From assembly GCA_949283075.1 (NCBI GenBank), contig CASDRH010000016.1, forward strand, positions 1 through 44,754: a stretch of DNA of 44,754 bases, written 5' to 3'. Positions 1 to 44,754 of the stretch are shown piece by piece. This stretch comes from an uncultured Pseudomonadota bacterium. Lineage in GTDB: Bacteria > Pseudomonadota > Alphaproteobacteria > Rs-D84 > CASDRH01. Under the pieces are notes generated by a model. It did not search any database. It worked only from the letters and a program-made list of their open reading frames with translations, and was not told where the DNA came from. The translations under genes and the position numbers were made by a program. Numbering within the stretch: the first letter of the stretch is position 1; each line of letters begins with the position of its first letter.

Positions 1-90
1 AAATTTATTATTATGATTGTGCTTTAAAGTAGGCATACAGCAAATTGTATATATAATAAAATTATAATCAAGAAATAATTAAGGAAAGGC

Positions 91-138
91 CAACCGATGC
101 ATCAATGAGGTTGTTTAAGAGTGCTAATACATCGGTTG
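91..138 (+). repeat. Conserved-loop hairpin, copy 1 (GAGGTTGT loop)
   Basis: Stem CAACCGATG (91-99) pairs exactly with CATCGGTTG (130-138). The 30-nt loop carries GAGGTTGT at 107-114. It lies about 50 bp past the stop of the exported-protein gene at 188-625, with the loop motif on the strand opposite that gene. The four other hairpins in the window share the loop motif but have unrelated stem sequences. This copy is the most divergent: its loop is longer and reads GTTGTTT where the others read GTTGTG. Confidence 0.7.
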
Positions 139-149
139 ATGAAAAATAT

Positions 150-185
150 AAAAACCGGTCAAAAAAGCAAATCCGACCGGTTTTG
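150..185 (-). terminator. Rho-independent terminator of the 188-625 gene
   Basis: AAAACCGGTC and GACCGGTTTT form a 10-bp GC-cored stem just after the stop codon of the leftward gene. The stem is followed in its direction of transcription by further T residues. The sense strand also carries GGTCGG here, a motif shared with the 3' flanks of the sister genes at 29.2 kb and 35.3 kb. Confidence 0.7.
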
Positions 186-187
186 AA

Positions 188-625
188 CTAATATTCAATT
201 AAGTTAGGGTCTATAACAGCTTGGCCGAATTCTACTTTTTCAAGTTTTATTGCTCCTTGTTTTAATATTAATGGAGTGTCCCTTGGTATGTCTGCACATT
301 CTACACATACCCAGCGGTCGCCAAAATTACCACCCTCCTGCCTGTATCCTATTTCCCAATCTTGTTTTACACAATACTGTCCTACTCCACACTCTACTTT
401 TCCATTTTCACAACCTCTGTTATCATTACAATCTCCTTCTCCTCCATTAGAATATTTACAATACTGATTTTGTGCTGGTCCATATAAACCATTCCATCCA
501 CCTCCAAATGTTCTATTCTTACAAGGTGCAGCAAAAGACTGATTAGAAACAAAGAAAATTGATATTATTGATAACGTTAAAAATATTCCTCTATTAACTT
601 TATTTTTTAAATATGTTTTTGTCAT
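188..625 (-). CDS. Exported Cys-rich protein with C-terminal IDPNLIEY tag (family member A)
   Basis: The product is 145 residues. It has an N-terminal signal peptide with a basic start, a hydrophobic stretch at about 13-27, and a likely cut after SFA near residue 32. The mature part has eight cysteines and is rich in Gly and Asn. I recognise no domain. It ends in VIDPNLIEY, the same terminal motif as the proteins at 1058, 29227 and (variant) 35347. A Cys-x-Cys-like tryptophan-flanked segment (WVCVEC) stands about 40 residues before the end. The start is supported by AAGGAG ahead of the ATG. Upstream are a 190-nt structured leader and a promoter shared with the sister genes. Function is unknown; it is presumably periplasmic, surface-attached or secreted, with disulfides. 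Confidence 0.85.
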   Translation of the reverse strand: MTKTYLKNKVNRGIFLTLSIISIFFVSNQSFAAPCKNRTFGGGWNGLYGPAQNQYCKYSNGGEGDCNDNRGCENGKVECGVGQYCVKQDWEIGYRQEGGNFGDRWVCVECADIPRDTPLILKQGAIKLEKVEFGQAVIDPNLIEY

Positions 626-658
626 AGCTTAACTCCTTATTTTATTGATTAACAATAA

Positions 659-849
659 CCATTAACTTTTCAGCTAACAGCTGGAAGTTAAGAACTATGC
701 TACATATTATAGTGTGATTTATTCCACGCACGAAAAACAACCGAAGTTATCTCCGCTTGATTTTATTCAATCACCTTCCAGCATTGCGCTGGCCGGTTAT
801 ATGTAGCAAAGGTTCTTACACCCTTCAGGCTTGGATAAGACCAAGCTTG
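659..849 (-). ncRNA. Structured 5' leader RNA, copy A
   Basis: Read leftwards, the leader starts with a 6-bp hairpin (GCTTGG/CCAAGC, 829-846). Next come the 5' strands AAGAAC and GCTACATAT, a CCAGCGCAATGCTGG hairpin, and a variable region. The complementary 3' strands ATATGTAGC and GTTCTT follow. Immediately after them CTTCCAGC can pair back to GCTGGAAG inside the enclosed loop, giving an H-type pseudoknot. A competing hairpin CAGCT-gtt-AGCTG uses the same CAGC. The S2 3' strand ends about 55 nt before the start codon. Three further copies in the window keep the pairing while changing the sequence. A cis-acting regulatory leader is the simplest reading. Confidence 0.8.
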
Positions 850-855
850 CTTTGA

Positions 856-883
856 ATTATAGTTTTTTTTGCAATTTTTGCAA
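856..883 (-). promoter_or_regulatory. Promoter of leader/gene A
   Basis: -35 TTGCAA (878-883), 16-nt spacer, -10 TATAAT (856-861) reading leftwards. The same hexamers at the same spacing precede all four leader RNAs. Confidence 0.75.
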
Positions 884-913
884 GTTGTGAAATTTTGATT
901 TCAAATAATTATT

Positions 914-960
914 TAAAATGGCAGGCGGGAGGTTGTGCTATTACCGCTCTACCCTATTTA
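914..960 (+). repeat. Conserved-loop hairpin, copy 2
   Basis: The stem arms are GGCAGGCGG (920-928) and CCGCTCTACC (944-953), extendable through TAAAAT/ATTTA. They enclose the loop GAGGTTGTGCTATTA. It sits about 100 bp downstream of the exported-protein gene at 1058-1402, on the opposite strand to it. Only the loop sequence is shared with the other copies. Confidence 0.75.
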
Positions 961-1029
961 GAAATATAAAAATATTTTTCATAACAATATTATTGTTAAG
1001 TATTTGTTAATTTGTTTTAAAACCTTAAA

Positions 1030-1045
1030 TGTTTCACGTGAAACA
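1030..1045. promoter_or_regulatory. parS, ParB binding site
   Basis: TGTTTCACGTGAAACA is a perfect 16-bp palindrome and an exact match to the widely conserved chromosomal parS. It lies just past the stop codon of the leftward gene at 1058. Flanking A/T runs extend the palindrome to AATGTTTCACGTGAAACATT, so it could also form a weak hairpin, but the exact parS match is very unlikely by chance. ParB bound here would nucleate a segregation complex. Confidence 0.85.
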
Positions 1046-1057
1046 TTTTGCGAACAT

Positions 1058-1402
1058 TTAATATTCTATTAAATTTGGGTCGATACGAGAAATTCCAATT
1101 TCTGGCATTGCTGATAATAAATTTACTGTATCAAATTCTCCTTCCCATTCTATACATAAATTTACATAAAGTTCTGGTTGGTTCCACATATCTATACCAA
1201 CTTTATTATTATGAACATAATGGGCGTTTACGTGGCCTAATGCTCTTTTTTCATATTTTTTGCATTTGATTTTTACTTTTACAATATTGTCTTTTGAATT
1301 CTGTTGTGCCGATAATTCATTCGTAAAAATGTATGAAAAAATTGTTATTATAAAAAATAAAAATATGATTTTAACTTTACTTCTTTTGTCTTTGCATAGC
1401 AT
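1058..1402 (-). CDS. Small exported protein with C-terminal IDPNLIEY tag (family member B)
   Basis: The product is 114 residues. It has a basic N-terminus, a hydrophobic segment at about 10-26, and a likely cleavage after LSA near residue 32. The mature protein is short and has only two cysteines, in IKCKKY and NLCIEWE. It ends in GISRIDPNLIEY, nearly identical to the end of the 29227 protein (GISSIDPNLIEY). The ATG at 1402 sits 5 nt after a strong AAGGAGGT. An alternative ATG two codons downstream would give a similar product. A diverged copy of the family leader precedes it. The role is unknown. It is the shortest and most divergent member of the family. Confidence 0.8.
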   Translation of the reverse strand: MLCKDKRSKVKIIFLFFIITIFSYIFTNELSAQQNSKDNIVKVKIKCKKYEKRALGHVNAHYVHNNKVGIDMWNQPELYVNLCIEWEGEFDTVNLLSAMPEIGISRIDPNLIEY

Positions 1403-1488
1403 TGGATACCTCCTTATTTTGTTATATTATTTTCAAGTTCTGTTTAAAAATATTTATTATAAAATATCGCTTTAACATATTGTTTTTA

Positions 1489-1681
1489 CGCGATTTTATA
1501 ATCGACTGGAAGTTGAAAACTATATAACAGAATAGCGTGGCTTATTCACCACAAAAGAATTTGTGCGATAATTCGTCAAAATCAAATCGGCTTATTTGAC
1601 CACCTTCCAGTCAAATGCTGATTTGCTTTTCTGTTATGGAAGTTTTCACGCTTCCGGATTGCATATTTTTTTGACAATCCA
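1489..1681 (-). ncRNA. Structured 5' leader RNA, copy B (diverged)
   Basis: This copy has the same architecture as the other three with almost entirely different helix sequences. The 5' hairpin is GGATTG/CAATCC. The long helix is GAAAAC plus ATAACAGAA pairing with TTCTGTTAT plus GTTTTC. The pseudoknot helix is GACTGGAAG with CTTCCAGTC. The change from GCTGGAAG/CTTCCAGC in the other copies is compensated on both sides. It lacks the AACCGRCC segment seen in A, C and D. About 100 nt separate the S2 3' strand from the start codon, against 55 in the others. Confidence 0.75.
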
Positions 1682-1687
1682 GAATGG

Positions 1688-1715
1688 ATTATAAAGATTT
1701 TTTTACTCTTTGCAA
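1688..1715 (-). promoter_or_regulatory. Promoter of leader/gene B
   Basis: TTGCAA (1710-1715), 16-nt spacer, TATAAT (1688-1693) reading leftwards. Identical hexamers and spacing to the three sister promoters, although the flanking DNA differs. Confidence 0.75.
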
Positions 1716-1776
1716 GTTTCATATTTTTGTGATTGATTTTGTTGACTTTTTTTGCCTTTTTTAGTTGCATTAAATC

Positions 1777-1805
1777 TTGCATTAAAATATGCTTTGTGTT
1801 ATCAT
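1777..1805 (+). promoter_or_regulatory. Likely promoter of the 1858-8477 operon
   Basis: TTGCAT (1777-1782), 17-nt spacer, TATCAT (1800-1805), followed by a short leader with AAAGGTGG ahead of the ATG at 1858. A second TTGCAT lies 12 bp upstream. There is no matching terminator between here and lolD. Confidence 0.45.
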
Positions 1806-1857
1806 TTATGGAAGGGAATTTTGATTATAAGGTAAAAAGGGTAAAGGTGGTATTTAT

Positions 1858-2712
1858 ATGCCAAATGATGAAGACATCAGACAAGATGAAGAATTGTCGT
1901 TAGAACAAATAAAACAACAAAAAATTATTGATAGCATTGCTTGGAAAATGGTTAATATTTTCCGCCAGTTTCACGTGATTAATGGCGGTATCGCTGCCGT
2001 TAATAAGTTTTTTATTACTGCTGATGATAATGTTATAAATGCTATGCGTAAACATCCTAGTGGTAAAAAGCTTGCTGAACATATTTTGAATTTGAAATCT
2101 GGTAAAACTAAAATGGATTCTATCGATGATTTCTTACTTCCTTTCGGTGAAGATGTTTTCGTTGATTTGAAAAATGATATCTATGATAAAGATATTCAAG
2201 TCGCTGAAGAAGGTGCTCCAAAAAATGTCGGTTCAGATGTTCAGGAATTAATGGCTGATATGAAACAAAATGCTGATGAAAGAAGAGCTATGGAGCAAAA
2301 TAATTCAACCCCTCAATTTGATATGACTGGTATTAGCACTTCTGGTAATAATGACTTAATGACTTTGGTTAAATTGATTGATGGATTTAATACTTCTCCA
2401 GACGCTTTGCAACAATTCAAAATGAATCCTATCGTTTCTAGATTGGGTAGTTCTTGGGATACTACTATTTTAGAAGTTTTGCAAAAATCTGCTTTGCCAA
2501 ATGCTAATGATTTGATAAATAAATTTAGAACTTTAACAACTTATGATAAAGCTGTTTCTGTTTGGAATGAAGCTCAGTCAATTGTTAATAATCCTAACAA
2601 TATTGATAAATTAGATGTTGCTTCAAGATTGGAATTCTTTAAAGAGTATCTTTTTATGTTTGGAGATGCTGGTAAAAAATTATATGAAAGTATTCAAGGG
2701 ATGGTTAAGTAA
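1858..2712 (+). CDS. Hypothetical cytoplasmic protein, first gene of the secretin-like operon
   Basis: The product is 284 residues, acidic, and has no signal peptide or membrane segment. I recognise no catalytic motif. The C-terminal 75 residues (pattern YDKAVSVWNEA followed by KEYLFMFGDAG) resemble residues about 95-165 of the next protein (YSDALECWNDA then KENLFAFGDDG), so the two genes share a duplicated helical module. The ATG follows AAAGGTGG. The stop is 2 bp before the next start, so the two are surely co-translated. Function unknown. Confidence 0.85.
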   Translation: MPNDEDIRQDEELSLEQIKQQKIIDSIAWKMVNIFRQFHVINGGIAAVNKFFITADDNVINAMRKHPSGKKLAEHILNLKSGKTKMDSIDDFLLPFGEDVFVDLKNDIYDKDIQVAEEGAPKNVGSDVQELMADMKQNADERRAMEQNNSTPQFDMTGISTSGNNDLMTLVKLIDGFNTSPDALQQFKMNPIVSRLGSSWDTTILEVLQKSALPNANDLINKFRTLTTYDKAVSVWNEAQSIVNNPNNIDKLDVASRLEFFKEYLFMFGDAGKKLYESIQGMVK

Positions 2713-2714
2713 AG

Positions 2715-5054
2715 ATGTCTTTTTTAGATCGTTTAACAAAATCAAATAATGTTGCAAAAGAGGGTATTAATTATATCCGCAACTTATCTTGGTCAACTTT
2801 GTTGAACGAGCTTTATTCTTTTGACCCTCAAGATGAAAGTGCTGTATTTGCAAGAGATAGTATAAATAAATACGCTTTGACTTGTTTCCCAAATTCCGGT
2901 GAAAATTGGTATAATGATGTGAAGGCTAATGTTATTGCTGATAGCAACTTATCAGAATATAAAAAACGTGAATTGATTGAAAAAATTGATGCTTTTAAAC
3001 AATATTCTGATGCTTTAGAATGTTGGAATGATGCAAATATTTTAGTTCGTGGACTTAATGAAATGAATACTAATCCTTCTATTAGTGCTATTGCTGATAA
3101 GGTTTTAATGAACCCTGATAAATATAAAGAAAATTTATTTGCTTTTGGTGATGATGGCGAGGCTGTGTGGGCTGAGATTGAAGAATCTTTCGGTTTAATG
3201 GATCGTGCTTTAAATGGTAATAATTTCCAGCAGGTAAATGATAATTCTGCAGTCGCTCAACAGCAATTTGAACAGGTTCAAAATAACCAAGAAAATAATT
3301 ATGTTAATAACCAAAATAATACTAATTATAATAGTTATATAAACTCTGAAAATTTATCTGCTTCTGCAAATACTTCTGTGAATGTTAATAACAATTATCA
3401 GGATGTTGAAAAAGCTCCTAATATGCCAAAGCCGGCTGTATTTGAAGAAAACAGGATTGAAAGTAATCAAAATAGCTATTCAAATGAAACTGCTTCTGTT
3501 GATAATAAAAATATAAATTCTTTTAATCGAAACAGAGAATATTATTCTAATAATCAACAAAAAAATTCTATTAATAATCAGAATAATTATCAGAACATTC
3601 AACAATATTATCCTGTAAATAAAGTTGAAAGAAATAACATTGTTGAAAATTTAAAAAGCAGTGATTTTTCTTGGGATAATAATGATGATGGTTATAGCCC
3701 AGAAGCATTTGGAAGAAAGGATAATTATTTTGATAATATGCAAAATCCTCCTCCTGTTCCTCAACCGGCTGTAAAAGAAGAGGTTAAAGAAAATATTAAT
3801 GATAATAATAAAATTTATAATGATATGAATTACCAAAATCAAAATGATAATTCATATTCAGTAAATCAAGAAATACAAAATAATTATAGCAATACAGAAA
3901 TACAAAATCAGGATTATAATTCTGTTAATAATTTTGTTGAAGAAAATATTGATGAAGTTCAAAATTCTGATGTTAATCAAAATGATACATTAAATAATAA
4001 TTATCAAGATGTTGTTGTTGAAAATCAGGTTGTTAATAATCAAAATCAAGCTCAATTTAATAACCAAGCTCAACAATATGAAAATAAAGATATTCAAAAC
4101 AATAATATTGAACAACAAAATATTATTGAAAAACCTTTAAATCAAAAAAGTGTTATTATTTCTAAATTTGATAACACTGTATCTTATTTAGATAAAAGTG
4201 ATGATATTTTAAATTTAGTTTGTGTTGAACAAGGAATTCCTAGAGAAAAACATTCTGCTTATTCTTTGATTGTCGATTTGCAAAAATTGGCTATTAAATA
4301 TGGTAATGAAATATTGCAAAATTGGAATAAACATCAGGATTATTTTGCTCAAAAGGGTATTGATAAACAAGCTTTTGCTAATTTAATAAATGAATATATG
4401 CACGATGCTCAAAAGCAAGAAATGGCTTTGAATTCTCATTCTGTCGGTGGGTATTTTGAAACTATTGCCGAAGAAAAGAAAATTTATAATGAAAATAAAT
4501 CTGCAAAACAAAATGATGTTAAAGAACAAATTGTTAATAAGCAATCTGTTGTAAAAGAAAATAAAAACACTTCTGTTGATGAATTTGTTAAAAGCACAAA
4601 ACATGTATATCAATATCAACCTCAACCTACTCAAAATTTGGATAGACAAGATATTTCTAAATTTGATGGTATTGATATCGGTATGATGATGGAAGGTAAT
4701 AGAAATATACAACCTAAAACAAATGCTAAATATAAACAGAATATAAAAGAAACTGTAAGCAATTTAGTTAAAAGTATCATCGATAATGAAAATAAACAGA
4801 AACCTAAAATTAAACAGATGGTTGAAGTTGATAAATTTGAAAATATTAAAAAACAAATTGAAAAAAATTCTGCAAAGTTTAACTCAAATACTAAAAATAA
4901 TGATGAGATTAAACGTGGTAGAGGTCGCCCTAGAAAAGAAGAGATACATCAAGCTAGAAATAATATAAATAATGAAATGAGTAATTTATCTATAAATGAA
5001 TTACAAAATATTATGGAAATTGTTAAACAAATGAAAAAAGAAAAAGTGGCTTAA
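2715..5054 (+). CDS. Long Asn/Gln-rich low-complexity protein with C-terminal AT-hook
   Basis: The product is 779 residues. The N-terminal ~170 residues are helical and carry the WN-x-A ... FGDDG module shared with the preceding gene. From about 175 to 470 it is dominated by Asn, Gln, Tyr and Ser, a prion-like composition predicted to be disordered. A more ordered segment follows at about 480-600. Near the end is RGRGRPRK (residues 734-741), the core of an AT-hook that binds the minor groove of AT-rich DNA. It has no signal peptide. The AT-hook is seen directly; nucleoid binding or phase-separating behaviour is inference. The stop is 3 bp before the lipoprotein gene. Confidence 0.85.
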   Translation: MSFLDRLTKSNNVAKEGINYIRNLSWSTLLNELYSFDPQDESAVFARDSINKYALTCFPNSGENWYNDVKANVIADSNLSEYKKRELIEKIDAFKQYSDALECWNDANILVRGLNEMNTNPSISAIADKVLMNPDKYKENLFAFGDDGEAVWAEIEESFGLMDRALNGNNFQQVNDNSAVAQQQFEQVQNNQENNYVNNQNNTNYNSYINSENLSASANTSVNVNNNYQDVEKAPNMPKPAVFEENRIESNQNSYSNETASVDNKNINSFNRNREYYSNNQQKNSINNQNNYQNIQQYYPVNKVERNNIVENLKSSDFSWDNNDDGYSPEAFGRKDNYFDNMQNPPPVPQPAVKEEVKENINDNNKIYNDMNYQNQNDNSYSVNQEIQNNYSNTEIQNQDYNSVNNFVEENIDEVQNSDVNQNDTLNNNYQDVVVENQVVNNQNQAQFNNQAQQYENKDIQNNNIEQQNIIEKPLNQKSVIISKFDNTVSYLDKSDDILNLVCVEQGIPREKHSAYSLIVDLQKLAIKYGNEILQNWNKHQDYFAQKGIDKQAFANLINEYMHDAQKQEMALNSHSVGGYFETIAEEKKIYNENKSAKQNDVKEQIVNKQSVVKENKNTSVDEFVKSTKHVYQYQPQPTQNLDRQDISKFDGIDIGMMMEGNRNIQPKTNAKYKQNIKETVSNLVKSIIDNENKQKPKIKQMVEVDKFENIKKQIEKNSAKFNSNTKNNDEIKRGRGRPRKEEIHQARNNINNEMSNLSINELQNIMEIVKQMKKEKVA

Positions 5055-5057
5055 ATA

Positions 5058-6389
5058 ATGATAAAAAAATTTTTTATTTTAACATTAAGTATTATATCAG
5101 TTTTCCTTTCTGCATGTGAATTAATCCCAGAAGAAATTGAGGACTTCTATAAGGTTGGTAGCAATCTACCTGATTATATTCCAGAAGGATTTAATGCTCA
5201 ACAAGTTGAACCTGTTGTTCAAAGAAAACCTGTTTCTCCTGTAAAATTGTATGACAGAGAAGCTGTTAGAACACAAGAACTTGTTGAAAAATTTTCTTTG
5301 GAATTACCTATGAGATGTATGGTTGATTGGGAAAATCAAAAGATTTTACAAGCTCAACCTTATGACCCTTCTAAAATGATTTTTAAAAGAACTGATGCGG
5401 GAGACCCTTTACCTTTCCTACGCGTAGATGATTTGTATTTCAAAAATACTCCTGTTAATGAAGTATTACAAGCTTTGTTGAGAAATACTGGTATTGAAAT
5501 CGTTTCTTTTGACCAATATTATAACAATATTACTCTTGATATCGGTGGTAAGTTATCAGATGTTGTTGAGGTTGTTACTCGTGCTGGTGGTATATTTTAT
5601 ACTTATGATGCTAGAAGTAAAACTTTGACTTTGAAACGTGTTGCTAGATGGAGCCTTGTTGTTCCTTATAATAACGATGTTGTGTTAGCTGTTGAAGATG
5701 CTTTACGTGGTGCTAATATAGACAATATCGTTATTGATTGGCCAGTTAAAGAATTCTTATTTTCCGGTGATATAGTTACTGAAAGAACTGTTCGTGATAT
5801 CGTTAATCAATTAAAAGATGAAGAAAACCTTATTGCTTTTGATGTTAATGTTTATCGTGTATATCCTAAAAGTAATCAGCCTATTCGTTGGATGAATTTA
5901 TTAGATGCTTTTGATGAAGGAACTGTCAAAATGTCTTATAAAGGTATTATTGGTCGTGCATTGACTGTAAGTAGTAATTTGAATCCTTCAACTTTGAATA
6001 CTTTTTTAAATCCTTTGAATAATGTTGTTGATGTTGCAAAAGGAACTTTCGTTTTACCAAATCGCTGGCAAGGTCGTTTCGATGTCGGTAGATGCTCTCG
6101 TGAGGTTAGACTTGAAACTGATTTATATATTATGGCTGAACCTGTCATAATTAAAAGTGCTACGAATAAAATTGATAAAGTTGATTTGAAACTTGTTTTA
6201 AGAACTCAAAAAGGTGATATTGCTCAATATCAAGTTCCTGTAAGATTGGGTGATAATGTTTTAATTATTGGTATACCAACTATGTACTTTGTTAAAACTG
6301 AAAAAACTATCATTCCAAATAATACCGAATTGGTTGTTATTGTAAGCCCTAGGTTGATTAGTTTGATTAAACAAGAAAAAAGAAAATAA
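5058..6389 (+). CDS. Secretin-like outer-membrane lipoprotein
   Basis: The product is 443 residues. It has a type II signal peptide with lipobox LSAC, so Cys20 would be lipidated. Residues about 125-200 (VDDLYFKNTPVNEVLQALL onwards) resemble the N0/STN domain of secretins. The C-terminus, ELVVIVSPRLI, matches the last beta-strand of the secretin domain. The secretin core looks shorter than in PilQ or GspD, closer to PilN/BfpB-like or short secretin lipoproteins. It presumably sits in or at the outer membrane. No pilus or type II ATPase, platform protein or prepilin gene is nearby. The two upstream genes are its only obvious partners. Confidence 0.7.
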   Translation: MIKKFFILTLSIISVFLSACELIPEEIEDFYKVGSNLPDYIPEGFNAQQVEPVVQRKPVSPVKLYDREAVRTQELVEKFSLELPMRCMVDWENQKILQAQPYDPSKMIFKRTDAGDPLPFLRVDDLYFKNTPVNEVLQALLRNTGIEIVSFDQYYNNITLDIGGKLSDVVEVVTRAGGIFYTYDARSKTLTLKRVARWSLVVPYNNDVVLAVEDALRGANIDNIVIDWPVKEFLFSGDIVTERTVRDIVNQLKDEENLIAFDVNVYRVYPKSNQPIRWMNLLDAFDEGTVKMSYKGIIGRALTVSSNLNPSTLNTFLNPLNNVVDVAKGTFVLPNRWQGRFDVGRCSREVRLETDLYIMAEPVIIKSATNKIDKVDLKLVLRTQKGDIAQYQVPVRLGDNVLIIGIPTMYFVKTEKTIIPNNTELVVIVSPRLISLIKQEKRK

Positions 6390-6409
6390 TATAAATTATA
6401 AGGTTGTTT

Positions 6410-7693
6410 ATGTTTTCAAAAAATGAATTTTCTATTGCTTTTAGATATCTGAAATCAAAGAAAAAAGAACGCTCTTTATCAATTATTGCAAACTTTTCAT
6501 TAATCGGAATTATGTTAGGTGTTGCAGCAATTATTGTTGTTATGTCTGTTATGAATGGCTTTCGTGATGAGTTAGTAAAAAGAGTTTTAGGTATTAATGG
6601 TCATATTAACTTTTATTCTTATAATGTCAGAAATAAAGAAGATAGTTTTATGGATTATCGTTTAATGAAAAAAGAAATTAGTAAATACCTTGAAACTAAT
6701 TCTGTTAAAAATATTGTTGATGTTTATTCTGTTCAACCTGTTGTCAGTATGCAGGTAATGATTTCAAAATCTGGCAGAGTATCTGGGGCTTTATTAAAAG
6801 GGGTTGATTTTAACGAATTAAATAAAGAAAAATTGATTACTGAAAAATTAACCGGTATGCCATTAGAAGCTTTAACAAATGATGAAATTATTATTGGTTA
6901 TTCGTTAGCTAATAAACTTGGTGTTAATATCGGTGATAAGATAAATATTACTTCTCCTATCGGACGTGTTAGTGCTTTTGGAACTATGCCTTCGGTTAGG
7001 TCTTTTACAGTTGGTGCTATATTTAATGTCGGTATGAGTGAATATGATTCTTCTTTGATTTTTATGCCTATTTTGACTGCTGAAAAATTTATTGGAAAAA
7101 AAGAATTTGAAGCTGATTTCTTTGAGTTATACACAAACAATCCTGAACAGATAGAATTATTAAAAACTGAATTTATTAGCAAAAATTCTAATTTGAGAAT
7201 ATTGACTTGGAAAGAAATGAATTCTTCTTTATATGGCGCTTTGAAAGTTGAAAGAAATGTTATGTTTTTAATCCTTACTTTAATCGTTTTAGTTGCTTCT
7301 TTTAATATTGTTTCTTCTTTGGTTATTTTGGTTAAAAATAAAAGTAAAGATATTGCTATTCTAAAGACTCTTGGTGCTTCTAAACAATCTATTGTAAGAA
7401 TATTCTTTATTGCTGGAGCTTCTCTTGGATTTATGGGAACTGTTTTCGGAGTTTTATTAGGGGTTGTTATATCTACAAACCTTAACAAAATTAAATTGTT
7501 ATTGGATAAATTAACGGGGGCTGATTTATTTTCTCAAGAAATATATTTCTTATCAACATTGCCTTCAAAAATTATTTATACTGATGTGATTTTTATTACT
7601 TGCACTGCTTTAATAATTTCTTTTGTTGCAACAATATTCCCTGCTAAAAAAGCTGGTAAAACTGATCCAATAGAGGCTTTGAGATATGAATAA
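6410..7693 (+). CDS. lolC: Lipoprotein-releasing ABC transporter permease (LolC/LolE)
   Basis: The product is 427 residues with the classic LolC/E layout. One membrane segment near the N-terminus (about 28-48) is followed by a periplasmic domain of about 220 residues. Three membrane segments close the protein (about 285-310, 328-355, 385-410). The N-terminal AFRYLKSKKKE segment is typical. It works with LolD to extract outer-membrane lipoproteins from the inner membrane and pass them to LolA. An ATG at 6410 with AAGG upstream is preferred to an in-frame TTG at 6404. It overlaps lolD by 8 bp. Only one permease is present here, as in alphaproteobacteria that use a single LolC/E-type (LolF-like) subunit. 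Confidence 0.93.
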   Translation: MFSKNEFSIAFRYLKSKKKERSLSIIANFSLIGIMLGVAAIIVVMSVMNGFRDELVKRVLGINGHINFYSYNVRNKEDSFMDYRLMKKEISKYLETNSVKNIVDVYSVQPVVSMQVMISKSGRVSGALLKGVDFNELNKEKLITEKLTGMPLEALTNDEIIIGYSLANKLGVNIGDKINITSPIGRVSAFGTMPSVRSFTVGAIFNVGMSEYDSSLIFMPILTAEKFIGKKEFEADFFELYTNNPEQIELLKTEFISKNSNLRILTWKEMNSSLYGALKVERNVMFLILTLIVLVASFNIVSSLVILVKNKSKDIAILKTLGASKQSIVRIFFIAGASLGFMGTVFGVLLGVVISTNLNKIKLLLDKLTGADLFSQEIYFLSTLPSKIIYTDVIFITCTALIISFVATIFPAKKAGKTDPIEALRYE

Positions 7694-8477
7694 TAAAAAT
7701 AATTTGAATAAGAAAAATTATAAAAAACAATCTGGTAAATTGATTTTACAATTAAAAAATGTTTGTAAAACTTTTATACAAGGTGGAAATAAATTAGAGG
7801 TTTTAAAAAATGCTAATTTAGATGCTTATTCTGGTGAAATTGTTGCTTTGATTGGCCCTTCTGGTTCTGGTAAATCTACTTTATTACATATAGCTGGATT
7901 ATTAGATAAGCAATCAAGTGGTAATATTTTTATTGATGGTAATGATTGTTCTGCTTTATCTGATTCTGTTAAAGATAATGTGCATAAATATTATATGGGT
8001 TTTGTTTATCAAACAAATAATTTGATGAATGATTTTACTGCTTTGGAAAATGTTATGATGCCTTTGTTAATTGCTGGTGAAAAAAAGAAAAATGCCTCTG
8101 TAATTGCAAAAGATGTTATCAATATGATGAAGCTATCTAATCGTGAGAATCACTTTCCTATGCAGTTATCTGGTGGACAACAACAAAGAATTGCTATTGC
8201 AAGAGCTATTGTGAATGATCCTGTTTTATTATTAGCTGATGAGCCTACTGGAAATTTAGACCCAGCAACAAGTGATGAAGTTTTTCAACAGCTTGTTGAT
8301 ATTGTTAAAAATAAAAATTTGTGCTGTATTTTAGCAACTCATAATCCTAGTTTAGCAAAAAAAGCAAATAGAGTATTCATTATGTTAAGAGGCTGTCCTG
8401 TTGAAGTAAATAATGATAATTTGAAATTGTTAAAGGCAGACCCAGAAACAAAAGAATTGATTAAGCATTTTATTTAA
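7686..8477 (+). CDS. lolD: Lipoprotein-releasing ABC transporter ATPase LolD
   Basis: The product is 263 residues. Walker A GPSGSGKS is at 57-64, the ABC signature is LSGGQQQR, Walker B is LLLADEPTGNLD, and the H-loop lies in ATHN. It powers lipoprotein release with the permease encoded immediately upstream. An N-terminal extension of about 17 Lys/Asn-rich residues precedes the conserved core. The start overlaps the permease stop (ATGAataa), implying translational coupling. The last gene of the operon, it ends before a bidirectional terminator. Confidence 0.95.
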   Translation: MNNKNNLNKKNYKKQSGKLILQLKNVCKTFIQGGNKLEVLKNANLDAYSGEIVALIGPSGSGKSTLLHIAGLLDKQSSGNIFIDGNDCSALSDSVKDNVHKYYMGFVYQTNNLMNDFTALENVMMPLLIAGEKKKNASVIAKDVINMMKLSNRENHFPMQLSGGQQQRIAIARAIVNDPVLLLADEPTGNLDPATSDEVFQQLVDIVKNKNLCCILATHNPSLAKKANRVFIMLRGCPVEVNNDNLKLLKADPETKELIKHFI

Positions 8478-8520
8478 TTTTTTAATGCTGAAAAACAAGT
8501 TGGTGTAAGAGGAGCCATAA

Positions 8521-8552
8521 AAAAAATAATCCTATGTTTAGGATTATTTTTT
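8521..8552. terminator. Bidirectional terminator between lolD and infB
   Basis: AATAATCCT and AGGATTATT form a 9-bp stem with a 6-nt loop, flanked by A and T runs on both sides. It can therefore end both the rightward lolD and the leftward infB transcripts. Confidence 0.85.
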
Positions 8553-8570
8553 TATTTGTTTTTATAAAAA

Positions 8571-10982
8571 TTATAATTTCGCTGCTGTTTGAACGACTTC
8601 AAAGCATTCAATTTTATCACCGATTTTTATATCATTATATCCTTCAAATGATATTCCACATTCTGTTCCTTTGCTTGCTTCTTTTATATCGTTCTTTTCG
8701 TGCTTTAATTGATTTAAATTTCCTTCAAATATTACTACATCATCTCTGATAAGGCGACATTTACAATTTCTTTTTACTATACCTTCTGATACCTTACATC
8801 CAGCAACTGTTAATGATTTACCAATTTTGAATGTTTGTAATACATCTGCATATCCGATAAATTCTTCTGTTATAATTGGCTTTAATTTACCTTCTAATAC
8901 CATTTTTATATCATCTACTAACTGATATATTATTGAATAATATCTTATTTCTATACCAGCGGATTTTGCTAATTCCTTTGCTGATGTATTTGCTCGTACA
9001 TTAAATGCTACGATTATTCCGTTTGTTGATTTTGCTAAATTAATATCAGATTCATTTATTCCTCCAACTGCATTGTGGATTATTTTTACTGATGCTTTTT
9101 CTGAATTTAATTTATTTAAAATTCCGATGATAGCCTCACCTGAACCACCAACATCTGTTTTCAATATTATTGATACTGTTGCTTTTTCTCCATCATTTAT
9201 ACCTGCAAATAAATTTTCTAAATTAGATTTGGATTTAAGCATTAATTCTTTTTCTTTTGCTTTTTGTTGCTTATATTCAGCAAATGATTTTGCTTTTGCT
9301 TCTGAATCAACTACTATAAATTCATCTCCCGCAGATGGCATTTGAGAAAATCCTAATACTGCAACTGGGCAAGATGGATTTGCTGTATCAATTACTTGGC
9401 CGTGGTCGTTTAACATTTCTCTGATACGACCATGAGATTCTCCGCATACGAAAATATCACCTTTCTTTAATGTTCCTTTTTGAACTAAAACAGTTGCGAC
9501 AATTCCTCTGCCCTTTTCCATTTTTGATTCTATTATGACACCTTCTGCTGGACGTTCTTTTTGAACGTTTAAGTCAAGTATTTCTGATTGTAATAATATG
9601 TTATCTATTAACTTATCTAAACCAATTTTTGCCTTTGCTGATACTTCAACGCATAAAGTATCTCCGCCCATTTCTTCAACAAATACTTCGTGTTTTAATA
9701 AATCTGTTTTTACACGATTTATATTTGCATCTGGTAAGTCTATCTTATTTATAGCAACTATGATTGGAACCCCAGCTGATTTAGCGTGTGATATTGATTC
9801 AATTGTCTGTGGCATTATGCTATCATTTGCTGCGACAACTAATACTACGATATCTGTAACATTTGCTCCACGTGCACGCATTTGAGAAAATGCTTCGTGT
9901 CCAGGAGTGTCTATGAATGTTAATAGTTTTTTATCTGGGCCGTGTGCTATTTGATATGCTCCAATATGTTGTGTTATTCCACCTGATTCTTTTCCAGCAA
10001 CATCTGTTTGTCTGATTGCATCTAATAATGATGTTTTTCCGTGGTCAACGTGTCCCATTATTGTAATCACTGGTGGACGTAAGAAATTTGCTGTGCCTGT
10101 ATCTGATGTTTTTATTTCTTGTTCTATCGCATCTTCATTTATTCTTTTTATCTTATGACCAAGTTCCATTACAACTAATTCTGCTGTGTCGGCATCTATT
10201 ACTTGGTTGATTGTTGCCATTATACCTAATTTCATAAGTTCTTTAATAACAGTTGCTGATTTTTCTGACATCTTCTCTGCCAAATCTTTTACTGATATTG
10301 TTGAGTATAAGACAACTTCTTTTATTATCTTTTCAGCAGGGGCTTTTTGTTTTGCTGAATCATCTTTTGATTTACGTTTCTTGTATTGTGAAAAACGGCG
10401 ATATTGTTGCTGTGTATCTTCTTCATCAGCTTCGTCTTCGTTATCTTCATTTAAATACATAACTTTTGATAAAGTTAGTTTATGACGTTCTGATTTGTCC
10501 TTTTCTGATGATTTTTGTTTTTTGTATTTTGTTTCATCTTCTTCAAATCTTTCTGATGATTTTTTATCTTTTGAATCTTTTCCCCAAGTTTTTATGTTTT
10601 TATTTTCGTCTTCTTGGTCTTGGTTTTTATTTTCCTTGGCTGTATTTTCTTTTTGTTGATTGCTTTGTAAAATTTGTTGTTGCTTTAATTCTTCTTCTTT
10701 TCTTTTTTCTTCAATCAACATATCACGAGTTTTATTTGCTTGTGATAGTATTTCATTTTGAGCTTTTGCTGCTTCTTCTGTTTGTCTTGCTTTATTTAAT
10801 AGCTCTTGAATCGCTGTTGCTTTTTCATCTTGAATAGTAGTGGAAGATTGACTTGCATTATTTACAGGTGCACTTTCACCAAAGGACCTTTTCCTTTTAA
10901 CTTCAACTGCAACTTTGTCTCCTTTTGAACTGGAAACTGTCCCTTTTATAACTTTATTAAGTGTCAATCTTCCTTCTGCCAT
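8571..10982 (-). CDS. infB: Translation initiation factor IF-2
   Basis: The product is 803 residues. The basic, charged N-terminal half (to about 225) is low-complexity and likely coiled. An IF2-N helical domain follows (VKDLAEKMSEKSATVIKELMK). The GTPase domain has GHVDHGKT (about 311-318), DTPGHEAF and NKID, and then come domains II, III and the C-terminal fMet-tRNA-binding domain. It delivers initiator tRNA to the 30S subunit. It starts 2 bp after nusA, leaving no room for the ylxR gene commonly found between them. AAGGA precedes the ATG. Confidence 0.97.
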   Translation of the reverse strand: MAEGRLTLNKVIKGTVSSSKGDKVAVEVKRKRSFGESAPVNNASQSSTTIQDEKATAIQELLNKARQTEEAAKAQNEILSQANKTRDMLIEEKRKEEELKQQQILQSNQQKENTAKENKNQDQEDENKNIKTWGKDSKDKKSSERFEEDETKYKKQKSSEKDKSERHKLTLSKVMYLNEDNEDEADEEDTQQQYRRFSQYKKRKSKDDSAKQKAPAEKIIKEVVLYSTISVKDLAEKMSEKSATVIKELMKLGIMATINQVIDADTAELVVMELGHKIKRINEDAIEQEIKTSDTGTANFLRPPVITIMGHVDHGKTSLLDAIRQTDVAGKESGGITQHIGAYQIAHGPDKKLLTFIDTPGHEAFSQMRARGANVTDIVVLVVAANDSIMPQTIESISHAKSAGVPIIVAINKIDLPDANINRVKTDLLKHEVFVEEMGGDTLCVEVSAKAKIGLDKLIDNILLQSEILDLNVQKERPAEGVIIESKMEKGRGIVATVLVQKGTLKKGDIFVCGESHGRIREMLNDHGQVIDTANPSCPVAVLGFSQMPSAGDEFIVVDSEAKAKSFAEYKQQKAKEKELMLKSKSNLENLFAGINDGEKATVSIILKTDVGGSGEAIIGILNKLNSEKASVKIIHNAVGGINESDINLAKSTNGIIVAFNVRANTSAKELAKSAGIEIRYYSIIYQLVDDIKMVLEGKLKPIITEEFIGYADVLQTFKIGKSLTVAGCKVSEGIVKRNCKCRLIRDDVVIFEGNLNQLKHEKNDIKEASKGTECGISFEGYNDIKIGDKIECFEVVQTAAKL

Positions 10983-10984
10983 AT

Positions 10985-12547
10985 TTAATCCTTTTTATTC
11001 ATTTCATTTTCTTTAAACCAGTGTTCACGAGCCTTGATGATTATTGTTTCTATTTCTTTACTTGATTTAATCATTGGTAATAATGTTTTTAGTTCGTCCA
11101 TATCAAGGTCTGCTAAATCATCAAGTGTTTTTATATTGTTATCGCAAAGGATTACTTTATATTCTGGTTTGATTCCTGTGAAGTTAATTAAATCTTCTGC
11201 CATTCCTTTTTCTTTTAACAACTTTGCTGTTTCTTCTCGTTGCTTTTCTACATATGATTTAGCACGATTTTGAATTTCTGTTGCTAAGTTTTCATCGAAG
11301 CCTTCTATTGATGCGATTTCTTCCATTGGAACAAGTGTTAATTCTTCTAATGAATTAAATCCTTCTGCAATTAACATATGTGCAACAAGGTCATCAACAT
11401 CTAATGCAGAGATGAATTGTTCTGTCTTCAATTTTATATCTTCTGCTCTGTTCTTTTCTTGTTCCTCTGCATTTAATACATCTAATTTCCAATTTGTTAA
11501 CATTGATGCTAATTTAACATTTTGACCACGGCGTCCAATTGCAATTGATAATTGATCTTCTGGAACCCAAATATCAATATGTTTTTGGTCTTCATCAACA
11601 ACAACTTTTGATACTTTTGCAGGTGCTATCGCGTTTATTGTTAATTTTACTATGTCTGATGACCATTCAATTACGTCAATTTTTTCTCCCTGTAATTCGT
11701 TTACGATTGATTGGATTCTTGAACCTTTCATACCAACACAAGCTCCAACTGGATCTATTGATGTATCTGCTGTGTATACAGCAACTTTTGCGTGTGAACC
11801 TGGATCACGGGCAATTGCTTTTACTTCAATTATTCCTTCGTAAACTTCTGGGATTTCACTTGCAAACAATTTTCCCATAAAGTTTGGATGTGATCTTGTT
11901 AAATAAATTTGTGGGCCAACGTTATCTCTTTGAACGTCTAATACGTATGCTCTGATACGGTCGCCAGGACGTAAATTTTCACGTGGTATTAATTCATCTC
12001 TTTTTAAATATCCTTCTGCTTTTCCGTTAATGTCTACGTATACATTTCCGAATTCTATTCTTTTTACAACACAGCTTACGACTTCTCCAACTTTTTCTTT
12101 GAATTCTTGATATTGATTATCTTTTTCTGCGTTTTTGATTTTTTGTAATACTATTTGACGAACTGATTGGAATTGTGCCCTTCCAAAATCTAGTGATGGT
12201 AGCCATGTTTCAATTACATCTCCAACTTTTGCATCTGGATTTTTCTTTTTCATATCTGATATTGTTATGTGTTTTGATGCTGAAAATAATGGCAATCCTT
12301 CTTCATCAACTGCATCTTTAAAATCATCGTCCACAACTGTTATTCTTTTTAAAACAGTGATTGCTCCTGTTGATTTATCAATTTTTACAACAATATCATT
12401 TTCATATCCGTATTTTGACCTTGCTGTTTTTGTGATTGCGGCCTCCAATGCTTCGAATACTACATCACGAGATACTGTTTTTTCAGCGACAAGAGCATCT
12501 ATTGTTAAGATTATCTCTGGTCTTGGAAGTGCCATTTTATTTGTCAT
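10985..12547 (-). CDS. nusA: Transcription termination/antitermination factor NusA
   Basis: The product is 520 residues. It has the NusA N-terminal RNA-polymerase-binding domain (about 1-130), an S1 domain (GEVVSCVVKRIEFGNVYVDI, about 135-200) and tandem KH domains including the AIGRRGQNVKLAS loop. Two C-terminal helix-hairpin-helix acidic repeats of the proteobacterial type follow. It controls pausing, Rho-independent termination and antitermination. Its start overlaps the rimP stop by 11 bp. A second ATG four codons in (MALPRP) is possible; AAGGAT favours the first. Confidence 0.97.
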   Translation of the reverse strand: MTNKMALPRPEIILTIDALVAEKTVSRDVVFEALEAAITKTARSKYGYENDIVVKIDKSTGAITVLKRITVVDDDFKDAVDEEGLPLFSASKHITISDMKKKNPDAKVGDVIETWLPSLDFGRAQFQSVRQIVLQKIKNAEKDNQYQEFKEKVGEVVSCVVKRIEFGNVYVDINGKAEGYLKRDELIPRENLRPGDRIRAYVLDVQRDNVGPQIYLTRSHPNFMGKLFASEIPEVYEGIIEVKAIARDPGSHAKVAVYTADTSIDPVGACVGMKGSRIQSIVNELQGEKIDVIEWSSDIVKLTINAIAPAKVSKVVVDEDQKHIDIWVPEDQLSIAIGRRGQNVKLASMLTNWKLDVLNAEEQEKNRAEDIKLKTEQFISALDVDDLVAHMLIAEGFNSLEELTLVPMEEIASIEGFDENLATEIQNRAKSYVEKQREETAKLLKEKGMAEDLINFTGIKPEYKVILCDNNIKTLDDLADLDMDELKTLLPMIKSSKEIETIIIKAREHWFKENEMNKKD

Positions 12548-13079
12548 TTTTATCCTTTTCCTTTTTTTGTTTATTTGTCTTTTTGCTGTTTTTTAAAATG
12601 TTACGAAATTCCGATTCGATTTGCATTATATTAGATTTTGATATCATATCAAACGGTATTTCGATTTTTTCTTTTGTTTTTTCTTGTTCAATTACAATTA
12701 TTCCGTCTTTGTTTTCTAGTATTTTTCCAGAATAGTTTTTTGTATTTTCCTTTAATGGAATAGTTGTTTGAATCTTTACGTATTTTCCTTTAAATCTGTC
12801 GTAATCTGCTAATTTCGTTAATGGTCTTGATAATCCAGGAGATGATATTTCTAAATTATATTTATCTTTGATTATGTCTTCAACATCTAATATAGCTGAT
12901 ATATTATTTGATGCGTTCTGACAATCTGATAATCCAACTGGTTCGTTATCTTCCCTTTCTATCATTACTTGGAGGGTTTTTCTTTTTCCTCCGTCAATTA
13001 TTAAAACTCGCACTATATTTAGCCCTAATGTTTTTAACATCGGAGTTATTAGACTTTCTATTTGTTCGTGCAACATCAT
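12537..13079 (-). CDS. rimP: Ribosome maturation factor RimP
   Basis: The product is 180 residues. The RimP N-domain has the LEISSPGLSRPL signature and is followed by the SH3-like C-domain. A Lys-rich tail of about 20 residues extends beyond the usual length. It assists 30S assembly. It is first gene of the rimP-nusA-infB operon. The ribosome-binding site is weak (GGAAAATTAAA), and a second ATG directly follows the first. Confidence 0.93.
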   Translation of the reverse strand: MMLHEQIESLITPMLKTLGLNIVRVLIIDGGKRKTLQVMIEREDNEPVGLSDCQNASNNISAILDVEDIIKDKYNLEISSPGLSRPLTKLADYDRFKGKYVKIQTTIPLKENTKNYSGKILENKDGIIVIEQEKTKEKIEIPFDMISKSNIMQIESEFRNILKNSKKTNKQKKEKDKNDK

Positions 13080-13102
13080 TTTAATTTTCCAAATTTTTTT
13101 AT

Positions 13103-13129
13103 TAAAAAAAGCCGGTTTTTTGACCTGCT
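13103..13129 (-). terminator. Hairpin with U-tract in front of rimP (terminator or attenuator)
   Basis: Read leftwards, AGCaGGT pairs with ACCgGCT (6 bp plus one mismatch), followed by seven Ts. It lies only about 24 nt upstream of rimP. It may stop transcripts coming from the marR-like gene, or act as an attenuator of the rimP-nusA-infB operon. Confidence 0.5.
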
Positions 13130-13265
13130 TTAAAAATCATTTAGTATACTGCTATCGTATAATGGATTTGCTTAAATTGCAAGAAAAATATATTATTTTT
13201 TATTATGTAAACTTTTTGCTTGTAAAAATATTGTGTATTGTTGTATATTTATTTTGTTTTAAGTT

Positions 13266-13352
13266 GCGGGTATGGCGGAATTGGTAGACGCTCAAGACTT
13301 AAAATCTTGTGGGATTTTTCCCGTGCCAGTTCGATTCTGGCTACCCGCACCA
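13266..13352 (+). tRNA. tRNA-Leu (anticodon TAA)
   Basis: The acceptor GCGGGTA pairs with TACCCGC, followed by an encoded ACCA end. The anticodon arm CAAGA-CTTAAAA-TCTTG gives anticodon TAA (reads UUA). A long variable arm (TGTGGGATTTTTCCCGTG region) is typical of leucine tRNA. The T-loop reads GTTCGATTC. UUA is the favoured leucine codon in this AT-rich genome. Confidence 0.97.
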
Positions 13353-13364
13353 TCTTTTTTATCA

Positions 13365-13766
13365 CTACATATTTAATATTTTTGAAAGATTCCTTATATT
13401 TGGATTTGTTTTTTTGAACAATTCTTTGTTTAAGCTCTTTATGATTTCTTTTGCTTCCTCTAAAATCGAATTGCCTATTAATGTATTGCTGATTTCATTT
13501 GCTCTGGCATCTTTTTTGTTTTTATTTATCTGAATTAAGCTTTTCCTTTCTAAACATTTTAGTGTTGTTGATATAGTCATTACGTCTATATTTGTTTCAT
13601 CTGATAACAATTTCTGTGTGATATGTTTGTTTAAATTTGTTAGATTATCTATAGATAATAAAATTTGAAATTGTGTATATGTTAAATTTAATTTTGATAA
13701 AGATACTTTTATTTTTCTTTGGATATTATTAGATATTTTTATAAACTCTGTTAATTTATTTTCCAT
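13365..13766 (-). CDS. MarR-family transcriptional regulator
   Basis: The product is 133 residues with winged helix-turn-helix order. A helix containing LNLTYTQFQILLSI is followed by a recognition region (DVMTISTTLKCLERKSLI) and the wing (NKNKKDARANEISNT). These are MarR hallmarks, including the D-x-R wing. It is expected to be a dimeric cytoplasmic repressor sensing small molecules or redox state. It starts divergently about 135 bp from the DedA-like gene, which could be a target. It ends 12 bp from the tRNA-Leu gene, pointing at it. Confidence 0.8.
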   Translation of the reverse strand: MENKLTEFIKISNNIQRKIKVSLSKLNLTYTQFQILLSIDNLTNLNKHITQKLLSDETNIDVMTISTTLKCLERKSLIQINKNKKDARANEISNTLIGNSILEEAKEIIKSLNKELFKKTNPNIRNLSKILNM

Positions 13767-13902
13767 AACTGCTCTTTCTTGTTATCTTTTTAAGATATTA
13801 TAAGTTTACTTATGAAATCAATATTTTTTTAAAAAATTGTTTCATTTTTTTTTACTTTATGACATAATCCCGTAATAGTTTATTTTAATTGAAGGTTCTA
13901 TA

Positions 13903-14508
13903 ATGAAATTTATTAAATGGTGTCAGAAAATTTTACACAAAATGTATGATATGACTTTAGAGTTAGCAAATAAAACTTATGCTATGTTTGCATTGGCTGT
14001 TGTTGCTTTTACTGAAAGTATAGTTTTTCCGATTCCTCCTGATTTATTAGTTATTGCTATTTCTTTATCGAATCGTAAAAAAGCTTTTTTATCTGCTATA
14101 ATTGCGACTATATTTTCTGTGTTAGGAGGTATTGCTGCTTACTTTATAGGTATGTATTTATTTGATTCTGTCGGTAAAGCTATTATTGAGTGGTTGAATT
14201 ATGAAAAAATATTTAATCAATTTAATGCTTTATATAATAAATACGGTTTTTGGATTGTTTTTGGAGCTGGCCTTACTCCATTCCCTTATAAGGTTATTAC
14301 AGTAGCTTCTGGTGTTGTTTCTATGAATTTACCTGTGTTTATTTTAGGTTCTTTTATGTCAAGAGCTTCTAGGTTCTTTTTAATTTCAACTTTGATTTAT
14401 ATTTATGGTGAAAAAGCAAAAGTGTTTATAGAAAAACATCTTGGAACTTTATCTATTATATCATTCTTATTATTAGTAGGTATGTACTTTTTGATTGTTA
14501 TGATTTAG
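13903..14508 (+). CDS. DedA/YqaA-type VTT-domain membrane protein
   Basis: The product is 201 residues with several membrane segments. The DedA/VTT family signature is visible: an acidic ESIVFPIPPDLL re-entrant motif, an FGAGLTPFPYK loop with its conserved Pro residues, and a following helix with SRASRFF. Family members act in lipid-carrier recycling or proton-dependent membrane homeostasis (undecaprenyl phosphate or phosphatidylethanolamine flipping has been shown for some). GAAGG precedes the ATG. The last 11 bp overlap the end of the convergent nuclease-like gene. Confidence 0.85.
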   Translation: MKFIKWCQKILHKMYDMTLELANKTYAMFALAVVAFTESIVFPIPPDLLVIAISLSNRKKAFLSAIIATIFSVLGGIAAYFIGMYLFDSVGKAIIEWLNYEKIFNQFNALYNKYGFWIVFGAGLTPFPYKVITVASGVVSMNLPVFILGSFMSRASRFFLISTLIYIYGEKAKVFIEKHLGTLSIISFLLLVGMYFLIVMI

Positions 14509-15370
14509 ATATTTTTATAAAGTTTTTTACTCTATCTGTTAAAATATTTTCGTTTTTTAATGCGAATGAGAGTAATTCATCAATCGTTATTATTTTAACA
14601 TTCTCAGGTAATTTTGTTGGATATTTTCCTGATATTGTTGTTATATATACATCAAAATCTTTAAAATCATTTATAATTGAAAAATTTTCATTTATTTCTA
14701 CTGATCCAGTCTTACATTGGACCACTGCCTTTTTATAAGTATACTTATTTATCAACATATATTCATAAACTGCTGTACTTTTTTTACAAGTAGAAGGATA
14801 AATTATATATCCTTTTTCTATTTGTAAATATAATGATAATATATCTTCTAAATCATCTGGATGCAATAAATTAACTAATGGTATATTTAAATTTGATTTA
14901 TTATATAAATATTCACTATATTTTAATGCTGTTTCAGATTTTATTTTTTGAATTGTTTGCCCTCGATGTACAAAACTTCTAATTATATCGCCAGATACTT
15001 CATCTTGATTAAATTGTTTACTAAACCATTTACATTCTCTAAAGAGACTCATATATGGTAAATCTGGATTATATTTGTAATTTACCTCATTATCTTGTAT
15101 TTCACCTAAATAATATTTATTATTAAAATTAACCCAACACAAATCTCCTTTTTTCATATTTGTTATAGAGTTTTTAACGGATTTAAAACTTTTATTATTT
15201 TTAAAAAGTATATTTTCAGCATGATAGAGATAATCATTTATATCTTTATAACTTTCTTTATTTGTAAAGTTTATTGATACAATATTGTTTTTTAAACAAT
15301 AATTAATGTATTTATCTCTATCTACTTGATATCGGTCTTTAAATAAATGAACTCTATATAATTCACTCAT
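14498..15370 (-). CDS. Probable restriction-type (Mrr-like) nuclease protein
   Basis: The product is 290 residues. Residues about 72-92 (KKGDLCWVNFNNKYYLGEI) look like a small beta-barrel reader module of the EVE/PUA or SH3-like type. The C-terminal part (about 168-280) has a layout of the Mrr/PD-(D/E)xK nucleases: helix DDLEDILSLYLQ, then GYIIYPSTCKK, then E203 and the QCK triad at 218-220. Modification-dependent DNA cleavage is the likely job but is inference. It lies 43 bp after the 51-codon ORF and probably shares its phase-variable promoter. TAGGAT precedes the ATG. Its end overlaps the end of the DedA-like gene. Confidence 0.6.
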   Translation of the reverse strand: MSELYRVHLFKDRYQVDRDKYINYCLKNNIVSINFTNKESYKDINDYLYHAENILFKNNKSFKSVKNSITNMKKGDLCWVNFNNKYYLGEIQDNEVNYKYNPDLPYMSLFRECKWFSKQFNQDEVSGDIIRSFVHRGQTIQKIKSETALKYSEYLYNKSNLNIPLVNLLHPDDLEDILSLYLQIEKGYIIYPSTCKKSTAVYEYMLINKYTYKKAVVQCKTGSVEINENFSIINDFKDFDVYITTISGKYPTKLPENVKIITIDELLSFALKNENILTDRVKNFIKISKS

Positions 15371-15413
15371 AAATTATCCTACAAAATTTGAACTTAATTG
15401 AGAACAATATTTG

Positions 15414-15569
15414 TTATATATAAAGATAATTGTTATTTAATACTGATACTGTTTCAGTATTATATCCTTGGATTTTTGCATCTGTACCAACCCATGTTTC
15501 TGATAATTGACTACCTGATGTATCATATATTCTTAAATAACCATTTATTATTATTGCACTTCCAATCAT
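15414..15569 (-). CDS. Small ORF (51 aa) leading the nuclease-like gene
   Basis: The ATG at 15569 follows GGAGG at the ideal 5-nt spacing. The 51-residue product begins MIGSAIIINGYLRIYDTSG and is rich in Asn, Tyr and Ile with alternating hydrophobic residues, suggesting a small all-beta protein. It has no signal peptide and I recognise no family. Its strong translation signal and its position between the G9-tract promoter and the nuclease-like gene make it a likely real operon partner. It could be an accessory or inhibitor protein. Confidence 0.6.
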   Translation of the reverse strand: MIGSAIIINGYLRIYDTSGSQLSETWVGTDAKIQGYNTETVSVLNNNYLYI

Positions 15570-15601
15570 ATTTACCTCCATTGTTGGTTGATAATATCTT
15601 A

Positions 15602-15628
15602 ATTCTACCCCCCCCCATTAAAAGTCAA
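15602..15628 (-). promoter_or_regulatory. Putative phase-variable promoter with G9 tract in the spacer
   Basis: Read leftwards, TTGACT (15623-15628) and TAGAAT (15602-15607), each 5/6 to consensus, are separated by 15 nt that include nine consecutive Gs (C9 on the given strand, 15608-15616). Slippage by one or two Gs would bring the spacer to 16-17 nt. The strong GGAGG of the 51-aa ORF lies just downstream. Confidence 0.6.
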
Positions 15629-15644
15629 GTACAAAATAATAAAC

Positions 15645-16202
15645 TTATTTTTTCTTTTTGTTTTTAATTCTTTCTTTATGTGATTTCCAATCAAGTGCCT
15701 TGAATAATAAAAATAATCCTACTCCTGTGCATATGCATATATCTGCTACATTGAATGCTGGCCAGTGGTATTTTCCTATATAAAAATCTAAAAAATCTAC
15801 TACGGCACCGAATCTTATCCTGTCTATTACATTTCCAATTGCTCCTGCAATTACTAATGTTAATGATGCTTTGTATTTTAGCTCTTTTTCTTGTTCTATA
15901 AATTTGATTATCAATATTACTATGAATATTGACATTGCTGATAAAAGCCATCTCATAGCTTCTATATTTGATGATAGCATTGAGAAGCTTATTCCTTTAT
16001 TGAAAACTAAAACTAAGTTAAAAAATCCAAAATAGCTTCCAAATAAAAATCCTGTGTAGTTATTAAAATCTGATGGGAATGATAGTATCCAAAAGCTGTC
16101 ATATGCCATTGATATTATGATTTGTTTTGTTATAAAATCTAAAAGTAATCCTGCAATAAATATAAGCATTAAAAAACGTTTTGGATTTATTTTTTGATTC
16201 AT
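15645..16202 (-). CDS. lspA: Lipoprotein signal peptidase (SPase II)
   Basis: The product is 185 residues with four membrane helices. The two catalytic-aspartate motifs are present: GAIGNVIDRIRFGAVVDFLDF and PAFNVADICI. It removes signal peptides from prolipoproteins after lipidation. Several likely substrates lie in this window (5058, 22085, 36512, 36985). The C-terminus is Lys-rich. The reverse-strand gene begins about 90 bp after trpS ends. Confidence 0.96.
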   Translation of the reverse strand: MNQKINPKRFLMLIFIAGLLLDFITKQIIISMAYDSFWILSFPSDFNNYTGFLFGSYFGFFNLVLVFNKGISFSMLSSNIEAMRWLLSAMSIFIVILIIKFIEQEKELKYKASLTLVIAGAIGNVIDRIRFGAVVDFLDFYIGKYHWPAFNVADICICTGVGLFLLFKALDWKSHKERIKNKKKK

Positions 16203-16291
16203 CTATCTTTCCCATATCTTTTGTGTTTATAAATTTGATGTTTATTTATAAAACATTAAACATATATGCGCAAGTATAAATATTATTAAAA

Positions 16292-17323
16292 TTAATTTAT
16301 TCCGATAATTTTTCTTAATTGATTTAGGTTTGATTTTGCTATCTTACGAACTGATTGAGAACCGTTTTCAAGTTTATCAAATAATTCTTTTTTTCCAGCT
16401 TCTGTGTTTTTGTAATATAAATATTTTTCTTGATATGGTTTAAAGTATTTTGTTATTGCTTCTAATAAAAGTTTTTTTGCGTCTCCATACCCTAATTTTC
16501 CGTTTTTAAATCCGTCTGCCATTTCTGATATTTCTGTTTCAGAAGCAAAATTTGTGTATAGTTGATATATTGATATATCTTTATAATCTGGTTTTGGTTC
16601 TGATGGTTGACGGCTGTCTGTTTTTATTCCCATAACAGCACTTTTTATTTCTTTTTCAGTTCCAAAAATTGGGATAACATTTCCGTAAGATTTACTCATT
16701 TTACGGCCATCTGTTCCGACAAGCACTTCTCCATCTTTTTGTATTAATGCTTCTGGATGCTTGAAAATTTCTTGTTTATATGTTTGATTGAAATTTACAA
16801 CTATATCGCGAGCGATTTCTATATGTTGCACTTGGTCTTTACCAACTGGAACAAATACTTTTTTACCTACACCAAATAGAACTATATCAGCAGCCATTAA
16901 TATTGGATATGTATATAATCCCATATTTATTCCTTCATCGCTGTTATTTTGCTCAAATGCTGCTTTATATGCGTGCGCACGATTCATTAGGCCTTTTGCT
17001 GTAAAAGCGTTTAATATCGTTGATAATTCGAATACTTCTGGTATATCAGATTGACGATAGAAAAATGATTTATTTGTATCTAATCCTAATGCCATATAAA
17101 TTGATGCAATGTTTATTGTATATTCGTTTAATAATTTTGCATCTTTTAATCCGTTTAATGCGTGATAGTCCGCAATAAAGACAAAAGAGCCTGCAAAATC
17201 ATTTGAATTTGCAGACTCTATCATTGGTTTTATGGCTCCGATGTAATTTCCTATATGAGGAATTCCTGTCGGTTTGACACCTGTTAAAACAAAACTATCT
17301 TTTTTATTTGTGTCATTTGCCAT
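16292..17323 (-). CDS. trpS: Tryptophanyl-tRNA synthetase
   Basis: The product is 343 residues, the usual bacterial length. The class I signature is HIGNYIGA near residue 20 and KMSKSYGN near 210, with the Rossmann-fold core between. It charges tRNA-Trp. Its start lies 2 bp after the stop of the histone-H1-like gene, so the two are probably co-transcribed, an unusual pairing. Confidence 0.97.
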   Translation of the reverse strand: MANDTNKKDSFVLTGVKPTGIPHIGNYIGAIKPMIESANSNDFAGSFVFIADYHALNGLKDAKLLNEYTINIASIYMALGLDTNKSFFYRQSDIPEVFELSTILNAFTAKGLMNRAHAYKAAFEQNNSDEGINMGLYTYPILMAADIVLFGVGKKVFVPVGKDQVQHIEIARDIVVNFNQTYKQEIFKHPEALIQKDGEVLVGTDGRKMSKSYGNVIPIFGTEKEIKSAVMGIKTDSRQPSEPKPDYKDISIYQLYTNFASETEISEMADGFKNGKLGYGDAKKLLLEAITKYFKPYQEKYLYYKNTEAGKKELFDKLENGSQSVRKIAKSNLNQLRKIIGIN

Positions 17324-17325
17324 TT

Positions 17326-17667
17326 TTATTTCTTTTTTGCTACTTTCTTTGTTGCAACTTTTTTAGCTACAGTTTTCTTTGCTGTTGCAACTTTTTTTGC
17401 AACTGTCTTTTTTGCTGCTGCAACTTTCTTTGTTGCTGTTTTCTTTGCTGTTGCAACTTTTTTAGCTACTGTCTTTTTTGCTGCTGCAACTTTTTTTGCA
17501 ACTACTTTTTTTGTTGCTGCTGCTTTTTTAGCTACTGTCTTTTTTGTTTCTGCAACTTTTTTTGCAACTGCTTTCTTTGTTGCTACTGCTTTTTTAGCTA
17601 CTGTCTTTTTTGCTACTGCAACTTTTTTTGGTTCTACTTTCACTGTTGTTTTTTTCTTTCCGAACAT
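17326..17667 (-). CDS. Histone-H1-like Lys/Ala repeat protein
   Basis: The product is 113 residues composed almost only of Lys, Ala, Val and Thr. Repeats of the form KKTVAKK-VA(A/T)A follow an N-terminal MFGKKKTTVK. This is the composition of bacterial histone-H1-like or AlgP-type nucleoid proteins, which bind DNA non-specifically through an unfolded basic tail. The gene is internally repetitive and prone to length change by recombination or slippage. It sits directly between a membrane protein with a similar tail and trpS. Confidence 0.85.
   Translation of the reverse strand: MFGKKKTTVKVEPKKVAVAKKTVAKKAVATKKAVAKKVAETKKTVAKKAAATKKVVAKKVAAAKKTVAKKVATAKKTATKKVAAAKKTVAKKVATAKKTVAKKVATKKVAKKK
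17331..17640 (-). repeat. Tandem degenerate codon repeats in the H1-like gene
   Basis: Blocks of about 21-36 bp encoding KK-TVAKK-VA units recur through the gene with third-base differences. They are not spaced like a CRISPR array and are fully explained by the protein repeat. Confidence 0.75.
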
Positions 17668-17703
17668 TTCTCTCTCCTTTAATGTTTGTTATTATTGACA
17701 GGG

Positions 17704-18363
17704 TTATTTACCCTTTTTATTTTTAGCAACTAGTTTTTTTCCTTTTTCTCCTTTATTGCTAATCTTTTTAGTTGCAACAACTTTTTTATTTGATGTTTTT
17801 GCAACAAATTCTTTTTTATTTTTATTATCTGCTTTTGGTTTCATTTCTTTATGTATTTTTCTGAAACCATCTATTATTATATATACAAATGTTATCAAAA
17901 GTAATAAAAGTATTACGTATATTGATATTTCTACCATTCCTTGTTGTTCTGGAGTTTTTGCATTTCCTATCAAGCTTATAATAACTCCAACGAATACTAA
18001 TAATATTATAAAAGTTGATAACATTCTAATCATCGCAATAAATGCAAATGATATAAATCTTGGTATAAAGTCAATATTTCCACATTTATTTTTATTATAT
18101 GTATATAGATAGTGTATGAATGGAATTGCCAATAACAAAGCAAATGCATTTAGTATAGTTTCATTTGTTAAAGATTGTGAGCATTTAGCAATTGTTAAGC
18201 TTAATAACTCTTCTTGATTTAATTGTAATAACAATATTGTAGATATTATATACAAAACAAATGTTATTATTAATGGAACAATAAAATACAAATATTTTGT
18301 TTTTTCTGATACCAATCCATGAGCGAATTTTTTTGCTAATTCATCATATTTCCAGATATTCAT
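17704..18363 (-). CDS. Membrane protein with H1-like lysine-rich C-terminal tail
   Basis: The product is 219 residues with about four hydrophobic segments (near 25-47, 70-88, 105-133, 147-165). A roughly 50-residue tail follows, rich in Lys with TSNKKVVATKKISNK-type repeats that resemble the H1-like protein encoded next. I recognise no family. If the tail is cytoplasmic, the protein could tether DNA or RNA to the membrane; that is inference. It lies 24 bp after the TPR gene and 36 bp before the H1-like gene on the same strand. Confidence 0.75.
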   Translation of the reverse strand: MNIWKYDELAKKFAHGLVSEKTKYLYFIVPLIITFVLYIISTILLLQLNQEELLSLTIAKCSQSLTNETILNAFALLLAIPFIHYLYTYNKNKCGNIDFIPRFISFAFIAMIRMLSTFIILLVFVGVIISLIGNAKTPEQQGMVEISIYVILLLLLITFVYIIIDGFRKIHKEMKPKADNKNKKEFVAKTSNKKVVATKKISNKGEKGKKLVAKNKKGK

Positions 18364-18386
18364 TTTTATTCCTTCCTTTTTAATTT

Positions 18387-19295
18387 TTATTCTGTTGGTT
18401 TATCGTCTTCAAATTTTGCTTTTAATTTATTCAAAAATTTAATACTTTTTTCAGCACTAATTTTTTTACGACCACTTTCTCTTGCAACTATCTCTTCATA
18501 AAATTTTATTGACTCATCAAACATTCTTAATTTTGAAAAACATGTTCCTAAGCCGTTATATGCTTCATAATTATATCCTGTTGCCATAATATTTACTTTT
18601 GAATATACATCAATCGCTTTTTCAAATTCACCTGTTTTTTGGTATGTATACCCTTTACTTGTCATTGCTTTTAAATTACGTGGGTCAATTTCAAGTATTT
18701 TATCAAAGCAAACTAATGATTGATCATACATTTCTAATTTCTGTAATGTAATTCCCTTTGAATTCCAAGCTTTAATATTTGATGGATCTAATTCCAATAC
18801 GGTATCAAAGCATTCTAATGCTTTTTCAAATTCGTTCATTTTTTGGAATGATACACCTTTACTAATTAATGTTATTTTATTCTTTGGATCTTTTGCTAAA
18901 ATAATATCGAAACATTGATTTGCTTCTTCGTATCTGTAAAGCTTTTGTAATATCATTCCTTTGTTTTGAAATCCTTCCATATAATCAGGATGGAATTTTG
19001 TTAGCATCTCAAAACATTCAAGTGCTTCATCATAACGACCAAGAAGTGATAAAACTAATCCTTTATTATTACTTGCGTTGCTTGATGGATCTAATTGTAT
19101 TGCGTGATTATAACAATTTATTGCATTATCATATTGTTTTAATCTTTGATATGTGAATCCCAAAGCGTTCCATATCTTTTCTTGTTGATCATCTTGTGCG
19201 ATTGCTTGTTCAAAACAATTTCTTGCATCAATAAAATTATTTACGTCAAGTAATCTATTTCCTTTTTTATATAAATCTTGTACTGTTTCTGACAT
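18387..19295 (-). CDS. Tetratricopeptide-repeat protein
   Basis: The product is 302 residues, almost entirely TPR units of 34 residues (about eight). Examples are WNALGFTYQRLKQYDNAINCYNHAIQLDP and AWNSKGITLQKLEMYDQSLVCFDKILEIDP. There is no signal peptide, so a cytoplasmic scaffold is likely. The partner is unknown. It is first gene of the probable TPR / membrane protein / H1-like / trpS operon. Its upstream region holds the orphan conserved-loop hairpin, about 230 bp away. Confidence 0.9.
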   Translation of the reverse strand: MSETVQDLYKKGNRLLDVNNFIDARNCFEQAIAQDDQQEKIWNALGFTYQRLKQYDNAINCYNHAIQLDPSSNASNNKGLVLSLLGRYDEALECFEMLTKFHPDYMEGFQNKGMILQKLYRYEEANQCFDIILAKDPKNKITLISKGVSFQKMNEFEKALECFDTVLELDPSNIKAWNSKGITLQKLEMYDQSLVCFDKILEIDPRNLKAMTSKGYTYQKTGEFEKAIDVYSKVNIMATGYNYEAYNGLGTCFSKLRMFDESIKFYEEIVARESGRKKISAEKSIKFLNKLKAKFEDDKPTE

Positions 19296-19523
19296 TATAT
19301 ATCCTTTTTAATTCATCTTAAATGTTATTTAAAAAATTTTATTTTGTTATAAATGTAAAAAATTTTGTTTTTTTACAATGATATTATATCACAAAAACAT
19401 TTCAACAAAAATAAAAAAGAATCGTTTTGTCAAAAAAAATTATCTTTTTTTATATATTTTTTTATGAAAATTTTCTTTTAAAAATCTTTTTGAATTTTTT
19501 TTGTAAAATTGTAAAATATTTTT

Positions 19524-19575
19524 ATCGAAGGAAATAAGGAGGTTGTGTTATTTTGTTTTCTCTTTAACCTTCGAT
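19524..19575 (+). repeat. Conserved-loop hairpin, copy 3 (orphan)
   Basis: The outer stem is ATCGAAGG (19524-19531) with CCTTCGAT (19568-19575). The inner stem AAATAA/TTATTT closes the loop GGAGGTTGTG. No exported-protein gene, leader RNA or TTGCAA-TATAAT promoter of the family is nearby, so this copy stands alone. Confidence 0.7.
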
Positions 19576-19600
19576 TTTTTATCGTGAAATTTTTATAAAA

Positions 19601-19629
19601 AAATACCCTTAAATTTATTAAGAGTATTT
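19601..19629 (-). terminator. Terminator of the Yip1-like gene
   Basis: AAATACCCTTAA and TTAAGAGTATTT form a 12-bp stem with one mismatch and a 5-nt loop, followed leftwards by a T run. It lies just beyond the stop of the 19651 gene. Confidence 0.8.
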
Positions 19630-19650
19630 TTTATTTTTGTTATTAATAAA

Positions 19651-20463
19651 TTACATTTTTATTGTTTCTAGCAATGTTTCAAATTGTGAATGTAGATATT
19701 GAGCTGCTAGCTCTGGATTTCTTAATCCAATCCATAATGTTGAGCTGTCTGTGAATAGATAAAATAATACTATCAATATTAATACTGCTCCGAAAACTAA
19801 TTGTGATAAGTTTTCTTTTGCTTTTAAGCCATATACGCAAGAAATATATGCTAGCAATAAGATATATACATCTGCAATCATTGATACGAATACTAACATT
19901 GTCCAGAAGAATGATAAATGAAATGCTAGTATAAATATTGGATATAAGAATGCTTGTGATGCAACAATTTTATATGATTTTTCAAAGCTTAATTCTCCTT
20001 TTGATAAAAATGAGAACATTAATAGCATTCCTGCAAGAGCAAATGACAATACAAATAATATTAAAGGTGTAAATATTACTGTTAGTATTGTGTTTAACAA
20101 TGTTATATTTCCAAGTGATAATATTATTTTTATTAATGCTGCAATTAATCCAAAACATATTATTGTCGCAACTGGTTGTGTGTAACGACCATCTTCTTTA
20201 ATTGATGAGAAAAATTTTGCTGGTGTTAATAAAATATCTTTTATTCCAATAACCATTTCAATTAATTGACCACTGATTACTTGTAATTTTATTATCTTTA
20301 ATAAATTCATAAATACTGATGTTGATTCTTTTACTGTTTCTTTATCAACCTTTACATTTTTCTTTAAATTGCTTTTCACATTGCTTTTTACATCATTAAA
20401 GACTTTCTTCATTTTATCAGCATTGCTACTTTTTTTTGTAGTTTTTGTTTTTTTTGCTACCAT
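19651..20463 (-). CDS. Yip1-like membrane protein with H1-like basic N-terminus
   Basis: The product is 270 residues. The N-terminal ~50 residues are Lys-rich (MVAKKTKTTKKSS onwards). About five membrane helices follow from residue 95. The segment before the first helix (GIKDILLTPAKFF) and the helix pattern suggest a Yip1/YIPF-type domain of unknown bacterial function. The start at 20463 is chosen because GGAGG lies 6 nt upstream. An ATG four codons earlier overlaps that ribosome-binding site. It is monocistronic and divergent from der. Confidence 0.7.
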   Translation of the reverse strand: MVAKKTKTTKKSSNADKMKKVFNDVKSNVKSNLKKNVKVDKETVKESTSVFMNLLKIIKLQVISGQLIEMVIGIKDILLTPAKFFSSIKEDGRYTQPVATIICFGLIAALIKIILSLGNITLLNTILTVIFTPLILFVLSFALAGMLLMFSFLSKGELSFEKSYKIVASQAFLYPIFILAFHLSFFWTMLVFVSMIADVYILLLAYISCVYGLKAKENLSQLVFGAVLILIVLFYLFTDSSTLWIGLRNPELAAQYLHSQFETLLETIKM

Positions 20464-20550
20464 TTTTTCCTCCATTCATATAATTTATTGATAACAGGTT
20501 TTATTATAGATTGAATTTAACATAAATAACAAGGAAAATATTAAGGTAAA

Positions 20551-21972
20551 ATGATAAAAAAAATTTCAATTATTGGTCGTCCGAATGTTGGTAAATCTAC
20601 TTTGTTTAATAGAATTTGTGGAAAAAAATCTGCTATCGTTCACGACTTTCCAGGTGTGACAAGAGATGTTAAAAATATACCTGTAAAAATTATGGGTGTA
20701 GATTTTCAATTATTAGATACTGCCGGTTTAGAACAAGTTAAAGATGTTAATTCAATTTCTGGAAAAATGACTGATAAAACTATCAATGCAATTAAGGAAT
20801 CTGATATTGTTATTTTTTTGACTGATTTATCTAATACTGATACTGGGCTTGATCAACCATTTGCTAAAATTTTAAAAAAAGAAAATAAGCGTGTTATTTT
20901 AGTCGGTAATAAATCTGATATAAAAGGAAGTGTTCATAATCAATTTGATTTATTTAAATTAGGATTTGGAGAACCTATTGTAATTTCTGCTGAACACGGA
21001 ATTGGTGTTGTGAATTTATATGAAGAAATTTTAAATGTATCAAAACAAATTAATGATGAAATTAAAATCGATGAAAATGATAATAATATTGTTGATGAAA
21101 TTTCTGATTTAATAGAATCAAATAATCCAGATGATAAAAATAATATTGTTGATAATAAAATTAGATTATCAATTATTGGTCGCCCCAATGTTGGTAAATC
21201 TACTTTAATAAATTCTTTAATACACGATGACAAAATGATTGTTTCTGATATTGCTGGAACGACAAGAGATTCTATCGATTCAGAATTTATTTATAATGAC
21301 AAAGAAATTATTATTACTGATACTGCTGGTGTGCGTAGAAAATCTAAAATAGACGAATCATTAGAAGAGTTATCTGTAAAACAAACATTTAATTCTATAC
21401 GCAAATCAAATATAATTGTTTTGGTTATTGATGGAACTGTTGGTATTGATAAACAGGATTTAGTATTGATAGATTATGCTAACTCTGTTGGCAATGGTAT
21501 TATAGTTTTGATAAATAAAGCGGATAAAATTGCTAATAAAAAAGAAGTTGAAGAAGAAGTTTCTTTTAAAATTCAAAATTCATTTAATCAGATTAAAAAC
21601 ATATCTATTATTACTATATCTGCTTTGAAAAAAACTGGATTGAAAAAATTATTGGATAAAGTATTAGAAGTTCATTCAAATTGGCAAATTAAAATTTCTA
21701 CTGGGCAATTAAATAGATGGCTTGAAAGAGCTGTTATTAAAAATCCTCCTCCTTTAAGCAGGTTAAAAAGACCTATGAAATTTAAATATATTACTCAAAC
21801 TGGAGTTTGTCCTCCTGAATTTACTATATTTACAGGTGGTGCTAGTGATGCTCCTGACTCTTATCAGAAATATTTGATAAACTCTATTCGTGATGAATTT
21901 AAAATATTTGGAGTCCCTATCAGAATAAAATTTAAGAAAAGTGATAATCCTTTTTCTAATAAGGATTTATAG
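20551..21972 (+). CDS. der: Ribosome-associated GTPase Der (EngA)
   Basis: The product is 473 residues with two tandem GTPase domains, each with GRPNVGKST (residues 8-16 and about 208-216). NKSD and NKAD specificity motifs are present, along with DTAG motifs in both domains. The C-terminal KH-like domain ends the protein. It is essential for 50S assembly. AAGGTAAA precedes the ATG. The linker between the domains is unusually rich in Asp and Asn. Confidence 0.97.
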   Translation: MIKKISIIGRPNVGKSTLFNRICGKKSAIVHDFPGVTRDVKNIPVKIMGVDFQLLDTAGLEQVKDVNSISGKMTDKTINAIKESDIVIFLTDLSNTDTGLDQPFAKILKKENKRVILVGNKSDIKGSVHNQFDLFKLGFGEPIVISAEHGIGVVNLYEEILNVSKQINDEIKIDENDNNIVDEISDLIESNNPDDKNNIVDNKIRLSIIGRPNVGKSTLINSLIHDDKMIVSDIAGTTRDSIDSEFIYNDKEIIITDTAGVRRKSKIDESLEELSVKQTFNSIRKSNIIVLVIDGTVGIDKQDLVLIDYANSVGNGIIVLINKADKIANKKEVEEEVSFKIQNSFNQIKNISIITISALKKTGLKKLLDKVLEVHSNWQIKISTGQLNRWLERAVIKNPPPLSRLKRPMKFKYITQTGVCPPEFTIFTGGASDAPDSYQKYLINSIRDEFKIFGVPIRIKFKKSDNPFSNKDL

Positions 21973-22010
21973 GCTTTATTTCTTAAAAATAATTTCGTCG
22001 ACAAAAAATA

Positions 22011-22038
22011 TTGACAAAATTTATTTTGTCTATAATAT
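22011..22038 (+). promoter_or_regulatory. Promoter with inverted-repeat operator before the TPR lipoprotein gene
   Basis: TTGACA (22011-22016) is followed by TAATAT (22033-22038, 16-nt spacer); a TATAAT frame at 22031 would give only 14 nt. GACAAAAT-TT-ATTTTGTC (22013-22030) is a perfect 8-bp inverted repeat filling the spacer and overlapping the -35. It is well placed for a dimeric repressor or activator. Confidence 0.55.
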
Positions 22039-22084
22039 ATAGCTTAAATTAATTAGAATCGTTTTTAAATAATTGAGGTTAATT

Positions 22085-22729
22085 ATGAAAAATATTACTA
22101 AATTATTATATATTTTTGTTGCCGGAGTTGTTTTATCAGCTTGTTCTGATTCATCTGTTGAAAATAGCTCTAATGTATTAACTGCATCTGATTATATTAA
22201 ATTAGGTGATGAAAAATATAGTGTAAATAATAATTATGGGGCAATTGCTGATTATAATGCTGCTGCTAAATTAGAATTTAATAATCCTGTTATTTATGAA
22301 AAATTAGCAAATGCTTATATGAATGAAAAAGATTATATGAATGCTTTAGCTAATTTTAACAGAGCTATTAAAAATGGGTCTGATAGTGCTGATGTATATG
22401 CTAAACGTGGATTTGTTAAATTCCATATTAAAAAGTATACTAGTGCTGTTGATGATTTTAACCGTGCTGTTCAAAAAGATAGTTCTAATTCTATATACTT
22501 TTCAAGAAGAGCTGGTGTAAAAGCTGCATTATATGATTATGTTGGAGCAATTAATGATTACAATAATGCTATTAAATTAAATCCAAATGATGCTCAATTA
22601 TATTATAATCGTGGTATGATGAAGCTTCAATCTCAAGACAAAAACGGAGCTTTGAATGATTTAAGTATTGCGGGTAGTATGGGTAAAAAAGATGCTTATA
22701 ACGTTATTAAATTAATTAATAAAAATTAA
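22085..22729 (+). CDS. TPR-repeat lipoprotein
   Basis: The product is 214 residues. The signal peptide has lipobox LSAC, so the mature protein starts at a lipidated Cys near residue 20. About four TPR units follow (for example YEKLANAYMNEKDYMNALANFNRAI and LYYNRGMMKLQSQDKNGALNDL). It is presumably an envelope scaffold. The ATG at 22085 has GAGG at good spacing; an upstream in-frame TTG lies before that site and is rejected. It is monocistronic with its own promoter and terminator. Confidence 0.85.
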   Translation: MKNITKLLYIFVAGVVLSACSDSSVENSSNVLTASDYIKLGDEKYSVNNNYGAIADYNAAAKLEFNNPVIYEKLANAYMNEKDYMNALANFNRAIKNGSDSADVYAKRGFVKFHIKKYTSAVDDFNRAVQKDSSNSIYFSRRAGVKAALYDYVGAINDYNNAIKLNPNDAQLYYNRGMMKLQSQDKNGALNDLSIAGSMGKKDAYNVIKLINKN

Positions 22730-22752
22730 TTGTAGTAATATATTAAAATTAA

Positions 22753-22781
22753 AAAGATAAGATTTAATCTTATCTTTTTTT
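22753..22781. terminator. Bidirectional terminator between TPR lipoprotein and dnaG
   Basis: AAAGATAAGA and TCTTATCTTT form a perfect 10-bp stem with a 5-nt loop, flanked by A and T runs. It serves both convergent genes. Confidence 0.9.
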
Positions 22782-22783
22782 GT

Positions 22784-24574
22784 TTAAAAATTTTTTAATC
22801 TTAAAATATATTCTTCCATACGTTTTTTTTCTTCACGTAATGTTTCTATTCTTTCTGGGTCTGTTTCTGTTTTTAATTCTTCATCTATTAAATTTTTTTC
22901 TTTCGTTTTTATAAATAACTCGAATTCGTGTTTTACATTTTCTGGTTTTAGCATTTGGTATAATTCTATTTTTGATGACATTTCTTTTATATAATGTCCA
23001 AAGTCATTTTTTCTTAATTCGTCTATTAAATCTTGGCGATTTATTTCTGGATTATCAAATATTATTGAAAATATTTTTGATATGAATTTATTTATTTTAT
23101 CATCTTCTGTTTTAAATAAATGTTCTGATTCAAAATATGAATTTAATAATTCTGGAAAACAGATAATATGAGCAAGTAAATTAAAAATAGAATCAGGGGA
23201 GTTTTGTATTATAATTTGATTATTTAATTTTTGAGTTTTTAAAGGTTCAAAAAATCCAAATCTGTTTTTTCCTTTTATATTTGATGATTTTGATGCAGAA
23301 GTTTTTACGTTTTTAAAAGTATTCCACATTCTGTTTTGTAATTCTTTTTTATAAAATTTTGATATAGATATATCTGTAATTTGTTTACAAACTTCTTCTA
23401 TTTCTAATTCAAGTTTTGCTTTGTCTTCTGGTGTATCAATTTGAATTTTATCAAGTAATGATTTCCAAATAATATCTATTAATGGTTGAGCTGATGATAA
23501 TACTTTTTCAACAGCTTCTCTTCCGCCTTTTTTGATTAAATCGTCTGGGTCATCTCCGTCTGGTAATATTGCTATTTGCAAACTTTTACCAGCTTTTAAT
23601 AATGGTAGTGATAAGAATGATGCTCTGACAGCAGCTTTTCTTCCTGCTCCATCGCCATCAAAACATAAAATTGGTTTGTCGTTTAATTTCCATAATATCT
23701 GTAAATGCGAATCTGTTATTGATGTTCCTAAAGGGGCAACAGCAGAATTTATTCCAGCAGATACTAATGCAATTACGTCTACGTATCCTTCTACTGCAAT
23801 TATTCTTTTATCTGTATATGTTGTTTCTCTTGCTTGGGCTAGACCATATAATACTTTATTTTTTTTGAATAAAGGTGATTCCGATGAGTTTATATATTTT
23901 GGCAAACTATCATCAAGGACTCGTCCGCCAAAAGCAATTATTCTTCCGCGAGAATCTTGTATTGGAAATATTACTCTGTTTCTGAAAAAATCGTAAATTG
24001 AACCGTCTTTTTCGGATTTTTGCACCAAGCCAAGTTCCATCATGTCTTTTATTTCTATATGATTATTATCTAGAAATTTTAGAAGTTTATTTCCTGATGG
24101 AGCAAAACCTATTTTAAATCTGTGTATTATTTCATCTGATAAATTTCTTTTTATTTTTAAGTATTCTAATGCTTGTTTACCATCATCTGAATTTAATTTA
24201 TCTATGAAAAAATTACAGGCTTTTTCCATTATATCATATAATGATGCGTATCTTTTTGCTTGCTGCTGTTCTTCTTCTGTTGCTTTTGGCATTTCCAATC
24301 CAACTTGAGATGCTAAACTTTCAACAGCTTCAAAAAATGAATAGTTGTTTATTTGCATTTCAAATGTTATGACGTCTCCGTGTGCTCCACACCCAAAGCA
24401 GTGATAAAATCCTTTATCATCATTTACAGTGAATGATGGAGTTTTTTCGTGATGAAATGGACATAGTCCCAAAAAGTTTCTTCCGCTTTTTGATAATTTT
24501 ACTTTTTTTGATACTATATCTGATACTGATAACCTGTCTCTTATAATGTCCAAAAATTCTTTTGGGAATGCCAT
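22784..24574 (-). CDS. dnaG: DNA primase
   Basis: The product is 596 residues. The CHC2 zinc finger is C38-H41-C59-C62 (LCPFHHE ... YHCFGCG). The RNA-polymerase domain contains the TOPRIM motifs EGYVDVIAL and CFDGDGAGRKA. A helical C-terminal DnaB-interacting region follows. It lays primers for replication. The common dnaG-rpoD linkage is absent here. GGAT precedes the ATG. Confidence 0.97.
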   Translation of the reverse strand: MAFPKEFLDIIRDRLSVSDIVSKKVKLSKSGRNFLGLCPFHHEKTPSFTVNDDKGFYHCFGCGAHGDVITFEMQINNYSFFEAVESLASQVGLEMPKATEEEQQQAKRYASLYDIMEKACNFFIDKLNSDDGKQALEYLKIKRNLSDEIIHRFKIGFAPSGNKLLKFLDNNHIEIKDMMELGLVQKSEKDGSIYDFFRNRVIFPIQDSRGRIIAFGGRVLDDSLPKYINSSESPLFKKNKVLYGLAQARETTYTDKRIIAVEGYVDVIALVSAGINSAVAPLGTSITDSHLQILWKLNDKPILCFDGDGAGRKAAVRASFLSLPLLKAGKSLQIAILPDGDDPDDLIKKGGREAVEKVLSSAQPLIDIIWKSLLDKIQIDTPEDKAKLELEIEEVCKQITDISISKFYKKELQNRMWNTFKNVKTSASKSSNIKGKNRFGFFEPLKTQKLNNQIIIQNSPDSIFNLLAHIICFPELLNSYFESEHLFKTEDDKINKFISKIFSIIFDNPEINRQDLIDELRKNDFGHYIKEMSSKIELYQMLKPENVKHEFELFIKTKEKNLIDEELKTETDPERIETLREEKKRMEEYILRLKNF

Positions 24575-24638
24575 CTTATTATCCGGTTTTTATTTATAAA
24601 ATTTTAATCAGACATCTATATGTGTTCTTATTTATTTT

Positions 24639-26156
24639 TTATTCAATAACATATTTGTTGATATCTGATAATTTTATTACTCCTAAATTTTCTATTACCC
24701 AATTTACATCTACTGCTTCAATTATTGATGCTTCTGTGCTTTGGCCTTTTGCTATATTGGCTTGCATATTTCTATCCATTTCTTCAAATGACTTTTCTGC
24801 ACTTGATAATGTTCTTGCATATCCTTGATAAGGAACAATTTGCTTTACGTCAAATGATCTGTATGTTTCTCCATCACGTGTGAATTTAAATAATCCGCTT
24901 ATTCCAAAGAATCCACTTGGCGAATTTAATCCAGATGAATAAAATTTTCCATCTTTTGATAAAGCTGATATCACTGATATCGCATCAAACATAAACATTG
25001 CTAATTTTGATGGATTTTCTCCAAAAACATTTCTGTATTCATATTCAAATGATTGTGAATTTGATGTGTTCTTTGCTGTGAACCAAGCATTTGCATATGC
25101 TCTTTCTGTCATTATTGCTCGGTTATCAAAGTTTGATGTTCCTAAAAATTTTACACTGTTTGGATTTACATCGTAATACATTAAATAAGAACCTAATGAT
25201 ACCATATCTTTTGTATCTCCGTATACGAATATTGCATCAAATGGCATACGTCCAATTGCTTTTACTGATTCAAATGTTTTTGATAATTGTGCCATATTTT
25301 CACAATCTGATTTTACATCGTCTGCAACTTTATCTGAATCACATTGAAGTGCTGTTTGTTGTTTCTTTAATGCATCTTTTACTTTATTTGCAACTTTATT
25401 CCTTTTTTCATAATCCGATGCTTTTTTTACTGCTTCTACAATTGAACCTTGATCTCCTTTTTTATATACTGCAATTGTGTGTATTTCTCCGTTATATTTT
25501 GATGTTGCTTTCTTTATAGCATCTGACATTATTTTTTCGTAATCTCCGTCTGGGATTATGAAAGCTATTCTTTTTTTGCCATTTGATACTGCAAAGCCAA
25601 TAATTCTGTCGATTTCTTGTGATAGTAAATAATTCATTGAATATACGTATGAACCATCTAATGCAATTTCATCATTTGAAAATGATAATATCGGTGTGTC
25701 ATAGCTTCTTGCTAAACTTGATATTTCTTTTGTATCTGATCCAAATAATGGACCTACGATTACATCTGCTCTTTCTGAAATTACTGTCTTTCCAAGTCCG
25801 TAAATTCCTGTTGGAGAATTATTTGTATCATAGAATTGTAATATTAGATTTTTATTATTTGTTGAAAATAATGCAATTTCAGCCGCTTTTTTTAATGATA
25901 ATCCAGTGTTTGCTGATTTACCTGTTAATGGCAACATTACAGCAATGCGAGTAAAACCATTGCTTTCAGGTTTTGTATATTGTTGTATTTGTGTATTTGT
26001 TAATCTTCCTTGTGTGCTTTTTACAGAAGGACGCTTTAAATTTACAACTTGATTTTCACTTAAACCTGATGGCATTTCTATCTTACCACTGCTTGCAAAT
26101 GATGTGTTTGTTATTAATCCTATTAATAAAGAAACTTGTAAAATTTTTTTTATCAA
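24639..26156 (-). CDS. LpoA-like penicillin-binding-protein activator (periplasmic-binding fold)
   Basis: The product is 505 residues. The signal peptide ends near TSFAS. The core (about 65-440) is a type I periplasmic-binding fold: RIAVMLPLTGKSANTGLSLKKAAE, then VGPLFGSDTKEIS, then DGDYEKIM. This is the alphaproteobacterial LpoA/YraM-like family, which activates peptidoglycan synthases in the cases studied. The divergent rsmI neighbour reproduces the yraM-yraL arrangement. A TTG start is indicated by GGAGGG just upstream, and no ATG fits. No lipobox Cys is visible, unlike enterobacterial LpoA. Confidence 0.8.
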   Translation of the reverse strand: MIKKILQVSLLIGLITNTSFASSGKIEMPSGLSENQVVNLKRPSVKSTQGRLTNTQIQQYTKPESNGFTRIAVMLPLTGKSANTGLSLKKAAEIALFSTNNKNLILQFYDTNNSPTGIYGLGKTVISERADVIVGPLFGSDTKEISSLARSYDTPILSFSNDEIALDGSYVYSMNYLLSQEIDRIIGFAVSNGKKRIAFIIPDGDYEKIMSDAIKKATSKYNGEIHTIAVYKKGDQGSIVEAVKKASDYEKRNKVANKVKDALKKQQTALQCDSDKVADDVKSDCENMAQLSKTFESVKAIGRMPFDAIFVYGDTKDMVSLGSYLMYYDVNPNSVKFLGTSNFDNRAIMTERAYANAWFTAKNTSNSQSFEYEYRNVFGENPSKLAMFMFDAISVISALSKDGKFYSSGLNSPSGFFGISGLFKFTRDGETYRSFDVKQIVPYQGYARTLSSAEKSFEEMDRNMQANIAKGQSTEASIIEAVDVNWVIENLGVIKLSDINKYVIE

Positions 26157-26240
26157 AATGCCCTCCGTAAATTTTTATTTACTATTTTTATTTTTTGTAT
26201 AATTATTAATTATGTTATAAGATAAAACATCTATTTTAAT

Positions 26241-27128
26241 ATGACAACAAAAAATATTAAATCTGGATTATATATTGTTGCGACTCCGATTGGTAATTTA
26301 TCGGATATTACTTTTCGTGCAATTGATGTCTTGAAAAATTCTGATTTGATTTTGTGTGAAGATACTAGGACTTCAAAAAAGTTATTCAGTAAATATGGGA
26401 TAAATACAAAAACTGAAAGCTTCCATAAATTTAATGAGCATAATGATTATAAGTTAAATACTCTTATTGATATGTTAAAATCTGGTAAGATTATTTCTAT
26501 TGTATCTGATGCTGGAACGCCAATGATTTCTGACCCTGGTTATCCTTTGTTAGTTGAGTGTCGTAAAAATAATATTTATTATACTGTGATTCCTGGGGCT
26601 TCATCTGTGCTTGCTGGTTTGGTTTTATCTACTTTCCCAATGCATAGTTTTTATTTTGGTGGATTCTTACCAAATAAATCTGTGCAAAGATTAGAGGTAT
26701 TGAAAAAATCTCAATATATAAAATCAAGTTTAGTTTTTTTTGAATCTGCAAATAGATTAGAAAAATGTTTAAAAGATTTGAATGTTATTTTTCCGAATAA
26801 TGAAATAGCTATTGTAAAAGAAATAACAAAATTATTTGAGGTAGTTCATATAGGAAAACCAGCGGATTTAATAAATATGATTAACAATGGAGAAATAATT
26901 TTAAAAGGAGAAATTGTTTTAGTTATTTCAAATAATGATGAATATTTAAATAATGATGTAAAATATTTCGATTTATCAAGTGATGAATTTATTATTTTAG
27001 TAAAAGATGTTATAAAAAATAATAATGTTAAAAATAATAGACAGATTGCAAAAATCATTTCTGATAAAATAAATATTCCATCAAAAGACATTTATAACAA
27101 AATTGTGGAAATTAAAGATAAATTATAA
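26241..27128 (+). CDS. rsmI: 16S rRNA (cytidine1402-2'-O)-methyltransferase
   Basis: The product is 295 residues of the SAM-dependent tetrapyrrole-methylase fold. It begins SGLYIVATPIGNLSDITFRAIDVL, with CEDTRTSKKL and SDAGTPMISDPGYPLL, the standard RsmI signatures. It methylates C1402 in the 16S decoding centre. No clear Shine-Dalgarno sequence is visible. It is divergent from the LpoA-like gene, 84 bp apart. The yraN and gshB genes that often follow are missing. Confidence 0.95.
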   Translation: MTTKNIKSGLYIVATPIGNLSDITFRAIDVLKNSDLILCEDTRTSKKLFSKYGINTKTESFHKFNEHNDYKLNTLIDMLKSGKIISIVSDAGTPMISDPGYPLLVECRKNNIYYTVIPGASSVLAGLVLSTFPMHSFYFGGFLPNKSVQRLEVLKKSQYIKSSLVFFESANRLEKCLKDLNVIFPNNEIAIVKEITKLFEVVHIGKPADLINMINNGEIILKGEIVLVISNNDEYLNNDVKYFDLSSDEFIILVKDVIKNNNVKNNRQIAKIISDKINIPSKDIYNKIVEIKDKL

Positions 27129-27130
27129 TT

Positions 27131-27153
27131 GGTAAGTATACTTATTACTTACC
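27131..27153. terminator. Inverted repeat between convergent rsmI and the 27149 gene
   Basis: GGTAAGTA and TACTTACC form an 8-bp stem with a 7-nt loop, overlapping the stop codon of the leftward gene. There is no good T run on either side, so terminator function is only possible. Confidence 0.4.
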
Positions 27154-28822
27154 ATTTCATTGTTCTGAATGATTGAGAATTTATTGTATCTCCGAACATA
27201 TCTTTTCCTTCATTCTTTTGATAATTTTCAAACTTATCAATTGGAATAATTGAAAATGCGAATGATTCTGTATCACGGTCTGTTAATATTGGAATTATTT
27301 GATCTTCAACTAAACCTTCTTCACGGAAAATTGCACTTACCATTGCTAAACGACGAGCAGCAAGTTTCTTTTGACGAACATCGTTCATTACTGCTTTGCC
27401 GATTGTAATTTGTACTCCTTTTGTTGGGTCGTTTTGTGCTGTATAAACAAAATATCTTAAAATATTTATATCTGCACTTGATAATGCTGCTGAATTTTCA
27501 AGGAATTCAACTTTTAATTGCAAGATTTCGTGGTCCTTCTTTCCTGAATATCCTGAGCCTGATTGATTTTCTGATAACGCTGATTTTGATTCTCCGTTTT
27601 CATCTTCTCCTTCAAAAGGGCTTAAATATCTGTTTTCTGATATATATGTGTTATAGAAATCTCTTTTAACTGCATCTGAACTTGCATATGCGTTTCTGAA
27701 ATTTCTTATGTCTTCTTTACTTATACCATTTGATGCAACTTTTCTTTTTTCCTCAAGAACAGTTTGTTTTTTCTTCTTTTGAGGACGTAATGCTGAAAAT
27801 GCTTCTGCAAAAGCGTTAGTGTTTATGTCATAAGCTTCATCATCGTCTGAAACAGTGATTGAATTTTCAATTGGTTCATTTGAATAATCTTTAAATACAG
27901 AATCTTCTTTTAAAGCAACTTTATTTGTTTTATCTGTTTTCTTACGTGTGCTTTCAACAATCATTGGAGGTCTTTTTGATTTTCCATTTAAAGATGTATT
28001 ATTTACTGAATTTAAAGCAGTTGTTGAATTTTTATTTACTTTAACTTCTCCTGCTTTACCGGTTTCTATTAAATCAGTATTTGATAACGCTGTTAAAGCT
28101 GTTTGTTCTTTTTTTTCTAATTCTTCTGATACTGCTTTTGCAATTGCTAATTTTAACTCATCTTTTGATATATACTCTTTTTCAGAGCTTTCTTTTTTTG
28201 CAAGCTTATTTGCTTTTTCTATTTCTTTTTTATTTTCCTTTACTATGTTTTTTGCAAGTTGGTTATTTGATAAATTCAATTCTGATTTTTTAACCTTTTG
28301 CTTTGGTGCAGATGCAACTTCTGATTTTGCTTTTACAGATATTTCTTTTTCTTTATATGCTTGTAATTCCGCAGCAAGCTTTTTCATTTCACTTTCTTGG
28401 CGTTTTATTTCTGCTAGCATTTTTTTCATTTCTTCATCTGATGTTTTAGATGTAGAAGCTTTATTTGTATTTGCTTTTTGATTTGAAGCTGTTTTAGCTT
28501 GTGTTTGAGCTTTATTATCTTTAACAAGAGAATCAAGAGCTGAATCTGTTCTTGAAGCGGTTAAGCCAATTTTTGATGGAAATTTTATTTCTGGTTTTTG
28601 GACCTGTAAAACTTTACCTTCAAGTAATCCATCGTCTTTTAAGACTGTTTCTACTATTGGAATATCGTTTCCAGCATCGTTATAGTTTTCAAAGCTTGCT
28701 ATTGTTCCGTCTGGTTCTGCGATAAAGCCTGCATCGCCAAATGCACAATGGCCAAAAAGGCAAAGTCCACCAACAACTGTTGATGACATTATTAATAAAG
28801 AAATTATTAAGTTTTTATTCAA
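27149..28822 (-). CDS. Exported coiled-coil protein with degenerate OmpA-like C-terminus
   Basis: The product is 557 residues with an N-terminal signal or anchor (about 5-25). A long Lys/Glu/Ala-rich region (about 95-240) is predicted as coiled coil. The C-terminal ~130 residues (LKVEFLENSAALSSADINILRYF ... KLAARRLAMVSAIFREEGL) follow the OmpA/MotB fold pattern. The GxTD peptidoglycan-binding loop is not recognisable. The start is TTG at 28822, supported by AAGGA 7 nt upstream; the next ATG (residue 12) has no ribosome-binding site and would cut the signal. It may link envelope layers; the exact role is unknown. Confidence 0.65.
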   Translation of the reverse strand: MNKNLIISLLIMSSTVVGGLCLFGHCAFGDAGFIAEPDGTIASFENYNDAGNDIPIVETVLKDDGLLEGKVLQVQKPEIKFPSKIGLTASRTDSALDSLVKDNKAQTQAKTASNQKANTNKASTSKTSDEEMKKMLAEIKRQESEMKKLAAELQAYKEKEISVKAKSEVASAPKQKVKKSELNLSNNQLAKNIVKENKKEIEKANKLAKKESSEKEYISKDELKLAIAKAVSEELEKKEQTALTALSNTDLIETGKAGEVKVNKNSTTALNSVNNTSLNGKSKRPPMIVESTRKKTDKTNKVALKEDSVFKDYSNEPIENSITVSDDDEAYDINTNAFAEAFSALRPQKKKKQTVLEEKRKVASNGISKEDIRNFRNAYASSDAVKRDFYNTYISENRYLSPFEGEDENGESKSALSENQSGSGYSGKKDHEILQLKVEFLENSAALSSADINILRYFVYTAQNDPTKGVQITIGKAVMNDVRQKKLAARRLAMVSAIFREEGLVEDQIIPILTDRDTESFAFSIIPIDKFENYQKNEGKDMFGDTINSQSFRTMKW

Positions 28823-28865
28823 CTATATTTCCTTTACCCTTATTTATTTACCTTTTCTCGGTATT

Positions 28866-28894
28866 ATTATATCAAAAAATCAACCCTATAACAA
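28866..28894 (-). promoter_or_regulatory. Promoter of the OmpA-like gene
   Basis: TTGTTA (28889-28894), 17-nt spacer, TATAAT (28866-28871) reading leftwards, about 45 nt ahead of the TTG start. Confidence 0.6.
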
Positions 28895-28964
28895 GCGATT
28901 TATATATATTTATTTAATAAAAAATATGTTTTTTCATTTGCTTTGATTGGATTTAATTCGTTGC

Positions 28965-28992
28965 TTGCAAAATAGTCAGAATTTTTTATAAT
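28965..28992 (+). promoter_or_regulatory. Promoter of leader/gene C
   Basis: TTGCAA (28965-28970), 16-nt spacer, TATAAT (28987-28992). Same hexamers and spacing as the three sister promoters. Confidence 0.78.
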
Positions 28993-28998
28993 TGTTAG

Positions 28999-29193
28999 TA
29001 AGGCGGATAAAATGACCCCGCCCCGAAGGTGTAGAAACCTTTATGCAACATAAACCGGCCAGCGCAATGCTGGAAGGTGGTCGAATAAAAATACGAACGA
29101 AAGCAATTTCGGTTGTTTTTTGGGCGTGGAATAAATCACACTATAATGTTGCATAGTTTCTAACTTCCAGCTGATTGCTGAAAGGGTAATCGG
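28999..29193 (+). ncRNA. Structured 5' leader RNA, copy C
   Basis: The 5' hairpin is GGCGG/CCGCC. The long helix is AGAAAC plus ATGCAACAT with ATGTTGCAT plus GTTTCT. The enclosed hairpin is CCAGCGCAATGCTGG. The pseudoknot helix is GCTGGAAG with CTTCCAGC (29164-29171). The GTGGAATAAATCAC segment is identical in copy A. The whole element is very close to copy A in the enclosed region but unrelated in the 5' hairpin and the long helix, which nevertheless remain paired. The 3' edge is followed by AAGGAAGG and the ATG of the exported-protein gene. Confidence 0.82.
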
Positions 29194-29226
29194 TTTTTGT
29201 TTAATAAAAAATAAGGAAGGTGAGCT

Positions 29227-29829
29227 ATGAAATTAAATATAGTAAAAAAAAATATACTTTTATTTATTTTTATTTTTAATTGTTTTGGGCAAAATGCTTT
29301 TGCACAGAAAAATGATACTCATGTAACTATCAAAAAAGGTCTTAATGATGATTTTATAACATTGTCCGCAAATGGTTCAGAGGTTCGATTGGAATGTTCT
29401 GAATGGCATTGTACTCAAGCAAGTTGTAAAAAATGGAAATGTATAAATGCTCAATATGTAAGTGGGTATAAATCTTCTTTTAAAAGTATGACTGAGAATC
29501 CTGATGGTACTATAAGTATATCTTGTGATAAAGTTGGAACTGGTAGAACACAATGCAAGGACAGCCACCCTTATGGTATGAAATTAACTCCTGAAAATGA
29601 TTGTTATGAAAAATCTAATAGTTGTGGAGATGAACATTGGAATTATGGTAAAGCAAAATGTTGGCTTTATGATAATTTAACGTATCAGGCAGAAAAAGTA
29701 TGCGTTGATGGTTATTATACTTGCGATGTTCAAAAATGTATAGCTTGGAAAGTTCCTGGTGATAAAGTTTTATCTTTGATACCAGATATTGGAATTTCTT
29801 CAATAGACCCGAATTTAATTGAATATTAA
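29227..29829 (+). CDS. Exported Cys-rich protein with C-terminal IDPNLIEY tag (family member C)
   Basis: The product is 200 residues. The signal peptide ends near NAFAQ (about residue 27). The mature part has about 13 cysteines, many in C-x2-W or C-x2-C contexts (ECSEWHC, SCKKWKC, KCIAWK). No known domain was recognised. It ends GISSIDPNLIEY, the family tag, 30 residues after a final KCIAW. AAGGAAGG precedes the ATG. It has the conserved leader RNA and promoter upstream and the conserved-loop hairpin about 100 bp downstream. It likely folds by disulfide bonds outside the cytoplasm. The role is unknown. Confidence 0.87.
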   Translation: MKLNIVKKNILLFIFIFNCFGQNAFAQKNDTHVTIKKGLNDDFITLSANGSEVRLECSEWHCTQASCKKWKCINAQYVSGYKSSFKSMTENPDGTISISCDKVGTGRTQCKDSHPYGMKLTPENDCYEKSNSCGDEHWNYGKAKCWLYDNLTYQAEKVCVDGYYTCDVQKCIAWKVPGDKVLSLIPDIGISSIDPNLIEY

Positions 29830-29929
29830 TTCTTTTTGGTCGGTTTCTTGATGTTTTATTTATGAGTATATTTTTAAAGTTTTTTATTAAAATCCGGTTG
29901 AATCGAATATTTTTATATCTTTTTAATAT

Positions 29930-29971
29930 GGGAATTGTGTGGATTTTGCACAACCTCTCCGCACTTTTCCC
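29930..29971 (-). repeat. Conserved-loop hairpin, copy 4
   Basis: GGGAA..GTGTGG (29930-29942) pairs with CCGCAC..TTCCC (29959-29971), with one wobble and a small internal loop. On the reverse strand the loop reads AGAGGTTGTGCAAAAT. It lies about 100 bp downstream of the rightward exported-protein gene, again with the motif on the opposite strand to that gene. Confidence 0.75.
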
Positions 29972-29993
29972 TTACCTTTATATTTATAAAATT

Positions 29994-30779
29994 TTAGATT
30001 AATAATAGCAATATTCCTAATATTATTCTGTAAATTACGAAAAAGTTCATATTGAATTTTTTTGCAAACTTTACAAAAACTTTTAATGATATATATGATA
30101 CTATCGCTGATAATATAAATACTAATACAGATACTTTTAACATTTCTGTTTGATTTTGTTCTGTCGTTATAAATTTATATATAAGTGCTAACATTGCTGC
30201 TCCGATTGTCGGCATTGATAGCAATAATGAAAATCTTACTGCTTCTGGTCGTGTCATTCCAATAAATCTTCCTGCGGTCATTGTTGCTCCTGAACGGCTT
30301 ACTCCTGGTATTAATGCAACTACTTGTGATAATCCTATGATTATTGATTCTTTATATCCTATATCTTTTATTGTTGATTTCTCTTTTCCGTATTTATCTG
30401 ATACCCATAATATTATTCCAAATACTATCATTGCTGTTGCTATTATATTTTTGCTTTGCAATATATCTATTCCCGCCATTGTTATGATTCCTCCAACAAT
30501 TGCTATTGGTATAAATGCTAATAATATTTTAGTGGTTAATTTGATGTCTTTGAATGTTATCATATCTTTGACTTCTTTATTATAATATACCATTACCGAT
30601 AATAATGTTCCAAGATGTAAAGCTATTGCTATTGTCAATACGTCTTCTGTTATGTTCCCTAACTCCTTGAATTGTGAGAAAAATGCTGACATTAATACTA
30701 TGTGAGCCGATGAACTGACTGGTAAAAACTCTGTAATTCCCTGGATTATTGATAAAATTGATATATATAAAAGAATCAT
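29994..30779 (-). CDS. uppP: Undecaprenyl-diphosphatase UppP (BacA)
   Basis: The product is 261 residues with about eight membrane helices. Both active-site signatures are present: GITEFLPVSSSAHIVL near the N-terminus and PGVSRSGATMTAGRFIGM in the second half. It regenerates undecaprenyl phosphate for peptidoglycan and other glycans. The ATG at 30779 is preferred over a GTG two codons earlier because GGTG lies 8 nt before the ATG. It is monocistronic and divergent from carD. Confidence 0.96.
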   Translation of the reverse strand: MILLYISILSIIQGITEFLPVSSSAHIVLMSAFFSQFKELGNITEDVLTIAIALHLGTLLSVMVYYNKEVKDMITFKDIKLTTKILLAFIPIAIVGGIITMAGIDILQSKNIIATAMIVFGIILWVSDKYGKEKSTIKDIGYKESIIIGLSQVVALIPGVSRSGATMTAGRFIGMTRPEAVRFSLLLSMPTIGAAMLALIYKFITTEQNQTEMLKVSVLVFILSAIVSYISLKVFVKFAKKFNMNFFVIYRIILGILLLLI

Positions 30780-30950
30780 TTGCACTACACCATTTTTTGA
30801 TTTATAATTATATTAGAATCTAATCCGGCGATTTTTCTTGCTTTTCCCTGGATTTGAACTATCTATAACATATACGATTATTAATGTCCATCATTTATAA
30901 TTTTTTATGATTGGAAAAGTGAACATTAGGATTTAAAAGAGGTTTTTAAT

Positions 30951-31538
30951 ATGGCTGGTAAAAAAGAGTTTAAAATTGGTGATTTTGTTGTTTATCCTAC
31001 TCACGGGCTTGGTGTAGTTAAGGAAATTACTAAACAGAAATTTGGGGACCAAAATATTGAGTTTATTGTTGTTGCTTTTGATAAAACTCGTATGACTTTG
31101 CGTATACCTACTGATAAGGTTGAGGTTTCTGGTTTGAGAAAAATTTCTTCTGAAAGAGAAATGAGGTCTGCTGTGAATTTGATTAAGACTCCTCCAAAAA
31201 TTAAGCGTATGATGTGGTCTAGACGTGCTGCTGAATATGAGGATAAGATTAATTCTGGTAATCCTGTTGCTATTGCAGAAGTTGTTCGTGATTTGCATTG
31301 TCGTGCTAGTTTAAAAACTGAACAATCTTTTTCTGAACGTCAGATTTATGAACAAGCTTTACAAAGATTAGCTGATGAATATGCTGTTATCTTTGAAGTT
31401 CCTAGCCAAGAAGCTGTTGAGAAAATGGAAAAAATTATGGAAAAAAGGTATAACTGCCCTATTGACCCAAGTGTTGAAAATTTGGAATGGACTGAAGAAG
31501 ATATGCGTAATATGGAAGAATTAGCAAAAAGGTCTTAA
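30951..31538 (+). CDS. carD: CarD-family transcriptional regulator
   Basis: The product is 195 residues. The N-terminal Tudor-like RNA-polymerase-interacting domain (FKIGDFVVYPTHGLGVVKEI) is followed by a helical DNA-contacting domain with KIKRMMWSRRAAEYEDKI. A C-terminal extension makes it slightly longer than typical members. It binds the RNA polymerase beta subunit and stabilises open complexes at promoters. GAGG precedes the ATG. A terminator follows, so it is a single-gene unit. Confidence 0.94.
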   Translation: MAGKKEFKIGDFVVYPTHGLGVVKEITKQKFGDQNIEFIVVAFDKTRMTLRIPTDKVEVSGLRKISSEREMRSAVNLIKTPPKIKRMMWSRRAAEYEDKINSGNPVAIAEVVRDLHCRASLKTEQSFSERQIYEQALQRLADEYAVIFEVPSQEAVEKMEKIMEKRYNCPIDPSVENLEWTEEDMRNMEELAKRS

Positions 31539-31568
31539 TTTTAAAAAATTTATATGAAATATTTAAAT

Positions 31569-31595
31569 GGGTTCAATTTATATTGAATCCTTTTT
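31569..31595 (+). terminator. Terminator of carD
   Basis: GGGTTCAA and TTGAATCC form an 8-bp stem (one G-U) with a 6-nt loop, followed by TTTTT. Confidence 0.8.
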
Positions 31596-31623
31596 ATTTT
31601 GCTTATTTGTGGAAGTTAAAAAA

Positions 31624-31709
31624 TGGTGGGAAGAGCAGGATTCGAACCTACGTAGCCCGAAGGCGACAGATTTACAGTCTGTTGCTTTTGACCGCTCAGC
31701 CATCTTCCC
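31624..31709 (-). tRNA. tRNA-Tyr (anticodon GTA)
   Basis: Read leftwards, GGGAAGA pairs with TCTTCCC and is followed by an encoded ACCA. The anticodon arm ACAGA-CTGTAAA-TCTGT gives GTA. The long variable arm (CGCCTTCGGGCTACG region) is as expected for bacterial tRNA-Tyr. The T-loop reads GTTCGAATC. Confidence 0.97.
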
Positions 31710-31794
31710 TTATTCACATTTGTTGTTTATGAAAACTATATTAGTTTATATAAAATGTCAATCAATATCAAGATTTTTATATATTTTATTGTTA

Positions 31795-34700
31795 TTATTG
31801 TATAGATAGTCCTTGTTCTATATTATATACCTTGTTTTCTTCTGATTGATATCCTTCTTCATCGGGATAATTTTCTTCTTCGTTTTGATAGGCGTGTTCT
31901 GCTTCTATGACTTCGCTTTCTGTCATATTTTCAGCTGGTTCTTGTTGTTGCTCTGCCTCTTCATAGCTTTGCGTTTCATCTGTATTATTTATATCCTCTG
32001 TATTTGTTATGTCTTCTGGTGCAGGTTCTTCATATTGTTCTTGTATTACTGGTTCTTCATTTTGTTGCATTTGTTGTTCATATTCTTGTTGTTTCATTTC
32101 TGCTTCTTCACGTTTCTTATTTGCTATATATTCATTCTTTTTTACTTGTAGATATGTTGGATTTAATTTCGCAATTATATTTTCTAATACTACTTCCTTT
32201 ACAAGATTTTGTGCAAATCCTTCAACTATATATGTTGAATGTAAAGGTTCTTCTAATATATTTGATATTTGAGCGTTTCCAACAAATTGTAATGCTTTTG
32301 TTTTCAAATCCGCTGTTCTTAATTGCCCTGAAACAAGAATGTCTTTCATTTCTATATTTAAAGATCCATCTCTGATTACTCCTGTTTGTAAGGTTCCATT
32401 AATTGATACCTTTTCATATGGAGATACCCCTGCTCTTAAACTGCCTTCTATACTTTCAACAACCATATTTGTTATAATAGTTGGTTGAGAATATATTCTT
32501 TTATTCATATCTTGTTTGCTTGAAATTCCTGATAACATTCCTTTGTAAAAATCTGCTTTTACTGGACCGCTTAAATTATGTATGATGTTTTCTTTATTTT
32601 CTCCACTTGTCGAAAATTGGAATGTTGCATTCATTATTCCTGATAAAATATCAAAATTTTCTGTCCCGAAAACTGATGTTTCTAATACTATGTTTTGTAG
32701 TGTTGCTGTTCCTGTATATGAATTACCGCTTACATTTCCGGTTATATCGACATATGAATCTCCATCATATGTTCCTTTTATTGTAAATGATGGATTTGAT
32801 GGACGAGACCTGTTTATTCCAAATGCTACATTTGAATATTCCCTTGTATAGCTTATAAGTTTTTCTGTTGATATATTTATATTTGCTTTTGTGTGATTTA
32901 AAATATATATAGTAGCATTATATTTATAATTATCGCTGGAATTTTTTATTATGTTTGTTAAGTCTATTATTTGAGATGTGAAATCTGCATTTACTATTCC
33001 TGACTTATCTATTATTATTTTACCTTTTAGTTCATTTGAACCTAATTTTCCTTTTATTTGGTCAAAAATTAAATTGTTATTTTGGTCGTTTATCAAACTT
33101 GTTGAAAAGCTTAATGGGACATTATCTTTCATTGTTTTACCGATTAAATCGTGTTGGCCTTGGTATACTTTGAAAGCAAACATCTTTGCATCTTTATAAT
33201 TTAAGTTTAAATTTATGTTTAGGCTTTCTCTTTTTGGAGATAAAATATCGGCTGATAAATCCATATTTGTGAATTTTCCTGTTAATTTTATTTTTGGATT
33301 TATTGCTGGGCCGTTTAATGTAAATGTTATTGCACCTGATTCATTTTTTAAAAGCTCCTGTAAAAATGGTATATCAAGATAAACAGATGCTACATTTGAA
33401 AAATCATAAGCTTTTACTTCATACAATATATTTTCAAATTCTCCATTATTTGAGTATATGTTTTTTAATCCTCCTTTTATTGATAAAACATAATCATCTC
33501 TGATCCAATCTAAATTATTTAATGTTAATGTATCACCTGTTAATAAACCTGATAATGAAAAGTTTTTCATTTTTTCTTTTTTATATGTGATATTTGCAGA
33601 GTTAATTTTAAAATCAATTGAGGCATCTTTTAAGAATCCTATTTGAGATTTATTTTTTATAACATTAAAAATATTATCGTATAATAGAATATCTAAATTT
33701 AAATCTGTTGATGTTAAATCAACAATATATGTTTTTCCATTTGTTTTATTTAAAGTTATAGTTCCAGTAATATCTCCAGCATTTGTATGTATCACTGCAT
33801 CTGAAAATGTAAAGTTGTTTAGTGTTCCATTAAAAAAACCGTTTAATTGATTTATTTCCATATTCTTTAATGGAGGAAATTTTTTTGAAATATTTGTGTC
33901 TGATATTATTTTTAATGCTAGGTTCATTTCATCGCTTATAAATGCTATATCGCCAGTAATACTACCTGAAAAGTCGGCTGAATTTAATGAAAATGTATTT
34001 ATTTTTAATTTATCTTTTTCTGATAAAGCAGATGTATTTATTTTTATATTTCTTGCTTTTTTATTTCCTGAAACAAAGGATTCAACCGTCATATTTATGT
34101 TTACATCGTATAATGAATGTGCAAGTTTTTTTAGCATATTTGTTATGCTTTCTGCACTGTCTATTTTTGCTTCTTTCATTTCTAGATATGTAAAGTTTGT
34201 ATTAAGTGTTTTTTGATTTGTTTTTAAATCGTATGTTAATGTTCCTGTTCCAAATGTATTACCATTAACAAATTTTAAATCTTCTAAATACAAAATTTTT
34301 TGAGTGTATTTTATATTACCTGATAATTTTGTTGTTCCTTCTGTTATTCCTGTATTTGGGATTTTGTCGACTATTGTTCTTGCAAAGCTGTCAAATTTAT
34401 TTGCTTTTACATCAAAATTTCCAGTCATATTTAATGTTTCTGCTCTTTTTGATGCTTTTAAATCAATGTTTAATTCATTTCCTAAAACGTATTTATTTAA
34501 TTTTAAGTTTAAATCATAACTATCAAGAGAGTTAAACATTGCTAAAGCTTCTACTTCAAAATCTATGTTTCTTATAGTAATTTTCCCGCTTAAATCATAT
34601 GAATTTTGTTGAGAATTATTTTTCATTATCGACATATCTATGTCTTTTAAATCTTCTTGCTTACCTGCGCTTTTATTAAAATATTTTATATTACTATCTT

Positions 34701-35163
34701 TTAAATATAAAACTTGGATTTTATTGAACAAATCTCCTTGTGTGATTTTTGCAAATTCCCCTCGCATCATTTCTAAATCATTTTCTTTTATATCAAGTTT
34801 TAACCCACTTAATATAACTTTGTTTATATCCAATTTTTCTAAATTGAATAAGTCCATAAATGATACTTCTATGTAAAAATCTTCAACTGATGATATTTCT
34901 ATTTTTGGTTGGTCTGTTGCAACCATTCCAGCATTTACTTCAACTGGTTTAAATATTTTTACGTTTTTTGCAAAAACATATGCTCGAGGTAATAATGACA
35001 TTCCTATATCGCCATCTATGCGGACAGGAAAACCAAACGTCTTTTCAAACTCTGCTGCAAACTTATCCTTATAATTGTTAAAATTTACTAATAATGGAAC
35101 TGCATACAGAAGTGTGAAAATGAACGCACATATAATTGCGAATATTATTAACCCCTTCCTCAT
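31795..35163 (-). CDS. AsmA-family envelope protein
   Basis: The product is 1122 residues. An N-terminal membrane anchor (about 5-27) is followed by NFNNYKDKFAAEFEKTFGFPVRIDGDIGMSLLPRAYV, the diagnostic AsmA start. A very long beta-rich periplasmic region then carries the C-terminal AsmA domain (about 800-1000). The last 110 residues are Glu/Gln/Asn-rich low complexity. AsmA proteins are thought to be bridge-like lipid-transport or outer-membrane homeostasis factors. The ATG lies 6 nt after a TATAAT with no ribosome-binding site, suggesting a leaderless mRNA. Confidence 0.9.
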   Translation of the reverse strand: MRKGLIIFAIICAFIFTLLYAVPLLVNFNNYKDKFAAEFEKTFGFPVRIDGDIGMSLLPRAYVFAKNVKIFKPVEVNAGMVATDQPKIEISSVEDFYIEVSFMDLFNLEKLDINKVILSGLKLDIKENDLEMMRGEFAKITQGDLFNKIQVLYLKDSNIKYFNKSAGKQEDLKDIDMSIMKNNSQQNSYDLSGKITIRNIDFEVEALAMFNSLDSYDLNLKLNKYVLGNELNIDLKASKRAETLNMTGNFDVKANKFDSFARTIVDKIPNTGITEGTTKLSGNIKYTQKILYLEDLKFVNGNTFGTGTLTYDLKTNQKTLNTNFTYLEMKEAKIDSAESITNMLKKLAHSLYDVNINMTVESFVSGNKKARNIKINTSALSEKDKLKINTFSLNSADFSGSITGDIAFISDEMNLALKIISDTNISKKFPPLKNMEINQLNGFFNGTLNNFTFSDAVIHTNAGDITGTITLNKTNGKTYIVDLTSTDLNLDILLYDNIFNVIKNKSQIGFLKDASIDFKINSANITYKKEKMKNFSLSGLLTGDTLTLNNLDWIRDDYVLSIKGGLKNIYSNNGEFENILYEVKAYDFSNVASVYLDIPFLQELLKNESGAITFTLNGPAINPKIKLTGKFTNMDLSADILSPKRESLNINLNLNYKDAKMFAFKVYQGQHDLIGKTMKDNVPLSFSTSLINDQNNNLIFDQIKGKLGSNELKGKIIIDKSGIVNADFTSQIIDLTNIIKNSSDNYKYNATIYILNHTKANINISTEKLISYTREYSNVAFGINRSRPSNPSFTIKGTYDGDSYVDITGNVSGNSYTGTATLQNIVLETSVFGTENFDILSGIMNATFQFSTSGENKENIIHNLSGPVKADFYKGMLSGISSKQDMNKRIYSQPTIITNMVVESIEGSLRAGVSPYEKVSINGTLQTGVIRDGSLNIEMKDILVSGQLRTADLKTKALQFVGNAQISNILEEPLHSTYIVEGFAQNLVKEVVLENIIAKLNPTYLQVKKNEYIANKKREEAEMKQQEYEQQMQQNEEPVIQEQYEEPAPEDITNTEDINNTDETQSYEEAEQQQEPAENMTESEVIEAEHAYQNEEENYPDEEGYQSEENKVYNIEQGLSIQ

Positions 35164-35169
35164 AATTTT

Positions 35170-35198
35170 ATTATATCACAGATAGTTTTGATTTTGAA
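35170..35198 (-). promoter_or_regulatory. Promoter of the AsmA gene, giving a likely leaderless mRNA
   Basis: TTCAAA (35193-35198), 17-nt spacer, TATAAT (35170-35175), then 6 nt to the ATG at 35163. Transcription would start at or next to the start codon. Confidence 0.6.
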
Positions 35199-35230
35199 TA
35201 AAAAATTTCGTTTTTTTATATATATAAAAG

Positions 35231-35274
35231 GTCAGTCGGGTAAGGAGGTTGTGCGGAATCTTACCACGACTGAT
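35231..35274 (+). repeat. Conserved-loop hairpin, copy 5
   Basis: TCAGTCG plus GGTAAG (35232-35244) pairs with CTTACC plus CGACTGA (35260-35273), a 13-bp stem with one bulged A. The loop is GAGGTTGTGCGGAAT. It is about 75 bp downstream of the leftward exported-protein gene, with the motif on the opposite strand. It has the strongest stem of the five. Confidence 0.8.
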
Positions 35275-35346
35275 TAGAAGAATTTTAAAAATATTATTTT
35301 AAAAATAAGGTGTATAACACTTCACACAGGAACCGACCAGGAACTC

Positions 35347-36159
35347 TTAAAACTCTATATTATTAGGGTCAATGGTTGCTTTACCAAATGGATAAATAAG
35401 TTCCCATTTAACACACCTCTTTGAATTGAATTTTACAGATTTCGTTATTGGTGGAATGGCTTCGTATTTTAGACATCTATAGCAAGTACTACAATAAACT
35501 GTGCCACTTCCACCTTCTCCACCACCTCTTGAACAATCACAACTATAACTTTCTTCTTTTACACATTTTCTGCAATATTGTTCACCTTTTTTACAACCAT
35601 ATTCTTTTACATCATTATCAGAACAGATTGGTGCTGGTTTTGATATTTCAAAAACATTATCACCAGCACAAATAAACTCATAAGGTTGCCCATAATGTAT
35701 TTTAGAGTATTTTTTAGAACAGAATACTTCTGGCATCTTTTGATTTGTTGTTTTTAATACTTTTTGATTCTTATCATATGTCCCATCGCTTTCTATTAAT
35801 AAGCTATTTTCATATGATTTTGTATCAGTTCCTCCTAATACTCCTTCTATACATTCATCTGCTTCTATGTATGGGTCTACTGAACCTTCTATATATCCAT
35901 TTGGCCTATATAATTTAGAATCTTTAATTTCATTAAACTCCTCCCATTGAGTACATTTAACCATATCTTCTGATACAACGAATTTACCATCTGTTTTAAG
36001 TTGTATTGGAGACTTCCTTATTACTTCTGCATTTGGTGGTGGAGGTGGTGCTGAACTACTCCCGGAATCTCCTCTGCTAGCATATAAATCATTTTTAAAA
36101 TTTACGCATACAAATAACACCATTGCGATTAACGCAATTTTACCACTTGTTTTTTTCAT
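35347..36159 (-). CDS. Exported Cys-rich protein with C-terminal IDPNNIEF tag (family member D)
   Basis: The product is 270 residues and the largest member. The signal peptide (MKKTSGKIALIAMVLFVCV) ends near LYAS. A Ser/Pro spacer with five prolines follows, then about 20 cysteines including YCRKC, CDC and YCSTCYRC clusters with a Gly-rich insert. The end, RCVKWEL ... ATIDPNNIEF, is a variant of the family tag. The start at 36159 is chosen because it matches the signal peptide and has GGGAG upstream, as in the sister genes. A longer reading to 36273 would translate the leader RNA. The role is unknown. Confidence 0.85.
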   Translation of the reverse strand: MKKTSGKIALIAMVLFVCVNFKNDLYASRGDSGSSSAPPPPPNAEVIRKSPIQLKTDGKFVVSEDMVKCTQWEEFNEIKDSKLYRPNGYIEGSVDPYIEADECIEGVLGGTDTKSYENSLLIESDGTYDKNQKVLKTTNQKMPEVFCSKKYSKIHYGQPYEFICAGDNVFEISKPAPICSDNDVKEYGCKKGEQYCRKCVKEESYSCDCSRGGGEGGSGTVYCSTCYRCLKYEAIPPITKSVKFNSKRCVKWELIYPFGKATIDPNNIEF

Positions 36160-36193
36160 AGCTTCACTCCCTATTTTTTGTTTTTCAAAAAAT

Positions 36194-36377
36194 GCTATTA
36201 ACCTTTCAGCTAACAGCTGGAAGTTCAGAACTGCTAAAGGACAGTGTGATTTATTCATACAAACAAGCATCAACCGAAGTTGATTTCGTTTGCTCTTTTA
36301 TTCGACCACCTTCCAGCATTCCGCTGGTCGGTTTCTTACTGCATAAGGCTCTGACCCCTTAGATTGCATAAGCAATC
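36194..36377 (-). ncRNA. Structured 5' leader RNA, copy D
   Basis: The 5' hairpin is GATTGC/GCAATC with a 4-nt loop. The outer helix is CAGAGC with GTTCTG. The inner long helix is weaker than in A-C (TGCAGTAAG against CTTTAGCA with two mismatches). The enclosed hairpin is CCAGCGGAATGCTGG. The pseudoknot helix is GCTGGAAG with CTTCCAGC (36216-36223 on the given strand). The AACCGACCAG segment (36324-36333) is exactly complementary to CTGGTCGGTT in the 3' flank of the same gene. Confidence 0.78.
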
Positions 36378-36383
36378 AAGGAG

Positions 36384-36411
36384 ATTATAGAATTTTCAAC
36401 ATTTTTTGCAA
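36384..36411 (-). promoter_or_regulatory. Promoter of leader/gene D
   Basis: TTGCAA (36406-36411), 16-nt spacer, TATAAT (36384-36389) reading leftwards, as in the three sister promoters. Confidence 0.77.
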
Positions 36412-36456
36412 GATAAGTTTTTTACAGAATTTTTTTATATAACTTAAAAAATAAAA

Positions 36457-36485
36457 AAACGGCTGAACATTAATTCAAACCGTTT
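36457..36485 (-). terminator. Terminator of the 36512 lipoprotein gene
   Basis: AAACGG/CCGTTT stem with an inner GAA/TTC pairing, followed leftwards by a T run. Confidence 0.75.
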
Positions 36486-36511
36486 CTTTTAATATTAACA
36501 TTATCTGGTAC

Positions 36512-36856
36512 TTATAACTTTGTTATTTTCCCTGTAGCGTCAACTGTATAATTTTTATATACAGCTTTACTACCTTCTATCTCTAAAATAGATACAGTTA
36601 TAGTAGAACCCCAACTATATCTAAAGATAGTTAAACCTGTTGAGGTTATATCAGCTGGTAATTGACGATCGCTATATCCTCCTGACACAAAATTAACAGT
36701 TGCCGTCGCTGATCCATACCTCTTCCACTGGTATGACAAATATATTGTCATGCCATCAGCGCTTTGCGCGCCGATTAAGTATCCATTCTCCTGCTGTGAA
36801 CAAGAAGATATGAAACTAAACAAAGCTATAAAAATTATAAATAAAAATCTTTTCAT
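36512..36856 (-). CDS. Small lipoprotein, unknown function
   Basis: The product is 114 residues. The type II signal peptide ends SFISSC (Cys near 19). A roughly 95-residue, probably all-beta mature domain follows (alternating hydrophobics, YLSYQWKRYGSATATVNF). I recognise no family. The start at 36856 is set by AGAGGTGA 5-9 nt upstream and the signal peptide; a 14-residue upstream extension has neither. It is monocistronic with its own terminator, and lies at the strand-composition switch. Confidence 0.75.
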   Translation of the reverse strand: MKRFLFIIFIALFSFISSCSQQENGYLIGAQSADGMTIYLSYQWKRYGSATATVNFVSGGYSDRQLPADITSTGLTIFRYSWGSTITVSILEIEGSKAVYKNYTVDATGKITKL

Positions 36857-36940
36857 AAAATCACCTCTAAAAAATTTATTAAAAACAATATTAGACACAA
36901 TGATTTATATTGTCAATTTATTATTTTATATAATAAAAAA

Positions 36941-36958
36941 CGTTGACAAAAGCCAACG
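36941..36958 (-). terminator. Terminator of the 41-aa lipoprotein gene
   Basis: CGTTG-a-C / G-c-CAACG stem with a 4-nt loop, followed leftwards by six Ts (36935-36940). Confidence 0.75.
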
Positions 36959-36984
36959 CAAATAAATCATAAAAAAAGAATTAA

Positions 36985-37110
36985 TTAATCTTTTCTAATC
37001 ACCAAAGTTTTTGGTCTGCCAAATCTTTGATTATAATCATCAGAGCTACTAGAACAAGCACTAACAGCAAAAGATAATGCAACCAAAACCAACAAGATAA
37101 TTTGTTTCAT
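36985..37110 (-). CDS. Tiny lipoprotein (41 aa)
   Basis: The sequence begins MKQIILLVLVALSFAVSAC, a complete type II signal peptide with lipobox VSAC (Cys19). The mature part is only about 22 residues (SSSSDDYNQRF then GRPKTLVIRKD). GGAG stands 7 nt before the ATG and a terminator follows the stop, so it looks like a real gene. The size resembles Lpp- or entericidin-like small lipoproteins, but I see no specific similarity. Confidence 0.7.
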   Translation of the reverse strand: MKQIILLVLVALSFAVSACSSSSDDYNQRFGRPKTLVIRKD

Positions 37111-37201
37111 ATTTATTCTCCAATTTTAAATTAACGGAAATTACAAAAAAATTATAACATAAAGAAGTTTTATATTAAAGCTTTTTAGAAAATAAAATTC
37201 A

Positions 37202-37999
37202 CTAATTTTTATCTTCAATTTTAAATATTCTGATTATCAAAATAGAACTTTCATACAAAATGAATAAAGGCAAAGCTAACATAAGTTGAGAAAGAACATC
37301 AGGAGGAGTTAAAACAGCTCCTATAATAAAGGCAAATAAGAAAGCATATTTTCTGTTGTTTTTTAAAGATTCGACCGAAATTAAACCAAATTTAACCATA
37401 GCAATCAAGAAAATAGGCAATTGAAAAGCAATTCCAAAAGCAATTAAAAATGATTGAACAATCGATATATAATCAGAAATTTTAGGCTCCATAACAATAG
37501 ATATTTTTGATAACATAGATGTTATTTCGCTATTAGAGTTTTCAGCAATTTTTTGAAATCCAGTAAAAAAATCAAATGTAATAGGAATTATAACAAAATA
37601 AGCAAATATACTACCAAAAATAAATAATATAAAAGCAGATATAGATAACCAAAAAATAGGTCGTTTTTCATTTTTTAAAAGAGCAGGGCTGATAAACAAC
37701 CATATTTGAGATAATATAAAAGGAGCAGATAAAAACAACCCAGAAATAAAAGACAATTTCAAATACGCTGTAAAAGCCTCTGTAATTTTAGTAAAAATTA
37801 AATGGTCAATAATATTTCCTTTTATCAAAGGTAAAGTAAATACAGATAAAATAAATTCTCTATAATGCCAAGATAAAAAAAACATAATTATAAAGCATAA
37901 AAAAGAATAAATAAATCTGCGTTTAAATTCTGCGAAATGCTCAATTAAAGACATTTTTGCTAATTTATCAGAAGCTATATTTTTATATTTTTTTACCAT
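37202..37999 (-). CDS. tatC: Twin-arginine translocase subunit TatC
   Basis: The product is 265 residues with six membrane helices. The N-terminal SLIEHFAEFKRRF matches the TatC cytoplasmic signature (HL-x-E-L-R-x-R). The conserved periplasmic loop with FILSQIWLFISPAL and the third helix are present. It recognises twin-arginine signal peptides with TatB. The start is not certain: an ATG at residue 16, directly before SLIEHF, is also possible. It lies 24 bp after tatB. Confidence 0.95.
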   Translation of the reverse strand: MVKKYKNIASDKLAKMSLIEHFAEFKRRFIYSFLCFIIMFFLSWHYREFILSVFTLPLIKGNIIDHLIFTKITEAFTAYLKLSFISGLFLSAPFILSQIWLFISPALLKNEKRPIFWLSISAFILFIFGSIFAYFVIIPITFDFFTGFQKIAENSNSEITSMLSKISIVMEPKISDYISIVQSFLIAFGIAFQLPIFLIAMVKFGLISVESLKNNRKYAFLFAFIIGAVLTPPDVLSQLMLALPLFILYESSILIIRIFKIEDKN

Positions 38000-38023
38000 A
38001 ATTTTTAAAAATTCAACCGGATT

Positions 38024-38386
38024 TTAATCTTTTTTAGCTTTTTTATTTTGTTTTCTTTTAACTTTTTTAGCTCCTACATTAGGAATGTTATCTAACGAAT
38101 ACATTTCTGCATTTTGATAAATACATCTATCATCAGAACTATCCATAAGCTTATTATACTCATCTCTCATATTTTCAACTTTATCTTCCCAAGATTTTAA
38201 ATCAGCATCTTCTTTAATTTCATCTGACATATTGTCAAATTTTTCTTTCAAATCAAACAAAATACGTTTAGCTTTTGAAAACAACTTCCCAATTTTATAA
38301 AAAAAAGCTGGTAGGTCTTTTGGGTTAACCAAAAAAACTACCAACACAAAAATAACAACAAATTCATAAAATCCGATACCAAACAT
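38024..38386 (-). CDS. tatB: Twin-arginine translocase subunit TatB
   Basis: The product is 120 residues. A short N-terminal membrane helix (IGFYEFVVIFVLVVFLV) with the conserved Glu is followed by the NPKDLPAFFYKIGK hinge. An amphipathic helix and a charged tail come next. The E-x-x-V ... P-x-x-LP layout fits TatB better than TatA. No separate tatA lies in the window, although in alphaproteobacteria tatABC usually cluster. AGGTT precedes the ATG. Confidence 0.87.
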   Translation of the reverse strand: MFGIGFYEFVVIFVLVVFLVNPKDLPAFFYKIGKLFSKAKRILFDLKEKFDNMSDEIKEDADLKSWEDKVENMRDEYNKLMDSSDDRCIYQNAEMYSLDNIPNVGAKKVKRKQNKKAKKD

Positions 38387-38425
38387 AAATAACCTATTGT
38401 TATTTTACATAAACAAAACTAATGA

Positions 38426-41400
38426 TTAACTGAATAAATCAAACATTCCTGAATCATCAGCTTTATCTTCTTTTTTATCGTCCTTATCTTTTTTATCAGA
38501 ATTTTCTTTAAATAAATCAAATTCATCAGAATTATTATTTTCTGATTTATTTTCTGAAATATTTTCTATTTTTTCATCATTTTTATTTTCAGAAGAATTT
38601 AAAGTATCACTTAAAGAAGCTTTATTATCAAAATCATTTGATAAATCAACAGGTTCAGTATTTTTTGTTAAAGTATCAGTTTTATCATCAATTATTTCAG
38701 ATTTATTTGATACATTAACTTGATTTTTTTCAGAAAAATTATCAGAAAAATCAGAATTATTATTTTCCGAAATATTTATTTCATTATTATTTGGGTTATT
38801 GTTATTGCTAATATTATTTGAATTCGCCTCATTATTATCATTGCCGTCATCATCTTCATCAGCATCAACAACAGCAACAGAAACAACTTTTTCATCATCA
38901 GCAATTTTAAACAATATAACACCCTGAGTCATTCTACCCGCAATACGAATAGAATCAGTAGGTATACGTATAAGCTTTCCAGCATCAGTTACAAGAATAA
39001 TCTGTTGATGGTCTAAAATAGGGAATAATGAAACAACCCCAGAAGATTTTTTATTCAACTTGATGTTAGTAATACCGCTACCACCACGATGAGTAGTTCT
39101 GTATTCATAAGAAGAAGTTTTCTTACCAAATCCTCCATCAGTAACAGTTAACATAAATTGCTCATTTTTCTGCATTTCAGCAAACTTTTCATCACTGATA
39201 GTAATTTCTGGAACAGAAGTATCAGCATCAACATCATCAGAAGCTTCTTCATCATCTATAACACCACGCAAAGCCTTTGATTTTTTCAAATATGCCGCAC
39301 GAGTAGCCGCATCAGCATCAGAACTATTTAATATAGTCATAGATATAACTTCATCACCAGAAAGTAATTTTATACCTCTGACACCGGTAGAAGCTCTTGA
39401 AGCAAAGACACGAATTTCAGAAACATTAAAGTTTATACACTTACCGTTTTTAGTAGCCAACATAATATTCTGAGTATCATCACATACTTTTACAGATACC
39501 AAGGCATCGTCAGCATCTTCACCTTCAAACTTCATAGCAATCTTACCATTAGCACGAACTTCTGTGAAAGCAGATAATTTATTACGTCTGACAGTTCCTT
39601 TTTTAGTAGCAAACATAATAGATAAATTATCCCAAGTATTTTCATCTTCTGGTAAAGGCATAACAGTTGTAATAACCTCTCCTTGAGCCAAAGGTAATAA
39701 ATTTATGAAAGCCTTACCTTTTGAAGTAGGAGAACCTTCAGGAATTTTATAAACCTTCATTTTATAAGCCATACCAGTATTAGAAAAGAACAACATCGGA
39801 GTATGTGTATTAGCAACGAAAACATCGACTACAAAATCCTCTTCTTTTGTAGTCATACCATTACGTCCTTTACCGCCACGTTTTTGTGCACGATAAACAG
39901 ACAAAGGAACACGTTTCACATAACCAGTATTTGTAACAGTTACAACCATATCCTCTTTTGCGATTAAATCCTCAATATCAGCTTCATATTCAGAATATTC
40001 AATAGTAGTCTTTCTAGGAGTAGCAAATTTATCACGTATTTCAATAAATTCATCACGCATAATCTGATAAACTCTTTCACGATTAGCTAATATATCAAGA
40101 CATTCTTTAATAAATCGGCCTAATTCTTGAATTTCTTCTGATAATTTTTCTCTTTCTAATCCAGTTAATTTTTGCAAACGCAAATCAAGTATAGCTTTTG
40201 CTTGTTCTGCAGAAAGCTTATATTTACCATTAATAATTTTGCTTTCTGGGTCATCAATCAACTCAATTAAAGGGGCAACAAATCCAGCCTCCCAATCTCT
40301 AGCCATAAGTTCAGCTTTGGCTTCATCAGGATTTTTAGCTTCTCTAATCAATTTAATAACGGGGTCTAAATTAGCAACAGCAATAGCTAATCCAACCTGT
40401 GTATGAGCTTTTGTTCTAGCCTTATTCAAATCAAAAGTAACACGACGACGAATAACTTCTTCGCGGAATTCTATGAAATATTGTAAAATAGTTTTCAAAT
40501 TCATAATTTCCGGACGACCTTTGTTAATAGCTAACATATTAACACCGAAGCTAGATTGCAAAGGAGTGTATTTAAATAACTGATTTAAAACAACATCAGG
40601 GACAGCATCCTTTTTCAATTCAACAACTACGCGAACACCTTGACGGTCAGATTCATCACGGATATCACTAATACCTTCAATAACTTTTTCCTTAACAAGT
40701 TCAGCAAATTTTTCAATCATCAATTTTTTATTTACTTGATAAGGAATTTCAGTAATTACAATAGCAGTTCTAGACTTAATTTCCTCAAAATGAGTTTTAC
40801 CACGAATAACGATAGAACCACGACCAGTCATAAACGCTTTACGAACACCAGATAAACCTAAAATAATACCACCAGTAGGAAAATCAGGAGCAACAACATA
40901 TTGCATAAGGTCTTCAACAGATAAATCAGAATTTTCAGACAAAGCAATACAAGCATTTAATACTTCCCCTAAATTGTGAGTAGGTATATTTGTCGCCATA
41001 CCAACCGCAATACCACCACCACCATTTACTAAAAGATTAGGAAATCTTGCAGGCAAAGTAATAGGTTCTTTAAAGCTTTCATCATAATTAGGTCTAAAAT
41101 CAACAGTGTCTTTATCTAAATCTTCTAAAAGAGTTGATGCAACACGATTTAAGCGAGATTCAGTATAACGCATAGCCGCAGCGCCATCTCCATCCATAGA
41201 ACCGAAATTACCTTGACCTTCGATTAAAGGAACGCGCAAAGAAAAATCCTGAGTCATACGAACTAATGATTCATATATAGCACTATCGCCGTGAGGGTGA
41301 TATTTACCCATAACATCACCAACGATACGGGCAGACTTTTTAAAAAATTTCGTATGGTCAAATCCATTTTCATACATAGAAAATAAAATTCTTCTATGAA

Positions 41401-41572
41401 CAGGTTTTAAACCGTCTCTAACATCAGGCAAAGCTCTTGAAACAATAACAGACATCGCATAATCCAAATACGATGTTTTCATCTCGTTAACAATACCGAC
41501 AGTTTTAATATCTTTATCTAATTTAATGACGTTTTCCCCTTCGCCAATATTTGTATTTGTAATATCGCTCAT
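38426..41572 (-). CDS. gyrA: DNA gyrase subunit A
   Basis: The product is 1048 residues, longer than the usual ~875-930. The catalytic Tyr is in AAAMRYTE (Tyr136). The quinolone-resistance region reads [12 protein letters not shown], with Ser97 and Glu101 at the positions equivalent to E. coli 83 and 87. The GyrA-box QKRGGKG in the C-terminal pinwheel distinguishes it from ParC. A Ser/Asp-rich insertion lies in the pinwheel (about 765-800). The last ~130 residues are an Asn/Asp/Ser/Lys-rich acidic tail of low complexity. With GyrB it introduces negative supercoils. AAGGAT precedes the ATG. Confidence 0.97.
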
Positions 41573-41862
41573 AACAATCCTTTTCTTATAAAATTAAATG
41601 ATTTAAAAACAATCAGACGATAGCAAACCACAAGAAAAAAAACAAGAAAAAAAGACAAAAATAAAATAATGTAAGTATATGATATATAATGATTTTTTTA
41701 TAAAATTTTAAATAAGTAAAAACAAATAATAAAATCATTAAAAAATAAATTTAAATATAAGATAAATAATAAAAAATTTATAAAAATAAAATTATATTGT
41801 CTAAATAGTATTTTTATAGTAAAATTATAAAAAACTGGGAAACAATAATCAGGAGAATATTT
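41573..41862. other. 290-bp divergent intergenic region between gyrA and the VirB2-like pair
   Basis: AT-rich with long A and T runs and no ORF worth calling. The only signal I see is a rightward promoter candidate TTGTCT (41797-41802), 17 nt, TAAAAT (41820-41825). The gyrA promoter could not be placed. Confidence 0.45.
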
Positions 41863-42297
41863 ATGATAATGAATAAAGTTAAACAACTTGGAAAAGTTCT
41901 TTTCACATTTTATGCATCAGTATTAATTGGTATGAGTACTGTTGTCGGTATTAATATAATGATATCAGATGCAAACGCTCAACAAACAACAAGAGCATCA
42001 ACATCTATACAGCAAGCTGCAGGAAATACAACTACATTAGGCCCATTTAGAAGATTTGCAATTGCTTTATTGGACATATTCCATAGTACAAGAAATATGT
42101 TATATATTTTAGCAGGATTTTCAATTTTATGGTGGGCATATAAAGCAGCAACAGATGGAAAAATAGATTTAACAACAGTTGTATATATAATCACTGCATT
42201 AGCAATTATGGCTGGAGTTGGATATATTCTTGAAGGTGTTGTTAATAGAGGTGATGGCGGAAATAACGCTCAGTTTATACCTGCAAGCACAGTTTAA
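41863..42297 (+). CDS. VirB2/TrbC-like small membrane protein, copy 1
   Basis: The product is 144 residues. The signal peptide ends with ANA (cut after residue 39). A short extracytoplasmic segment is followed by two membrane helices (about 78-96 and 105-126) joined by a short cytoplasmic loop (TDGKIDL). This is the topology of VirB2/TrbC type IV secretion pilins. The neighbouring gene is a clear paralogue. AGGAG stands 7 nt before the ATG and a terminator follows. No VirB3-VirB11 genes are in view, so a pilin role is inference. Confidence 0.65.
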   Translation: MIMNKVKQLGKVLFTFYASVLIGMSTVVGINIMISDANAQQTTRASTSIQQAAGNTTTLGPFRRFAIALLDIFHSTRNMLYILAGFSILWWAYKAATDGKIDLTTVVYIITALAIMAGVGYILEGVVNRGDGGNNAQFIPASTV

Positions 42298-42317
42298 TAT
42301 TAAAAAAATATTGTATA

Positions 42318-42347
42318 AATCCTCTTGTAAAAAAGAGGATTTTTTTA
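42318..42347 (+). terminator. Terminator after the first VirB2-like gene
   Basis: AATCCTCTT and AAGAGGATT form a perfect 9-bp stem with a 6-nt loop, followed by seven Ts. It separates the two paralogous genes into distinct transcripts. Confidence 0.88.
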
Positions 42348-42357
42348 TTTTAAAAAG

Positions 42358-42386
42358 TTTTCATTTTATCAATATTGATGTATAAT
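42358..42386 (+). promoter_or_regulatory. Promoter of the second VirB2-like gene, giving a likely leaderless mRNA
   Basis: TTTTCA (42358-42363), 17-nt spacer, TATAAT (42381-42386), then 6 nt to the ATG at 42393. No ribosome-binding site is present. Confidence 0.5.
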
Positions 42387-42392
42387 AAAAAG

Positions 42393-42884
42393 ATGATAAA
42401 AAAAATAATGTATATATTATTCATAATATTGAATATCACATTTTTATTTGCATATAATGCTCAGCTAAAAAAAGCAAATGCTCAAATAATGTCAACAGAA
42501 GTGCAGCAAATAGGAGAAATAACAGAAGATGATGTATTTACTAAACTTGTTGATATATTAACAGAGCTTTTTTATTCTGGCAGAAATTTAATCTTCATAC
42601 TATCAGCATTTTCATTATTACTGATGGCATACAACTGGGTAACAGCAAAAGAAATAGATTGGCAAAGCATAATTTGGTTTGTTGTTGCATTAACTGTGCT
42701 TGCAACCGCTGGTTGGTTCGTTGATGCAGTTGTATATGGAACATATAGAAATTACGGAGTATACGTTGCAGGAGAAACAGGAATGCAAGCAGATACTATA
42801 TTCAACGGTGATAATCAAGCTATTCCAAGAATAAGATTAGAAAACATAGGACTATATGAAGGGGTAGGTTGGGATATAGAATAA
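42393..42884 (+). CDS. VirB2/TrbC-like small membrane protein, copy 2
   Basis: The product is 163 residues. The signal peptide ends with ANA near residue 30. Two membrane helices (about 65-82 and 92-112) align with the preceding protein: GRNLIFILSAFSLLLMAY against TRNMLYILAGFSILWWAY. A C-terminal extension of about 45 residues is absent from copy 1. The ATG at 42393 is preferred because it gives a normal signal peptide and lies 6 nt after a TATAAT. An ATG at 42378 has no ribosome-binding site and precedes that promoter. Confidence 0.62.
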   Translation: MIKKIMYILFIILNITFLFAYNAQLKKANAQIMSTEVQQIGEITEDDVFTKLVDILTELFYSGRNLIFILSAFSLLLMAYNWVTAKEIDWQSIIWFVVALTVLATAGWFVDAVVYGTYRNYGVYVAGETGMQADTIFNGDNQAIPRIRLENIGLYEGVGWDIE

Positions 42885-42949
42885 TAAAAATATATATTGA
42901 TAAATCATAAATAAAATATAATATTCTAAAAATAATAAAGGAGATTAAT

Positions 42950-43108
42950 ATGAGACGCCATAAAGCAAGGTCAAAAAGTTTGTTAATGAAATTAATGATA
43001 ATTGCATCAGTTTTTTTAGTATTGTTTTTATTAATCTGGAAGAAACCAGCAAAGCAAGAAAAAATAACAGTTGAAATACAAACACCAACACCTGTAATAG
43101 TTCGATAA
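42950..43108 (+). CDS. Tiny single-pass membrane protein (52 aa)
   Basis: A basic N-terminus (MRRHKARSKS) is followed by one membrane helix (about 15-30, LMIIASVFLVLFLLIW) and a short periplasmic tail rich in Thr, Pro and Val. AAAGGAG precedes the ATG at ideal spacing. It lies 65 bp after the second VirB2-like gene and 19 bp before the recombinase gene, so it could be co-transcribed with either. No family is recognised. Confidence 0.65.
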   Translation: MRRHKARSKSLLMKLMIIASVFLVLFLLIWKKPAKQEKITVEIQTPTPVIVR

Positions 43109-43127
43109 AAAGCATAAAGAATATTAA

Positions 43128-44039
43128 ATGCTGATAGAAAATTTTTTGGAATCTGAAATATCTGTAAAAGGAGTATCAAAAAACACATATATTTCATATA
43201 AGACAGATTTAAAAACATTATCAGATTTTCTGTTAAATAATTATAATAAGCAACTTGATACAGCATCAGAAGATGATTTAAGAAACTTTTTTATATATCT
43301 TTCAAAAGAAAAGTCATTATCTGCGAAATCAATAGCAAGATATTTATCCAGTATAAATTCTTTTTATAAATTTTTAATGACAGAAAATATTATAAAAAAT
43401 AATCCAGCAAAAAATATAATACATGCGAAAATTGAAAAAAGCCTTCCAAAGTATTTATCGAAAACAGAAATACAACAGATAATAAATTATGCAAAAAATA
43501 ATTCGGATAAAGGATTAAAAGAATTAAGACTTTATGCTATGTTAGAATTATTATATTCAACTGGTATTAGAGTATCAGAACTGGTAAACATACCAAAAAC
43601 GATATTAAGTAAAATACAATTAGATGATAACAAAACAGATATAGTATCAATAATAGGAAAAGGAAATAAAGAAAGATTTATACCAATAAATAAAGATGTT
43701 AAAAGAGGATTAAAAAAATATATAAATTATATAAAAAACACAAATTCAACCGGAAAATCAAAAGATAAATTATTATTTCCAATAACCAGAATATCTTTTT
43801 ATAACCAATTAAAAAAACTTGCGATTTTATCAAATATTCAACCATCGAAAGTATCACCTCATGTATTCAGACATTCAATAGCATCTCATTTATTGTCAAA
43901 CGGAGCCGATTTGCGTATAATACAACAGATGCTTGGGCATTCAAATATTGCAACAACAGGAATATACACACATCTTCAAGATGAAAAATTAAAAGATGCA
44001 GTAAAGCAATCACACCCATTGGCAAAAATAAAATTTTAA
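43128..44039 (+). CDS. xerD: Tyrosine recombinase, XerD type
   Basis: The product is 303 residues. The N-terminal SAM-like core-binding domain (about 1-90) precedes the catalytic domain with all six active-site residues: R148, K178, H245, R248, H271 and nucleophile Y280. Length and the LGHSNIATTGIYTH context fit the chromosome-dimer-resolving Xer proteins; the C-terminal HPLA resembles XerD (HPRA). XerC is not excluded. It resolves chromosome dimers at dif with its partner under FtsK control. Confidence 0.88.
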   Translation: MLIENFLESEISVKGVSKNTYISYKTDLKTLSDFLLNNYNKQLDTASEDDLRNFFIYLSKEKSLSAKSIARYLSSINSFYKFLMTENIIKNNPAKNIIHAKIEKSLPKYLSKTEIQQIINYAKNNSDKGLKELRLYAMLELLYSTGIRVSELVNIPKTILSKIQLDDNKTDIVSIIGKGNKERFIPINKDVKRGLKKYINYIKNTNSTGKSKDKLLFPITRISFYNQLKKLAILSNIQPSKVSPHVFRHSIASHLLSNGADLRIIQQMLGHSNIATTGIYTHLQDEKLKDAVKQSHPLAKIKF

Positions 44040-44057
44040 AATTAGGATTAAAATAAA

Positions 44058-44639
44058 ATGTATAGAAAAAAAGAAGAAGAAATATTCCCAAAGTGCGATG
44101 CACCAAACTGCGATAAACCAGGAAAATGCAAAGCTCCAAAAAATAATCAATTAAAGGAATATTATAATTTTTGCGAACAGCACGCTGCTGAATATAATAA
44201 AAATTGGAATTATTATGCTGGTATGACACAAGATGAAATAGAAGCAGAAAATATAAAAGATATATACCGCCGTAATCCAACTTGGCAATTTGGTATAAAT
44301 GGATTAAACAAAGACCATATAAAATCTGCAAATAATGCAACAGACCCATTAGATATTTTAAATAAAATTTTTGGAAAATCATCATCTAAAAATAATAACC
44401 ATACATATGAAGCAAAATCTTTTGGAAAAAATACAGAAATTGGCAAAGCAATAAAATTTATGAAATTACCAGAAGAATTCACAGAAGATGACTTAAAAAA
44501 ACAATATAAAAAACTTGTAAAATTATATCATCCAGACTTAACTAAAGACCCTAATAAACAAAAGGCAAACGAAGAAAAATTCAAAAACTTATCACATTCA
44601 TATAAAGTTTTAACAGATTATATCAAAAAGCATAAATAA
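44058..44639 (+). CDS. J-domain protein with N-terminal Cys cluster
   Basis: The product is 193 residues. The C-terminal ~60 residues form a J-domain with the HPD triad at 158-160 (KLYHPDLTKD), which stimulates DnaK. The N-terminus has C13, C18, C24, C39 and H42, a spacing that could bind zinc. The linker is polar. This is the short alphaproteobacterial J-protein type rather than full DnaJ, lacking the Gly/Phe and CxxCxGxG regions. It lies 18 bp after xerD and is probably co-transcribed. Confidence 0.88.
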   Translation: MYRKKEEEIFPKCDAPNCDKPGKCKAPKNNQLKEYYNFCEQHAAEYNKNWNYYAGMTQDEIEAENIKDIYRRNPTWQFGINGLNKDHIKSANNATDPLDILNKIFGKSSSKNNNHTYEAKSFGKNTEIGKAIKFMKLPEEFTEDDLKKQYKKLVKLYHPDLTKDPNKQKANEEKFKNLSHSYKVLTDYIKKHK

Positions 44640-44688
44640 ACAGACAAAATACCTTTTAAAACATTGAAAAATTGTATATAATATAATT

Positions 44689-44754
44689 ATGAGAAAGGTA
44701 AGGTTAAGTATAATTGTATATCTATGCTTTTTAATGCTTGTGTTATTCAACACA
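44689..44754 (+). CDS. Start of a gene cut by the window edge
   Basis: 22 codons are visible: a basic start (MRKVRLS) and a hydrophobic stretch (IIVYLCFLMLVLF), so a signal peptide or membrane anchor. A TATAAT at 44677-44682 ends 6 nt before the ATG and no ribosome-binding site is seen, similar to the two other likely leaderless genes in this window. Confidence 0.45.
   Translation, partial: MRKVRLSIIVYLCFLMLVLFNT

Follow-up and report, generated by a model that had tools for sequence, protein, structure and literature searches.

On the minus strand of the window (the whole stretch of DNA that was analyzed, 44,754 nucleotides long), positions 15628-15602 read TTGACT TTTAAT GGGGGGGGG TAGAAT. 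A -35 and a -10 hexamer are thus held apart by a spacer of exactly 15 nt, made of six non-G nucleotides (TTTAAT) and nine Gs (Table 1). This is the arrangement given in the initial annotation, which had set a G9 tract exactly between TTGACT and TAGAAT with a 15-nt spacer, and the minus-strand sequence agrees. The stop codon of lspA, the gene upstream, lies 16 nt before the -35 hexamer. The ATG of a 51-codon open reading frame (ORF), at 15569, lies 32 nt past the -10 hexamer and has the ideal ribosome-binding site first noted for it; after an AT-rich gap of 43 nt it is followed by a gene for a 290-aa protein (ATG at 15370). None of the nine relatives that were examined carries the two-gene unit 3' of lspA, and the unit therefore resembles an accessory insertion. 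The source genus is represented by a single genome and offers no orthologous tract for comparison.

Table 1. Features of the promoter locus, the intragenic tract genes and the second spacer promoter of the same genome
Feature	Position	Strand	Remark
lspA (signal peptidase II), gene upstream of promoter	15645..16202	-	
-35 hexamer TTGACT	15623..15628	-	TTGAC core common to the 59 order-wide poly-G promoters
G9 tract within promoter spacer, putative slippage switch	15608..15616	-	
-10 hexamer TAGAAT	15602..15607	-	commonest -10 of poly-G promoters, 19/59
Ribosome-binding site GGAGG, 5 nt ahead of ATG	15575..15579	-	
51-codon ORF (MIGSAIIINGYLRIYD...)	15414..15569	-	possible small partner or leader
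Ribosome-binding site AGGA of 290-aa gene, six bases ahead of ATG	15377..15380	-	
290-aa PDC-S02 candidate defense gene	14498..15370	-	PADLOC profile match
Tract gene, DXD glycosyltransferase region (PF04488)	L009		Pfam; in frame through tract
Tract gene, GT92	L010		Pfam; stop just past tract
Tract gene, hexapeptide transferase	L011		Pfam; frameshifted at tract
Tract gene, large	L012		no Pfam match; frameshifted at tract
Tract gene, GT2	L014:5891		Pfam; frameshifted at tract
Tract gene beside GT2 gene	L014:5016		no Pfam match; in frame
Tract gene, hexapeptide transferase	L015		Pfam; in frame
Second spacer promoter, TTGACTTTTCAT-G9-TAAAAT	contig 24, L013 4996-5004	-	

Over its full length, the 290-aa product matches the candidate anti-phage family PDC-S02 (PADLOC PDLC04816, E = 3.5e-59), with residues 3-288 aligned to profile positions 2-294 of 299, and the earlier designation of a putative defense gene is thereby upheld. 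Residues E175, E203, Q218, and K220 are invariant in eight PDC-S02 homologues, the last two forming Q218-x-K220 within a C-terminal E...E...QxK series. We take this series to match the Mrr-like E...D/E...QxK arrangement of PD-(D/E)xK nucleases, and the N-terminal IGW...GDLCWV...YYLG.I segment presumably resembles PUA/EVE-like modules. The initial annotation had noticed nuclease-like motifs in this gene, and the invariant triad suggests a nuclease. Judged from these residues, the C-terminal domain is probably PD-(D/E)xK nuclease-like and the N-terminal domain probably PUA/EVE-like; searches with Pfam and PDB profiles matched neither reading, and a single-sequence structure model was unusable (pLDDT 40). 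An assignment to AMTP2 or a putative transmembrane protein was set aside: its two weak PDB-profile matches were obtained with three sequences and were gone with eight.

Relatives of PDC-S02, recovered by six-frame or tblastn searches in the order, in plasmids, and in one phage, are rare. The order holds two (genomes G003 and G007, 40-41%), a few plasmids carry others (mostly 25-28%), and a C. difficile phage carries one at 33%; searches with back-translated patterns found none in GTDB contigs and none in viral contigs. Neither the G003 nor the G007 homologue has a poly-G promoter. The former lies in an island (L065 1-13001) with a tyrosine recombinase, a phosphoesterase-like ORF, and two PDC-S49-like NTPases, and the phage homologue (Clostridioides phage pCD1602_4, L239 3995-6292) adjoins an integrase-like ORF. 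Neighbors of other homologues include HsdR, SIR2 with DUF87, and mobile genes. PDC-S02 has been reported as a candidate phage defense (PMC13356809); the protein studied here matches the profile from end to end and has the conserved residues of the family, but differs in the phase-variable control proposed below, which was not found for PDC-S02 in the literature searched.

It is also conceivable that the 51-aa protein, as an inhibitor, antitoxin, or leader, is the product under control and that PDC-S02 is expressed from a separate AT-rich promoter inside or after the 51-codon ORF. This reading would suit the better ribosome-binding site of the short ORF, its closeness to the -10 hexamer, and the AT-rich gap ahead of PDC-S02. 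However, the stretch between the two ORFs has no terminator-like site, and its promoter-like matches do not exceed those expected from shuffled sequence. Nor do PDC-S02 genes of the order or of phages come with a homologue of the 51-aa protein; we regard this explanation as quite unlikely. The 51-aa product itself has no convincing homologue in the order (best E value, 0.0066) and none in phages.

Long G tracts also occur elsewhere in this genome. Within 107.6 kb of it, with both strands taken together, the number of G/C runs declines as expected from length 1 to length 5; runs of 6 to 8 do not occur, and nine runs are 9 to 11 long. Genome-wide pattern searches likewise gave nine tracts, the shortest being 9 long, and returned no run of 7 or 8, against an expectation of 0.03-0.09 runs of at least 9 for the whole 928-kb genome under first- and second-order Markov models, and a run of nine Gs is therefore as exceptional as the initial annotation had held. 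Such a gap in the run-length distribution is the pattern given by selected, slippage-maintained contingency tracts. Seven of the nine tracts (G9-G11) lie within genes, most of which encode glycosyl- or acyltransferases; Pfam searches were made with frameshifted pieces queried separately and frames left unmended (Table 1). These intragenic tracts are classical contingency loci. The -35/tract/-10 arrangement occurs in its exact form twice in the genome, the second copy being on contig 24, directly 3' of dnaK and a hairpin that ends in a run of Ts; it lies 64 nt ahead of a bacterial PH-domain gene and would drive that gene and a 220-aa ORF. Alongside its two spacer promoters, the genome thus has a phasome made up of glycan or surface genes. 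A gene read from the sequence as a CcrM-like methyltransferase also lies downstream of the contig 24 promoter. MutS_V is present in the genome, so slippage is not boosted through loss of MutS, and mismatch-repair loss was ruled out as the cause of the tracts.

The promoter design recurs across the order. The pattern TTGAC-N4..9-G7-N0..3-TANNNT, applied to 201 genomes, identified 59 poly-G promoters in 18 genomes and 12 of 23 genera, compared with 2 matches to the reversed pattern, and the original placement of the tract in a promoter spacer gains from this recurrence. The richest genomes were G010 (1.1 Mb), with 16, and G012, with 9. An ORF of at least 60 aa with an ATG preceded by a Shine-Dalgarno sequence began within 130 nt of 32 of 62 promoters, compared with 8 of 61 in the reverse direction; at random positions the same criterion gave 83 of 1,260. 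Start codons cluster at 20-36 and 53-64 nt past the -10 hexamer. Targets include outer-membrane beta-barrels and surface antigens, and by a simple hydrophobicity rule 23 of 50 targets in the order looked secreted versus 21 of 97 controls. In G010 and G178 (L195, L196, and L214), poly-G promoters stand ahead of dapB-like, cytidylate-kinase-like, and dCTP-deaminase-like genes; cmk-, dapB-, and dcd-like genes are odd targets for a random switch. The one candidate for a defense gene behind another poly-G promoter of the order, a radical-SAM match to viperin models, is probably generic and was rejected. Genomes of the order are near 1 Mb and one genus holds more than 160 species; Rs-D84 has been described as a gut lineage with reduced genomes and a presumed dependence on partners (PMC12306168).

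Promoter-like words are abundant in AT-rich DNA, and a meaningless homopolymer near such words, or an assembly artifact, would be another account of the locus. It is, however, an extremely improbable one given the excess of tracts over expectation, the twofold occurrence of the exact arrangement in the genome, and the 59 promoters against 2 control matches in the order; a chance homopolymer was ruled out by the Markov expectation and the reversed-pattern control.

Spacer lengths bear on what the tract does. Ordinary TTGACA/TATAAT promoters from eight genomes of the order (n = 137) have spacers of 16 nt in 48 cases, 17 nt in 45, and 15 nt in 9, so that 93 of 137 lie at 16-17 nt; the source genome itself provided 12 ordinary promoters, too few for a mode, and the optimum was taken from the order. 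Poly-G promoters, by comparison, have a 15-nt spacer in 32 of 59 (Fisher p = 6e-13 versus ordinary promoters), G9 in 39, and G9 together with 15 nt in 29. Such uniformity could indicate a fixed-length promoter class in which a constant G9/15-nt form is read by the RNA polymerase of the order, or by a regulator that binds G tracts, with no switching at all. The very constant 6-nt non-G part of the spacer and the housekeeping-looking genes behind some poly-G promoters are compatible with a fixed class, but the tracts range from 7 to 14 and the spacers from 10 to 19 nt, and some intragenic tracts are frameshifted, as slippage predicts. Moreover, intragenic tracts, which are free of spacing constraint, are also mostly 9 long, which argues that 9 is a slippage equilibrium and not a promoter constraint. 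We therefore consider a fixed class unlikely. At tprL of Treponema pallidum, tract lengths of 7-11 have been reported, with 9 in the large majority (PMC7864442).

If the tract does change in length, the ON state has to be assigned. Since ordinary promoters peak at 16-17 nt and poly-G promoters usually have 15 nt, we conclude with moderate confidence that the promoter is probably weak at G9 and strong at G10-11. The initial annotation had proposed that one or two added Gs would give a stronger promoter, and 15 nt is indeed rare among ordinary promoters, with the optimum within reach of such additions. A further set of promoters in the order combines G9 with spacers of 18-19 nt; these would reach the optimum on losing Gs. 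Alternatively, the tract may be hypermutable but G9/15 nt may be ON, or expression may be graded in a rheostat-like manner, with added Gs turning the gene down. That would be a subvariant of the explanation we prefer, since it disputes the direction and not the switch. It would agree with 15 nt being the commonest assembled state among relatives, with the unusual helical geometry of poly-G, for which ordinary promoters may be a poor guide to the optimum, and with T. pallidum tprE/G/J, in which 8 or fewer Gs are the permissive state (PMC7864442). However, the ordinary promoters of the order peak elsewhere, and 17 nt is the best spacing for tp0126 and porA, whose tracts truly lie between the two hexamers (PMC7864442). 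On balance, we find an ON state at G9 doubtful, although not far-fetched.

Promoters of this kind are found beyond the order. A cross-phylum pattern, TTGAC-WWW-N3..7-G8-TARNAT, applied to 84,980 species, returned at least 120 stretches (L069-L188); the matches listed come chiefly from gut Clostridia and also from Spirochaetes, Planctomycetota, Saccharibacteria, Helicobacter, and Moraxella. Among these listed matches, 48 of 57 downstream ORFs looked secreted, compared with 40 of 176 control ORFs (p = 1e-16). The secreted-looking ORFs included lipoproteins, pilin-like proteins, and proteins with signal peptides. The promoter design thus recurs in the order and, mostly before surface-protein genes, in other phyla. 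Within one genome, Caccopulliclostridium DVOJ01, copies of a promoter with the same core have G8, G9, and G10, giving spacers of 15, 16, and 17 nt; such copies in other taxa are indirect evidence that these tracts do vary.

The explanation that we favor, and think fairly probable, is that this is a transcriptional contingency locus at which slippage in the G tract switches a two-gene unit containing the PDC-S02 candidate defense gene. Slipped-strand mispairing in the tract, with variation in length in vivo as its expected outcome, would alter the -35/-10 spacing of the only clear promoter of the 51-aa ORF and PDC-S02. As assembled (G9, 15 nt), this promoter would probably be weak, with most cells weak or off. 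G10 or G11 would restore spacings of 16 or 17 nt, ordinary for the order, and, were expression to depend on tract length, would bring a minority of cells to express the unit. The protein made would probably be a single-protein anti-phage or modified-DNA restriction factor of the PD-(D/E)xK nuclease type, and its cost or self-toxicity could favor the off state in most cells, from which we infer that the switch may serve to limit autoimmunity. Read from the sequence in this way, the tract is probably a switch by which a candidate anti-virus gene is turned on and off at random.

The spacer-slippage mechanism itself is already known. In porA of Neisseria meningitidis and tp0126, an OmpW homologue of T. 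pallidum, a poly-G tract between the -35 and -10 hexamers alters their spacing (PMC7864442), and here too a G homopolymer lies between the hexamers, is far above chance and of a length that would make it hypermutable, and leaves the spacer 1-2 units off the optimum. Those promoters serve outer-membrane proteins, whereas the present one precedes a cytoplasmic candidate defense gene of an alphaproteobacterium that is uncultured and has a reduced genome. The closest functional parallel is Cj0031 of Campylobacter jejuni, a phase-variable Type IIG restriction-modification enzyme whose ON cells restrict phage (PMC4889913). There, as proposed here, a poly-G tract acts as the switch of an anti-phage nuclease system, but the Cj0031 tract is in the reading frame and switches translation, whereas here promoter spacing would change, and Cj0031 is a methyltransferase-nuclease, whereas no methyltransferase is attached here. 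Homopolymeric tracts are known to regulate prokaryotic genes by changing length (Orsi et al. 2010, PMC2831843); the abstract of that paper concerns tracts within coding genes, and the tract described here lies in a sigma-70-type spacer. A spacer-slippage promoter on a single-gene defense candidate was not found in the literature searched, which consisted of open-license papers. What is new is therefore the use of this design on a candidate defense gene and its recurrence in reduced-genome bacteria.

A broader proposal, to which we give even chances of being right or wrong, is that poly-G-spacer promoters make up a network of stochastic expression across the genome, both in this order of gut alphaproteobacteria with reduced genomes, where one 1.1-Mb genome has as many as 16, and convergently in gut Clostridia and in other phyla. 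This lineage would have carried the network beyond surface proteins to an innate anti-phage nuclease, as population-level bet-hedging of immunity via promoter spacing. If correct, a single-gene candidate phage defense would be under a transcriptional slippage switch, offering a direct test of whether populations retain a costly immunity in a minority of their cells, and bacteria of about 1 Mb that are probably partner-dependent would maintain dispersed random promoter switches legible in raw sequence. The simplicity of the promoter pattern should also permit screening of metagenomes for switchable surface and defense genes. Elsewhere in the window, a 113-aa ORF on the minus strand (17326-17667) encodes a Lys/Ala-rich protein with AKK/VAKK repeats like those of histone H1-type tails.
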